From a virus, in the IMG/VR virus record IMGVR_UViG_3300025942_000005, positions 1 to 46,742 of that record: DNA of 46,742 nucleotides; one strand, 5' to 3'. A model generated the notes under the pieces. The model was given only the letters and a program-made list of their open reading frames with translations. It did no database searches and was not told the DNA's origin. Positions 1-46,742 of this stretch are shown here, in pieces; position 1 is the stretch's first letter, and each line of letters opens with the position of its first letter. A program made the position numbers and the translations under genes.

Positions 1-99
1 GGATATCGTCGGGCCAGAAGGCGACCCGATGTCAATTCAGATCGGCAAGGCGATGTTCACGCCGAACGCGCACGTCATGCCGGCGGCAGACCCGCGCAG
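1..99. repeat. 99-bp terminal direct repeat (left copy)
   Basis: Bases 1-99 are identical to 46644-46742. Reading through the join restores the portal frame without a break, so this looks like the overlap left by assembling a circular or circularly permuted molecule. A true short terminal repeat of the virion DNA is the alternative. Confidence 0.97.
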
Positions 100-586
100 C
101 AAGAACCAGCGGCTGCAAGAGACGATGGCAGTGTTCCAGGCCGTCTCGCAGAACCCGTACCTGATGAGCCAGCCGCCGCAAATTCGGGACGCTCTCATGC
201 GCGCGGTGACCGAAGACGTGCTGCGTGCGCATGGCGCCGACAAGCTAGTCAAGCTGCTTCCGCCGCCCAGCCCCCCGCCGCCTCCACCGCCGCCCCCCGC
301 GCCGTACTGGGAGGAGAACGCCGGCTTCTTCCGCGGACAGGATCATCCAGTCCACCCGAGCGACAACGACCTGGAACACATCGCCGGCCACCAGCGAGAG
401 CTTGCCGGACCGGCGGGCCAGGTGCTCGATAAGCAAGGACGCGACATGCTCGAACGACACATCCGCTTTCATACTGCGGCGAACATCGAAAAGACCGGGC
501 AGGCACAGCAGCAACAGGCGCAACTGTTCAACCAGCTTCTCTCGCAGCAGATGCCGCACCCGGCGATGATCGGAGGTCCGCAATGA
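1..586 (+). CDS. Portal protein, C-terminal part (gene continues from window end)
   Basis: This is the 3' end of the portal gene that begins at 44887. Joined across the repeat, the gene is 2343 nt, 780 aa. This part holds a Pro-rich stretch (about bases 259-303), then a Gln-rich, probably helical tail. Family knowledge: C-terminal extensions of P22-type portals form the barrel inside the capsid, so the helical Gln-rich tail may do this here (inference). The stop codon overlaps the start of the next gene (ATGA at 583-586). A start at base 29 inside this stretch is an internal Met and not a real gene start. Confidence 0.9.
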   Translation, partial: DIVGPEGDPMSIQIGKAMFTPNAHVMPAADPRSKNQRLQETMAVFQAVSQNPYLMSQPPQIRDALMRAVTEDVLRAHGADKLVKLLPPPSPPPPPPPPPAPYWEENAGFFRGQDHPVHPSDNDLEHIAGHQRELAGPAGQVLDKQGRDMLERHIRFHTAANIEKTGQAQQQQAQLFNQLLSQQMPHPAMIGGPQ

Positions 587-882
587 CGCCGCGATGGTTA
601 GAGCTAGGGCCTGCCGAGATGGCCGAGATCCGCGGTCAATCTGGAGTGCAGATGCTCACCGAGTGGTTGGAATGGGAACGCGAGCGCGCAAAGGAACTCG
701 TGCTGTCTCTGACTGTCGACGGGAAACTCGAAGCGGCTCGGCTTCGCGCCGGCTCATCGGTCACGTTCGACCACATCTTGCGCTCGCTCAAGACGCCTCT
801 TGCTATCGCGGCTCTCGAAGAGGAGCCGTACAAGGACCCCGCCCGCCGCCCATCTCGAAAGGATGACGATGCTCAAGCGTGA
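583..882 (+). CDS. Hypothetical protein between portal and GroES-like gene
   Basis: A 99-aa, mostly helical, charged protein whose ATG overlaps the portal stop codon. The upstream GGAGGT in the portal 3' end is a good ribosome-binding site. The middle is rich in Glu/Arg/Trp (EWLEWERERAKE) and the end is basic and acidic (residues about 85-99). I recognise no family. Its place between portal and capsid-assembly genes suggests a virion or head-assembly role, by inference only. Its 3' end overlaps the next gene by 14 nt. Confidence 0.75.
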   Translation: MTPRWLELGPAEMAEIRGQSGVQMLTEWLEWERERAKELVLSLTVDGKLEAARLRAGSSVTFDHILRSLKTPLAIAALEEEPYKDPARRPSRKDDDAQA

Positions 883-1447
883 CGAACTGCCCGCACTGCC
901 AGAGGCTGACCGGATCATGGTCAGGCCGAACCCGCCCGTGACCACGACCATTGGGGGACTTGAGATTCCGGTCATCGCCCAGAACCAAGCGCACCAGGGC
1001 AGGATCATTGCCGCCGGGCTCAAGGCGCTGGACATCATGTACGACAACGGCCAGCAGATCGGAGACGAGGTTCTGTACGGCCAGTTCGCAGGAGCGTGGG
1101 AAGAGTGGGACCACATCATGAAGCCTGGCAATGACCCGGACTGCACCCACGCCGAGTGGTCGCGGCACAGCCCGAGCACGATCCGCGACGACAAGTCGCA
1201 TTATCGATGCAGCGGGTACATCTGCGATGCATGCGGGGCTTTGCGGCTTCAAGAGCCTCTGCTGATCATGAACATTGGCGATGTCATGGCGAACGTCGAC
1301 AAGGCCGCCCGCTCGCGAACCGGTGACATGTGCGTGGTCATCGGACGCACCGAGGACGGAAAGACTTGCCACCGAATCATCCGCAAGGGCGAAATTTACG
1401 TGACCGACTCAACCGCAACCAACGGAGCAACACATGTCACTGCTTGA
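869..1447 (+). CDS. GroES-like co-chaperonin with zinc-binding insertion
   Basis: A 192-aa protein. Residues 14-80 follow the GroES (Cpn10) pattern: DRIMVRP, a mobile-loop segment with TIGGLEIP, then QGRIIAAG, and IGDEVLYGQFAG. The last GroES strand appears at residues 131-143 (LLIMNIGDVMANV). Between them lies an insertion of about 50 residues with C92, H94, C114, C119 and C122, a likely zinc site. A tail of about 50 aa follows. GroES homologues cap GroEL, and phage versions (T4 gp31, RB49 CocO) help fold the capsid protein. The position beside portal, scaffold and capsid fits this. The start at 869 is chosen because GAAAGG lies 6 nt upstream; ATG 863 is too close to it. It overlaps the scaffold gene by 14 nt. 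Confidence 0.85.
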   Translation: MLKRDELPALPEADRIMVRPNPPVTTTIGGLEIPVIAQNQAHQGRIIAAGLKALDIMYDNGQQIGDEVLYGQFAGAWEEWDHIMKPGNDPDCTHAEWSRHSPSTIRDDKSHYRCSGYICDACGALRLQEPLLIMNIGDVMANVDKAARSRTGDMCVVIGRTEDGKTCHRIIRKGEIYVTDSTATNGATHVTA

Positions 1448-2336
1448 AGGCTCTGCATCCGACGACAACGCGACCGATTCCGAGGCACGCGAGGCGCTTG
1501 CCGGGGCAGCCGACGACAAGGAGCCAGCCGAGGAAGCTGCGCCACCTGCGCCCGAGCCGCCGAAGCCGGTCGTCCTCGAGAAGCCGAAGTCTCGCCGCGA
1601 CCGCATCGAAGAGAAGTACGACACACGGCTGAAGGAAGTGGCCGAAGTGGTGTCTGGCCTTAAAGATGGCCTCGCCGCTCGCGACCGCCAAATCGGCGAG
1701 CTGACGGGCCACCTCCAGGCGCTCGCGCAGAGGCCGGCGTATCAGCCGCAGCCGCAGTACCAGCCGCCAGCGCCGCAGCTTCCCGATCCGGAGGAAATCG
1801 AGCGTCGCGCGCAGGAGGCGATCGACCGCAAGGACTTCAGCGGATACCAGCGGCTCACCCGCGAGGCGTCCGTCGCGGCGACTATGCGCGCCTTGCAGCC
1901 GATTCTGGCGCGCCAGCAGCAGGTTCAGGCGCCGCAGCAGGATCAGGTACCGCCCGCTCTCATGCCGTACTTCGCGGCGTATCCCGAGGTCGCTTCGCAC
2001 CCGGCCGCAATGCAGCTGCTCGCGGCCAAGAATGTGGAGCTCGAGGCGAGGGGCTTCCGCGCCGGTCCCGAGCGCGTGCGGCAGATCTTCGAGGACGTCC
2101 GCGCGACGCTTAAGGGCGGCCAAGCGCCAGGGGCCGCTGCTTACTCGCGCTCGAACGCCGCCGTACTCGCCGGGACGCCGACTTCGCGCCCGGCCGGTGG
2201 CTCATCGGCTCCGGAAGGCAAGCCACGGGTCGAGTTGACCCAGGAGGAACGGTATTTTGCCAAAAAGGCAGGCTTCTCTGAGCTTGAAATTGCTTCAGAA
2301 ATCGCGAAATCTCATCCTGACCGCGTTCTCCGTTGA
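1434..2336 (+). CDS. Putative capsid scaffolding protein
   Basis: A 300-aa protein with the usual scaffold composition. It has an acidic, Ala/Glu/Pro-rich N-terminus (residues 1-50) and a charged segment likely to form a coiled coil (about 52-95). A Pro/Gln-rich linker follows (about 98-120), then a helical region and a Gly/Ser/Pro-rich stretch. The C-terminus is a short charged helix (about 270-300) and may be the coat-binding helix. Scaffolds of this type lie between portal and major capsid genes, as here. There is no sequence motif that proves the call; it rests on composition and position. No serine-protease motif was seen, so it does not look like a fused protease-scaffold. Confidence 0.7.
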   Translation: MSLLEGSASDDNATDSEAREALAGAADDKEPAEEAAPPAPEPPKPVVLEKPKSRRDRIEEKYDTRLKEVAEVVSGLKDGLAARDRQIGELTGHLQALAQRPAYQPQPQYQPPAPQLPDPEEIERRAQEAIDRKDFSGYQRLTREASVAATMRALQPILARQQQVQAPQQDQVPPALMPYFAAYPEVASHPAAMQLLAAKNVELEARGFRAGPERVRQIFEDVRATLKGGQAPGAAAYSRSNAAVLAGTPTSRPAGGSSAPEGKPRVELTQEERYFAKKAGFSELEIASEIAKSHPDRVLR

Positions 2337-2398
2337 CAAATTGGCACTTTCGTAGTCCACTCTCCTGGTAGGCGCAATCCCTTCTCGGCAATCGCCGG

Positions 2399-2474
2399 TG
2401 AAGTGGCCTCGAACTGAATCCCGTCACGATCTGACCCGGATCGGTGGCGTGAAAACAGGGCGAAGGCCACTTCA
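2399..2474 (+). promoter_or_regulatory. 11-bp inverted repeat enclosing the start of the next gene
   Basis: The 137-bp gap between scaffold and the next gene holds TGAAGTGGCCT at 2399-2409 and its exact complement AGGCCACTTCA at 2464-2474. The right arm covers the AAGG ribosome-binding site (2463-2466) and the A of the start codon. A smaller CGATC/GATCG stem (2427-2431/2439-2443) lies inside. If folded in mRNA, the structure would hide the ribosome-binding site. A regulatory role is inference. Confidence 0.55.
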
Positions 2475-2986
2475 TGTCAGCAGGCCCCGTTGTTCCAGGC
2501 CGAAACGACGTCCCCGAGGGGATGGAGATCCACGCCCGTTCGAGAGCCGGTGAGCTTTCCGGGCAGGACCCGCGATTCCGCTACCAGTGGGCGTCGAAAG
2601 ACCCGCGCTCGCCCCAGTTCGTAGAGCGCTACCTGCGCGACCGAGAGATCGGCAGCCCCGTCGCTGGCTACTACACCGCTCCCGCGTGGGAGCTGGCGAA
2701 GGCCGGCGAGGTGAAGCAGGGCGCGAAGCGCGCCGACGACGGCAAGCCGGTCGACACGACGCTGACCAACGGCGATCTCGTGTGCATCCGCACCTCGAAA
2801 GAGAACTGGGAGCGCGAGCAGCACATGAAGGAGCGCATCACCGAGGCGCAGGCCGCTGGCCTTGCTTCGAACGAGCGCAAGCAGATCGAGCAGACCCGCT
2901 ACGGGGTCCAGGTGTACTCGGGGGACGCGACGAGCGGCGCTCACGCCAAGTCGGTCGTTTCCTCGGAACTGACCGGAGGAAAGTGA
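2474..2986 (+). CDS. Hypothetical virion/head protein
   Basis: A 170-aa hydrophilic protein directly before the decoration and capsid genes. It has the segment RFRYQWASKDPRSP, then an alternating charged helix (about 115-145) and a small polar C-terminus. The start is set by GAAGG 7 nt upstream, inside the inverted repeat that ends at the ATG. No family is recognised. Proteins of this size just ahead of a capsid gene are often head or assembly factors, so that is the best guess. Confidence 0.7.
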   Translation: MSAGPVVPGRNDVPEGMEIHARSRAGELSGQDPRFRYQWASKDPRSPQFVERYLRDREIGSPVAGYYTAPAWELAKAGEVKQGAKRADDGKPVDTTLTNGDLVCIRTSKENWEREQHMKERITEAQAAGLASNERKQIEQTRYGVQVYSGDATSGAHAKSVVSSELTGGK

Positions 2987-2987
2987 C

Positions 2988-3587
2988 ATGGCGAACACTG
3001 CACTGAAGGGGTTTCGCCCGATCTACGTCAAAGGTGGCGGAAGCGTCACTCTTCGTCGCGGTCGGGTGCTCACGAACAACACCACGGCGATCTTCCTGTA
3101 CGACGCGGTCGTTGACGCTACTGACGGCAGCTATGTCGTGGCGACCACGGGAACCACGGCGACGCAGGGAAGCGCGAACGGGTGCGTGTACACCGACGCG
3201 GCAGGGACTCGGCGCGAGGCGAAGTACCTGCCCGCGGCGACGCTCTACACGTCGAGCGGCATTGCTCCGGACAACGCTTCGTACGTCTATCTCGTCGACA
3301 ACCTCGTGAGCACGATGTTCACCGCGTCTTGCTCGACTGCGCTGACGCTGACCGACATCAACCAGAACTTCGCGATGACGCTGTCGGCGGGGTCGACCAC
3401 CACGGGTCTCTCCGGACACTTCATCACGGCGACCGGCAAGAACACCACGGCAACGCTGCCCTGGCGGCTTCAGGACTTCGAAATCGGCTCGGCGACGAAC
3501 GACGTCGATGCCGCGAACGTCGCCATCATCGTTGCCCCCAACTGCACCTTCGATGAGCCGGCTCTGTCGGCGAGCACGGGAGCCTGA
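2988..3587 (+). CDS. Putative capsid decoration / cement protein
   Basis: A 199-aa Thr/Ser/Ala/Gly-rich, probably all-beta protein immediately before the major capsid gene. It has strand-like runs such as TTAIFLYDAVVDAT, GSYVVATTG and GCVYTDAAG, and few charges. This composition is typical of head decoration proteins that stabilise the outside of the capsid. A good ribosome-binding site (GGAGGAAAG) precedes the ATG. No diagnostic motif is visible, so the call rests on composition and gene order. Confidence 0.6.
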   Translation: MANTALKGFRPIYVKGGGSVTLRRGRVLTNNTTAIFLYDAVVDATDGSYVVATTGTTATQGSANGCVYTDAAGTRREAKYLPAATLYTSSGIAPDNASYVYLVDNLVSTMFTASCSTALTLTDINQNFAMTLSAGSTTTGLSGHFITATGKNTTATLPWRLQDFEIGSATNDVDAANVAIIVAPNCTFDEPALSASTGA

Positions 3588-3590
3588 TCC

Positions 3591-4481
3591 ATGGAAAACA
3601 TCGCAAAATGGTACGCCGCGATCGAGCCCGTCGAGCGCAAGTGGTTCAACAGCTCGATGGAAGACATCGCGGAGCAGTTCTCCAAGATCGCGAAGGTCAA
3701 CAAGGTCGACGAGCCGATTCGCGAGTTCAGCGATTGGGCCGGCGCTCAGCAGCTGACCCAGAAGAACGAAAACAGCCCGATGAAGGTGCTGACTACCGCG
3801 CTCGGCACTCCGAAGCGCGTCCAGGTCGCCACCTTCGCAGGGGCCATGGAAATCAGCCGAGAGGCGGTCACCGACGTCAAGATCAGCCAGCTTAAGACGC
3901 CCGCTCAGGCGCTCGGGCGAGCTGCGAAGAAGACCCCGGAGTACCTCTTCGCGCAGTTCCTCGACCGCTCGCACAACTCGGCGTATCCGGTCACCGCTGA
4001 CAACGTCGAGCTCTGCTCGGCTTCGCACCTGACGCCGTACGGACTGACGGTGGCGAACACGCTGGCGGTCCCGGCGGCTCTCGCCGAGGCATCGCTCGAG
4101 GACATCCGCACGGCGCTTCGCACGACTGTCGGCAGCGACGGCATGCTGGCCCCGGTGATGATGAAGCAGCTCATCGTGCCGAGCGCCCTCGACGTTCTCG
4201 CAGAGAAGCTGTCCAAGTCGGCCAAGACGCTGGGCTCGGCGAACAACGACCCGTCGGTCGTTCAGGGTACGAAGGTGATGACCTTCGACTACCTGACGAA
4301 CACCACGCGCTGGTACGTGCAGACCGACGCGGACGACGGGTTCTACTGGGATTGGCGGGAGCGGCCGACCTTCGAGCGCGACAACGTGGCGTTGACGATG
4401 CAGGCGATCTTCATCTGCTTCTTCCGCGCGATGTGGGGCGCCGAGAACTTCCGCTGCGTCTACGCCTCGAACGCGACGTAA
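3591..4481 (+). CDS. Major capsid protein
   Basis: A 296-aa protein with an HK97-fold coat pattern. It has a helical N-terminus, a segment with FAGAMEISREAVTD (E-loop/spine-like), a long middle with PSALDVLAEKL, and a late segment DGFYWDWRERPTFERDN followed by an aromatic strand. The late motif resembles the P-domain/A-domain end of Mu gpT-like and similar coats. It sits in the expected place after the scaffold and decoration genes. The ATG has GGGAG upstream. At 296 aa it is close to the usual 280-400 aa for this fold, with no obvious cleaved prodomain. Confidence 0.85.
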   Translation: MENIAKWYAAIEPVERKWFNSSMEDIAEQFSKIAKVNKVDEPIREFSDWAGAQQLTQKNENSPMKVLTTALGTPKRVQVATFAGAMEISREAVTDVKISQLKTPAQALGRAAKKTPEYLFAQFLDRSHNSAYPVTADNVELCSASHLTPYGLTVANTLAVPAALAEASLEDIRTALRTTVGSDGMLAPVMMKQLIVPSALDVLAEKLSKSAKTLGSANNDPSVVQGTKVMTFDYLTNTTRWYVQTDADDGFYWDWRERPTFERDNVALTMQAIFICFFRAMWGAENFRCVYASNAT

Positions 4482-4493
4482 GGAGCGACCAAC

Positions 4494-5462
4494 ATGGGAG
4501 CACCAGGCAAAGTCACCAACTACCCGAACGGGGTCAGCTCGTTCGGGTGGGTCGTCACCCCGGCGTCGTACGCGGCGCAGGCGTGGGGCGGCGGCGCGAC
4601 CCTCTGGGTGGGTAACCGCTCTGGCCTCCCGGCCGGCGACGGTTCCACCCCGGATCGGCCGCTGTCGGCGCTGTTCGGTACGTCGGGCGGACTGGCGAAG
4701 GTCAACAACCGCGTCGGCGTCACCATCTGCATCTTGCCGGGGCACGTCGAGAGCATCACGGCGTCCACGAGCATCAGCGGCCTGACTGGCACGTCTGCGA
4801 CCGGGCTGAACATCATCGGTCTCGGGTACGGCTCGCAGCGCCCGCTGTTCAACTGGACCGCGGCTGCCTCGGCGCTCTTGCAGAACATCGCCGGGTGCTG
4901 GATCCGCAACTGCGTGTTCAACTTCTCGAGCACGGCTGCCACCGTTGTCACCGCGGCCCTGACGGCATCAGCGGCTGACTGCGGCCTCGATGCCGTCGAA
5001 ATCAAGCCGGCTACCAGCGCCACTCAGCTGACGACCACGGGCATCACGGTCGCGACCGGCGCGACGAAGTACACGCTATTGGGCGTCGAGGTGGTATCCG
5101 AGACCTTCGCGACCAACCCGACCGACATCCTGACGACCACGGCGGCCGTCGACAAACTGACCATGTACGGATGCCGGTTTCACACGGCGGTCAACTCGAC
5201 TTCGAACGGAGTCATCAACCTGGCGAACGCTCCGACGAACGTCTGGATCGAGGACTGCACCTTCGTCAACAAGAAGGCCGCTTCGACCGTCGCGGCTATC
5301 GCGAGCGCCAGCACCACTGGGTTCGTGAACTTCTGCTCGCTCGGGATCATCTCGACCGGCGGTAATACCTGCTTCAGCACGCCTGGGAACCTGGTCCTCA
5401 GTCAGGTGTTCGGAGGCCAGGTCAGCAAAGCGGCCATCAAGGTCGGGACCGACTCCACCTAG
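4494..5462 (+). CDS. Beta-helix-type structural protein next to capsid gene
   Basis: A 322-aa protein rich in Thr, Ala, Gly, Ser and Asn. It has short repeated strand-turn units such as GLNIIGLGYGSQRP, CWIRNCVFNFSS and NVWIEDCTFVNKK, the pattern of right-handed parallel beta-helices. Cys residues recur at similar places in successive turns. AAGGAG lies 8 nt before the ATG. Its place right after the coat gene suggests an exposed capsid or tail-surface protein. Function is inferred from fold-like composition only. Confidence 0.65.
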   Translation: MGAPGKVTNYPNGVSSFGWVVTPASYAAQAWGGGATLWVGNRSGLPAGDGSTPDRPLSALFGTSGGLAKVNNRVGVTICILPGHVESITASTSISGLTGTSATGLNIIGLGYGSQRPLFNWTAAASALLQNIAGCWIRNCVFNFSSTAATVVTAALTASAADCGLDAVEIKPATSATQLTTTGITVATGATKYTLLGVEVVSETFATNPTDILTTTAAVDKLTMYGCRFHTAVNSTSNGVINLANAPTNVWIEDCTFVNKKAASTVAAIASASTTGFVNFCSLGIISTGGNTCFSTPGNLVLSQVFGGQVSKAAIKVGTDST

Positions 5463-5480
5463 TCGACAGGGAGGATCCAA

Positions 5481-5747
5481 TTGAACAGGCAGACAGACTT
5501 CGTCAACGGCGAGGTGCTGTCTGCCTGCTCTGTTTGTGGGCGGCGGCGGCTGTTCCCGTCGCAGCTGCGCTACTGCGCCGACCGCCTGTATCGATGCACG
5601 GACTCCTGCATGGAGAAATCGGCCTTCGAATACGACCAGGAGATCGCAGCGTACCGACGTCGGCGACCGGAGCCGGACGTGGCGGTCGGCGTGGCGTCGC
5701 AGTTCGAACCGGGCGTAGCAACTGACGACGACATGGGGTTCCCGTGA
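5481..5747 (+). CDS. Small Cys-rich protein, possible zinc ribbon
   Basis: An 88-aa protein with CSVCGRR at residues 16-22 and further Cys at about 33, 40 and 44, enough for one zinc site. The start is TTG at 5481, supported by GGAGG (5470-5474) 6 nt upstream; no ATG or GTG fits as well. It lies between two beta-helix genes in the structural operon. Its stop overlaps the next GTG start. No family is recognised. Confidence 0.65.
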   Translation: MNRQTDFVNGEVLSACSVCGRRRLFPSQLRYCADRLYRCTDSCMEKSAFEYDQEIAAYRRRRPEPDVAVGVASQFEPGVATDDDMGFP

Positions 5748-7135
5748 GCCTTTCAGTAGCCAACGTGAGCGCGATGCGTGCACTGTCGACGTCGTCATTC
5801 GTCGCGCCCGTCGCTAACACGGTTTACGTGGCGACCCATGACGACTTCTACCGTTATGTTGCCGGCGGAACGCTCACGCCTTCCGACGGCACGGTGTACT
5901 CATCGTCAGATGGCCTCGGGCAGTGGGTCCGAATGATGATCCCGTCGCGCAAGTGGCAGACCCAGGCGACGTGGAGCATAGACGAGAGCAACTCGACAGG
6001 TCGCGCGAGCGACGAGAACACGGGTGCGGACGACACCCACCCGCTGTTGACAGGTGACGAATTCGCTCGCCGTATGGGCCGGTGCGTGCTCCAGCAGGCG
6101 ACGACGGTGCGATGGCTTAGCGACACCACGCGCTACTCACTCGACCTGTCTGGAATCACGGCGGCCAATCAGACGGCGCTGACGCCTGCGACCAACTATT
6201 GTCTCGTCATCATCGGCGTTCCGACCGTCGTCAGGTCGGGGACGTTGACCGGCGCGACCGATGCACCGTGGACGGTGGCGGACTCTTCGCTGCCGACGTC
6301 TTGGTCTGCGTCAGGGTGCCTGTCGACGTCATCGGGGACTCGCATCATCCGCAAGACTGACGGCTCGAAGCACGCTTGCATGGCCTATGAGAACGTCGCA
6401 AAGACTGCACAGACGTCGCCGTCGAACGGGTACTCGCAATCGTACCTGTCGACCGGCACCGCCGCGGTCTCGTTCGCGAACGGCGACGCCTACGAGGTCC
6501 TGTCGCTGCCGAAGTTCCCGCGCGTGACGCCGCCCGCGTCAGTCCCGAACTTCGTCGGGTGCTACTTCTTCTACCTCGACATGCAGGGCGTAGTGGGCGG
6601 CGCCAACGAGTACCGATTCTGCGGGTGGCGGGCATTCTCAACATTCAGCGCGCAGACGCTCGCGGGTACCAACACGGTCCGCGGTGGCATCTTCGTGGCC
6701 GGCGGATCGATGTCCGGGCAGCTCACGAACACACTGAACAGGTCCATCGTCCCGGCGTCCTCGTTCCAGTTCTTCAGCTGGACCGGCGACATGAACGGTC
6801 AGATAAACGTCGTGGCGAAGACGGGACAATTCTCAGTCACCCACGGAAGCATGGGCCGGCTAGGCATCGTCTACGTATACGACTGCTCCGTAACGGCTAT
6901 CCAGGTCCACAACGTGTCGTCAGTAACCATCGACGCGATCCACGGGGCAAGCAATACGAGCGTAATCGCCGATGTGCGTGACACTGGCTGCTCGATCAAC
7001 TCGCCTAACGCTGCCAGCTCGTTCGACGCGACCACCTCGCTCGCTCACCCGCTACTCATCGTCGGAGCCACGAAGGACTATGCCGACCTACCATTCTGGT
7101 CGACAAACCAAAACGCGGGGTTCGCAACCACATGA
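5744..7135 (+). CDS. Large beta-rich virion surface protein
   Basis: A 463-aa protein starting at GTG 5744, coupled to the preceding stop. The N-terminus has a strand-rich region (TVYVATHDDFYRYVAGGTL) followed by SIDESNSTGRASDENTGAD, resembling the opening segment of other phage beta-helix proteins. The later part is Ser/Thr/Asn-rich with short strand-turn units (residues about 280-420). It is the second of three beta-helix-like products in this block. A receptor-binding, fibre or capsid-spike role is plausible but not shown. Confidence 0.6.
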   Translation: MSLSVANVSAMRALSTSSFVAPVANTVYVATHDDFYRYVAGGTLTPSDGTVYSSSDGLGQWVRMMIPSRKWQTQATWSIDESNSTGRASDENTGADDTHPLLTGDEFARRMGRCVLQQATTVRWLSDTTRYSLDLSGITAANQTALTPATNYCLVIIGVPTVVRSGTLTGATDAPWTVADSSLPTSWSASGCLSTSSGTRIIRKTDGSKHACMAYENVAKTAQTSPSNGYSQSYLSTGTAAVSFANGDAYEVLSLPKFPRVTPPASVPNFVGCYFFYLDMQGVVGGANEYRFCGWRAFSTFSAQTLAGTNTVRGGIFVAGGSMSGQLTNTLNRSIVPASSFQFFSWTGDMNGQINVVAKTGQFSVTHGSMGRLGIVYVYDCSVTAIQVHNVSSVTIDAIHGASNTSVIADVRDTGCSINSPNAASSFDATTSLAHPLLIVGATKDYADLPFWSTNQNAGFATT

Positions 7136-7845
7136 CCATCGGCGCAACGACGAGCTTTGCGGACTCGCGTGACGATATTATTTCTAGCGCCCTGGAAAAC
7201 TGCGGCGCCATCGCGCCGGGAGCCGCGCGCGACAACACGAACTCGCCGCTGTTCGAGGTAGGCGCCCGCGCGCTGAACCGCATCGTCAAGCGCATCGACA
7301 CGACTGGAAAGCGGCTGTGGCGCACGGTACGCCGCACGGCGACCATGACGGTAGGCGTAGACACGGTGACGCTAGCGTCAGACGTGCTGCTGGTCGACGA
7401 CCCGGCACGGTATACGCGGAGCGGCGAGACGGCCGGCATGCAGGTCCTGGCCATGTCGCGCATGGACTACATGACGCTGGCCGACCGGACGACGGCTGGT
7501 CCGGCGCGGCAGTTCTTTTTCGAGCAGACGCTATCAGGCGCGACGCTGAAGCTGTGGCCGGTTCCTGACCAATCTGGCGACACGCTCGAGTACGTCGCAT
7601 ACACGCGCGCGGCTGATTTCACGACGGGAGCCGAGACGCCGGACTTTCCGTCTGAGTGGTCCAACTGCCTCGTCTACGCGCTGACCGTCGAACTTGCGCC
7701 GAAGTTCATGCAGACCGGGCTGATCCAGGCGTTTCAACCATTGTACGAGCAGGAGCTGTCAAACCTGGTTAACAACGATGGCGAGCGCGGCAACCTGACG
7801 CTGTCTCCGTGGGGTGGCTACTCGTCCGGTGGAGGAGCTGGATAA
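7132..7845 (+). CDS. Head-tail connector (P22 gp4-like / tail tubular A-like)
   Basis: A 237-aa protein. Features that fit gp4-type adaptors are an N-terminal helix (SFADSRDDIISSALENCG) and ALNRIVKRIDTTGKRLW, then a beta region ending in LKLWPVPDQSGDTLEYVAY. A second helix follows with FPSEWSNCLVYALTVELAPKF, which is very like the W..aL...LA..l block of these proteins. Such proteins bind under the portal and close the DNA channel. The gene sits before the tailspike and gp10-like genes. Start and stop overlap both neighbours (ATGA, TAATG). Confidence 0.75.
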   Translation: MTIGATTSFADSRDDIISSALENCGAIAPGAARDNTNSPLFEVGARALNRIVKRIDTTGKRLWRTVRRTATMTVGVDTVTLASDVLLVDDPARYTRSGETAGMQVLAMSRMDYMTLADRTTAGPARQFFFEQTLSGATLKLWPVPDQSGDTLEYVAYTRAADFTTGAETPDFPSEWSNCLVYALTVELAPKFMQTGLIQAFQPLYEQELSNLVNNDGERGNLTLSPWGGYSSGGGAG

Positions 7846-9407
7846 TGGCCGCGACAGTCTCGCTGATCCAGATGCTCGCCGCTGGCGTCGCCAAGAGCGA
7901 CGGTACACCTGCCGCTTCCGGGCGTTGCCGGTTCTACCAGCCTGGCACGCTCACTCCTGTCACGGTCTACGCCGATAGCGCAGGCGCAACTGCCATTACG
8001 CCGCCGCTCATTCTGACGGCAGGTGGCACTGGCACGGCGTATACGCAGCAGCCGACGCGGCTCATCGTGAAGGACAGCCTCGATGTCACGACGCTGTTTG
8101 ATGGCAACGTCAACACGAACCGCGCCGAGGCCGAGTACATCCAGTCGGCGGCAGTGAACGGCGGCGCAGAAACGCGTCTGCAAACGCTGCTGGATGGGTG
8201 GTCGACTGCGTTCGGCGGGTCAGCTGGCTTTTGGACGTACAAAGCGTTTTCTGACGCGAACGAGCGCAACCCAGGCGAAGTGCTCACCGAGATGCTTGTC
8301 AGCGTGAAAAACTACGGTGCCGTTGGCGACGGCGTTACCGATGACACTGCGGCAATCCAGGCGACGATCACGCGCGTATCAACCCAGGGCGGGGGGATCG
8401 TCTTCATCCCGGCCGGCACGTACCAGCTCTCGTCTGCGCTGACGATTGGCACGACCGGCGTGAACATCCTCGGGGCTGGCGTCAAGTCAATCCTGCGACA
8501 GACCAATGCGACCGCTGGCGTCCTCAACTTCACCACGACCGGCGGGTTCATCGCCGTCAACCACATTGTCTCGCGGTTAAAGATCAACCATTCATCGACG
8601 ACAACTGGGACCGCGATCGTCGGTCAGTGCCTGGCCGTTGACAATGTCACCGTTGACGGCCCGATGTTCCGACTTGGCGTCAGCCTGACGGGCGGAAGCT
8701 ACTCGTTCATCAACAATTCGACCATACGCGGCAACAACGCCGATGCATCCAGCAGCGCCGTCAGTCTCAGCGGGGCAATCGGAGTGCTCATCTCAGGGTG
8801 CACGATTGAGCGCGCCGGGTCGTCTGGTGCTGGGATCATCTCGGCAGGCCCCGGCGGCGTCCACACGATAACTGGCAACTACATAGACGCATCACTCACT
8901 TCGGCGGCCTGCGGCATAAAGCTTACGAACTCGACAGGCACGGTGATAGCGGGAAACAGCTATATCGCCGGTGGCGCCACTGGACACGGCATCAACATCG
9001 CCGCTAATGCCAGCGCGTTCACCGGGCCAAACCAAGGCATCGCCCCCGATATTCTCGACTCGCGCACGCTGTCCACCGCTCCGGTTGCGTACTCGCTGTC
9101 GGCCAATGGATCCGTGACGCCGCTGCCTATTACCGGAGTCAACTCTGTCCGCGTGGAGGCGACTGCCGGAGGAATCACCGTCACCATGAATGCCATCGCG
9201 GCGACTGGATTCGGCTGTAGGTGGGTGCTCTATTGCGTAAATAACTCGGGCGGAGCCGTGACGTGGGCTTTCAATGCCCAGTACAAGCTGATCGGCGGTG
9301 CTGCGCCTGCTCCAGCCACCGGCAACTACACCGCCTGCACATTCGAATACGACCCGGTCTCTTCCGTGGTGCGCGAGGTGTGCGCGAGGGCGACGGCGGC
9401 GATTTGA
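7845..9407 (+). CDS. Tailspike / pectate-lyase-like receptor-binding protein
   Basis: A 520-aa protein. Residues 1-100 form a particle-binding-like beta domain (GTPAASGRCRFYQPGTLTPVTVY). The segment VKNYGAVGDGVTDDTAAIQ, about residue 155, is the hallmark entry of Pectate_lyase_3 / tailspike beta-helices. It is followed by GGGIVFIPAGTYQLSS and repeated Asn/Thr/Gly strand-turn units to about residue 400. A C-terminal beta domain ends the protein. Such spikes bind and often cut surface polysaccharide. Catalytic residues cannot be assigned from sequence alone. The ATG at 7845 shares its A with the previous TAA. Confidence 0.85.
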   Translation: MAATVSLIQMLAAGVAKSDGTPAASGRCRFYQPGTLTPVTVYADSAGATAITPPLILTAGGTGTAYTQQPTRLIVKDSLDVTTLFDGNVNTNRAEAEYIQSAAVNGGAETRLQTLLDGWSTAFGGSAGFWTYKAFSDANERNPGEVLTEMLVSVKNYGAVGDGVTDDTAAIQATITRVSTQGGGIVFIPAGTYQLSSALTIGTTGVNILGAGVKSILRQTNATAGVLNFTTTGGFIAVNHIVSRLKINHSSTTTGTAIVGQCLAVDNVTVDGPMFRLGVSLTGGSYSFINNSTIRGNNADASSSAVSLSGAIGVLISGCTIERAGSSGAGIISAGPGGVHTITGNYIDASLTSAACGIKLTNSTGTVIAGNSYIAGGATGHGINIAANASAFTGPNQGIAPDILDSRTLSTAPVAYSLSANGSVTPLPITGVNSVRVEATAGGITVTMNAIAATGFGCRWVLYCVNNSGGAVTWAFNAQYKLIGGAAPAPATGNYTACTFEYDPVSSVVREVCARATAAI

Positions 9408-10831
9408 TGCTGGCGCCCGTCGACATATCCGCAGGGCTCGTCTCGACGGCCGACGACATGTCGCCTGCGACGTCGAAGTTGGTCAACTGGCTTCCTGACG
9501 TCGCCGGTGTCCAGCGCGTTCGCCCGGCGCTTGTATCGTATCCGACGACCGGGCTCGGCACGGCGCCGCTTATCGGCCTGTACCGCTGGAAGACGTGGGT
9601 CATCGGCGTCGACTCGGACCGCATGATCTATGCGCTTCCTGACGCCACGCCTACGCTGTGGCAAGCTCTTAGCGACGCGACGGCAGCGACGAAGCTAGCC
9701 GGCACCGCGCGGCCAGTCTTCGCGGAGTCGCCGTCGTTCTTGTACATCGCGGGCGGCCTTCAGATCCAGAAGTGGACTGGGGTGGGGCTGACGGCGCGCC
9801 TTGGCGGATCGTCTCCGAGCACGACCCACATCGTCAACCTTGGTCAGCGTCTCATCGCCATCGACCTGGCCAACCCCGGGCGATATCGCTACAGCGACCT
9901 GGGAGAGGGCAACGACACGTCGTGGCCGGCCCTCAATTTCATCACGGCCGAGGCCCGCCCAGACAATCTCCGTGCTATCGCCGAGAACACCGCGGAGTTG
10001 GGCCTGTTCGGCTCGTCTACGACTGAGATTCACGGGCTGTCCACGGACCCGCTGACACCTTACCAGCGCATCAACACGATCAATGTCGGGTGCTCTGCGC
10101 CGTACTCGATCGTCCGCTTCGACAACTACTACTTCTGGCTGGACGATAAGCGGCGGCTCATCAAGAGCGATGGGCGCTCGTACGATTCCGTGGGCGACGC
10201 CATCCAGCGCGACCTGCGCGACCTTGGTACCGTCTCGGACGCCTTCGGGTACCGTGAGGACACCGACCGTAACGGGTGCCTCGTGTGGGTGTTCCCGACG
10301 GAGGGGCGGACGTGGGCGTACGACTACACGGCGAAGAAGTGGAGCGAACGCGCCCTGTACGACGGCGTGTCGGCTAACACGGCCTGGCCGGTCGCTACTC
10401 ACGCTTTCTGGGACGCTCAGAACGCCAACATCGTCGGCGCCTCGACCACAGCGGGCCTCTATCAGCTCGACACCGACGCGCGCCAGGACATCGGCGGGAC
10501 CATCCTGTCCGAGCTCGTCACCGGCTGGCAGGACTTCGGGACCGACAACCGCAAGCGCTCGGCCCGCGTCCGGGTCGTCATGCGCCGCGGGACCACGCCG
10601 CTCGGGTCGACTTCCGGCCAGCTCGAGGTGGCAGTCGAGGACGACGGCAAGGGGTTTACGCCGTTCCGTGTCATCGACCTTGGCCAGCCGTATGACACGA
10701 ACCCATCGATCGATTGCCATTTTGGCGGAGTTTTCAGGCGCAGACGGTACTGGTTGCGCTATTCTGGCACAGACGAGGTCTCGATTGCCAAATTGGCAGA
10801 TGACGTGACCGACCTGGAGGCGGCCGCCTGA
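9407..10831 (+). CDS. Packaged-DNA stabilisation protein, P22 gp10-like
   Basis: A 474-aa protein. The N-terminus has the family pattern: LVNWLPDVAGVQRVRPALVSYPTTG (residues about 25-49), then PLIGLYRWKTWVIGVD. Repeated blade-like strands follow, with the features ELGLFGSSTTEI and FDNYYFWLDDKRRLIKSDG. In P22, gp10 (hub of the tail machine) joins gp4 to the needle and spikes. The gene follows connector and tailspike here, which supports a P22-like short tail. The start at ATG 9407 overlaps the previous TGA; upstream in-frame starts would lie deep inside the tailspike gene. Confidence 0.8.
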   Translation: MLAPVDISAGLVSTADDMSPATSKLVNWLPDVAGVQRVRPALVSYPTTGLGTAPLIGLYRWKTWVIGVDSDRMIYALPDATPTLWQALSDATAATKLAGTARPVFAESPSFLYIAGGLQIQKWTGVGLTARLGGSSPSTTHIVNLGQRLIAIDLANPGRYRYSDLGEGNDTSWPALNFITAEARPDNLRAIAENTAELGLFGSSTTEIHGLSTDPLTPYQRINTINVGCSAPYSIVRFDNYYFWLDDKRRLIKSDGRSYDSVGDAIQRDLRDLGTVSDAFGYREDTDRNGCLVWVFPTEGRTWAYDYTAKKWSERALYDGVSANTAWPVATHAFWDAQNANIVGASTTAGLYQLDTDARQDIGGTILSELVTGWQDFGTDNRKRSARVRVVMRRGTTPLGSTSGQLEVAVEDDGKGFTPFRVIDLGQPYDTNPSIDCHFGGVFRRRRYWLRYSGTDEVSIAKLADDVTDLEAAA

Positions 10832-11067
10832 TGGCTCAGACAGCGCAAATCCGACCGATCACCGAGAACATGACGGACAAGGAAGTCCGCGCGGCTCTCC
10901 GTGAGATCGTCGTGCGCGTGACGCCGCTGACCGGTGCGGGCGCCCCGGCGACGTCGGCCCAGTTCGTCGGGCAGGAGTACCTGGATACGACGGCCGTCTC
11001 CCCCGCCGGTTGGTTCAAGGCGAGCACGGCTGGCTCAGGCGCCGCCGATTGGGTGGCTATTTCGTAG
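10831..11067 (+). CDS. Small hypothetical tail-region protein
   Basis: A 78-aa protein coupled to the gp10-like gene (TGATGG). It has a short helix (residues about 13-30), then FVGQEYLDTTA and GWFKASTAGSGAADWVAI, a beta-hairpin-like end often seen in small phage tail or fibre-associated proteins. No family is recognised. Confidence 0.6.
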   Translation: MAQTAQIRPITENMTDKEVRAALREIVVRVTPLTGAGAPATSAQFVGQEYLDTTAVSPAGWFKASTAGSGAADWVAIS

Positions 11068-11076
11068 GAGGAAGTC

Positions 11077-11499
11077 ATGTCTTGGTACGACTACACCAAA
11101 TACCTCGGCCCCGTCGGATACGGGATCAATAAGCTGACCGGCCACGACACCGGACGCCTGACCGACTACTTCGACCCTGGCGACTTGCTCAACAAGGACA
11201 GCGCCGACGATGTCAAGAAGGCCGGCCAGGAGGCGCAGAAGTACCTCCAGCAACTCTCGGACACGGCGTGGTCCAGGCAGATGTCCGGGTTGCAGCAGGC
11301 CCTCGGGTCGATGAACAACTACAACGGCATTCTCTCGCAGATCTACGGGGTTCCGACGAACTACTTCGACCCGTCACAGAGCGGCGGCGTTCTCGGGGAA
11401 CGCCCAGGGACGCTACATCCGCCGCCGAATGCGGCACTTCCGATCGCTCCCTCCACCGGACCGGCGTCTGAGACGCGGAAAGGGCCAGGTCACTTCTGA
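11077..11499 (+). CDS. Hypothetical virion protein
   Basis: A 140-aa protein, first of several Gly/Gln/Tyr-rich products that lie where short-tailed phages keep internal (ejection) proteins. It opens with aromatic SWYDYTKYLGPVGYGI, has a helical Gln-rich middle (about 45-80), and a Pro-rich tail. GGAGG lies 6 nt before the ATG. Its stop overlaps the next start (TGATGA). Confidence 0.6.
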   Translation: MSWYDYTKYLGPVGYGINKLTGHDTGRLTDYFDPGDLLNKDSADDVKKAGQEAQKYLQQLSDTAWSRQMSGLQQALGSMNNYNGILSQIYGVPTNYFDPSQSGGVLGERPGTLHPPPNAALPIAPSTGPASETRKGPGHF

Positions 11500-12221
11500 T
11501 GACCGACGAGGACTGGGCGAAGCAGTTTCCTGGCCTTGGCGGGATTGCCCTTCAAGCGCAGATCGACAACGCAAAGGCCAGGGCCAGCTACGAGGCTGAC
11601 CCCGCGAACAGGGCCGCAGTACAGCGCCAGAGCGACGAGGCGAATGCCCTGCGCGTCGCCCAGACGGCAAGCATGGGCGCGCTAACTGGAACGCCGTATT
11701 TCTCGTCCGGCGTATCCGACCCGTCGGCCGCGTTCCAGAAGTTCGTGCAGAGCGGATACACGGGCGCTCAGGCGATGAACGACGGGTGGCTTACTGGAGT
11801 CGGCAATCCAGGCTGGCAGAACACGGCCGGATACCAGGCGCCGCTGAACCCGCAGGGCATGATCGGAGCCCCATACGCGCAGCAGCAGATTCAGCAGTAC
11901 CAGCAGTCGCAGCAACAGACGCCGACTGGCGGCGGGGCGAATCCATACGGCTCGCAGTCTCGCAATAGCCCGGCGGCGACGGCGTATGGACAGGCCCCCC
12001 AGCGAGGCGGCATCTATCAGCAGCTGAACTCGATGCTCGGCAGCGGCGGAGGCGGCCAGAATCCCTTCGGACAGGGTGGCGGGTTTTCGCAGGCCCCTCC
12101 GCGCATGCAGGGCTCGTCTGGCATGCCGGCGGGCGGGTACGGCCAGCGTCAGAACATGCTCGGGCAGTCTCCCGGGTGGCAGTCGTTCCTGTCCAACCTC
12201 AAGCCGGCGGCGGGGTTCTAA
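11499..12221 (+). CDS. Hypothetical virion protein, Gln/Gly-rich
   Basis: A 240-aa low-complexity protein. Residues 1-60 are helical and charged; from about 120 on it is dominated by Gln, Gly, Ser and Pro, including QQQIQQYQQSQQQ and several SGGGGQNPFGQGG-type runs. It ends at 12221, one base before the next start. Flexible proteins of this kind in short-tailed phages are often packed inside the head and ejected with DNA; that role is inferred. Confidence 0.6.
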   Translation: MTDEDWAKQFPGLGGIALQAQIDNAKARASYEADPANRAAVQRQSDEANALRVAQTASMGALTGTPYFSSGVSDPSAAFQKFVQSGYTGAQAMNDGWLTGVGNPGWQNTAGYQAPLNPQGMIGAPYAQQQIQQYQQSQQQTPTGGGANPYGSQSRNSPAATAYGQAPQRGGIYQQLNSMLGSGGGGQNPFGQGGGFSQAPPRMQGSSGMPAGGYGQRQNMLGQSPGWQSFLSNLKPAAGF

Positions 12222-14243
12222 GTGGCGACGCTGCCCACCAGCGGATTCCAAACTGGCCAGATTATCGGCCAGCAGTCAGCCGCGCCGACGCAATACCCTG
12301 GCGCGACCGCAGGATCATGGGGCATGACGCCGACGCCGTACCTAGAAGACGCGTTCGGGCAATACGGGTCACAGTACCAGCAGCCGACCGCTACGTCGCA
12401 ATTCTACGGATCCGCCGCGGGCGCGCTCGGCCAGCCGTCTACGTCGTCGCAGGCATACGGCGCCTACTCCGGCTACCTCAGCCAGCCCACCGCATCCGGC
12501 TCGGTCTTCAATGCAGCCGGCAGCGCTCTGTCCGGCCCGACGACCAGCCAGAACGTCTACGGCTCCCTCGCCGGCATGCTGTCGCAGCCGACCGCCACGT
12601 CTCAGGCGCTGAATCTCGCAGGCGGCACGCTCAGCGGCCCGAGCGACTCTCGACAGCTTTACGACACCATCGGTTCGCAGTATCTCCAGCCGTCAGCGTC
12701 GTCGCAGGTGCTCAACGCTGTCGGCGGGAGTCTGTCGGGTCCGTCGGCGACGCAGCAATACTACGCCCAGAACGGTGGCGCATACGGCGCTCCCACGGCG
12801 ATCGGCAACCTATCGGCGTCCAACCCGTACGGCGCTCCGCTCGTAGGTGAGCAACTCGGGGCGCACGCGCTGGACCTGTACGGCCCGTCGACCTATTCGC
12901 AGAACAACCTAGGCAACGCGATGGCACAGGCCAATGCGCCGTCGGAGCTATCGGTGAACGCGCCCGGCATCCAGAACGCGTACAACGGCGCGAACTACAC
13001 CCAAGGCTTCTTGGGGGCGAACGGTTCGCAGCTGTCCACGCCTGGCGCGCTCGAGAAGTTCGCGGCCGACGACCTCAATCGGACCAATCCCTATTACGAC
13101 ATGCTGCAAAAGCAGCAGTCCGACAGCATCGACCAGGCGGCGGCAGCTCGCGGTGCGTATGGGGCGGGCGGGTCATTGGCGGCTCAGGCGCTCGGGTCTG
13201 CGAACCTGCGGGCGCAGCAGTATCAGCAAGAAGGCCAGCTTCAGGGCTCCGCTCAGCAGGCGGCACTGGCTCGGCTAGGACTCGGAGCTAACGTCGCCGG
13301 TCAAGCCTCCACCGAGCGCCTGGCGCAGGGCAACGCGCTCCAGTCGCTTTATCAGAACATGTTTGGCGACCGCATGCAGGGCGCGCAGCTGGGGCTGTCG
13401 GCTACGGGACAGGCCGACACGGCGAACATGCAGCGGCTGTCAGGGATCACGAACATGGCCGGCCTCGCTGACCAGTCTACGCTTGGGCGCCTGGCAGGGC
13501 AGTCGAGCCTTGCTGGAGCGGCTTCGGCCTCTGCCCTCGACTACCTAAACTCGGGCCTCGGCGCGGCTGGCGCTGCCGACCAGACCGGACTGGCGCGCGT
13601 CGGAATGCTCGGGAACCTCGCCGGCCAGTCCGACTCGCAGCGCCTGGCAGGCCTCGCCGGGCTGTCGAACCTCGCCGGCCAGTCCGACCAGACTACGCTT
13701 GGCAACATCGGCATGCTCGGCACGCTGTCCGGGCAGCAGGACACGCAGAGCCTGAACCGGTTCAACTCCGCCATGACCGGCGCCGGCCAGGTCGACCAGT
13801 CCATCTACAACAACTATGGCCTGCTCAACAGCATGGCTGGCAACGTCGATTCGCAGGGGCTCAACCGCTACAACGCGGCCATGTCCGGCGCGAATCAGGT
13901 CGATTCGCAGGCGCTGGCGCGGCTAGGGCTGCAGGGGCAGCTGGCCGGTCAGGTCGACTCGACTGGGCTCAACTGGCTGAACAGCTACTTCCAGAACGCA
14001 GGCGGCGCCCAGAGCGCCGGTCAGACGCGCATCGACAACGAACTGAACCAGCTTTTTCAGTCTTCGGCACTGCAAGCTGGCCTCTACAGCGGGTTCTACG
14101 GCCAGGGCGGCCAGCAGGCGGTCGAGGCAGGGACTGGATCGGCGACGGCTGGCACTGGCGCTGCCGCGGCAGCCGCGAATCAGACTCAGCAGGGGAGCAA
14201 GAACGTGCTGGGGATTATCAGCAGTCTGTGGGGAGGCAAGTAG
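12222..14243 (+). CDS. Repeat-built putative internal virion (ejection) protein
   Basis: A 673-aa protein starting at GTG directly after the previous stop. Residues 54-189 hold eight consecutive 17-residue repeats of the form (Q/G)P(S/T)xxSQ...G..LS. Residues 395-592 hold eleven consecutive 18-residue repeats of the form AGQxDxxxLxxxxxLxxx. Eighteen residues equal five alpha-helical turns, so the second array may form a very regular helix or helical bundle. The last about 50 residues are Ala/Gly/Gln-rich. Ala/Gln/Gly-rich large proteins in this genome position are typical of DNA-ejection proteins. The function is inferred, the repeats are seen. Confidence 0.75.
   Translation: MATLPTSGFQTGQIIGQQSAAPTQYPGATAGSWGMTPTPYLEDAFGQYGSQYQQPTATSQFYGSAAGALGQPSTSSQAYGAYSGYLSQPTASGSVFNAAGSALSGPTTSQNVYGSLAGMLSQPTATSQALNLAGGTLSGPSDSRQLYDTIGSQYLQPSASSQVLNAVGGSLSGPSATQQYYAQNGGAYGAPTAIGNLSASNPYGAPLVGEQLGAHALDLYGPSTYSQNNLGNAMAQANAPSELSVNAPGIQNAYNGANYTQGFLGANGSQLSTPGALEKFAADDLNRTNPYYDMLQKQQSDSIDQAAAARGAYGAGGSLAAQALGSANLRAQQYQQEGQLQGSAQQAALARLGLGANVAGQASTERLAQGNALQSLYQNMFGDRMQGAQLGLSATGQADTANMQRLSGITNMAGLADQSTLGRLAGQSSLAGAASASALDYLNSGLGAAGAADQTGLARVGMLGNLAGQSDSQRLAGLAGLSNLAGQSDQTTLGNIGMLGTLSGQQDTQSLNRFNSAMTGAGQVDQSIYNNYGLLNSMAGNVDSQGLNRYNAAMSGANQVDSQALARLGLQGQLAGQVDSTGLNWLNSYFQNAGGAQSAGQTRIDNELNQLFQSSALQAGLYSGFYGQGGQQAVEAGTGSATAGTGAAAAAANQTQQGSKNVLGIISSLWGGK
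12381..12788 (+). repeat. Eight coding repeats of 51 bp (17 aa)
   Basis: Eight uninterrupted units of exactly 51 bp, coding for units such as QPTATSQFYGSAAGALG and GPTTSQNVYGSLAGMLS. The DNA has diverged more than the protein pattern, so this is an old, selected repeat and not a recent slippage. Confidence 0.8.
13404..13997 (+). repeat. Eleven coding repeats of 54 bp (18 aa)
   Basis: Eleven uninterrupted units of exactly 54 bp. Examples are AGQSDQTTLGNIGMLGTL and AGQVDSTGLNWLNSYFQN. Position 2 is mostly Gly, position 5 mostly Asp, and position 9 mostly Leu. The constant length implies structural selection. Confidence 0.8.
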
Positions 14244-14246
14244 GCC

Positions 14247-15905
14247 ATGGCATTTCAGTACATCATGCCAACGCCAGTAGATATGTCGGACGTGTTTGCG
14301 CCGCTGATGCACGCACGGCAAGCGAAGAAAGAGCAAGAAGCCAGGCGCGCGGAATTGCTTCTGCGACAGCAGTCGGCCGACCGCGAGAACGCGCGCCTCG
14401 ACGAGCAGATCCGCCACACACAAAAACTCGAAGACCGCCAGCAGGGCATGGACGTCGCGAACGCCATCCCGAAGATCAAATCCATGCTGACGCCTGGTAG
14501 TGCCGACTACGACCCCGAGTCGGGCATGTCGCTCGCCCGTGCGTACGGCATCAACCTATCGGCGCAGCAGCCGCAGATGCCGACGGCGCCCGAGAAGCGT
14601 GATATCGGACCGACTCAGCTTGAGTACGGCCCCCGCGCAACGCCTGAGATCGCGCAGCAGGCTGCCATTCTCAGCGCCCGTACGCCGCCTGACCAGCCCG
14701 AGAAGCGCGCCGACGAGGTGATTGACCTTGCCGGCCAGGCCGAGGCCGAGCGGAAGCGATTCGAACAGGCTAACGACCCGTCGGTCGTGGCGCAAAACCA
14801 GCAGCTACAGACTCAGCAGAACGCCGAGCAGAACGACTACCGTGCAAAGCTTGCAGACGCCTCCCGGCGCTCGCCGACGTACACCGGCACGTCGCCCATC
14901 GGACCGGTCAGCATCGACCCGAACGCCGCACAGGCCGCTCGTGCCGAGGCGTTGCGGCAGCAGCAGGAGAAGCTGTCCCCGCTGACAGGCGCAGTGGACC
15001 AGGACTTCCGACCCGTCGTCGAAGCGATGGTCAAGGCAGGCATGCCTGGCAGCGAGATCGCCAAGGCCGTCGCCGACTACCGCAAGCAGATGGCGACCGA
15101 CAACCGAGACGCGCAGTACAAGCCGACCGTCGGCAAGCAAGACGAGTGGCACCAGATGATGTACCGCGCCGCCATGGCCAATGCGGTGGCGCGGAGAGCG
15201 CAGGCCGGCGACGACAACCCCGCGGTCGGGGAGGCAGTGTCGCAGCACCTGATTGAGAACCCTGGCGACATCCCAGGCGCGTACCGCGTCGCCCATGACG
15301 CCGGAAGCGTCGCTCCGACCAAAACCGTCGGTGCCGTGAGAACGCAGGTCCAACCGAACGAGAAGCAGATCACGGATGCGCGGCAGGCTCAGGTAGGCCT
15401 GCGCGCCCTTGATGACATCGCCGCGTCTGGTTACGAGCCGAACGACAAAGACGTGCAGACGTGGATTGACAACCAGCGGTCCGTTTATACGGCGCGGAAG
15501 ATGGCAGAGTCAGGCGCAATCGGCGCAGTTGGCGCAGGGATCGGTCAGCGCGCAGGCCTGCTCAAGCAAAGCGAATTCGACGGGATGGATCCCGCCGCGG
15601 CGAACTACTTCGCCAACGTAAGGAGATTCATGGAGTCTACCGGCCGAGGGCAGTCCGGCAGCGCGATCAATGAGGGCGAGTGGACGAACTTTTACAACCA
15701 GTTCGGGCCGAAGAGCCCTGGCGGCGGAAGGGCTGCCCGCAAATACTTCGAGGACCAGGCTCGCCTTGGAGGATCGGCGACGCGTCAACTTGAATCGGCG
15801 CCTAGGCGCCGAGAAGATAATAAGCCCGCGCGCAAGTCAAACCCCATCATCGACGCTCGCCACCGGCCGTCACTGGACGACCTGGCAGAGGAGCACGGGC
15901 TCTAG
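14247..15905 (+). CDS. Putative internal virion (ejection) protein
   Basis: A 552-aa hydrophilic, mostly helical protein. Residues about 25-70 form a charged coiled-coil-like stretch (RQAKKEQEARRAELLLRQ). Gln-rich and Ala-rich segments follow, and the C-terminus is basic. It has no signal peptide or membrane segment. It lies between the repeat protein and a protein with a hydrophobic segment, as in the three-protein ejection sets of short-tailed phages (for example P22 gp7-gp20-gp16). Sequence identity to these is not visible; the role is positional inference. Confidence 0.65.
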   Translation: MAFQYIMPTPVDMSDVFAPLMHARQAKKEQEARRAELLLRQQSADRENARLDEQIRHTQKLEDRQQGMDVANAIPKIKSMLTPGSADYDPESGMSLARAYGINLSAQQPQMPTAPEKRDIGPTQLEYGPRATPEIAQQAAILSARTPPDQPEKRADEVIDLAGQAEAERKRFEQANDPSVVAQNQQLQTQQNAEQNDYRAKLADASRRSPTYTGTSPIGPVSIDPNAAQAARAEALRQQQEKLSPLTGAVDQDFRPVVEAMVKAGMPGSEIAKAVADYRKQMATDNRDAQYKPTVGKQDEWHQMMYRAAMANAVARRAQAGDDNPAVGEAVSQHLIENPGDIPGAYRVAHDAGSVAPTKTVGAVRTQVQPNEKQITDARQAQVGLRALDDIAASGYEPNDKDVQTWIDNQRSVYTARKMAESGAIGAVGAGIGQRAGLLKQSEFDGMDPAAANYFANVRRFMESTGRGQSGSAINEGEWTNFYNQFGPKSPGGGRAARKYFEDQARLGGSATRQLESAPRRREDNKPARKSNPIIDARHRPSLDDLAEEHGL

Positions 15906-17653
15906 TGGCGCTTTCGGCCGCCGAGCGGAAGTTCATGGAGGCTGGCCGCGCGGCTGGCTACTCCGATGACGAGCTCGTGGCCAAGGTCAAGGAGCGGCGC
16001 AACTCGGGCGAAGGCTCGCCCTACAAGCCGACGAACTACGCCGCCGAGGCCGCCAAGCTCCCGTCGCGGGCGGGCGAATACGCGGCGCTGATGGCTCGCG
16101 ACAAGGACATGACGCCAGAACAGGCGGTCGACTCTGTCATCCACACCGATCGCGTCGTGGCCGGACGTACGCCTGAACAGCGGCGGCGTGACGAGGACGT
16201 ATATGCTAACGACCCGCTCGCCACGATGGTGCTTGCCGGCGTTCTCGGGGCTGGTGCCGGCTCGCTGGTCGGCGGCGCGACTCGGCCGATTCTTGCAGGC
16301 GCGGTCAACTCGGCGACGCAGACTGCCGTTACGGGCGGCGACCTCGAAGACATCGGCAAGAACGCGCTCATCGGCGCCACCATCCCCGCCGCCGGTCGCG
16401 TGGCCAAGGGTATCGGCAATCGCATCCGCGGCAGCGAAGGCGGACAGGCGCGGGCGCTCTGGGAGAAACACGGTGGCAACGTCGGCCCGCTCGATAGCGG
16501 GTCCGGTGTCGAGGAAATCGCCGGGCTGGAACCGTCGCGTGCCAACGTCGGCCGCGCAAGCATCCGCGGCGCACGTAACATTCGCAAGGGCTTGACCGAC
16601 CAGTTCGAGGAGCGTACGGCGCGGCCGTACCGCGAAGCAATCTCCCGCGTCGAAGCCGAGCCAGGCGGTGCGGTACCAGCGGCCGTCGAAGCTGAAGCGA
16701 CCACGCCGCTGCCACGCGAGACGAACGCCGACGTGTACCATGGTGACCTCGCAGGCGTCCGCCAGCGCATCGCAGAGCGCGGCCTGCCCGGGATCGACGT
16801 CGTCGACACGGCGGCCGAGCAGTCAGCGCGTCTGCCAGCTGCCGAGCAGCTGCGCGACGCAAGCGCTCTGCGCGGAAAGATCGCCGACCGCCTGTACGAC
16901 CCCGAGACGCCCCGGCACATCCGCGGCGTTCTGAAGACCGAACTTGACGACCTGGACGCCATGCGCGCACCTGACGGCCAAGTCATGGTGACCGAAAAGT
17001 GGCTGGACAAGACGCGGCGCCGCTTGCAGCAGATGGCCGACTACGGCATCCCAACGGGCCCCGGGCAGGGCAGCATCAAGGACCGCGCGTTCAAGGACAT
17101 CGCCAAGACGGCGCGCGAACTGGTTGACGAGGGCCCGTACGGCGAGGCCAACGCCATCTACTCGAAGGGCATGCGCGAGCTTGGCACGGACCGCGAAGCC
17201 ATCGGCCTGAAGGCGAAGCCGGGCAAGAACGTCGCCGTCGAGGACCGCCGCGTCGCGCAGATTCTCCGCAACCGCAACAACGACTCCGAGGCGGCTGGGG
17301 CCATGTCGGACCCTGAGGCCATCGCGGCGTTCATGGAGCGTCACCCGGAGTTCGCCCGCCAGGTCGACCTTCCCGACCTCGTTCGCGCGAAGGGCAAGCT
17401 GGAATTCGGCCTGGACCCTGGGAAGACACACAACCTGATCCAGATGTCGGAACACCCGACGGTGTTCAAGAAGTACCTTGATCTCATCGGGCACAACCTC
17501 GATGCCGTCACCGGGCGCTTGCTCTACAGGCCAGCCGGCGGCGCGCAGGCTATCGGCGGCGTCGCGCAGTCCGGAGAAGTGAACCAAATCCTTGCGGCGC
17601 TCGCCGCGCAACGTGAACTCGAGAAGCGGCGCGCAGAGGCGCTCGGACGATAG
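15905..17653 (+). CDS. Putative ejection protein with membrane-like segment
   Basis: A 582-aa protein starting at GTG 15905, which overlaps the previous TAG. Residues about 106-134 (ATMVLAGVLGAGAGSLVGG and onward) form a Gly/Ala-rich hydrophobic segment able to enter a membrane. The rest is charged and helical, including EAIAAFMERHPEFARQVDLPD. Ejection proteins that help DNA across the cell envelope often combine helices with such a segment. No lytic transglycosylase motif was seen. Function is inference from composition and order. Confidence 0.65.
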   Translation: MALSAAERKFMEAGRAAGYSDDELVAKVKERRNSGEGSPYKPTNYAAEAAKLPSRAGEYAALMARDKDMTPEQAVDSVIHTDRVVAGRTPEQRRRDEDVYANDPLATMVLAGVLGAGAGSLVGGATRPILAGAVNSATQTAVTGGDLEDIGKNALIGATIPAAGRVAKGIGNRIRGSEGGQARALWEKHGGNVGPLDSGSGVEEIAGLEPSRANVGRASIRGARNIRKGLTDQFEERTARPYREAISRVEAEPGGAVPAAVEAEATTPLPRETNADVYHGDLAGVRQRIAERGLPGIDVVDTAAEQSARLPAAEQLRDASALRGKIADRLYDPETPRHIRGVLKTELDDLDAMRAPDGQVMVTEKWLDKTRRRLQQMADYGIPTGPGQGSIKDRAFKDIAKTARELVDEGPYGEANAIYSKGMRELGTDREAIGLKAKPGKNVAVEDRRVAQILRNRNNDSEAAGAMSDPEAIAAFMERHPEFARQVDLPDLVRAKGKLEFGLDPGKTHNLIQMSEHPTVFKKYLDLIGHNLDAVTGRLLYRPAGGAQAIGGVAQSGEVNQILAALAAQRELEKRRAEALGR

Positions 17654-17662
17654 GAGACGACG

Positions 17663-18061
17663 ATGGTAGGCAAACTCGACGGGTACGAAGTCCTGGCGAA
17701 GACCGGCGCGAAGGTCAACGGCGTCGATACGACACTCCCGGCGACAGGCGTGACGCTTGTCCTGTACCAGAGCAACCTGCGCGCAGCCGAAGGCAAGGGA
17801 GCCAGGTTCAAGATGCTGATCCTGAACCTCTATTCCTCGCACGCGAGCGCGGCCAACGGTGTCACTGTCGACGAGTCCAATGACGGCGGCTCGAACTGGG
17901 ACAACGTTTTCCAGACCACGCTCGTGGCTACGACTGCCACCAAGGCATACGTCAAGGTGTCAGCGCCAGAGCTTCGCGTGAGATTCGCCAACAGCGCCAA
18001 CAACACAACCATATTCCGGTATTCGATCATCGGTGACACGTCGGAAAGGAGCAACGGATGA
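17663..18061 (+). CDS. Small beta-rich structural protein
   Basis: A 132-aa protein with AGGAG 6 nt before the ATG. It is rich in strands (VTLVLYQSN, FKMLILNLYSS, TKAYVKVSAPELRVRFAN) and looks like a jelly-roll or Ig-like module. It is followed by a protein of the same size and style, overlapping by 4 nt. Both may be minor tail or capsid-surface proteins. No family is recognised. Confidence 0.6.
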   Translation: MVGKLDGYEVLAKTGAKVNGVDTTLPATGVTLVLYQSNLRAAEGKGARFKMLILNLYSSHASAANGVTVDESNDGGSNWDNVFQTTLVATTATKAYVKVSAPELRVRFANSANNTTIFRYSIIGDTSERSNG

Positions 18062-18465
18062 TGCTGGTACTCGGAAGCGTTGGGTTCACGCCTGTCCCGA
18101 GGCAGCAGACGCTGCTTAGTGCTGCGGCGTTCACTGGATCGCAGGTGGTCGTTTCTGACCCGATCTACATGGGCAACTCTGGCAACCGGTTCCACTTGGA
18201 GATCGTCACCACCGGGACTCCTAACGGTACGTTTGCGATAGAGGGGTCCAATCAATACGATCCGGTGTCGAATCCATCTGCGACATTCGTCGCCGAGGCT
18301 GCGGCGGCGCCTGCGTTTCCTACTCTCACCGGCACGCCGTCGCAGACTATGCACGGACTGTTCGGGACAAGCACGAACGGCCAAGGGGCGTGGCTGCGAC
18401 TCCGGTACACGAACACGTCTGGAACTGGGACGCTGTCAGTCTACGCGTTCATCCCGCCGACGTAA
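18058..18465 (+). CDS. Small beta-rich structural protein
   Basis: A 135-aa protein coupled to the previous gene (ATGATG over the TGA). Strand-rich and Thr/Gly-rich, with FHLEIVTTGTPNGTFAIEGSN, AWLRLRYTNTSGTGTLSVYAF. The pair with the previous gene could be related beta-sandwich modules. It is the last structural gene before the lysis genes. Confidence 0.6.
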   Translation: MMLVLGSVGFTPVPRQQTLLSAAAFTGSQVVVSDPIYMGNSGNRFHLEIVTTGTPNGTFAIEGSNQYDPVSNPSATFVAEAAAAPAFPTLTGTPSQTMHGLFGTSTNGQGAWLRLRYTNTSGTGTLSVYAFIPPT

Positions 18466-18468
18466 CCA

Positions 18469-18696
18469 ATGACCGACCAAGGTCGCCATATCACAGCCAT
18501 TTCCATCGCCGCAGCGGTGGCGGTCGCGGCGTCCATCTTCAAGGTGTGCGACCAGCAGCTGTACATGATCGCGTCGGGCATCATCGCGGGTGAATACGCC
18601 CTCGCTAGGTCGGCTCCCTCCGCGCCGACGACGGTTACGGGGCGCATCGATCATCCCGTCACCATCAACCAGCAGGAGCCGCGTGGCGCCCAATGA
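18469..18696 (+). CDS. Holin candidate (small membrane protein)
   Basis: A 75-aa protein with one clear hydrophobic helix at residues 8-25 (ITAISIAAAVAVAASIF) and a second weaker one at about 31-46 (LYMIASGIIAGEYALA), then a polar tail. Size, topology and position just upstream of the endolysin fit a holin. There is no strong ribosome-binding site. Other small phage membrane proteins would look the same, so the functional call is moderate. Confidence 0.55.
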   Translation: MTDQGRHITAISIAAAVAVAASIFKVCDQQLYMIASGIIAGEYALARSAPSAPTTVTGRIDHPVTINQQEPRGAQ

Positions 18697-18991
18697 TGAA
18701 CGACGACTCGCCGGGAGTGATGCTGCAACGGGTGCGGGAAGCGATGGTCAGGCAGAGACTCGGCGAGAAGTGCGGTACGGCTTCGCAGACCTCGGCGTTA
18801 TCGTCGGAACGGTTGGGCCTGCTCTTGTCGAAATGGAACGGCATCTTGGTGAGCCTGAGGACTCTTCGCTCATCGAGCGGGCGGTAGCGATGGACAAGCT
18901 GCTGAAGCAGCTGTCAGAGGCATCGGAGGAGACGCGGCGCTACCTGCACGATTGCGTTGTTGACGCCGTGGCGAGGGGCGCGCGTGGGTGA
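18683..18991 (+). CDS. Hypothetical lysis-region protein (frame start uncertain)
   Basis: A 102-aa reading from GTG 18683, with AGGAG 4 nt upstream. The C-terminal part (RYGFADLGVIVGTVGPALVEMERHL and a helical MDKLLKQLSEASEETRRYLHD) looks like a real protein. The N-terminal 30 residues look less natural. A second ORF in another frame starts at ATG 18693 (MNDDSPGVMLQRVREAMVRQRLGEK) and looks better there. Either the two genes overlap, or one gene has a frame change near 18760-18780. It lies between the holin candidate and the next gene. Confidence 0.5.
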   Translation: MAPNDERRLAGSDAATGAGSDGQAETRREVRYGFADLGVIVGTVGPALVEMERHLGEPEDSSLIERAVAMDKLLKQLSEASEETRRYLHDCVVDAVARGARG

Positions 18992-19337
18992 CACCGACGA
19001 GGAATACGTACTCGAGTACGACGACGTGCACGAGCTGCCATTCAGCGAGGAGCAGACGCCGACTAAGCTTGAGGAGCCCGGCGCCTGCTGGCGGTGTTCG
19101 CGAATCATGCCGGTGCAGATTGTGGCGCCATACCCTGGCAGTTCACACGAGGCCTTGCGGTTCCACACGTGCATCGCTTCGGCGGGCGGCGGCTGGGCCT
19201 GGTGCGCTTCGGGGATGGTGCTGCGCCTCGGCCAGTTCGAGCTCTACCTGGGACCGAACAGGCGCGCGGCGATTCTGCCGCCGCCACACGGCGAGCGGAG
19301 GCGGTTTCCTCCGAGGAAAGATGGAGACGACAGATGA
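18984..19337 (+). CDS. Hypothetical protein upstream of endolysin
   Basis: A 117-aa protein. GTG 18984 is preferred because GAGGGG lies 5 nt upstream; a TTG at 18957 would lengthen it by nine residues. The N-terminus is acidic (DTDEEYVLEYDDVHE). It contains CWRC at about residues 35-38 and HTC at about 60-62, a possible zinc site, and a Gly/Trp-rich middle. The end overlaps the endolysin start. No family is recognised. Confidence 0.55.
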   Translation: MGDTDEEYVLEYDDVHELPFSEEQTPTKLEEPGACWRCSRIMPVQIVAPYPGSSHEALRFHTCIASAGGGWAWCASGMVLRLGQFELYLGPNRRAAILPPPHGERRRFPPRKDGDDR

Positions 19338-19801
19338 CGCCACTTGCAGCAAAGGTCCTTGAACTCGCAGCCTCACAGGTCGGCGTGCGCGAGCATGGCC
19401 GCAACCGTGGCCCAGAGATCGACGGCTATTGCCGCGACATCGGTCACGACCCTGCGAAAGCTGACCCGTGGTGTGCCATCTTCGTCTCGGCGATGGTCAA
19501 GCGCGCATGCGCCGCGCTGGGCGCGCCAGTGCCGATCCACCTGACGGCAGGCGTGTTCACCCTCGACGAGCAGGCGCCGCGCGGAATGGGCACCAGCATC
19601 CCAAAGCCCGGCTGCATTTTCATCCTAAATGGACACAAGCACACTGGCTTCGTGGAGGGAGTCTTCGCCAGCGGTAACTGCGCCACCATCGAGGGCAACA
19701 CTAACCCTGGCGGGTCAGCCGATGGCGATGGGGTGTACGCGCGGACGCGGAGGCGTGACGAACTGCTCACGTTCATCGACCTGAACGAGGCGCCGCAATG
19801 A
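19334..19801 (+). CDS. Endolysin, CHAP / NlpC-P60-like peptidase
   Basis: A 155-aa single-domain protein. The N-terminus (AASQVGVREHGRNRGPEIDGYCR) is typical of CHAP/amidase-type phage lysins. The catalytic set is visible: C47 in DPWCAIF, H103 in KHTGFVEG, and a polar residue in EGNTN (122-124). Enzymes of this fold cut peptide or amide bonds in peptidoglycan. There is no signal peptide, so it needs the holin for release. The start at 19334 overlaps the previous TGA; a start further upstream lacks support. Confidence 0.8.
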   Translation: MTPLAAKVLELAASQVGVREHGRNRGPEIDGYCRDIGHDPAKADPWCAIFVSAMVKRACAALGAPVPIHLTAGVFTLDEQAPRGMGTSIPKPGCIFILNGHKHTGFVEGVFASGNCATIEGNTNPGGSADGDGVYARTRRRDELLTFIDLNEAPQ

Positions 19802-20319
19802 GAGCACTTCTCGTCCTCCTCGCCCTGGTCGGTTGCCGCCAGCAAGTCAACTGGCTGTCCGATCCGGCGTGGTCATCCGTGCCCATCACCGTGCGCTGGG
19901 ACGGCATCGACCCCGTGTTCGATGGCAGCCTGCACTATGCGGTCGACGCCTGGAATCACGCTGCTGGCTGCGACGTGCTGCGTGAGGCTGCCGATGCGCG
20001 CGTGGTCGTGTCGACCTACGACGGTACAGCGTGCGGGGCCCCTGCCCAACTCGAGCGAGCCCTTGGCGCAACGGCCGGAACATGGCGGTGCTCGGCGAAC
20101 TCGGCCGAGGTCCGCTTTCAAGTGATGTCCGACATCCGCAGCGTTTACGTCATCGCTGCCCACGAGTTCGGGCACGTCCTGGGGCTGGCTCACGACCGCA
20201 GCACCATCATGCAGGAGGCGCCGACGCTGTACGACCCAGCGGCGGGGCACAACCTTGCCGTGCTGCCGTGGCCGTCTGACGCTGACGGGGCGGCCGTGGG
20301 CGCGAGGTACTGCCGATGA
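19798..20319 (+). CDS. Matrixin-like zinc metallopeptidase, lipoprotein
   Basis: A 173-aa protein. Residues 1-13 are a lipoprotein signal (MRALLVLLALVGC, lipobox LVGC, C13). The core carries the metzincin motif HEFGHVLGLAHD, with H122, E123, H126, G129 and H132, followed by a Met-turn STIM (M138). All zinc ligands are present. Matrixins (family M10) cut proteins. The N-terminal half has the WNHAAGCDV and FQVM strand pattern of the family. It overlaps the endolysin by 4 nt and the next gene by 4 nt, so it is translated as part of the lysis cassette and should act in the envelope. Confidence 0.8.
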   Translation: MRALLVLLALVGCRQQVNWLSDPAWSSVPITVRWDGIDPVFDGSLHYAVDAWNHAAGCDVLREAADARVVVSTYDGTACGAPAQLERALGATAGTWRCSANSAEVRFQVMSDIRSVYVIAAHEFGHVLGLAHDRSTIMQEAPTLYDPAAGHNLAVLPWPSDADGAAVGARYCR

Positions 20320-20870
20320 GCCGCTCCCGCCTCATTCTGGCCGGCGCCGTCGTCCTGGCTCTCTGCGGCTCGTTCGCAGCGGGCCGCTGCACGCGCACCG
20401 TGCAGACCCGCGACGTCGTTCGCGTCGAGACGCAGTGGAAGGACCGCGAGGTTGTGAAGGTCGTCCACGACGTCCAGACGGTTCACGACGTGGCGACGCA
20501 GATGCGCACGGTGACGGTCACGAAGTGGGCGAAGGCTCCAGACGGCTCGCCCGTGGTCACGCAGGAGACGCACGCCGAGAAGGACCAGCAGGCCGAGACG
20601 AAGCGCCAGGATCACACGCAGGGCACGCAAGAGCGCCAGAGCGAGGCGCATCAGGCGACAGTAGAGACGCACACGACCGAATCGCGGCCGAACTGGTCCG
20701 TCGCGCTCCTGGCCGGCGTGCAGGACGGCGGCAAGCGGCTTGTCGACGCGCTACCAGGGCCGCTTGTCGTAGGCGTATCCGCCGAGCACCGCCTCATTGG
20801 TCCGCTCTCCGCCGGCATCTGGGGAACTACCAGTCGCACGGCTGGCATCTCGGTGCGCCTGGATTTCTGA
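20316..20870 (+). CDS. Lysis-cassette membrane protein, spanin candidate
   Basis: A 184-aa protein with one N-terminal hydrophobic segment (residues 5-22). A long hydrophilic region follows (about 25-125), rich in Val, Thr, Gln and His and likely extended or coiled. The last about 35 residues (VSAEHRLIGPLSAGIWG ... ISVRLDF) look like amphipathic strands ending in Phe, as in outer-membrane proteins. An inner-membrane anchor with a long periplasmic part and an outer-membrane-like end would suit a spanin that bridges the two membranes. This is inference; a lipobox is not clear. Confidence 0.55.
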   Translation: MSRSRLILAGAVVLALCGSFAAGRCTRTVQTRDVVRVETQWKDREVVKVVHDVQTVHDVATQMRTVTVTKWAKAPDGSPVVTQETHAEKDQQAETKRQDHTQGTQERQSEAHQATVETHTTESRPNWSVALLAGVQDGGKRLVDALPGPLVVGVSAEHRLIGPLSAGIWGTTSRTAGISVRLDF

Positions 20871-21179
20871 CAGCGGTAACCTGAGCGGGTCCGGACGAGG
20901 CGGCGGTTCCAGTGCCGGCGCATCTACTCGCTTGTACCGCGGCCCGCACAGTGTCTCAGCAGCGCGCGCGAACATGCGCCCGACGCGCGTCACCTGGCCG
21001 TTTCCACCTTGCGCGTGGAAGTGGAAGTTCCCGGTGCCACCGCCGCCAGCGCCTAGGACCATCTCTCGATGGTCGGATGGGAACGCCAGCCCGCACTTGA
21101 GGCAGACCCATACGTCCGTAGTCGGGCCAACGTCTCCTGGTCCTCGGCGCTTGCCCTTCCCCTTGCCGTGAAGTCCCAT
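20751..21179 (-). CDS. Hypothetical protein, last gene of leftward operon
   Basis: A 142-aa protein starting at 21179 with AGGAGG 6 nt upstream. The N-terminus is strongly basic (GKGKGKRRG), then CLKCG at about residues 26-30, a Gly-rich segment and a Pro-rich region. Its 3' part overlaps the end of the rightward spanin candidate by 120 bp, antisense to it. The last about 40 residues may therefore be constrained by the other strand. No family is recognised. Confidence 0.55.
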   Translation of the reverse strand: MGLHGKGKGKRRGPGDVGPTTDVWVCLKCGLAFPSDHREMVLGAGGGGTGNFHFHAQGGNGQVTRVGRMFARAAETLCGPRYKRVDAPALEPPPRPDPLRLPLSEIQAHRDASRATGSSPDAGGERTNEAVLGGYAYDKRPW

Positions 21180-21188
21180 TCGATCCTC

Positions 21189-21488
21189 CTATCCTAGCGC
21201 GCCGACAGCCCTGAGCGCATCTTCCTCGGTCTCGCACCGCACCCAGTGGTCAGGGTAGAAGTCGCGCATTTTCGCCTCGTTGTCGGTGATTTTCGTCTCG
21301 CTGCGGTGGCTGATCTTCTTGTGCGACTTGGCCTCGATGAAGATCGGCGCCCCGGTGTGGATGTGCCGCGCGATGAAGTCGCAGCCCAGCTTGCCCATCT
21401 CGTGCACGTCGTCGACGCGCGTGACCGACCGGAGCGCGGCGCCGATGGCCTTATGTGTCGTGTCGGTCTTCTTGACGAAGTACCTCAT
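21189..21488 (-). CDS. PD-(D/E)XK-like (VRR-NUC-type) nuclease
   Basis: A 99-aa protein. The segment MGKLGCDFIARHIHTGAPIF leads into IEAKSHKK, giving D37, then E52-A-K54, the spacing of a PD-(D/E)XK nuclease core. Short VRR-NUC proteins of about 100 aa are common in phages and cut DNA, often in recombination or repair. The start at 21488 overlaps the stop of the upstream gene (ATGA). It could serve as the nuclease partner for the annealing protein at 26814, but it is in a separate operon. Confidence 0.65.
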   Translation of the reverse strand: MRYFVKKTDTTHKAIGAALRSVTRVDDVHEMGKLGCDFIARHIHTGAPIFIEAKSHKKISHRSETKITDNEAKMRDFYPDHWVRCETEEDALRAVGALG

Positions 21489-22585
21489 TTCGGCGCCGGC
21501 CTCCCGTCGCGGATGGCGTCGGAGAGTTCCCCCTGTTTTCCTTTTCCCATCAGCCACCACTCGGCAATTCCAGCGCACCGTTCGCGCTCGGAAGAAAGTC
21601 GCGCTTCGAGCGTCATCACCTCGCCGATGAAGTAGTTCAGCAGCCGTCGCATTTCGGCATTCGCGCGCTCGAATACAGCGGAATCTCTCGCCGCCTGCAT
21701 CCTCACGCTCAGCGGCTCGGCGGGTGCGCCCTGGGCCGGCGCGGGCGTCTCGATGGGTCCGTTAGGACCGTACCCGTCGGCCCACCGTCCGTCGGCGTGG
21801 CGGATGATTCTGCACCTCGTGGCGGTCCAGTAGTGAGGGTTCCCTGCTAAGTGCCGCGCGATGTGTGGACGTACGAAAACACGCACAGTCCCGTGATCCC
21901 TGTTGGTCTCCGCCCATGAAGCGAAGATGTCCCCGGGCACCATCGCGCCGTGTGTCAGCATGCTGTCGTCCCTGGGGATTTCGTCGGTCGGCACGAAACG
22001 CTTCCAGTCGACCTCCGCCTCATCAGACGCGCTCGCAGGTTGCTCGGCGGGCTCGCAGTCGACGCCGTGTCCGTACTTGCAGCTACTCGGTCGACAGACG
22101 GCGCAGAACAGGCCGCCTGAACTTGCCGCCGTGTTGGGGCACTTTCCGTGCCGGCCGTTCTTGGGGCACGCGCACGGATATGGCTCGGCAGGCGGCTCGA
22201 CCTTAATGAGCGCGCCCTTCTCGACGGCGTGGGCCGCGCAGGCGCCGTTCCTTCCGTAGAAAACAGCGTCGGCGTAGCACCTCTCAGTGATACAAGCAAG
22301 CGGCCCGCCCATCGCAGCGGGCGGAACCACCGTGCTCCACCCCGGCGCCAACTTGTACCCCGGCGGGATAGGCTCGGCATCGGCGGGCGCCGCTGTCGGC
22401 GCGTTCTTAAACCCAGGAAGGAACCGCACGCCCACCGTTGGCACCACCGCCGGCCTCCACGTCAAGCCGCAATGCTGGCACGAATGGGTGTGGTGAGGCT
22501 TGGTCGCGAACTCGCCCTCGTCGATGTGGAGCTCGCCGCAGGCCGGGCATGGGATGCGCATGGTAATCGGCGCGGCGTCACTCAT
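21485..22585 (-). CDS. Ea22-like accessory protein with zinc motifs
   Basis: A 366-aa protein. The N-terminus holds CPACGELH and CQHCGLTW, a zinc-ribbon pair. The middle has several more Cys pairs (CACPKNGRHGKCPN, CAVCRPSSC) separated by Pro/Ala-rich linkers. The C-terminus is helical, with ERERCAGIAEWW and LSDAIRDGR, the ending seen in many Ea22/ead-type early phage proteins. It looks like fused small modules. The start ATG overlaps the upstream stop. Role unknown; such proteins are usually non-essential early genes. Confidence 0.6.
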   Translation of the reverse strand: MSDAAPITMRIPCPACGELHIDEGEFATKPHHTHSCQHCGLTWRPAVVPTVGVRFLPGFKNAPTAAPADAEPIPPGYKLAPGWSTVVPPAAMGGPLACITERCYADAVFYGRNGACAAHAVEKGALIKVEPPAEPYPCACPKNGRHGKCPNTAASSGGLFCAVCRPSSCKYGHGVDCEPAEQPASASDEAEVDWKRFVPTDEIPRDDSMLTHGAMVPGDIFASWAETNRDHGTVRVFVRPHIARHLAGNPHYWTATRCRIIRHADGRWADGYGPNGPIETPAPAQGAPAEPLSVRMQAARDSAVFERANAEMRRLLNYFIGEVMTLEARLSSERERCAGIAEWWLMGKGKQGELSDAIRDGRPAPK

Positions 22586-23411
22586 TGTCGTTCTCCCCTC
22601 CGAGCACCAAGGCGCGCCGGGCGATGCGTTCGAGCCTTTCGTATCGCGTTGGAGAATCGCCGAGTCCCGCAACCTCCACCAACTCGTTGGCGATGGCATC
22701 AAAAGCCGTGTCGCCTGCCGAATGGAGCAAGTCCATCCTCATGTATCGCTCCAGCAATTCCAGCGCCGTCTTGTACCTCGTCGCCTCCGCGCACGAGCAG
22801 CGCTCGACGGGGCGGGGCGCTCGCGGCGTCGGCTCGGCAGGCTCGCAGCACTCCTTCCCGTCGTGCGCCTGACCTGCGTAACCCTCAGGGCAGTTCGACG
22901 AGTGAACCTGCTCGACGGGGCGCGGGGCCGGGTTCATCGGGACTTTCCGCGCTGGTTCAGCATGCGCGACCGCCATCCCGGCGCGTTCGCGAAGGTCTCT
23001 GGCCAACTCGGGATATTCGGCCTCGCACGCCTTGGCATACGCCAGCGCAGCGGGAACCGCGAACTTGTCGTGCATCCAGTCCAATACGAAGTAGTCGCAG
23101 TGTTCGTGCTTTCCGCCCGGACCAGAAGAACCGTTCGTCCGCTCGACGGTGAACTTGCGATATAGACCGGCTGGCTCAGGGCGTGCGGCCGGGTTTACGT
23201 CTGTCGCATCGCCGTTCGGCAGTATCCACAGACATCGGTTGTCGTCCTTGCCGGTCATTCGGTGCAGGTCACAGCACGTCCGCCCCGCCTCGGGCTTGTC
23301 CTTCTCATTGACCGACCTGCCGGCCGACTTGCATTCGTCGGAGCAGTACGATTTCACTGGATACACTGACGCGAAGGTGTCGCACCAGTCTTTGCATCGC
23401 TTATTCGTCAT
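22578..23411 (-). CDS. Cys-rich modular accessory protein
   Basis: A 277-aa protein with a Cys-rich N-terminus (CKDWCDTFASV, YCSDECKS, CCDLHRMTG), a middle domain (residues about 80-145), a Pro-rich linker (APRPVEQ, APRPVERC) and a helical C-terminus (YKTALELLERYMRMD). The linker resembles the one in the next gene, so the two may have exchanged modules. It overlaps both neighbours by about 8-11 nt. Function unknown. Confidence 0.6.
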   Translation of the reverse strand: MTNKRCKDWCDTFASVYPVKSYCSDECKSAGRSVNEKDKPEAGRTCCDLHRMTGKDDNRCLWILPNGDATDVNPAARPEPAGLYRKFTVERTNGSSGPGGKHEHCDYFVLDWMHDKFAVPAALAYAKACEAEYPELARDLRERAGMAVAHAEPARKVPMNPAPRPVEQVHSSNCPEGYAGQAHDGKECCEPAEPTPRAPRPVERCSCAEATRYKTALELLERYMRMDLLHSAGDTAFDAIANELVEVAGLGDSPTRYERLERIARRALVLGGENDNE

Positions 23412-23565
23412 CGCCGAACCCCTTTCCGCACCAGCAGCATCCGTCGTGCGTCCATGAGTGGTTGCAGTGGTGCCCGCAGTCGCGCTTGCTTTTCTGGCAC
23501 TCGCCGCGAGGCACCCTTTCGCTGCAGGACACGCAGTCGTCCGCCTCGGGATTGTCGGCGGTCAT
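23401..23565 (-). CDS. Small Cys/His-rich protein
   Basis: A 54-aa protein with ten or so Cys and several His: CVSC, CQKSKRDCGHHCNH, CCWCG. This is enough for two zinc sites. ATG 23565 overlaps the end of the upstream gene, and the stop lies within the next gene. Such treble-clef-like miniproteins are common in phage early operons; the role is unknown. Confidence 0.6.
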   Translation of the reverse strand: MTADNPEADDCVSCSERVPRGECQKSKRDCGHHCNHSWTHDGCCWCGKGFGDDE

Positions 23566-23750
23566 TCGTCACGCTCCCATTCTGGCCCCTCGGACCGCTC
23601 GCGTCTCAACCTGTCGACCTTCTCGAACAGCCGGTCACACTCGGCGCAGTTGCCGTCGCCTCCGGTAAAGACAGGACAGTCTGATACATGATCGCGGAGT
23701 ACTTCGTCAGCGCGATCGATTTGACGAGCCAGTTCGATGTAGAAGCTCAC
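23562..23750 (-). CDS. Small hypothetical protein
   Basis: A 62-aa protein starting at GTG 23750, which overlaps the stop of the upstream gene (GTGA). A longer reading from ATG 23798 would lie over the upstream gene and is less likely. It contains CPVF...CAEC (residues about 25-38), a possible metal site, and a charged helix. No family is recognised. Confidence 0.55.
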   Translation of the reverse strand: MSFYIELARQIDRADEVLRDHVSDCPVFTGGDGNCAECDRLFEKVDRLRRERSEGPEWERDE

Positions 23751-24241
23751 GACTGGCCTCGCAGCTTCGCGACCAGGGCGCTTCTCTTGCGTCGCCACTC
23801 AGCCGCGTGCTGCTCGCCGTATTCGTTCGGCTTCGCATCCTCCAGCAACGCGATGCACTCGGCGCGCTCCGCTCGCAGCCTTCCGATTTCGTCGGACTGC
23901 GCCGCCATGGTATTCCTGCCCATGTCAGCGGCCGTTCCGGCTATTTCGTTCTCCGCTCGCAGCCGCTCGTTTTCCAGGGCAAGCCTGTCCCAGTCGAGTT
24001 GCGCCGCCTTCAGCTCGTTCGCCAGCCGCTCGTTTTCGTCGCGCACGCTGTCCAACTTGGCACGCAGTTCGACGTTGGTCTCGACCTCCTCGCGTAGATC
24101 GGTCAGCAGCCGCTCGTTTTCGTCGGCGAGGGCGACCAGCACCGGATACGACCGCCTGAAGTAGTCGATCTTGCAGCCGCTTACGATTCGCCGCACCTGC
24201 GCGACCACTGCCGCAATCTCCTCCTTGCTCGGCGCGCTCAT
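23747..24241 (-). CDS. Coiled-coil accessory protein
   Basis: A 164-aa protein that is mostly one long coiled coil (residues about 35-125), with repeated ENERL units (ADENERLLTDL, RDENERLANEL, LENERLRAENE). The last 40 residues are a basic helix with EYGEQHAAEWRRKRSAL. The start at 24241 overlaps the upstream stop (ATGA). Similar coiled-coil proteins occur in many phage early operons; no role can be assigned. Confidence 0.6.
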   Translation of the reverse strand: MSAPSKEEIAAVVAQVRRIVSGCKIDYFRRSYPVLVALADENERLLTDLREEVETNVELRAKLDSVRDENERLANELKAAQLDWDRLALENERLRAENEIAGTAADMGRNTMAAQSDEIGRLRAERAECIALLEDAKPNEYGEQHAAEWRRKRSALVAKLRGQS

Positions 24242-24456
24242 GGCTGGCTTCCGCTTTCGATGCACGAGCAAGCGCCTGTCGCAGCCATCCGCCGAATGCA
24301 CCCGATCGAGTGCTGACCGCCGGAATAGCAGCACTCCTCGCATTGCGGGCCGTACGGATCAAATTTCTCGATCCCGGGGTATACACCGCCGCACTCTCCA
24401 CTTTCGTATTCCTGCTGTTCGAGAATCGCGGCCTCGAAATCGACGGGGCGGTTCAT
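24238..24456 (-). CDS. Small Cys-rich protein
   Basis: A 72-aa protein. A helical acidic N-terminus (VDFEAAILEQQEYES) is followed by CGG, CEECCYSGG, CIRR and CSC. The Cys pattern suggests metal binding. GGGAGG lies 9 nt before the ATG. Function unknown. Confidence 0.6.
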   Translation of the reverse strand: MNRPVDFEAAILEQQEYESGECGGVYPGIEKFDPYGPQCEECCYSGGQHSIGCIRRMAATGACSCIESGSQP

Positions 24457-24457
24457 A

Positions 24458-24568
24458 TCACTTCCCTCCCATCAGCCAGACGACCAGGCTCACCGGCCCG
24501 GCCAGCAGTCCCCACGCGCCGCACACGATGACGGCGAGCTCCAGCGGGCGTATGCGTGAAATGTTCAT
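24458..24568 (-). CDS. Small single-span membrane protein
   Basis: A 36-aa protein with a single hydrophobic helix over residues about 9-33 (LAVIVCGAWGLLAGPVSLVVWL). The ATG at 24568 overlaps the upstream TGA. It is too short for a confident family call. Small membrane proteins in early phage operons may alter the host envelope or exclude other phages, but nothing here shows it. Confidence 0.5.
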   Translation of the reverse strand: MNISRIRPLELAVIVCGAWGLLAGPVSLVVWLMGGK

Positions 24569-24822
24569 GGCTTCGTCTTCCTCGACACGCGTGTGGCCGC
24601 GTCGATGGCTCGCCTCGCCACGCACGCAGTGCAGTTGTCGCCACCTGTCCCTGCCCACGCTAGACAGAGGCCGCGTAACGTTCGCAGATACGGCGCGACA
24701 ACACGACGGATGTCGCGCCTTGCCTTTGACTGACCTTCCTCTCCGGCCATCCTGATCGCCCTCACGACCTCATCCCATTCAGGCATGACTAGACCCACGA
24801 TGGCTCGCTGTCGCGCGTCCAC
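24565..24822 (-). CDS. Hypothetical protein, paralogue of 35928 gene
   Basis: An 85-aa reading from GTG 24822. The ATG at 24786 is an alternative and is coupled to the stop of a 19-codon upstream ORF. The protein has ARRDIRRVVAPYL and ends RRAIDAATRVSRKTKP. The gene at 35928 has RRRIRRLIAPHL and LRAIDAATRAPKKART in the same order, so the two are paralogues. A Cys pair (CTAC) sits between the conserved blocks only in this copy. Role unknown. Confidence 0.55.
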   Translation of the reverse strand: MDARQRAIVGLVMPEWDEVVRAIRMAGEEGQSKARRDIRRVVAPYLRTLRGLCLAWAGTGGDNCTACVARRAIDAATRVSRKTKP

Positions 24823-24838
24823 ATAGAATTTCGTTCAT
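24779..24838 (-). CDS. Possible 19-aa leader peptide of leftward operon
   Basis: ATG 24838 has GAAGGG 6 nt upstream, the best ribosome-binding site at the head of the operon. The ORF is 19 codons and its stop overlaps the ATG at 24786 inside the next gene. It may be a leader that couples translation. There is no stalling motif that I recognise. Confidence 0.3.
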   Translation of the reverse strand: MNEILCGRATASHRGSSHA

Positions 24839-24868
24839 GTTCGTCCCTTCATCGGATACGGTTTCCCC
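24834..24868 (+). promoter_or_regulatory. Candidate promoter for HTH gene
   Basis: TTCATG (24834-24839), 17 bp, TACGGT (24857-24862), then 6 bp to the GTG start at 24869. The boxes are weak, but the geometry matches the stronger promoters before 25363, 38010 (minus) and 41160. The mRNA would be leaderless; no ribosome-binding site precedes the GTG. Confidence 0.4.
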
Positions 24869-25288
24869 GTGAGCGACCCGAAGCAGCCCGAGACGATGAC
24901 GCCGACAGCGATGCGCGCCCTGGCCGACAGGTTCGAGCGAGAAGCCGCCGACAAGCTGGCCCGCGCACGTCAGCTCCGCGGCGCGGCCGACACGATCGAG
25001 GCGATTCGGGCGATGGGGCCATTGACTACCGACAACGGTTATGTCACGGTTGCCCCTATGCCGTCAACCGAAACCGCAACAAAACATCCGGGGCCCGTCG
25101 CGAACGAGGGCGCAGCGTCGCGCATCGCCGCCGAGCTTGGCTATCCGAGCCTGAGCGACCTGGCTGATGCCCTGAAGGAGCCGTATCCGACGGTTCGCGC
25201 CTGGAATCTGAAGGGCAGGGGCATCCCCGGGCGGGTCCTGCCTGCCATCGAGCGTCTCCGGAAGTCTCGCAAGTCCGCGACGCGATAG
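24869..25288 (+). CDS. HTH DNA-binding protein, candidate phage repressor
   Basis: A 139-aa protein. The N-terminal half is a charged helix (residues about 10-55). The C-terminal half has a helix-turn-helix: RIAAELGYPSLSDLADAL then YPTVRAWNLKGRGIPG, the recognition-helix pattern S/PTVRAWNxxGRIP seen in CI- and Cro-type regulators. It lies between a leftward early operon and a rightward promoter that carries an inverted repeat, the usual place for a lysogeny regulator. There is no C-terminal peptidase domain as in lambda CI. It may be a repressor or a Cro-type protein. Confidence 0.65.
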   Translation: MSDPKQPETMTPTAMRALADRFEREAADKLARARQLRGAADTIEAIRAMGPLTTDNGYVTVAPMPSTETATKHPGPVANEGAASRIAAELGYPSLSDLADALKEPYPTVRAWNLKGRGIPGRVLPAIERLRKSRKSATR

Positions 25289-25301
25289 GGCGGTGCCGGG
25301 T

Positions 25302-25363
25302 CGATGCATTTTCTTGCACGAACCTCTTGCATCGGTTGTCACGGATGAGCTATAACCGATGCA
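25302..25363 (+). promoter_or_regulatory. Rightward early promoter with operator inverted repeat
   Basis: TTGCAT (25327-25332), 18 bp, TATAAC (25351-25356), then 6 bp to ATG 25363. TGCATCGGTT (25328-25337) and AACCGATGCA (25354-25363) form a perfect 10-bp inverted repeat that covers both promoter boxes. A third imperfect site, CGATGCATTTTCTTGCACG at 25302-25320, has the same half-site (CGATGCA / TTGCACG). This is a strong candidate for the operator of the adjacent HTH protein. Confidence 0.65.
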
Positions 25364-25530
25364 TGACGAAATGCGAATGCGGCCACGGCCTGAGCCGACA
25401 CGACACCGAGGACGGCCCGTGCAGCAAGTGCGAGTGCCTGGAGTTCTCACGCGATTCTGTATGCCCGCACTGCGGAGAGTTTCACGATCATGACGTTAGC
25501 GCCGACATCGCGGAGGAAGCCACATGGTGA
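25363..25530 (+). CDS. Small double zinc-ribbon protein, first rightward early gene
   Basis: A 55-aa protein with CECGHGLSRH, CSKCECLEF and CPHCGEFHDHD. The first block (C-x-C-G-H...H...C-x2-C) is a pattern seen in many phage miniproteins. ATG 25363 lies 6 nt after the -10 box, so the message is probably leaderless; ATG 25345 upstream lies inside the promoter. It is the first product of the rightward operon. It could be a regulator or antirepressor; no function is proven. Confidence 0.6.
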   Translation: MTKCECGHGLSRHDTEDGPCSKCECLEFSRDSVCPHCGEFHDHDVSADIAEEATW

Positions 25531-25676
25531 CCAAACTCGCTCCGTTGGTATCCGAGCCTACCGAGTCAGTCTCGGCGCTGATCGCCGCCATCGTCCGATT
25601 CGAGTCAGCGCCAGTCGACGAGTTCGAGGCGCCTACCAAGGTTGAGCGGCCGGTGGCCGCGGAAGGGATGGAGTGA
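25524..25676 (+). CDS. Small hypothetical protein
   Basis: A 50-aa protein starting at ATG 25524 with GGAGGAAG upstream. It overlaps the preceding gene (ATGGTGA) and the next start. The sequence is mixed hydrophobic and acidic (VSALIAAIVRFESAPVDEFEAP). No family is recognised. Confidence 0.5.
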   Translation: MVTKLAPLVSEPTESVSALIAAIVRFESAPVDEFEAPTKVERPVAAEGME

Positions 25677-26260
25677 TGAGCAAGGCAGGAGACGGAGACA
25701 AGAGGACAGTGGCGACCGATGCGCTGATGACGCTCGGTATGATCATCGGCCCCGAGGAGAAGCGCGACGCCATCCACCTGGCCGTGGAGCCTGTGATTGC
25801 CGGCGAGGCGCTGAGTCCTGGGGAGCACGTCACCGTAAGCAACGGCATTGCGACAGGAACCGAGGACGGGCAGGGGCTCGGGATTGTCGATCCGTTCCTC
25901 CCTGGCGTCGTCACCAAGGGCGATCGGTTCTGGTTCGTGATGTACCCGCGCCAGGTCCACAGCTTGCGCCACGTCTGGACACACCCTGCGTTCCCTGATG
26001 TCAGTTCACCCGTCGAGGACGCGAGCGAAAAGGCATCAGCAGAGAAGTGGCTGCGATGGTACGCGGACAAGCTCGATGTCGGGTTCAGGGACCTTGTTGA
26101 GTCGGCTGCCGTATTTCTGAAATACGGCGATTACATGGTCCGCGGCGGCACACTGGAGGGCGTGTCTACGAGCGAGGAGTTCTGGGAACAATACGCCGCA
26201 TACACCGGCGATGAGGTCCCCGAGGACAAGCGTGAAAACTTCTTCTCGTGCTCGTGCTGA
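25676..26260 (+). CDS. Conserved-type phage hypothetical protein ending in FFSCSC
   Basis: A 194-aa protein with two parts. Residues about 15-105 look beta-rich (RDAIHLAVEPVIAGEALSPGEHV, LGIVDPFLPGVVTKGDRFWFVMYP, SLRHVWTHPAF). Residues about 118-190 are helical (AEKWLRWYADKLDVGFRDLVES...) and end in ENFFSCSC. I associate this architecture with widespread uncharacterised phage proteins. GGAAGGG lies before the ATG. Two terminal Cys may bind metal or be lipid-modified. Function unknown. Confidence 0.65.
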   Translation: MSKAGDGDKRTVATDALMTLGMIIGPEEKRDAIHLAVEPVIAGEALSPGEHVTVSNGIATGTEDGQGLGIVDPFLPGVVTKGDRFWFVMYPRQVHSLRHVWTHPAFPDVSSPVEDASEKASAEKWLRWYADKLDVGFRDLVESAAVFLKYGDYMVRGGTLEGVSTSEEFWEQYAAYTGDEVPEDKRENFFSCSC

Positions 26261-26393
26261 CATGCGCAACTACGTGAGGCTGATCGGTTCCTGGCTGCGC
26301 GTCGACAACCGTACCGCCGTCAAGTTGCTCACCGTCGAGGAAGTCGAGTGCCTGCTCGTCGAGGCGCTGTGCCGAAAGGCGGCGTGGTCGTGA
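26232..26393 (+). CDS. Small hypothetical protein
   Basis: GTG 26232 is preferred because GAGG lies about 6 nt upstream; ATG 26262 is the alternative (43 aa) but has no ribosome-binding site. The product is basic at the N-terminus, then SWLRVDNRTAVKLLTVEEVECLLVEAL, a helical fold. It overlaps the next gene (GTGA). Confidence 0.45.
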   Translation: MKTSSRARADMRNYVRLIGSWLRVDNRTAVKLLTVEEVECLLVEALCRKAAWS

Positions 26394-26590
26394 ACGCCCG
26401 CGAAATCGACCTGACCGGCGCGTTCAAGGCCGACCACGCGGTCGGCACCGTCGGATTGCACGTCACGAAGCACGCCGGCTATTGGTCGATCGAGCGGCTT
26501 CGCGATGGGCATGTCGTCGAGAGCTACACCGGAGTGCTGACCATTGCGGACGCGCTGGACCGTATCGGCGACTGGATGCGGGCGGTATGA
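26390..26590 (+). CDS. Small hypothetical protein
   Basis: A 66-aa protein starting at GTG 26390 on the previous stop. It alternates strand and helix (HVTKHAGYWSIERLRDGHVVESY, then TIADALDRIGDWM). No family is recognised. The stop overlaps the next ATG (TATGA). Confidence 0.55.
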   Translation: MNAREIDLTGAFKADHAVGTVGLHVTKHAGYWSIERLRDGHVVESYTGVLTIADALDRIGDWMRAV

Positions 26591-26811
26591 TCATCATGGA
26601 TCTTACCGACGAGGACAAGCGGCAGCTCGGCATCCTGCAAGGCCGCGACAAGGACCCTGACGGAATCGCGCAGCACTACCGCGAGTGCGGCGCACGCGGG
26701 TACTTCGCACGTCGTGCGATTGAGTACGTGCATGCCGCTGGGTACCCACCGTTCGCGCTGGTGCGGATGCTCGAAAACTTCGCGCTCGACTGCGGAAATA
26801 CAGGAGACTGA
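26587..26811 (+). CDS. Small hypothetical protein upstream of annealing protein
   Basis: A 74-aa mostly helical protein (LTDEDKRQLGILQGRDKDPDGIAQHYRECG, then YFARRAIEYVHAAGY). It is coupled to the previous gene and ends 2 nt before the annealing-protein gene. An N-terminus at the second Met (26596) is possible. Function unknown; position suggests a recombination or early role. Confidence 0.55.
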   Translation: MIIMDLTDEDKRQLGILQGRDKDPDGIAQHYRECGARGYFARRAIEYVHAAGYPPFALVRMLENFALDCGNTGD

Positions 26812-26813
26812 CC

Positions 26814-27890
26814 ATGACCACATCGCTTGTTCCTGCTCCCGCGCCCATGCCTGATGCGGCGACCGTGCAGGAGGTTCTCCTGAGCGGCAACATCGCCAGG
26901 CTCACGCCAGCCGAGAAGATCGCCTACTACAACCGCGTCTGCGAGTCGCTGGGTCTCAACCCGCTTACCAAGCCGTTCGAGTTTCTCACGCTCAATGGCA
27001 AACAGGTCTTTTACGCCCTCAAGAGCTGCACCGAGCAGCTGCGGCAGATTCACGGCATCTCGCTGTCCATCGTCTCGCGTGAGGTCGTGGAAGGCTGCTA
27101 CATCGTAACGGCGAGGGCCGAGACGCGAACCGGTCGCACCGACGAGTCGATCGGCGCCGTGCCCATCGAAGGCCTCAAGGGTGAGGCGCGCAGCAACGCC
27201 ACCATGAAGGCCGAGACGAAGGCCAAGCGCCGAGTGACGCTGTCTATCTGCGGCCTCGGCATGCTCGATGAGACTGAGGTGGAATCGGTTGCGCCTTCGA
27301 CGAAGGGCCAGCGTCAGGACCGTATCGCGCCGCCGAAAGAGCCGCTGGCGTTGGCGCCTGCCACTGACGCGACCCTCGAAGCCGACCTAGAGGCATCCGT
27401 CGACGCCGGCATGGTCGAAGTGATCGACGCCAAGACTGGCGAGGTGACCAAGAAGCCTAAGGTGACCAAGCAGCAGCTTGCGATGATCCACGTCCTGAAG
27501 AAGGAAGGCCGCTGGGACGACAAGCGGTGGAAAGAGGAGTTGCAGAAGGCATACGGCACCGACTCGTCTGCGAACCTGACCAAAGAGCAGGCTGGGCACT
27601 GGATCGAGAAGCTCGAGAGAAAGCAGCGCGCCGTCGACGACCCGCACATGCAAGAGCTGATCGCAGAAGTCACGAGCGAGCCGCCTGCTGGTCTCATCAC
27701 CTTCGCCTCGCCCGAGCAGGTCGCCGAGATAGGCGTCGAGCTCAAGAGGCTGCGGTGGCCGAAGGAACGCACGGTCATGTACCTACAGTCCACCTACAAG
27801 TGCAGCGCCATCGGCGCGTTACAGCCAGGGCAGGCAACCGACTTCTTGAATGCGCTGATGCACCAACCTGATCCGGTTCGAAAGGAATAG
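26814..27890 (+). CDS. RecT/Bet-like single-strand annealing protein
   Basis: A 358-aa protein. Residues about 25-160 match the Bet/RecT plan. The segment YYNRVCESLGLNPLTKPFEF resembles the C...GLNP....I segment of lambda Bet. LNGKQVFYALKSCTEQLRQIHG follows, in the place of the substrate-binding segment. MKAETKAKRRVTLSICGLGMLDETEV then takes the place of the conserved core helix. A charged linker and a helical C-terminal region (about 200-358) follow. These proteins pair complementary DNA strands. SSB is 3 nt downstream, as in many phage recombination modules. No exonuclease gene adjoins it. Confidence 0.75.
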   Translation: MTTSLVPAPAPMPDAATVQEVLLSGNIARLTPAEKIAYYNRVCESLGLNPLTKPFEFLTLNGKQVFYALKSCTEQLRQIHGISLSIVSREVVEGCYIVTARAETRTGRTDESIGAVPIEGLKGEARSNATMKAETKAKRRVTLSICGLGMLDETEVESVAPSTKGQRQDRIAPPKEPLALAPATDATLEADLEASVDAGMVEVIDAKTGEVTKKPKVTKQQLAMIHVLKKEGRWDDKRWKEELQKAYGTDSSANLTKEQAGHWIEKLERKQRAVDDPHMQELIAEVTSEPPAGLITFASPEQVAEIGVELKRLRWPKERTVMYLQSTYKCSAIGALQPGQATDFLNALMHQPDPVRKE

Positions 27891-27893
27891 CCC

Positions 27894-28313
27894 ATGGGGA
27901 GCGTCAACAAAGTGATCCTAGTCGGCGCCCTTGGCGCCGACCCTGAGTTGCGTTACACGCCGAGCAACAAGGCCGTCTGCAACCTGCGCGTCGCCACGTC
28001 GGAGTCATGGAAGGACAAGAGCCTCGGCACGAGGCAGGAAAAGACCGAGTGGCACCGGGTCACGGTCTGGGGAGACATGGGCGAGAACTGCTCGAAGTAC
28101 CTCGCCAAGGGGCGGTCGGTCTACGTCGAAGGGCGCTTGCAAACGCGCAGCTACGACAAGGACGGGCACAAGCACTACGCCACGGATGTCATCGCCGAGA
28201 AGGTCGTATTCTTGGGCGGCGCTCGCGGTGAAGGCGCGGCGTCTGGGAAGGCTGACGAGTCTCCAGGTCAACAGGCAGACGCGCCCGTCTCTGACGACGA
28301 GATCCCGTTCTAG
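27894..28313 (+). CDS. ssb: Single-stranded DNA-binding protein
   Basis: A 139-aa SSB. The OB-fold is clear: [73 protein letters not shown] and [16 protein letters not shown] flexible Gly/Ala-rich linker leads to the acidic tip DDEIPF, the docking site for replication and repair proteins. It should coat single strands during phage replication and work with the annealing protein just upstream. Confidence 0.95.
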
Positions 28314-28315
28314 CC

Positions 28316-28498
28316 ATGGCGCCACCTGACGGCACTGGCGAGGGTCACTTCAAGACGATCGCAGACGTGAAGGCAGCGGTCGCCGGCCACGAGAAGCGCC
28401 TGACGCAAGCCGAGTTGGACATCCTGGCACTGGCAGACCGCGTATTCGGAGGCCGCAAGACGAAGCGACCGCGCCGAAACCGTAACCCGAAGCGGTGA
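28316..28498 (+). CDS. Small basic protein, possible excisionase or DNA-binding factor
   Basis: A 60-aa protein 2 nt after ssb and just before the integrase region. The middle is a helix (IADVKAAVAGHEKRLTQAELDILALADRVF) and the end is strongly basic (GRKTKRPRRNRNPKR). Small basic proteins next to an integrase can be excisionases, but no winged-helix motif is clear. Confidence 0.5.
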   Translation: MAPPDGTGEGHFKTIADVKAAVAGHEKRLTQAELDILALADRVFGGRKTKRPRRNRNPKR

Positions 28499-28678
28499 TG
28501 AAACTACCACGTCCTGATTAGCAGGACGCTTCCGGCCGAACTGCCCGAAAGTCACGGGTTAGTCACAACAAACGCGCGGCACACATAGTGCCTACGCGGT
28601 GGTTCTGCTTGACGTAATGATGACGCAATCTTCCAACGACATTGTTGTCTAATGCACGGAATGCACTGACACGAGACC
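28499..28678. other. Intergenic region before integrase; hairpin and possible att/arm sites
   Basis: The 180-bp gap holds a perfect 7-bp stem (CGTCCTG 28510-28516 / CAGGACG 28522-28528, 5-nt loop) without a T-run. AGTCAC occurs twice, 11 bp apart (28550, 28561). A possible -10 (TCTAAT, 28648-28653) lies before the integrase. Such a region could contain attP, but no core site can be identified without the host junctions. Confidence 0.4.
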
Positions 28679-29707
28679 GTGACGCCAGACGCCCGCCGCC
28701 AGATCGTGCAGACGATCGCGACCCTACGTGCCCTACTGGACACGGACGAAGAGGGCGCGGCGCTCGAGCGCGTGACCGTCGGCGAGCTCTGGACGCGCTA
28801 CCTGGCGACGCTCCCAGCGAAGGAAGCTGAGCACTGGGTGCGGTCGATGATCTCGATGACGAAGCCGATCTTGGCGCGCATCGGGGAGTTCGCGGCGTCG
28901 TCCATCACGGTCCAGCATTGGGAGGACTACAGGGATGATCCGGCTATTCGCGCGCGGTTCTGCTCGACCAGCCGGAACCTGCACCTGAAGCGCATGTCGA
29001 CGTTCTTCGGCTGGGCGGTGCGGACGGGACGGATGGCGGCGAACCCGTGGAAGGACGTGAAGCGCGAGCGAGGCGCGCCGAAGCGGGAAACCGAGGTCAG
29101 CGCCGACGGGGAGGCGGCCGTGCTCGAGCGGTTCGACCCGGCGATGCAGGCGTTCATCATCGTGGCCGTCGACACGGCCATGCGGCGGGACGAGATCCGC
29201 CTGCTCGAATGGACGGACCTGGACATGGCTTCGGGGACCGTGACCATCCCGGCGACTAGGACGAAGACCAAGCGAGCTCGCGCCGGCCGGCTCACGTCCA
29301 GGGCCATTGAGGCGCTCCAGGCCGTGCCGAGGGTGCCCGGCTCGCCGTGGGTCTTCTGCAACCCGGAGACGAAGCGCCCGTGGCACCAGGCGACGATCAC
29401 GTCACGCTGGCGGCGGGCGGCCGACGAGGCGAAGCTTCAGCCAGCGGCCGGGGACAAGTCGGTCCGCCTGCATGATTTGCGCGGGACGGCCATCAGCCGC
29501 CTGCACCGGCTCGGGGCTCCAATTGGCGCCATCCAGAAGATCGCCGGCCATGCGTCGCTCACGACGACCGCCGGGTACATCCGCGTCAACTCGAAGGACA
29601 TCGAGGCCGCGCACGAGCTCCTCGAGCAGGCGACGCGCAAGGGGCCGCACCGCTCGTCCGTTACCGTCGCGAACCCTGTCGTAGCCGAAGCCATCCAACG
29701 AGGCTGA
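28679..29707 (+). CDS. int: Tyrosine integrase
   Basis: A 342-aa tyrosine recombinase. Residues 30-125 form the core-binding SAM-like domain. The catalytic set is visible: R169 in AMRRDEI, H265 and R268 in LHDLRG, H291 in AGHASLTTT, and Y300 in GYIRV. Lys in the TKTKRARAGR hairpin (about 195-202) fits the beta2-3 Lys. It inserts and removes the phage genome at an att site. GTG 28679 is the only suitable start. The N-terminal arm-binding domain of lambda Int is short or missing. Confidence 0.93.
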   Translation: MTPDARRQIVQTIATLRALLDTDEEGAALERVTVGELWTRYLATLPAKEAEHWVRSMISMTKPILARIGEFAASSITVQHWEDYRDDPAIRARFCSTSRNLHLKRMSTFFGWAVRTGRMAANPWKDVKRERGAPKRETEVSADGEAAVLERFDPAMQAFIIVAVDTAMRRDEIRLLEWTDLDMASGTVTIPATRTKTKRARAGRLTSRAIEALQAVPRVPGSPWVFCNPETKRPWHQATITSRWRRAADEAKLQPAAGDKSVRLHDLRGTAISRLHRLGAPIGAIQKIAGHASLTTTAGYIRVNSKDIEAAHELLEQATRKGPHRSSVTVANPVVAEAIQRG

Positions 29708-29773
29708 CAGCGTCAGACGGCCGATCTTCGCGACTTTCCTGTCGTGTAGGTAACCGTGAGGGATCGTGTGCTT

Positions 29774-29886
29774 CGATTTCGTGCCATTTCCACTTGACGA
29801 AGTTTCGAAATCGTGGCTTATGAAAGGTGCGACCAGATGAAGCCTCTGAGCCCGTCCCCGTCCACCGCCTCTCTGCATCTGGTCGC
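29774..29886 (+). promoter_or_regulatory. Candidate promoter with two inverted repeats
   Basis: TTGACG (29794-29799), 18 bp, TTATGA (29818-29823). CGATTTCG (29774-29781) and CGAAATCG (29806-29813) form a perfect repeat around the -35. GCGACCAGATG (29829-29839) and CATCTGGTCGC (29876-29886) form a second perfect 11-bp repeat just downstream. The first looks like an operator; the second may be an RNA hairpin or a recombination site. ACTTGACGAAGT here recurs at 40461-40472. Confidence 0.5.
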
Positions 29887-29997
29887 GCTTATGCGGGTCG
29901 CAGGCGGGGGCGGACTCAGCGGCTGCGCGCCCGAGTAGTGGCGCATTTTACGGAGGTTGGGGATGAATACTTCCACCAGGAATATCGCGCGTGAGGT
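29827..29997 (+). CDS. Possible 56-aa basic protein (weak)
   Basis: An open frame from GTG 29827, about 3 nt after the candidate -10 box. The middle is Arg-rich (RRRGRTQRLRAR) and the end looks protein-like (VVAHFTEVGDEYFHQEY). There is no ribosome-binding site. A competing 33-codon ORF from ATG 29837 also exists. The 308-bp gap 29708-30015 otherwise holds only the promoter elements and a short ORF. Confidence 0.25.
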
Positions 29998-30019
29998 TGT
30001 GTCTCGGAGGGCGCCGTGA
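29963..30019 (+). CDS. Possible 18-aa leader ORF coupled to next gene
   Basis: GGAGG lies 8 nt before ATG 29963. The 18-codon ORF ends with TGA at 30017-30019, overlapping the GTG start at 30016. It may carry ribosomes to the next gene. The sequence (NTSTRNIAREVVSRRAP) shows no stalling motif known to me. Confidence 0.35.
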   Translation: MNTSTRNIAREVVSRRAP

Positions 30020-30702
30020 GCGCGCCTACTTTCGACCGGGCCGTTTACGACAGGCTCCTTGCCCGCGGCCTCCCGTCGGGTCTCGGCGACACGGAACACG
30101 CGTGCATCATGGCGTGCCTGAACCTAGCCTGCGGCGGGACGCTCACCGACGCAGCTGAGTCGCCGTGCGTGCTACCGGCCGCGGCGCGATTCGCGATTCG
30201 GCTGAACGACGCAGCATGGTCGAGCGAGATGGCCAGGGCGGACGGCCTGCGCGACCTGGGACTGGCGCTGCTCGGGACGGCGCATCTCGATCGAAAGGTG
30301 TTTCTGTCGAATCTCACGCAGGCGACCATCCGCGAGGTCGTTCCGGTGTTCCTGCGGCGCGCGGGGCTGGAGGAACCGGCGAAGAGATGCGAGGCCGAGG
30401 GGACCGCGGAAGCAGCAGCGAGAGGAGCGCGATCCGCCGCCGCCGCCGCCTACGCCGCCTACGCCGACGCCGCCGACGCCGCCGCCGCCGCCTACGCCGA
30501 CGCCGCCGCCGCCGCCGCCGCCTACGCCGACGCCGCCTTCGCCGACGCCGCCGCCGCCGCCGCCGACGCCGCCGCCGCCGCCGCCGCCTACGCCGACGAC
30601 GCCGCCGCCGCCTACCGGAAGAAATACGGCGACGAGACGCTGATCCTGTCAGCGCGGATAGCTACTCGCATCCTGACAGAAATGAAGGCGGTGGTCCCAT
30701 GA
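30016..30702 (+). CDS. Phage protein with Ala/Tyr/Asp repeat tract
   Basis: A 228-aa protein from GTG 30016. The N-terminal 135 residues form a globular helical domain (CIMACLNLACGGTLTDAAESPCVLPAAARF, DGLRDLGLALLGTA). Residues about 140-198 are almost only Ala with Tyr and Asp (AAYADAADAAAAAYADAA), coded by GCC-rich tandem DNA. The last about 28 residues return to normal sequence (YRKKYGDETLILSARIATRIL). Related phage early proteins carry similar YA/DA tracts. The tract should be a long helix. Function unknown. Confidence 0.65.
   Translation: MSAPTFDRAVYDRLLARGLPSGLGDTEHACIMACLNLACGGTLTDAAESPCVLPAAARFAIRLNDAAWSSEMARADGLRDLGLALLGTAHLDRKVFLSNLTQATIREVVPVFLRRAGLEEPAKRCEAEGTAEAAARGARSAAAAAYAAYADAADAAAAAYADAAAAAAAYADAAFADAAAAAADAAAAAAAYADDAAAAYRKKYGDETLILSARIATRILTEMKAVVP
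30435..30613 (+). repeat. GCC-rich coding repeat (Ala/Tyr/Asp tract)
   Basis: About 180 bp made of GCC triplets with TACGCC and GACGCC inserts. It is nearly pure at the DNA level, unlike the older repeats at 12381, so recent slippage is likely. Length may vary between isolates and could be misassembled. Confidence 0.75.
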
Positions 30703-31163
30703 GCGGCGCAGCAGCCCGTAAGCGGCGCCAGGTCGCACTCACCATCGCCGCCGAAACGTACGATCGCCTTGTGGCCGAAGGTCAGGTCAAGGGCGACGCT
30801 TTCGGCGCGGCGGTGGCCACGATGAAGGCCGGCATGCGCGACCCGGCGGTCGTCCCGGCCGAGTTGCCCGCCCTCATCGAGGCCATCGTCCGTTCCCAAG
30901 TGTCCGGAGACGTACAGTTCGCCATGCGCGAGCTGCGGACGGGGCGCAGCCGCACCGACTTCTACGCCGGCCTGCGCATGCTCGTCGCGCACGTCCTGCT
31001 GAAGCGCGGCTACCACCCGAAGACGATCGGGATCGCATTGAACCGCGACAGGTCGACCATCATCCAGCAGGCGGCGGCGTTCGAGCGGCGGCTTGCGACC
31101 GATGAGCTGCTGTCGGCGCGGGTCGGGAAGCTGCTGGTGGCTGGGAAGGTGAGGGCGGCATGA
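30699..31163 (+). CDS. DnaA domain-IV-like DNA-binding protein
   Basis: A 154-aa protein. Residues about 85-145 follow the DnaA C-terminal domain: RTDFYAGLRMLVAHVLLKRGYHPKTIGIALNRDRSTIIQQ, parallel to the DnaA pattern R..a..l.....s...IG..f..RDHTTV.ha. There is no AAA+ ATPase part. The N-terminal helix is basic. DnaA domain IV binds 9-mer boxes, so this protein may bind phage or host origins, as an initiator, competitor or regulator. ATG 30699 overlaps the previous TGA. Confidence 0.65.
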   Translation: MSGAAARKRRQVALTIAAETYDRLVAEGQVKGDAFGAAVATMKAGMRDPAVVPAELPALIEAIVRSQVSGDVQFAMRELRTGRSRTDFYAGLRMLVAHVLLKRGYHPKTIGIALNRDRSTIIQQAAAFERRLATDELLSARVGKLLVAGKVRAA

Positions 31164-31402
31164 AGACAACTTCGACGGTCGTAATTGGCACCCAGTTCGT
31201 CGACAAGTATGGGCAGGAATGGACCGTGTACGACGTCGGCCCTTGCTACCACCCGTCGTGGGACGCGAGGAGGCCAATAGGCCGAAAGTTCTTCGGCTTG
31301 GCAACTCGGTGGTTGCGAACGACATTCCGTGACGCGGACGTCAGAAAGGGAATGAAGGAGATGGATGACGCTCTCGATCGCGTCCTGAGGTTGGCGCGAT
31401 GA
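31160..31402 (+). CDS. Small hypothetical protein
   Basis: An 80-aa protein coupled to the previous gene. It starts with a beta-type fold (TVVIGTQFVDKYGQEWTVYDVGPCYHPSW) and ends with a charged helix (KGMKEMDDALDRVLRL). Similar small SH3-like proteins occur in phage replication regions. No function can be assigned. Confidence 0.55.
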   Translation: MKTTSTVVIGTQFVDKYGQEWTVYDVGPCYHPSWDARRPIGRKFFGLATRWLRTTFRDADVRKGMKEMDDALDRVLRLAR

Positions 31403-31494
31403 CCAGCCTCCCACTCCCGCCCGTCCGCTGGCTGAATCTACTGGCCGTGATGCTCGGCATGCTGGCAGTGCTTGTTGCGAAGGGTTGGCCGTAA
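31399..31494 (+). CDS. 31-aa single-span membrane protein
   Basis: ATG 31399 overlaps the previous TGA, and its TAA overlaps the next ATG. The product has one hydrophobic helix (residues about 11-27, WLNLLAVMLGMLAVLVA). The exact coupling on both sides supports it as a real gene. Role unknown. Confidence 0.5.
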   Translation: MTSLPLPPVRWLNLLAVMLGMLAVLVAKGWP

Positions 31495-32111
31495 TGGTCG
31501 CAGCGTTGTTCGTTGCAAAAGGTGGCTGCTACTTCGGCCTCGATGGCGTGGACCCGTGGGACGAGGAACGCGACGCCAGGAAGTATAGGGGGCCGTGGAC
31601 AGTCGTGGCACATCCGCCGTGTGAGCGGTGGGGGCGCTACTGGAGCGGCGGCCCGTCGGCTCGAGTCAGGCGTGTCAAGGGCGATGACGGCGGTTGCTTC
31701 GCGTCCGCGCTTGCAGCCGTTCGCAAGTTCGGCGGCGTGCTCGAGCACCCTGAGGCGAGTCACGCCTGGCGGGCGTTCGCACTCAACGTCCCGCCTCGAG
31801 CTGGCGGGTGGGTATCGGCTGATCTCGATGGCGGATTCACTTGCTGCGTCGAGCAAGGTCACTACGGGCACCAGGCCAGAAAAGCGACTTGGCTGTACGC
31901 GAACGGCGCGACGTCATTGCCTGAACTGCACTGGGGGCCGTCGGCTGGCGCCAGGCTTGACGAAGGATTCCACAGCAAGGCCGAGAGAGATGCGGCTCGA
32001 GCTCGCGGCCAGGCACCGCGGAAGCGGCTATCGAAGGCGCAGAACATCGCCACGCCGACCGCCTTCCGCGACCTGCTCCTTTCCATTGCCAGAACGGCGG
32101 TGCAACCATGA
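31494..32111 (+). CDS. Methyltransferase-like phage protein with HPPCxRWG motif
   Basis: A 205-aa protein from ATG 31494. It contains TVVAHPPCERWGRYW (residues about 37-51), which resembles the Pro-Cys catalytic motif of cytosine-C5 methyltransferases, and FGGVLEHPEASHAWRAF (about 79-95), a pattern like the ENV-type motif. GYFGLDGVDPWDEERDA-like text near the N-terminus could be cofactor-binding. It is shorter than a full C5 enzyme and lacks a clear target-recognition region. It may be a divergent nucleotide or DNA modifying enzyme. It lies among dUTPase and MT-A70 methylase genes. Confidence 0.55.
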   Translation: MVAALFVAKGGCYFGLDGVDPWDEERDARKYRGPWTVVAHPPCERWGRYWSGGPSARVRRVKGDDGGCFASALAAVRKFGGVLEHPEASHAWRAFALNVPPRAGGWVSADLDGGFTCCVEQGHYGHQARKATWLYANGATSLPELHWGPSAGARLDEGFHSKAERDAARARGQAPRKRLSKAQNIATPTAFRDLLLSIARTAVQP

Positions 32112-32539
32112 CCACCCTCCGCTACAAGCTGCTCGCCGACGTGCCGCCGCCCGAGTACAAGACGGCCGGCGCGTCCGGAATCGACCTGTGCGCGGCTGTC
32201 GACGTCGAGTTAGCGGCGATGGAAACCGTCCGCGTCCGAACTGGGATCGCCGTCGAGATCCCGCCTGGATTCGAGGGGCAGTTGCGACCAAGGTCGTCTC
32301 TGTCGACTCAGGGAATCATGTGCCACCTCGGCACGATTGACTCCGATTACCGCGGAGAGATCTCGGCGGTTATCACAAACCTTACCCACATGAACGGTTC
32401 GCGCGTCTTCATCCCACGCGGCGACCGCATCGCCCAGCTCGTAATCGCGCCGGTCGAACGCGTCGAGTTAGTCCGCGTCGAGCAGCTCAGCGAGACGGCT
32501 CGGGGTGAGCGAGGTTTCGGCCACACGGGGAAGCGATGA
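32108..32539 (+). CDS. dut: dUTPase
   Basis: A 143-aa trimeric-type dUTP pyrophosphatase with all five motifs in order: GASGIDLCA, RPRSSLS, GTIDSDYRGEI, GDRIAQLVI and RGERGFGHTG. It turns dUTP into dUMP and PPi, keeping uracil out of phage DNA. It overlaps both neighbours by 4 nt. Confidence 0.95.
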   Translation: MTTLRYKLLADVPPPEYKTAGASGIDLCAAVDVELAAMETVRVRTGIAVEIPPGFEGQLRPRSSLSTQGIMCHLGTIDSDYRGEISAVITNLTHMNGSRVFIPRGDRIAQLVIAPVERVELVRVEQLSETARGERGFGHTGKR

Positions 32540-33078
32540 GCACCGAACCGTTCGCGTGCATCGTTGCCGACCCGCCTTGGTCGTTCGGCGACAAGCTGCC
32601 TGGCGCGTCCCGCGGCGCCGAGAAGAACTACAAGGTGATGTCGATTGACGACATTTGCCGCCTGAAGCTGCCGCCCGTCGCCGACGACGCCTACCTGTTT
32701 CTGTGGCGCGTGTCGTCCCAGGTTGAGGAGGCGTATCGCGTGGTCCGCGCGTGGGGGTTCATCCCGAAGTCGGAGATCGTATGGCAGAAGCTCACGGCTA
32801 CGGGTCTGCCGTGGTTTGGAATGGGCAGGCACGTCCGCGCATCGCATGAGACGGCGATTCTTGCTGTGCGCGGTCGCCCGAATCTATACACGCGATCGCA
32901 GCGGTCGACCTTCTCGGCGCGCGCCAGTCGCCACAGCGAGAAGCCCGAAGCGTTCTTCCATCTAATCGAAGGGTTCTGCCCTGGGCCTCGGCTCGAGCTA
33001 TTCGCCCGCAAGCCGCGTGACGGGTGGACGACCATCGGGGACCAGCTCGAGGCGCCAGTGACGCTGGAGGTTGCGTAG
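32536..33078 (+). CDS. MT-A70-type adenine methyltransferase
   Basis: A 180-aa protein with the catalytic DPPW at residues 12-15. It continues with NYKVMSIDDICRLKLP, AYLFLWRVSSQVEEAYRVVRAWGF, EIVWQK, HETAILAVRG and LELFARKPRDGW, the full MT-A70 order. In phages these enzymes methylate adenine in DNA (N6), often to escape restriction. Its stop is directly before the next GTG. Confidence 0.9.
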   Translation: MSTEPFACIVADPPWSFGDKLPGASRGAEKNYKVMSIDDICRLKLPPVADDAYLFLWRVSSQVEEAYRVVRAWGFIPKSEIVWQKLTATGLPWFGMGRHVRASHETAILAVRGRPNLYTRSQRSTFSARASRHSEKPEAFFHLIEGFCPGPRLELFARKPRDGWTTIGDQLEAPVTLEVA

Positions 33079-33876
33079 GTGGCGCGGATCCGGTCCATCC
33101 ATCCCGGTGCCCCAATCGACGAGGACGTCGCGTCGATGTCGTGGCAGGCGCGCCTCACGTGGGCGTACTTGCCTTGCCACGCCGACCGCGAAGGCAGGCT
33201 TAAGGACGCTCCGTTCACGCTCAAGCTCGCGATCCTGCCCGTAGACAACGTCGACATGAACGCGATCCTCGACGAGCTCCAGTCAAAGCGACATATCATC
33301 AGGTACGAGGTCGAGGGGCGACGGTACATCCAGATCCGTAACTTCGCCCGTTACCAGACGCCGCATGTTCGCGAAACTCCTTCTGAAATACCGCCAGCAC
33401 CAGGCCAAGCACTGCCTAGGCAAGCCTTGGCGATGCCTGGCCCGGTAAAGGCAGTGCTCAGCACCCCGGATCCGGATCTGGATCTGGATCCGAGTCCGGA
33501 TGTAGATCCGGATCGGGACACAGAGAGCTCGGAGCCGCTTCGCGCTCACGAGCCGACCGAACCTGCTCTCTTGGAAATTCCCTGCATCGGGACGGGACCG
33601 CAGCGATTCGCGGTCGTGCAATCGGCCGTAGATGCCTGGTCTGACGCATTCCCGGGGGTCAACGTCCTCGGCGAAATCCGGAAGGCGATCGTGTGGCTCA
33701 ATGCCAACCCGACGCAGCGGAAGACCTACCGCGGGATGGAACGGTTTCTCGTGAGCTGGTTCTCGCGGACGCAGGACAGAGGAGCGAAGAAAGCGAACGG
33801 AGCCACGGGGCCGCGAGGCGGCAATCCGAGTCCCCAGTACCCGATCCTGGTTCCGCCGAAGAGAGCTAACCCATGA
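33079..33876 (+). CDS. Replication initiator, lambda O-like, with internal repeat array
   Basis: A 265-aa protein from GTG 33079. Residues 1-100 form a winged-helix-type domain (MARIRSIHPG..., WQARLTWAYLPCHADREGRL, YIQIRNFARYQTP), common in phage replication proteins. Residues 130-150 are an Asp/Pro-rich linker coded by hexamer repeats. The C-terminal part (about 175-245) is helical (FAVVQSAVDAWSDAFPGV..., TYRGMERFLVSWFSRT). DnaB follows with a 4-nt overlap. In lambda, the origin iterons lie inside the O gene; the array here may be the equivalent. Confidence 0.75.
   Translation: MARIRSIHPGAPIDEDVASMSWQARLTWAYLPCHADREGRLKDAPFTLKLAILPVDNVDMNAILDELQSKRHIIRYEVEGRRYIQIRNFARYQTPHVRETPSEIPPAPGQALPRQALAMPGPVKAVLSTPDPDLDLDPSPDVDPDRDTESSEPLRAHEPTEPALLEIPCIGTGPQRFAVVQSAVDAWSDAFPGVNVLGEIRKAIVWLNANPTQRKTYRGMERFLVSWFSRTQDRGAKKANGATGPRGGNPSPQYPILVPPKRANP
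33466..33519 (+). repeat. CCGGAT hexamer array, candidate origin iterons
   Basis: Nine consecutive hexamers: four exact CCGGAT, the others CTGGAT (two), CCGAGT, GTAGAT and CGGGAC. It sits in the linker of the O-like gene. Just upstream, GCCTAGGC lies within CCAAG...CTTGG. An origin is inferred by analogy with lambda; a simple acidic linker is the alternative. Confidence 0.5.
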
Positions 33877-35195
33877 GCAACGCACCCAACCCGCCGCACA
33901 GCATCGACGCCGAAAAGGCGGTCCTCGGCTCGGTCCTGATCAAGCCGACCGTGTTCGCCGAGCTCGCCGGCATGCTGGCGACCGACGACTTTTTCATCCC
34001 GGCCCACCGCGAAATCTGGGACGCCATGCGCGAGTGCGACCGGCGCGGAACGCTCGACGTGCTGACGGTCATGGACGAACTCCGGGTGCGCGGTCACATC
34101 CAGCGGCTCGAGGGCGGCGAAGGGTACATGCTCGAGCTGTCCGGGGCGGTCCCGACGGCCGAGAGCGCGCGGCACTACACCGAGTTGGTCCGCGAACGGG
34201 CGGTCCGTCGGCGGCTGATTGCGCTGGCGACCGAAACGGCGATGCGGGCGGCTGGGTCGGCCGAGCTAGGCGAGCTGCTGGCAGAGACGCGGGCGAGCAT
34301 CGACGCCCTCGAGGTGCCAGCCGACGATGGCCCGGTGCGTGTCGGCGACGCGCTCGACGAGGCGAAGGACGCCATCGAGGCCAGGGCCAAGAACACGCGC
34401 ACCGGCTCGGTACCGACAGGCCTGACGTCGCTCGATGGCATGCTCGGCGGGCTCCGACCTGGCCAGCAAATCGTCGTGGCGGCGAACCCGGGCGGCGGGA
34501 AGTCGTCGCTGGCGTGGGTCACGGCCATCCGCGCCGCGATGGCTGGGGTGCCTGCGCTGTGCTTCTCGCTCGAGATGTCGCGCCAGGAGCTCATCGAGCG
34601 GGCGCTGACCTTCGTTGGCGAGGTGCCTGGCATCACCAGCGGCGACGTTGACCTGGCGAAGTGGGACAAGATCCACAAGGCCGACCGACAGATTCGCGGC
34701 ATCCCGCTGTGGGTCGACGACCGTAAGCTGTCCGTCGGGCGCATCGCCGCCGAGGCGCGCCGGTGGCGGTCGCGATACGCGCGTGGCGGCCTGGCTCTGC
34801 TGGTGGTCGACTACCTCGGCCTCGTGCGGTCAGACGGCCGCGCCGAGAACCGGCAGCTTGAGGTGGCCGCCATGTCGCGCGCTTTCAAGGTGCTGGCCGG
34901 CGACTTGAAGTGCCCGTTGATTCTTGTGGCGCAGTTGAACCGCCAGAATGTCACCGGCGGTGTTCCTCGCATGCCGGTACTGTCCGACCTGCGCGACTCG
35001 GGTGCTATCGAGCAGGACGCGGACATCGTGTTGTTCCCGTGGATTCAGGACGCGGATACGCAAATCATCATCGCCAAGCACCGGAACGGCGAGACCGGCA
35101 TCGTCAAGCAAGTCAGGTGGCGCGGCGACCTGATGGCCTTCTTCGACGACCACGGCGCTGACTTCGACGCCGTCGGGACAGAGAGGTATCCGTGA
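33873..35195 (+). CDS. dnaB: Replicative DNA helicase (DnaB family)
   Basis: A 440-aa DnaB-type helicase. The N-terminal domain (SIDAEKAVLGSVLIKPTVF...) is typical. Walker A is ANPGGGKS at residues 204-211, and Walker B has LLVVDYLGL with D313. FSLEMSRQELIERAL, AQLNRQN and SDLRDSGAIEQDADIVLF are family motifs. It unwinds DNA 5'-3' at the phage fork. The length is near the usual 450 aa. It is loaded, most likely, by the O-like protein just upstream. Confidence 0.95.
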   Translation: MSNAPNPPHSIDAEKAVLGSVLIKPTVFAELAGMLATDDFFIPAHREIWDAMRECDRRGTLDVLTVMDELRVRGHIQRLEGGEGYMLELSGAVPTAESARHYTELVRERAVRRRLIALATETAMRAAGSAELGELLAETRASIDALEVPADDGPVRVGDALDEAKDAIEARAKNTRTGSVPTGLTSLDGMLGGLRPGQQIVVAANPGGGKSSLAWVTAIRAAMAGVPALCFSLEMSRQELIERALTFVGEVPGITSGDVDLAKWDKIHKADRQIRGIPLWVDDRKLSVGRIAAEARRWRSRYARGGLALLVVDYLGLVRSDGRAENRQLEVAAMSRAFKVLAGDLKCPLILVAQLNRQNVTGGVPRMPVLSDLRDSGAIEQDADIVLFPWIQDADTQIIIAKHRNGETGIVKQVRWRGDLMAFFDDHGADFDAVGTERYP

Positions 35196-35701
35196 ACCAA
35201 CGCGCGCTGTGGGCAGATCCGAACGTTAGGCACGAACGCCAGGCACGTGCTGAGGCGTTCATGGGCAGGCCAATGGAATTCGACGAGGAGTGTGCGGAAA
35301 TGAAATCGAGCAAGGACATCCCGCCGCGCGTCGGCATGCAGGTTCGGTTGGTGTATGCACCTTATCCAAATGGTAGATTCAAGATAAGCGCCGTCGGGAA
35401 AGGCGTCAGGTGCATCTTCGGGGAACTTGGAATTCATGTGATGTGCGGCAACCAATGGAGCGAGGCGTTTGTGGAGTGGATTCCACCGACCGACGACGAG
35501 CGGCGGCTGTTCATGGAACGCCGCACGCACCCAGACGGCTTCGGACACATCGGTCGCTTCGACTCAATGAAATGGGTGTTCGATGGCCATCCGGCCGACT
35601 GCCCATACTGCAATCGCAACTGGCGTGAAATCGCCGAAAGCCTCGCGCTCGACGGTGCCGACTACGACAACATGCCCGACTTCGAGGAGCTTGAGCGATG
35701 A
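35192..35701 (+). CDS. Hypothetical protein after helicase
   Basis: A 169-aa protein from GTG 35192 on the helicase stop. It contains a beta-type middle (VGMQVRLVYAPYPNGRFKISAVGKGVRCIFG) and DCPYCNRNW at about residues 130-138, a possible metal site, and an acidic C-terminus. No family is recognised. Confidence 0.55.
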   Translation: MNQRALWADPNVRHERQARAEAFMGRPMEFDEECAEMKSSKDIPPRVGMQVRLVYAPYPNGRFKISAVGKGVRCIFGELGIHVMCGNQWSEAFVEWIPPTDDERRLFMERRTHPDGFGHIGRFDSMKWVFDGHPADCPYCNRNWREIAESLALDGADYDNMPDFEELER

Positions 35702-35931
35702 CGCGCGTGACGGACGAGGACCTGGAGGCTCTGCGATTCGCGTTGTCAGCCGATGATGAGACGTCATGGCCGACGGAAATCGTGACTCGCGTTCGCGCCG
35801 AACTGCTGGCGTTGCGCAAGGTCGCGGACGCGGCGGTGAAGCTGGAGGACGCGATGGTCGGCATCCCGTGCGAGTGCAGCGACAAGTCGTGCGAACTGCT
35901 GTGCAAAGCGCTGCGGGAGGCGGGACTGTGA
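35698..35931 (+). CDS. Small hypothetical protein
   Basis: A 77-aa helical protein (LEALRFAL, VRAELLALRKVADAAVKLEDAM) ending in CECSDKSCELLCKALRE, with four Cys that may bind metal. It overlaps the genes on both sides. Function unknown. Confidence 0.55.
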   Translation: MTRVTDEDLEALRFALSADDETSWPTEIVTRVRAELLALRKVADAAVKLEDAMVGIPCECSDKSCELLCKALREAGL

Positions 35932-36122
35932 GCGTCTGGGATGAGCGAACTGCCCGTGCCGTCGGAGTCATTGAAGGCGAAGCACGCGAGCGGCGTCGGA
36001 TTCGCCGGCTGATCGCGCCGCACCTTGTCGACATCTATCACCAGCTCGGAATGATCGAGACAAACGCCCTGCGAGCCATCGACGCCGCAACTCGCGCGCC
36101 GAAGAAAGCGAGGACGAAGTGA
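35928..36122 (+). CDS. Small hypothetical protein, paralogue of 24565 gene
   Basis: A 64-aa protein from GTG 35928. RRRIRRLIAPHL and LRAIDAATRAPKKART match the order and spacing of conserved blocks in the leftward gene at 24565. The Cys-containing centre of that gene is missing here. Both are basic and helical and might bind nucleic acid. Stop and start overlap with the next gene. Confidence 0.55.
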   Translation: MSVWDERTARAVGVIEGEARERRRIRRLIAPHLVDIYHQLGMIETNALRAIDAATRAPKKARTK

Positions 36123-36352
36123 AGCTCAAGACGGCGCTGGAGTTGCTTGGCGATGATGGCTGCATGAAGTGCTTCGGTGGCATGGGCTGCGACCACGACC
36201 TCGAACTGGTCGCCCGGCGCGCGCGGGAAGAGGCGTACGAGATGGTCGCGAATCACTGTCGCATCATGGTCTCTGTTTCTGGGACGCGAGAAGCCGCAGC
36301 ACTGACGGCCATTGCCGATGACGTCACTAGGTGGACGAAGGCAGCGCCATGA
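36119..36352 (+). CDS. Small hypothetical protein
   Basis: A 77-aa protein from GTG 36119. It opens with KTALELLGDDGC, then MKCFGGMGCDHD (Cys/His cluster), then a helical end. KTALELL also appears in the C-terminal module of the leftward gene at 22578. Function unknown. Confidence 0.5.
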   Translation: MKLKTALELLGDDGCMKCFGGMGCDHDLELVARRAREEAYEMVANHCRIMVSVSGTREAAALTAIADDVTRWTKAAP

Positions 36353-36849
36353 CCGCCTCGGACGCACTTCGCCGGTTGCTCGCTGACGTACGGGCGGCGC
36401 GGCTCCATGAGGGCGATTTGCATTTCTCGCTGAGCTGGGAAGCCACCCTTCGCTACCTCGAACGCCTGGCGCTCGACGGACTTGCGGGGGAGGCGGAGTC
36501 GGCGAGCACCGGATGGACCAGCAAGTTGTGGCACAAGTCGGCCGGTTGGTGGACGTGCGCAGCCTGCAAATATGGCAACGTCGACGAGGCACACGAATGC
36601 TGGAACTGTCGTCGTCCGCTGCGTGTACTGAGCTTCGAACCGAAGCCCGCGAATGGCGACGATGGTTGCTTCTTCTGTCCGAAGTGCGACGCGTTCACGG
36701 AGTGGGGAACGTCAGGTTGCACCGGCCCGAAGGAGACGTGGGTCGGTCACTGCTACGGGGAGCACGGATGCGGCTGCCGGTTTTCGTGGCCGCGCACGGA
36801 TGACTCAAAGTATTTCAAAGCGAAGCCGACCGAGGAGGGCCAGTCATGA
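36349..36849 (+). CDS. RanBP2-type zinc-finger protein
   Basis: A 166-aa protein from ATG 36349. Residues 68-87 read W-T-C-x2-C-x3-N-x6-C-x2-C, the exact RanBP2-type zinc-finger spacing (C70, C73, N77, C84, C87). The rest of the C-terminal half has further Cys pairs (CFFCPKCDAF, CYGEHGCGC), so one or two more zinc sites are likely. The first 50 residues are helical. In other organisms RanBP2 fingers bind single-stranded RNA or ubiquitin; which ligand applies here is unknown. Confidence 0.65.
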   Translation: MTASDALRRLLADVRAARLHEGDLHFSLSWEATLRYLERLALDGLAGEAESASTGWTSKLWHKSAGWWTCAACKYGNVDEAHECWNCRRPLRVLSFEPKPANGDDGCFFCPKCDAFTEWGTSGCTGPKETWVGHCYGEHGCGCRFSWPRTDDSKYFKAKPTEEGQS

Positions 36850-37157
36850 CGCGCGACCCGTGGAAGCTGGTGACGGACGAGGCGCAGTTGCGCGCGGGGA
36901 TGACGGTGGAGCTGCGGAGGTGCGCGAGATGCGGCAGTCGGGACAGATTCGTAATAGCCGAAATGGAATATTCTGTCGGTCTTAGATGCGGCGTATGCAA
37001 GCGCGCCACAGGTCCAAGGGCCATAGGATCATGTAGCGACCATTTACCGCAATGCCCGTGCGCGTGCATCCGCGAGCGCCGCCTCTACGCGCTCATCGAC
37101 GACGACACCGCGGCCGACGAGACGACGGTGACGCGGAGACGGGAGATGGTCGAGTAA
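36846..37157 (+). CDS. Cys-rich hypothetical protein
   Basis: A 103-aa protein. CARCGSRD and CGVCKRA form a four-Cys zinc ribbon (residues about 26-51), and CSDHLPQCPCAC follows. The first 20 residues form a helix after MTRDPWKLVTDE. ATG overlaps the previous TGA; the TAA shares its last A with the next ATG. Function unknown. Confidence 0.55.
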   Translation: MTRDPWKLVTDEAQLRAGMTVELRRCARCGSRDRFVIAEMEYSVGLRCGVCKRATGPRAIGSCSDHLPQCPCACIRERRLYALIDDDTAADETTVTRRREMVE

Positions 37158-37285
37158 TGAAGTGGCATTGGGACGGGCTCATGATCGGCCTCGGAATCGC
37201 TGCTGGTGCAAGCGCGGTCGGCAAGCTGATCGGGATGGCAATTGGATGGTGGCTTGGAGTCAGAACGCCGAGATGGAAGCCGTGA
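37157..37285 (+). CDS. Small membrane protein
   Basis: A 42-aa protein from ATG 37157. Residues about 8-34 are hydrophobic and Gly-rich (LMIGLGIAAGASAVG, LIGMAIGWWLGV), with a basic end. This resembles small envelope proteins made by phages. It is the last gene before the leftward island, which ends 40 bp further on. Confidence 0.5.
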   Translation: MKWHWDGLMIGLGIAAGASAVGKLIGMAIGWWLGVRTPRWKP

Positions 37286-37324
37286 AGGCCAAGCGCGCGA
37301 AGACGGCGCGGGTCTACCCGGCTA

Positions 37325-37522
37325 TCACGACGGGAACACGCGGCGCTTGGCTGCAAGGTCGGCCGATGGCAGCCCGAGGCGCGCTGCCTCGGCCTCCAAT
37401 TCCGCGCGCTGCTCAGCCGACACCCGGAACACCACTCGATTGGAGCCGCTGCCCGTCGAGACGGGGCGGCCAGCGCCAGGGCGGGCGCCTCCACGCCCCG
37501 GCCTTCGTTTGGCCGCTGGCAT
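37325..37522 (-). CDS. Small basic protein with GARPGAGRP motif
   Basis: A 65-aa protein. Residues about 8-20 hold RPGRGGARPGAGRP, an AT-hook-like or flexible DNA-binding tail found in many phage and plasmid proteins. It is followed by RVSAEQRAELEAEAARLGLPSADLAAK, a ribbon-helix-helix-like or antitoxin-like helix pair. Its ATG shares the A with the TAA of the upstream gene. It may be a small DNA-binding regulator of the island. Confidence 0.6.
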   Translation of the reverse strand: MPAAKRRPGRGGARPGAGRPVSTGSGSNRVVFRVSAEQRAELEAEAARLGLPSADLAAKRRVFPS

Positions 37523-37704
37523 TACTGCGCGCGCCAGTCGTTACGCCCGTGGACCCACCCGCGAACGAAGCCGGCATCGTCGCGCACGGTCAGGTTGACG
37601 CGCTCGTCTTCGCCGAGTTGCTCCGCGATCTCCTGGACCGACTCGCCCGAGATGGTCACATGGTTGCCTTCGCTGTCCTGGTAGCTGGCGCTGAGGGTCG
37701 TCAT
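37522..37704 (-). CDS. Small hypothetical protein of leftward island
   Basis: A 60-aa protein starting at 37704, with AAGGAG 7 nt upstream. It is beta-alpha-beta in look (TTLSASYQDSEGNHVTISGESVQEIAEQLGED, then RVNLTVRDDAGFVRGW). The pattern GESVQEIAEQLGE and the size suggest a small regulator or inhibitor. No family is recognised. Confidence 0.55.
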   Translation of the reverse strand: MTTLSASYQDSEGNHVTISGESVQEIAEQLGEDERVNLTVRDDAGFVRGWVHGRNDWRAQ

Positions 37705-37722
37705 GGGTCGTCTCCTTGTTGT

Positions 37723-38010
37723 TTAGAAGTCACGATTCATTGCATCGTTGACGGAAATATCGCCGCGCCGAACCGCCTTGACGATCTCGTCGTCGGACAG
37801 GACGGCCGAAACTGCGCCCTGGTGAGCGGCGCGCGAGACGAGGCGCGGGTCAGTGGTGCGGCCGGGCACGGAGGCGCGGGCAGGCTGAGCCTTGCTATCG
37901 CAGTAGTTCGCGTGCCGAATCGACTTTCCGGCCTCGTACTCAGAGGCAGAGACGAACCGGTTGCACTCGGCGCAGCGGTGATTCCCGAACTTGTCTGTCG
38001 TCGTCGTCAT
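37723..38010 (-). CDS. First gene of leftward island; Cys protein, possible regulator
   Basis: A 95-aa protein. CAECNRFVSASEYEAG and HANYCDSKA form a zinc-finger-like N-terminus (residues about 13-40). The C-terminus has LSDDEIVKAVRRGDISVNDAMNRDF, a short helix-turn-helix-like stretch. The start is 6 nt after a -10 box, without a ribosome-binding site, so the message should be leaderless. A palindrome fills the promoter spacer. It may regulate its own promoter; this is inference. Confidence 0.6.
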   Translation of the reverse strand: MTTTTDKFGNHRCAECNRFVSASEYEAGKSIRHANYCDSKAQPARASVPGRTTDPRLVSRAAHQGAVSAVLSDDEIVKAVRRGDISVNDAMNRDF

Positions 38011-38016
38011 GAAACC

Positions 38017-38045
38017 AATCTACTCGCGAATTGATTCGCGTGCAA
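38017..38045 (-). promoter_or_regulatory. Leftward promoter with palindromic operator
   Basis: On the minus strand: TTGCAC (38045-38040), 17 bp, TAGATT (38022-38017), then 6 bp to ATG 38010. The plus-strand palindrome CGCGAATTGATTCGCG (38025-38040) has 7-bp arms around a 2-bp centre and fills the spacer. A repressor bound here would block the polymerase. Confidence 0.6.
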
Positions 38046-38057
38046 CAGGAATCAACC

Positions 38058-38198
38058 GTGGCTAAGTCGATTAAGAAGCGTCGCGTCTACCCGGCTGAGT
38101 CGGACCCGCGGCAGGCGGTGGATCCGTTCGCTTCCGTGATATGGCCGGCGCGGCACGCACTGGCACGCACTGGCGCGACTGGCCATGGCCTTGAGTAG
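38058..38198 (+). CDS. Small basic hypothetical protein
   Basis: A 46-aa ORF from GTG 38058 with a weak AGGA upstream. The N-terminus is basic (AKSIKKRRVYPAES). It diverges from the leftward island across a 47-bp gap. Its 3' half covers a short tandem repeat. Support is limited to coding look and position. Confidence 0.35.
   Translation: MAKSIKKRRVYPAESDPRQAVDPFASVIWPARHALARTGATGHGLE
38152..38181 (+). repeat. Short tandem repeat, about 10 bp x 3
   Basis: GGCACGCACT occurs twice in tandem, followed by a diverged third copy GGCGCGACTG. A further GGCACTGGCACGC lies at about 38206-38218. Cause unknown. Confidence 0.5.
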
Positions 38199-38283
38199 CG
38201 AGAAGTTGGCACTGGCACGCGAGTTCGGCCCGTGGGTGCGCGGCGCCGACGGCAGATGGCAACGCGACAGGAGGTTCCGGTGA
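38185..38283 (+). CDS. Small hypothetical protein (32 aa)
   Basis: An ORF from ATG 38185 that overlaps the next GTG at its stop. The product (LALAREFGPWVRGADGRWQRDRRF) looks protein-like, but there is no strong ribosome-binding site. The coupling to the next gene is its main support. Confidence 0.35.
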   Translation: MALSSEKLALAREFGPWVRGADGRWQRDRRFR

Positions 38284-38534
38284 GTGACCACGACAGTCCG
38301 GTAATTTTTGGCGAGGTGTTCGAGTTGCTGGCCAGCGACCCAACGGATCAGCACATCAAATGGGCGAAGAAGCTTTGGAAGCTGTCGTTCCGGTACGATT
38401 TCTCGGCCGATGACATGCACATCGACAAGGCGCTCATGAAGCTCGACCTTGCGAAGGACGGCGGCAAGGACGAGTGTGGGTATCCCGTCGTCATCTACCG
38501 GGGAAGCAACGGCAGTAGTTGGGTGAAGCCGTGA
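38280..38534 (+). CDS. Hypothetical protein
   Basis: An 84-aa protein from GTG 38280, with AGGAGG about 6 nt upstream. It is helical (FGEVFELLASDPTDQHIKWAKKLWKLS, MHIDKALMKLDLA) and has a beta end. No family is recognised. It overlaps the next GTG start. Confidence 0.6.
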   Translation: MSDHDSPVIFGEVFELLASDPTDQHIKWAKKLWKLSFRYDFSADDMHIDKALMKLDLAKDGGKDECGYPVVIYRGSNGSSWVKP

Positions 38535-38743
38535 CCAAGCTGCCAGGCCCGCGCCACTATCGCAACGGCCCCGATATCGACGTCGCGATGTGCGGCGTCC
38601 GCGGCGCCATGCTGCCGTTCGCGCGGGCCATCGGTAACGTGACGTGCCAGGACTGCAAAGATAGGCTGGAGCTGGTCATCGGTAGGCGGCGCAACAGGCG
38701 CGCGTTCTTGGCGATGGTACAGGCAACGAAGGAGAGAGCATGA
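38531..38743 (+). CDS. Small Cys-containing protein
   Basis: A 70-aa protein from GTG 38531. It has CGVRGAM, then VTCQDCKDRLELV, a CxxC site, and a basic helix (GRRRNRRAF). The pattern resembles one half of a zinc ribbon. It overlaps the next ATG. Confidence 0.55.
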   Translation: MTKLPGPRHYRNGPDIDVAMCGVRGAMLPFARAIGNVTCQDCKDRLELVIGRRRNRRAFLAMVQATKERA

Positions 38744-38874
38744 CGACACCTGATCCAACGTGCGGAGCGCCGCTCAAGCTGCCAGACGGCACGGTCGTCG
38801 CCACCTGCAACCTGCGCCCAGGCCATCTCGGGAAGTGCCGCAGCGTGTGTTGGGAGATTGCGGGGCGGCCGTGA
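38740..38874 (+). CDS. Small zinc-knuckle-like protein
   Basis: A 44-aa protein: CGAPLKLPDGTVVATC then LRPGHLGKC and VCW. The C-G-x-P ... C ... G-H-x-G-x-C pattern is a typical small phage zinc-binding fold. ATG overlaps the previous TGA, and the stop overlaps the next GTG. Confidence 0.55.
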   Translation: MTTPDPTCGAPLKLPDGTVVATCNLRPGHLGKCRSVCWEIAGRP

Positions 38875-39080
38875 GACTGAGCAAGGACAAGTCAGCGATT
38901 CATATCTCGCGCTCAGGTGACGTCGTCGATATCACCGTGACAATCATCGACAGCTACTCAACGGCAGTCATCTCGGCGTCCGTTCGCTTGGCAGACTTGC
39001 TCGACGACTTCAACATCGAGCTCCTACCAAGGCCGACCACGGCGCCCGCCAGCGACGAGCCTCCGATCGGCCGCACATGA
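38871..39080 (+). CDS. Small beta-rich hypothetical protein
   Basis: A 69-aa protein from GTG 38871. Alternating residues (SAIHISRSGDVVDITVTIIDSYSTAVISASVRL) indicate a beta-meander, with a Pro-rich tail. No family is recognised. Confidence 0.5.
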   Translation: MRLSKDKSAIHISRSGDVVDITVTIIDSYSTAVISASVRLADLLDDFNIELLPRPTTAPASDEPPIGRT

Positions 39081-39093
39081 CGCGAGGTGATTC

Positions 39094-39384
39094 GTGAGCA
39101 GTGACGTAACTAGCCCACTTGAGCTCGCCGACCTGTTGCGTGCCAAGCTGTGCTGCGCGGTATGCAGCAAGCGCGTCGACAAGGTCTCGTCGTTCTGGAA
39201 CGGGTCGACCATGCAGACCGACTATGAGGTCAGCTGTCACGGACAGACCGAGGTGGTGTCTGTCCCGCGCGAGGTGTTCGACTCCATGGCGGCTGACTTC
39301 TCGCTCGTGCCCGCGTTCCAGCGCCCGCTACTTGGAGAGACGGCGATGACGCGAGGGACTACGAGAGCGAGGGAGGACCGATGA
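39094..39384 (+). CDS. Zinc-ribbon protein, similar to 43120 gene
   Basis: A 96-aa protein from GTG 39094. CCAVCSKRV and YEVSCHGQTEVVSVPREVF form a C-x2-C ... C-H-G-x-T pattern. The gene at 43120 shows CASCDMPV ... FEARCHGRTQAWRLS in the same order, so the two are probably related. Function unknown. Confidence 0.55.
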   Translation: MSSDVTSPLELADLLRAKLCCAVCSKRVDKVSSFWNGSTMQTDYEVSCHGQTEVVSVPREVFDSMAADFSLVPAFQRPLLGETAMTRGTTRAREDR

Positions 39385-39686
39385 CATCCGTGTACCAAGT
39401 GCAGGTGGCGACGTGCTTCGATGGCGTTGCGCTTACCGTGGTCAAGCCAATCTCTGCTTCGACGGACGCCTTGCGTACAGGCGGCATGGAGGACGGCCAG
39501 TTAGTCGTCGATAAGTGGGAGTTCAGGACGCTGGAAAGCTTCAGGCACCAACTTGAGGACCGCGCATTCAGGCGGCTGAACGGGCTAAGGCTGGTCGAGG
39601 ATGCCACGTCAGACTACTGGCGCTACGGTGGATCCTGCGCGCGGCCAGTCGGGATGTGGCAATCACAGGTGGTGGCCGTTGACTAG
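39381..39686 (+). CDS. Hypothetical protein
   Basis: A 101-aa protein overlapping the previous gene. It is beta-helical mixed (VYQVQVATCFDGVALTVVKPI, FRTLESFRHQLEDRAFRRLNGL) with a Trp/Gly-rich end. No family is recognised. Confidence 0.55.
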   Translation: MTSVYQVQVATCFDGVALTVVKPISASTDALRTGGMEDGQLVVDKWEFRTLESFRHQLEDRAFRRLNGLRLVEDATSDYWRYGGSCARPVGMWQSQVVAVD

Positions 39687-39695
39687 GGAGAACCG

Positions 39696-39737
39696 ATGAC
39701 GACGAAGCTGACCGAAGACGAGCGCCGTGAACGCTGA
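39696..39737 (+). CDS. 13-codon ORF (weak; gene remnant or leader)
   Basis: ATG 39696 has GGGAG 6 nt upstream, but the ORF stops after MTTKLTEDERRER. It may be the remnant of a truncated gene or a leader peptide. The gap 39687-39805 otherwise shows no clear gene. Confidence 0.2.
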   Translation: MTTKLTEDERRER

Positions 39738-39805
39738 ATTGACGCGACTCGTCCTATCAACTGACCGACTATGAAATGTTTGCGTAGTGCTATGACAGGA
39801 GTGTC

Positions 39806-40036
39806 ATGGATGACGGGTATGAGGAACGGGTCCGCGCGTTGCTCAACCTGCCCCCGTGCCGCATCGCTGCCCGTGCTACCAAGCGCCTGGCCCGTGCCCA
39901 GCGCCGTGCTACGGCGAAGATCCAGAATGCCGAGGAGCTGCTAGCCATCGCGCGCAAGAGCGGTGTAACTGCGCGTAGTTGGCAGGCTGCGATACTTGCG
40001 CGGTTGGTGGCTGCTGAGCGCGACAAGCAGCGATAG
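39806..40036 (+). CDS. Small basic hypothetical protein
   Basis: A 76-aa helical, Ala/Arg-rich protein (IAARATKRLARAQRRATAKIQNAEELLAIARKSG, SWQAAILARLVAAERDKQ). AGGAG lies 4 nt before ATG 39806. It could bind nucleic acid, but nothing proves it. Confidence 0.55.
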   Translation: MDDGYEERVRALLNLPPCRIAARATKRLARAQRRATAKIQNAEELLAIARKSGVTARSWQAAILARLVAAERDKQR

Positions 40037-40226
40037 ATACGAGCGTTTCTAGTCAAGGCCACTGTTCAGTGTGGCGTAACGCTACAGGGCTGTGGCAGTT
40101 CGCTACACAGCGGCTGGCGGTGGTTGTCGTCCGATGACCCCCCGCCCCCTCCCCCAAAGGCCGAGGGAGAAAAATCCCCTATACCCCCATGTCTTTCAAA
40201 ATCAGCCCAACAGGAGTGTACTTGAC
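40037..40226. other. Non-coding region with C-rich tract and GTGTACTTGAC motif
   Basis: The 190-bp gap holds a short imperfect hairpin (GCCACTG / CAGTGTGGC, 40062-40079), a C-rich tract (about 40137-40157 and on), and the first GTGTACTTGAC motif (40216-40226) touching the next start codon. A read from GTG 40092 would cover the C tract but looks unlike protein. Confidence 0.4.
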
Positions 40227-40421
40227 ATGACGCTGCGCAAACGAATCGAGGCCGCGATGGGCTGGGCTGGCTGCGTGTTTCGAGAGGAGGCGCCCAGACA
40301 GATCACGTTCAGCACTTCCAGAGTTGTCGCGTCGACGCTACGCGAGCTCGTCCCCGAGATGACCGACTTCGACGTCACTGCCGAGGAGGACGGCCTCGAG
40401 GTGACGGTCTACCTGGAGTGA
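40227..40421 (+). CDS. Small hypothetical protein
   Basis: A 64-aa protein from ATG 40227. It looks like a compact alpha-beta fold (LRKRIEAAMGWAGCVFREEAPRQITFSTSRVVASTLREL, then FDVTAEEDGLEVTVYL). AGGAG lies 10 nt upstream, and the GTGTACTTGAC motif overlaps the start. No family is recognised. Confidence 0.5.
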   Translation: MTLRKRIEAAMGWAGCVFREEAPRQITFSTSRVVASTLRELVPEMTDFDVTAEEDGLEVTVYLE

Positions 40422-40457
40422 TTCCCCCTCCCCATTCGAAAATTCACCCAAATGCCG

Positions 40458-40492
40458 TGTACTTGACGAAGTGGCGTACTTTCGCGGTTAGA
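40458..40492 (+). promoter_or_regulatory. Candidate promoter with GTGTACTTGAC motif
   Basis: GTGTACTTGAC at 40458-40468 supplies TTGACG (40463-40468). The best -10 is GTTAGA (40487-40492, 18-bp spacer). The 184-bp gap 40422-40605 has no gene and contains this and the next promoter. ACTTGACGAAGT is shared with the promoter at 29792. Confidence 0.4.
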
Positions 40493-40570
40493 CGCAACGC
40501 ATGCGAGACAGCTGGACCATCTGAGTATGCTTCTGCTTCTGCATAGGTCACTTCACGCCGTTACGCTACG

Positions 40571-40605
40571 TTGACAACGCGTCACGGCCGTGACAAATTG
40601 TCACT
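40571..40605 (+). promoter_or_regulatory. Promoter/operator with two overlapping palindromes
   Basis: TTGACA (40571-40576), 17 bp, CAAATT (40594-40599), then 6 bp to GTG 40606. GTCACGGCCGTGAC (40581-40594) is a perfect 14-bp palindrome in the spacer. GTGACAAATTGTCAC (40590-40604) has perfect 7-bp arms and covers the -10. No ribosome-binding site precedes the GTG, so a leaderless, repressible message is likely. Confidence 0.55.
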
Positions 40606-41127
40606 GTGGCATTCGTGAAGCTGGACACGGGGATCCTGAATTCGTCAGTCTGGGTTGACCTGGAGACGCGTAACGTATTCCTGACTGCGCTGCTCATGGC
40701 GACCCCGTACGAGGTGCGCGAGGAACTCCCGCAGCTCGCCGTGGACTCGCTCAAGCCGACCGGGTGGAAGGTACCACCTGGCTGGTACGGACTAGCAGAG
40801 GCTGCAAGCGTCGGCATAGTGCGGCAGGCCGGCGTGGACCAAGTCCGCGGCCTCGAGGCGCTGGCCAGGATGGGCGAGCCCGAGGAATGCTCGCGGTCTC
40901 AGGAGTTCGAGGGGCGGCGGATCGTCAGGGTCAACGGCGGGTTCCTGGTCCTGAACTTCATGCACTACCGCGAGAAGGACCACGGCGCCGCGGAACGACA
41001 GCGGCGTTACCGTGAGCGGAAGCGGCAGCTGTCGGCGGCCGGTCGCCAGGCTCCGGGCTTCGATGACGACGAGCTCCGCATCGCCCGCATGGCCATCCGC
41101 GAGCGAAACGACGAAGAGTGTACTTGA
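40606..41127 (+). CDS. Phage DNA-binding-like protein (wHTH-type, VKLD family)
   Basis: A 173-aa protein from GTG 40606. It has the pattern FVKLDTGILNSSVWVDLETRNVFLTALLMA, then GWYGLAEAASVGIVRQAGV, FEGRRIVRVNGGFLVLNFMHYREKDH and a basic helix AERQRRYRERKRQ. I know this architecture from many phages; it resembles the N-terminal winged-helix part of replication or regulatory proteins. It may bind the palindromes in front of its own gene. The 3' end carries the third GTGTACTTGAC motif. Confidence 0.65.
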   Translation: MAFVKLDTGILNSSVWVDLETRNVFLTALLMATPYEVREELPQLAVDSLKPTGWKVPPGWYGLAEAASVGIVRQAGVDQVRGLEALARMGEPEECSRSQEFEGRRIVRVNGGFLVLNFMHYREKDHGAAERQRRYRERKRQLSAAGRQAPGFDDDELRIARMAIRERNDEECT

Positions 41128-41152
41128 CGCCTCCGCGGATCTCAGATATACC
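41118..41152 (+). promoter_or_regulatory. Strong promoter for metallopeptidase lipoprotein gene
   Basis: GTGTACTTGAC at 41118-41128 supplies TTGACG (41124-41129). A 17-bp spacer leads to TATACC (41147-41152), then 7 bp to ATG 41160. There is no ribosome-binding site. This is the best sigma70-like promoter in the region and would give a leaderless mRNA. Confidence 0.65.
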
Positions 41153-41159
41153 CGTATCT

Positions 41160-41642
41160 ATGTCGAGCGTGCTTCGTCCGTGGGTGGGTTTTGTCGCCCT
41201 TGCGCTGGCGGTAGCTTCGTGCGGCGCTGACACTGCCGATTACGACGTCGAAGTTGACCCATCCAAGGTCGTAGATGGGCCGGCTAACACGGAGCAGGCC
41301 GTCGCGGTCCTCTCCGGCTTTTACGGGCTCGCGTCGGCGCCAGAGGTCTACTGGTACGGCGGTGCTGCCCTCGACTGTGGCGATGGCCATGCGTTCGAGC
41401 TGAAGCAATACGGATGGTGCCTCCAGGGCATCACGCTGCACGACAGACAAATCGTCCTGTCGGACTACTGGCCGGGTCAATACGGCGGGCTGGTGAGCGT
41501 TTCGGCGCTGGCTCACGAGATGGGGCACGTCGCCAGCTACCAGCACGGCGAGGGCGGCGACAGGAGCCATACCGGGCATTACTTCGCGGACGGCGGTGAG
41601 GTTGACAAGGCCTATGCCATGCTTGAGGCGGCTGGGCTGTGA
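41160..41642 (+). CDS. Lipoprotein zinc metallopeptidase (moron candidate)
   Basis: A 160-aa protein. Residues 1-21 are a lipoprotein signal with VASC (C21). The zincin motif is HEMGH (H119, E120, H123), followed by SYQHG and SHTGHYF, with H129, H137 or H140 as possible third ligand. The middle has LDCGDGHAFELKQYGWCLQG, with two Cys that may pair. It differs from the matrixin-like gene at 19798. A separate promoter and its placement beside a recombinase suggest it can be expressed from the prophage. Substrate unknown. Confidence 0.7.
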   Translation: MSSVLRPWVGFVALALAVASCGADTADYDVEVDPSKVVDGPANTEQAVAVLSGFYGLASAPEVYWYGGAALDCGDGHAFELKQYGWCLQGITLHDRQIVLSDYWPGQYGGLVSVSALAHEMGHVASYQHGEGGDRSHTGHYFADGGEVDKAYAMLEAAGL

Positions 41643-42163
41643 TGACCGCGGCCGTAGCTCTCCTGCGCGTCTCGACCGAGAAGCAGCAACTCGGCCTCGA
41701 CGCCCAGCGTGCCGCCATTTCCGCCTACGCAGCTACTCATGGCATCGAGGTAATCGCCTGGCACACCGAGATCGTGTCAGGCGGGGCGCCGTTCGAGGAT
41801 CGGTACGGGCTCCAGGCTGCCTCCGATGACGTGGCTCGTCTCGGCGCCAGATACCTCATCGTGGCCAAGCGAGACCGGTTCAGCCGCGACCCTCTCGTGG
41901 CCATGCTGACCGAGCGGTCGCTTGAGAAGCTTGGCGCGTCCGTGGTCTGCGCCGACGGGAACAACGAGACCGACCCAGCGTCCGAGCTCATCCGCCACAT
42001 TCTTGACGGGGTGGCCAGGTTCGAGCGGCGAATGATCGGCTTGCGGACGAAGGCGGCGCTGGCGGCACGCAAGGCAGCTGGTCATAGGCTCGGACGCCCA
42101 CCAGGAATCGTCGAGACAGAGCCGCGGAAGCGGAAGCAGCCGAGGCCGACAGCGTCAAATTGA
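41642..42163 (+). CDS. Serine recombinase (resolvase/invertase type)
   Basis: A 173-aa protein from ATG 41642 (GTG 41639 also possible). The N-terminus ALLRVSTEKQQLGLDAQRAAI is the resolvase catalytic start with Ser in RVS. LIVAKRDRFSRDPLVAML and the RFERRMIGLRTKAALAARKAAGHRLGRPPG end are also typical; the C-terminal HTH is very short. It may invert or resolve DNA. It overlaps the lipoprotein gene by one base and so is probably expressed with it. Confidence 0.8.
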   Translation: MTAAVALLRVSTEKQQLGLDAQRAAISAYAATHGIEVIAWHTEIVSGGAPFEDRYGLQAASDDVARLGARYLIVAKRDRFSRDPLVAMLTERSLEKLGASVVCADGNNETDPASELIRHILDGVARFERRMIGLRTKAALAARKAAGHRLGRPPGIVETEPRKRKQPRPTASN

Positions 42164-42203
42164 CAAACTGACACAAGACTCCGCCAAATCGGCGCAGGTG
42201 GCC

Positions 42204-42232
42204 TTGACATGGATTGCCAATCTGTCAATCTG
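42204..42232 (+). promoter_or_regulatory. Candidate late-side promoter
   Basis: TTGACA (42204-42209), 17 bp, AATCTG (42227-42232), then 5 bp to GTG 42238. The -10 is weak. AATCTGTC occurs twice in tandem next to it (42219 and 42227 on), and ATTGACA also occurs at about 42159. It may start the packaging-structural operon. Confidence 0.4.
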
Positions 42233-42237
42233 TCCTC

Positions 42238-42333
42238 GTGTCGTTCGCTGAGGCTCACCCGGTCGCACTGATCTCGGCGGCCATCCTGATCTGCATGGTC
42301 CTTGGCCTGTCGCAGCCGAGGCCGCGCGGATGA
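42238..42333 (+). CDS. 31-aa single-span membrane protein
   Basis: GTG 42238 to TGA 42333, with the next ATG overlapping the stop. The product has one hydrophobic helix (VALISAAILICMVLGL, residues 9-24). No ribosome-binding site precedes it; the start is 5 nt after the candidate -10. Role unknown. Confidence 0.45.
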   Translation: MSFAEAHPVALISAAILICMVLGLSQPRPRG

Positions 42334-42533
42334 CCGAGGCGAGCATCGAAGCCGCCGCCCGCGCGCTTCACCGCTTCAATGCGCCGCGCGTCGGCAATGA
42401 TATCGAGGACTGGGAGACGCTCGGCCCGTCGTATCAGGGTCGCTGGAGGAAGCAGGCGACGCTGGCTCTTGAGGCGGCCGAGCGGCAGGAGCGATCTGAG
42501 GCGGTAACGCCTGTGGTGGAGGGTCGTGGCTGA
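42330..42533 (+). CDS. Small hypothetical protein
   Basis: A 67-aa helical protein (IEAAARALHRFNAPRVGNDIEDWETLGPSYQGRWRKQATLALEAAER). This pattern is common in small phage proteins with an unknown role. It is coupled on both sides (ATGA, and a stop overlapping the next ATG). Confidence 0.6.
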   Translation: MTEASIEAAARALHRFNAPRVGNDIEDWETLGPSYQGRWRKQATLALEAAERQERSEAVTPVVEGRG

Positions 42534-43120
42534 TGTCAGCCGACAGCGGCGCCACCAGATACTTCGGGCCGAAAGAGGCTATTGCCCGCGAGAAGGATGC
42601 GCCGCCGAGACAGGCGGCAAGCTCTGCGCCGTTCACCGCCGGGCTCACCGAGAGTATGAAAAAGCGCGCAGAAAAGCGCGTCGCAGCGAAAGAGCGCAGG
42701 GTCAAGAAGCGGGAAGAGAAGGCCCAGCTTGCGCAGATCACGAAGCAGCTGACCAAGCTGACGAAGCAGGCCGAGCACGATGAGCAGCTCGCCATCATCG
42801 ACCGCATCGCGCTTCGCGGACTCCAGCACGCCGAAGGTCTGCTCAAGAAGGCTGGCGAAGACGGGTACAACCCTGATGCCGATGTTCCGCTTGCTGACGC
42901 CACGACTCGCAGTCACTTCGGCATGAAGGTCTATCAGCAGATGATGGCCAACAAACGCGAGGGCATGGCCACGCAGCGAGCCCTCGGCGTCGTGTTGCTA
43001 CAGGGCCGCAAGAGCGAAGCTGACTGGAACGAAGAGGCGCGGCGGGTCGACGAGGAGCAGCGGCACGCGCAGGCCATCGACGTTGCGGCCGAAATCATCA
43101 AGGAAGAGGGCATCGAGTAG
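42533..43120 (+). CDS. Small terminase subunit candidate
   Basis: A 195-aa protein from ATG 42533, with GGAGGG 9 nt upstream. It has a Lys/Arg/Glu-rich coiled-coil segment (about 42-85) and a helical C-terminal domain (HFGMKVYQQMMANKREGM..., acidic end). It lies shortly before the large terminase, where small terminases usually are. No HTH is clear, so the call is positional. An overlapping ORF in another frame (42526) has a zinc-finger look but weaker codon use. Confidence 0.5.
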   Translation: MSADSGATRYFGPKEAIAREKDAPPRQAASSAPFTAGLTESMKKRAEKRVAAKERRVKKREEKAQLAQITKQLTKLTKQAEHDEQLAIIDRIALRGLQHAEGLLKKAGEDGYNPDADVPLADATTRSHFGMKVYQQMMANKREGMATQRALGVVLLQGRKSEADWNEEARRVDEEQRHAQAIDVAAEIIKEEGIE

Positions 43121-43395
43121 TGGCGCTGATCGAGAAGGACTCGACGCCTATTGCGCTGATGGCGAACGGTGAGCCGCCGCCGTTCTTGATCCCGTTCTGC
43201 GCGTCATGCGACATGCCGGTTGAAGAGTTTACCTTCTACCCGTCGCAAGACCCTGAGCTTATGTGCTTCGAGGCGCGCTGTCACGGGCGTACGCAGGCGT
43301 GGCGGCTGTCAATCGTCGAAGCCGACTGGCGGCACCGTACGCAAAACCACCTCGTGCTGTTTAAGCGCAAGGAGGGATTCGACCGTGTCAGGTGA
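43120..43395 (+). CDS. Zinc-ribbon protein before terminase
   Basis: A 91-aa protein from GTG 43120 on the previous TAG. CASCDMPV and FEARCHGRTQAWRLS make a C-x2-C ... C-H-G pattern shared with the gene at 39094. It overlaps the terminase start by 11 nt. Function unknown. Confidence 0.6.
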   Translation: MALIEKDSTPIALMANGEPPPFLIPFCASCDMPVEEFTFYPSQDPELMCFEARCHGRTQAWRLSIVEADWRHRTQNHLVLFKRKEGFDRVR

Positions 43396-44887
43396 GCTTC
43401 GCTCGCTCGACGGGCGCGAAGTCATCTGGCAGGCGCAGCCACGCCAGGCGGTAGCGCTGTCGTGTCCTGCGCTGGAGCTTTGCTACGGCGGCGCGAAGGG
43501 CGGCGGAAAGACGGACTTTCTCGTCATCGCGTGCATCTACCAGATTCAGCTGTGCCACGAGAAGTGGATGGCGACGGGCCGCAAGCAGCGCGGTCGCTAC
43601 ATCATCTTCCGCAAGAACCTGAAGAACCTCGCCGACATTCTCCAGCGGCAGGAAGAGATTTACCCGGCCATCGACCCGAAGGTGATTCGCCCGACGCAGC
43701 AGAAAAACTATTGGGAGTTTTCGTCAGGCTACCGGGTGGAGAATGCCCACCTCGACGGCCCGAACGACCACCTCGGCTACCACGGCCAGGAGTTGACAGG
43801 CCTCGGGATAGACCAGGCAGAGGAGATCGCAGAGGCCGTGTACTTGTTCCTAACGATGCAGGTTCGCTCGAAGGACCCTGACATGCGCAAGCTGTTGTTC
43901 GTGCGCGTGACGGCGAACCCAGGCGGCCCGCACGCCGCGTGGATCAAGTCGTATTTCATCCAGGGTTGCAAGCCGCACAACACGATCATCAAAGAGACGG
44001 TGACGCTGCGGAACGGGAAGAGCCGCGACGTGACCAAGGCATTCGTGCCGGCCACGCTCTACGACAACAAGTACCTGGCCGAGGACGGCGCGTACGAAGC
44101 GGCGCTGATGAAGCTGCCCGAGCACTTGCGCCGCATGTATCTCGAAGGCGACTGGGACGTCGTGGTTGGCGCGTACTTCGCGCACGTCTGGCGCCGCGAT
44201 ATCCACGTGATCCCGTCGTTTCCGATCCCAGCGACCTGGCCAATCAAGTTCGGACTGGACTGGGGCAGCTCCGCCCCGGCCTGCACGCTGTGGGCTGCCA
44301 AGGACCCGGACGGGAACATCTACTTCATCGACGAGTTGTATCGGCCGGGCATCACTGGCCGCACGTTCGGCGAGAAGATGATGGAAAAGCTGAACGCGCA
44401 ACGCTGGTCGAAGGACCGCAAGTACACCGTGCGTGACATGTACGGGCTGATCGACCGCCAGGCCATGAACGCACCGAGTGCCGCCGACGTCGCTGCCACC
44501 GCTGCATCTGGCATCGCGTGGTGGGGCTGGCGGCTCTATCCTGCCAACAAGGACCGCAAGGCCAGCATCGAGCAGTGGATGGAGAGGCTGCTGCTCGGCG
44601 CGAACGGAAAGCCGAAAGTCTTCATCTTCGGCGACCGCTGCCCGAAGCTGGCGAGCACGATGCCGCAGCTGATGGCCGACGCCCACGACCCCGAGGACGT
44701 CGACACTAACGGCGATGACCACGCGTTCGACGCCGCCCGGTTCGTGCTGATGGACTGGCCGCTAAACGACAAGCGCCAGAAGCAGGTGCAGGGCGACGCG
44801 GACGTGGAGCGATGGCTGGAACTCGCGCGCAAGCGAGAGGCGGCCAAGACCGAATCTGACTTTCAACAGACGGGATACGGTGACTGA
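43385..44887 (+). CDS. terL: Terminase large subunit
   Basis: A 500-aa protein from GTG 43385; an earlier in-frame start would lie over the previous gene without support. Walker A is GGAKGGGKT (residues 35-43), Walker B is GLGIDQAEE (D143, E146/E147), and a motif-III-like ANPGG follows. The nuclease part starts at KFGLDWGSS and ends with GDDHAFDAARFVL, supplying the acidic metal ligands. It pumps DNA into the head and cuts it. Its TGA overlaps the portal ATG. Confidence 0.92.
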   Translation: MSGELRSLDGREVIWQAQPRQAVALSCPALELCYGGAKGGGKTDFLVIACIYQIQLCHEKWMATGRKQRGRYIIFRKNLKNLADILQRQEEIYPAIDPKVIRPTQQKNYWEFSSGYRVENAHLDGPNDHLGYHGQELTGLGIDQAEEIAEAVYLFLTMQVRSKDPDMRKLLFVRVTANPGGPHAAWIKSYFIQGCKPHNTIIKETVTLRNGKSRDVTKAFVPATLYDNKYLAEDGAYEAALMKLPEHLRRMYLEGDWDVVVGAYFAHVWRRDIHVIPSFPIPATWPIKFGLDWGSSAPACTLWAAKDPDGNIYFIDELYRPGITGRTFGEKMMEKLNAQRWSKDRKYTVRDMYGLIDRQAMNAPSAADVAATAASGIAWWGWRLYPANKDRKASIEQWMERLLLGANGKPKVFIFGDRCPKLASTMPQLMADAHDPEDVDTNGDDHAFDAARFVLMDWPLNDKRQKQVQGDADVERWLELARKREAAKTESDFQQTGYGD

Positions 44888-46742
44888 TGGATGCATTCCA
44901 GGACATGACCGCCGAGCCACCTCCCGAAGGAACAGCCGAGGTCGCGCTAGCACAGCAAGAACCGCGACCGCCGACCGGCCCCGCCACGCCGTCCGAAGAC
45001 GTGAACCTCGTCGGCTCGCTGACTGAAGAGGAGCGCAAGCGGATCGTCGACATCACGATTCGCGACTTCGACGCGGACGTTGACTCTCGCGAGCCGCGCA
45101 TGCGACGGCTGGCCGAGTTTCAGGGCCTCTACGCATCGGTGATGAAGGCGAAGGCGTTCCCGTTCCGCAACGCCGCGAACGTGAACATGCCGGTCCTGGT
45201 CTACCCGCTGCTTCAGGTGCAGGGGCGGCTCTATGACATGGTGTGGCCGGCCAACGGCAAGATCGTCTACTCGTCGCCGACGAATCTACAGGACGTCGGG
45301 CGAGCGGCCGTCACGGAACTGTTCGCCAACAGCTACCTGCGCCACAAGATGCCAGAGATGCCGCAGGGCATGGACGACACGCTTCATCAGGTATGTTGCT
45401 ACGGCTCGGCCTTCCGACGCACCTACTGGAATTCTCACGAAGGCCGAAGCTGCTCCGACTGGATCCCGATTGAGGACTTCGTGGTTGCGTACGGTCAGCG
45501 CTCGCAAGACCCGTCGCTGCGAGACGTGCCGCGCTACACGATGGTCCAGCATCTCACGTTCTACGACATCGAGACGTACGGCGACCAGGGCATCTACTAC
45601 CAGCCGTCCGTGTTGGCGGTGAAGCCGGAGGAACCTGACGGCGACAAGTACGACTCGGTCCTGAAGAAGCAGCTTGAGAAGATCGACGGCTCCACGAAGC
45701 CGACGAACGAGACGACGACGGAAGACAAGCCGCGGATGGTGCTAGAGCAGCACCGAATCTGGCGCATGCCGAACCGGCCCGACGTCAACCCGGCGTTCGA
45801 TGGCAAGGCTCACCCGGTCATCATCACGGTAGACGAGCAGTCACGGCAGTTGCTTCGCATGGTCCTCCGCGAAGAGGACGACCCGGACGACTTCGCCCGT
45901 TTCCAGAAGGAGACGGCGGCGTACGAGGCGCACGTTTCGCGGCTGGAGGCATTCGTCAAGGAGGCGCAGGCCATTCAGACGATGCAGCAGGTAGCCGCTG
46001 CGACCGGTCGCCGGCTCCCGCCGGAGATGCAGCAGCCGCCGGTACCCCCAGCCCCGCCGCCTGGCATGCAGGTAGACGAAAGCGGCATGCCGGTCGCGCC
46101 GAAGCCGCAGCGCAAGCGCGAGTTGTGCTTCTTCACGCACTACCGGGCGTTCCCATCTGAGGGCTTCTACGGGCTCGGCTTCGGTGACTTCATCGCCGGA
46201 ATCAACAAGGCTGTCAACACGATCATCAATCAGCACATCGACGGCGGCACGCTGCGTAACGCGATGCCGGGATTCATCTCGGCGCAGATGAAGGGTCAGC
46301 GCGGGACGGTAAACGTCCAGCCCGGCGAGCTGATCGAGGTCGACGCGCCGATGGGAGCCATCCGAGACGGGATGTACTTCCCGGAGTTCCCGCCGCCTGA
46401 CCCGTCGACGATGCGTATCGCTCAGATGCTCATCGAGGCCGCCGACAAGCTCGTGGCGTCGTCGGACCTGATGAGCGGGCAGACCAGCGGCGCGAACCGC
46501 ACGGCGAAAGAGACCGAGATTCTGCAAGAGCAGATGATGATGCAGATCACCGTGCTCGCCCGCCGTATCAAAGAGGCGTTCAAGCACGAGCTGGACAAGA
46601 TCTGGCGCATCTGGGGCGTGTTCCTTCCCGACGAGGAGGTCATGGATATCGTCGGGCCAGAAGGCGACCCGATGTCAATTCAGATCGGCAAGGCGATGTT
46701 CACGCCGAACGCGCACGTCATGCCGGCGGCAGACCCGCGCAG
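44887..46742 (+). CDS. Portal protein, N-terminal part (continues at base 1)
   Basis: Starts at ATG 44887 on the terminase stop and has no stop before the window end; the frame continues at base 1 to 586 (780 aa in all). Family features: VDSREPRMRRLAEFQG, a core with CCYGSAFRRTYW and WIPIEDFVV, HYRAFPSEGFYGLGFGD, and ANRTAKETEILQEQMM. These are typical of P22-type portals, including their long size. It forms the ring at the head vertex for DNA entry and exit. A Pro-rich insert lies at about residues 380-400. Confidence 0.9.
   Translation, partial: MDAFQDMTAEPPPEGTAEVALAQQEPRPPTGPATPSEDVNLVGSLTEEERKRIVDITIRDFDADVDSREPRMRRLAEFQGLYASVMKAKAFPFRNAANVNMPVLVYPLLQVQGRLYDMVWPANGKIVYSSPTNLQDVGRAAVTELFANSYLRHKMPEMPQGMDDTLHQVCCYGSAFRRTYWNSHEGRSCSDWIPIEDFVVAYGQRSQDPSLRDVPRYTMVQHLTFYDIETYGDQGIYYQPSVLAVKPEEPDGDKYDSVLKKQLEKIDGSTKPTNETTTEDKPRMVLEQHRIWRMPNRPDVNPAFDGKAHPVIITVDEQSRQLLRMVLREEDDPDDFARFQKETAAYEAHVSRLEAFVKEAQAIQTMQQVAAATGRRLPPEMQQPPVPPAPPPGMQVDESGMPVAPKPQRKRELCFFTHYRAFPSEGFYGLGFGDFIAGINKAVNTIINQHIDGGTLRNAMPGFISAQMKGQRGTVNVQPGELIEVDAPMGAIRDGMYFPEFPPPDPSTMRIAQMLIEAADKLVASSDLMSGQTSGANRTAKETEILQEQMMMQITVLARRIKEAFKHELDKIWRIWGVFLPDEEVMDIVGPEGDPMSIQIGKAMFTPNAHVMPAADPR
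46644..46742. repeat. 99-bp terminal direct repeat (right copy)
   Basis: Identical to bases 1-99. See the left copy: the portal gene reads through it in frame, which supports a circular map with a redundant end. Confidence 0.97.

Follow-up and report, generated by a model that had tools for sequence, protein, structure and literature searches.

A lipobox-bearing matrixin encoded between endolysin and spanin-like genes in the lysis cassette of a soil bacteriophage

A gene at 19798-20319 (+ strand) of a soil bacteriophage record in IMG/VR encodes a predicted lipid-anchored protease of the matrixin (M10 metzincin) family, placed between the endolysin gene and a spanin-like gene of the lysis cassette. 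Sequence comparison and structure modelling confirm this reading frame (ATG start, 173 amino acids) as a real feature, a lipoprotein with a matrixin domain, and on balance we favour the view that it is an accessory, membrane-anchored protease made at lysis time, which would cut host envelope proteins to aid the burst. The DNA analysed, hereafter the window, is the whole record of 46,742 bases, which is viral, looks complete and has an end repeat of 99 bases. Its genes include an integrase, TerL, a portal and head genes, indicating a temperate tailed phage.

The matrixin assignment is supported at several levels. Pfam places the protein in Peptidase_M10 (PF00413, E=4.9e-6; score 26.9 bits, cut-off 24), the profile search by which the initial annotation had proposed to check its call. 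An AF2 model built from 38 phage matrixins (pLDDT 85.6, pTM 0.82; an earlier model from 7 sequences had a pLDDT of 39 and was unusable) matched MMP catalytic domains in Foldseek with E-values down to 4e-6 and TM about 0.6. The zinc-binding and catalytic motif HEFGHVLGLAHD (H122-D133; 20161-20196, +) is a complete HExxHxxGxxHD, and the Met-turn methionine (I-M138; 20209-20211, +) is present and invariant in 38 phage matrixins, both as originally read. Fold and motif are held in common with the M10A MMP catalytic domains (MMP-20, MMP-8, MMP-11; phage matrixin profile against MMP-20, E=2e-14), from which the window protein differs in being about 20% identical, in its lipoprotein signal, in leaving no room for a propeptide and in four extra conserved cysteines. 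These (C58, C79, C98 and C172) are invariant across the family, the truncated copy L007 ending before C172, and may pair into two disulfides, which would suit a protein located outside the cytoplasm.

The reading frame opens with a predicted lipoprotein signal peptide (19798-19836, +) ending in the lipobox LVGC (L10-V11-G12-C13). The previously proposed anchor at C13 was upheld, the -1 residue being only G, S or A across eight carriers. Lipobox ORFs average 0.02 in codon-shuffled 3.3-kb sequence, and apart from the matrixin no lipobox ORF occurs on the coding strand in any carrier cassette that could be scored, a count that left out L007 and L009, in which contig ends split the gene. Just one further lipobox ORF was found in the window, outside the cassette (41118-41642, +, 174 amino acids).

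The cluster containing the matrixin gene (18469-20870) closes the + strand late genes and comprises a holin candidate, two small ORFs, a CHAP endolysin, the matrixin and the spanin-like gene. The holin candidate (18469-18696, +) is a small protein with one predicted transmembrane (TM; hydrophobic) segment and no family match in Pfam or PHROG; in some other carriers a different TM protein occupies its position. A conserved ORF of 117 amino acids with a GTG start (18984-19337, +), which is kept in relatives and had no match in a Pfam search, overlaps the endolysin start by 4 nt. The endolysin (19334-19801, +, 155 amino acids) was correctly named at the outset, matching CHAP (PF05257, E=7.7e-6) and PHROG 9589 endolysin (E=2e-15). 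Both 4-nt overlaps described for the matrixin gene are exact ATGA sequences, with the endolysin at 19798-19801 and with the spanin-like gene at 20316-20319. An E. coli-type scan gave one promoter-like site in the cassette region, upstream at 18033-18062.

The downstream gene (20316-20870, +) had been put forward as a spanin candidate. A TM scan and alignment agree with this in part, revealing an N-terminal TM segment, a hydrophilic middle and a conserved, apparently beta-rich C-terminus with F as its last residue, but the PHROG Rz-like spanin match is weak (E=0.18), leaving the spanin identity weakly supported. The family, recognisable by its N-terminal TM segment and a C-terminal Gly-Pro-x-x-x-Gly-x-Trp-Gly, is spread in distant phages (L148, L149, L150), and its relatives in other phages adjoin endolysin or holin-like genes (holin-like in two of them). 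It may represent a one-protein spanin that extends to the outer membrane through beta strands.

Eight further IMG/VR contigs encode the matrixin. For this gene most pairs have a dN/dS of 0.07-0.20, with 0.07-0.19 among most close carriers; the near-identical pair of window and L001 has 0.27, and comparisons with L008 give 0.29-0.43, values that indicate purifying selection; conservation in the eight contigs, low dN/dS and the profile matches rule out a chance ORF. A search for the same gene order in other phages had also been proposed, and this order was found in all eight carriers examined (L004, whose matrixin is the same protein as that of L003, was left out of the neighbour comparison). 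The upstream neighbour is an endolysin in every one of them, from three unrelated families: CHAP in the window, L001 and L008; Peptidase M15_3 in L002 and, assigned by similarity to L002, L003; and Phage_lysozyme GH24 in L005, L007 and, assigned by similarity to L005, L006. The overlap of endolysin and matrixin genes is kept in six carriers and replaced by a gap of about 120 bases in L005 and L006. Downstream lies the same spanin-like family, sometimes with a small ORF between.

Compared with most other carriers, DNA identity along the cassette rises at the matrixin gene and falls at its borders. The matrixins are 86-97% identical among carriers (about 60% to L008), whereas the endolysins are unrelated between types and identity among the spanin-like proteins is 38-91%. 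L001 and the window share TerL and endolysin but differ in the spanin-like protein (49%), and the switch falls close to where the matrixin gene ends on its 3' side. For TerL, two further carriers show 41% identity, and in others, fragments among them, it was undetectable; a TerL search found few relatives, and no significant relative turned up among named phages. That the matrixin stays 86-97% identical despite the swapping of both neighbours argues that it belongs to the lysis module, a membership well supported by gene order, and comparison of the carriers indicates that it is exchanged as a module, independent of endolysin and spanin-like type. Since it is constant while both phage neighbours change, neither is likely to be its substrate, and a host protein is the simplest and probable choice. 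The substrate classes suggested in the initial annotation, namely outer-membrane lipoproteins, a peptidoglycan-linked protein or an S-layer, are finer than these data, which suggest only that the substrate is host-encoded.

Related cassettes also occur without the protease. In L011 the same CHAP endolysin (82%) directly overlaps the spanin-like gene with nothing in between, and a search of the whole 52-kb record found no matrixin; in L147 an ORF of 82 amino acids fills the slot between endolysin and spanin-like gene. As these phages share the lysis genes, the protease is not essential to the cassette and is, on this comparison, an accessory to a cassette that also occurs without it rather than a core part. 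The arrangement resembles Rz/Rz1, in which an outer-membrane lipoprotein (o-spanin) gene lies beside that of an inner-membrane protein. O-spanins are short and non-enzymatic, and their genes often overlap or are nested in the i-spanin gene. The matrixin differs from the Rz1 o-spanin in having a folded enzyme domain, about 160 amino acids when mature, and an overlap of only 4 nt. No lipoprotein ORF was found on the coding strand of the L011 cassette, suggesting that the spanin-like protein can do without one, which weakens the idea that the matrixin stands in for a missing o-spanin.

A search of the open-access literature on lysis-associated metalloproteases found one close parallel, the metzincin Mtz of Listeria prophages, encoded with the TIMP-like lipoprotein Tim and often downstream of holin-lysin (Boichis et al. 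2021, PMC8235301). Mtz cleaves Tim, the two forming a protease-substrate pair, and expressing the two together enhances phage lysis, an effect that requires a catalytically intact Mtz (PMC8235301). The earlier statement that no standard phage lysis model with a matrixin is known was therefore too strong. Like Mtz, the window matrixin is a phage metzincin with the extended zinc motif and Met-turn, appears to be accessory and lies downstream of a (candidate) holin-lysin. Mtz, however, is secreted via an SPI signal and its partner Tim is the lipoprotein, whereas here the protease itself bears a lipobox (SPII type); and Mtz-Tim belongs to Gram-positive hosts and has a predicted Agr-type promoter, whereas the window gene sits between endolysin and spanin-like gene in a Gram-negative-type cassette. 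A phmmer search of 1311 ORFs of the window and its relatives returned no Tim homologue. Judged from sequence, this absence, the lipid anchor on the protease, the Gram-negative-type cassette and the modular exchange are what is new relative to Mtz. By analogy, we class the window matrixin as one that would work like Mtz and not as a member of Mtz-Tim.

Among other phage matrixins, the sequence often points to a membrane anchor, either a lipobox or an N-terminal hydrophobic segment. In a motif-limited sample whose neighbourhoods were read by eye, the matrixin gene overlaps an M23 endolysin gene in L104 (PF01551, E=3.5e-8), lies about 340 bases from that of an Amidase_2 protein in L040, follows weak Rz-like and TM genes in L062 and L080, and lies after or near a weak Rz-like gene in L081. 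For many others, several from large genomes, no lysis gene could be recognised in the vicinity, and none is annotated around those of Lactobacillus phage 3-521 and virus Rctr197k. The former, a Zn-dependent protease, is the best viral Foldseek match to the window matrixin (E=4e-7); unlike the window gene, it belongs to a phage of a Gram-positive host and has hypothetical genes as its neighbours. Beyond the window's own family, a tree of 38 phage matrixins was poorly resolved.

Further observations arose from this survey. The lysis-like region of L062 encodes two anchored proteases, a lipobox-bearing trypsin-like serine protease (4758-5387) directly preceding the lipobox matrixin, after the weak Rz-like lipoprotein and TM gene. 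L161 (reverse complement) has, next to a TM-anchored matrixin, a run of ORFs (at 297, 1787, 2399, 3546 and 4795) with a common N-terminal leader like FADELxKxG/A, possibly a shared signal for targeting or packaging in a phage. The record L138 of 'Acinetobacter phage' MD-2021a (CAKLQH020000026.1) carries two matrixin genes and was set aside as a phage, as the stretch looks like bacterial chromosome (grpE, dnaK, purK).

The reading of the matrixin as a lysis accessory draws on the endolysins of three unrelated families upstream, the spanin-like gene downstream, the lipobox, the matrixin fold and purifying selection, on distant phage matrixins beside lysis-like genes (L104, L062, L080, L081), and on the experimental precedent of Listeria Mtz (PMC8235301). 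It is weakened by L008, which lacks the catalytic Glu, by L011 and L147, which lack the protease, by the many matrixins away from lysis genes, and by the weak spanin assignment of the downstream gene.

The protease might instead be a receptor-clearing or exclusion lipoprotein that cleaves the phage's own receptor, at lysis or in infected cells, such that progeny are not trapped on debris or re-infection is prevented. The model for this is the T5 lipoprotein Llp, in place of whose mode of action the matrixin would use proteolysis. Such a role would suit the lipid anchor, the late position, an integrase-bearing temperate phage and the host substrate implied by neighbour swapping; we nevertheless consider it rather unlikely because the matrixin tracks with lysis genes, and because exclusion genes usually have their own promoter whereas the region has the single promoter-like site noted above. 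Alternatively, the matrixin could process a phage lysis protein, cutting the spanin-like protein (or the endolysin) so as to switch it on or set its timing, as Mtz cleaves Tim. This role has a precedent in that protease-substrate pair (PMC8235301) and would explain why the matrixin is always near the spanin-like gene. We give it a slim chance, given that a 97%-identical matrixin occurs beside spanin-like proteins only 49% identical and three unrelated endolysins, that L011 has the spanin-like gene without the protease and that the window and its relatives yielded no Tim homologue; neighbour swapping weakens any scheme in which the matrixin is dedicated to either neighbour.

Whether proteolysis matters at all is raised by L008 (902-1408), in which the motif reads HAFGH, the catalytic Glu being replaced by Ala (GCG codon) with all zinc-binding His retained. 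This copy also retains the lipobox and gene order, and the stretch after its Met-turn is shorter. It could be a decayed copy, an error, or a hint that the matrixin fold serves as a non-catalytic structural lipoprotein, an outer-membrane anchor or o-spanin-like partner, a role for which the only lipobox ORF in the cassette would be a natural candidate. Glu is, however, kept in all other carriers and, among viral contigs, in 94 of the 95 motif-bearing contig stretches, the Ala form occurring in L008 alone, so that catalysis is likely the rule; together with a spanin-like protein in L011 that seems to manage without a lipoprotein, this makes a purely structural role distinctly improbable. Absence of the protease from L011, and the other small ORFs that the slot between endolysin and spanin-like gene also accepts, would fit cargo in a late operon, either a protease for host life (nutrition, predation) or a passenger with no part in lysis. 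This is very improbable indeed, as all carriers examined have the matrixin in that slot although its surroundings have been widely exchanged, and matrixins adjoin lysis genes in other, unrelated phages.

For the favoured accessory role in lysis, we infer the timing, location, proteolytic activity, substrate and effect of the matrixin as follows. The gene would be expressed late, on one message with the endolysin and spanin-like protein, the 4-nt overlaps suggesting co-translation. The signal peptide would direct transit across the inner membrane, Cys13 would be lipidated, and Arg rather than Asp at +2 would probably send the protein to the outer membrane, going by the E. coli rule. Two disulfides and zinc would finish the fold. 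The protease would then cleave at least one host envelope protein, the likeliest targets being those that link outer membrane and wall or make the surface stiffer, and, after the endolysin opens the wall, the spanin-like protein would complete the burst faster or under harder conditions.

As to the host, a bacterial genome collection scanned with the matrixin gave no match, and scanned with the endolysin gave one relative (59%), on a contig in a Myxococcales MAG that lacks the matrixin. A scan of 379 genomes of the phylum Myxococcota, the one phylum covered in this way, found a single matrixin relative, TM-anchored and sharing the four extra cysteines, on a phage-like contig. As both contigs look like phage and one phylum was scanned for the matrixin, these matches give only a hint of a Myxococcota host.

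The usual model of Gram-negative lysis has three steps, holin, endolysin and spanin. By analogy with Mtz, the window cassette seems to be a new, Gram-negative form of an additional lysis step that is little known. We advance more tentatively, as possible though doubtful, the fuller proposal that an outer-membrane-anchored metalloprotease cuts host wall-tie or surface-layer proteins as an enzymatic extra step, that its module is exchanged independently of endolysin and spanin type, and that membrane-anchored matrixins have been recruited repeatedly beside the lysis genes of unrelated phages. If true, Gram-negative lysis would include an added enzymatic step against envelope proteins, which would suggest that the envelopes of some hosts contain protein barriers too strong for spanins by themselves. 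Together with Listeria Mtz, lysis proteases would become a general theme, and the matrixin's substrate would identify a host envelope protein that bears load.
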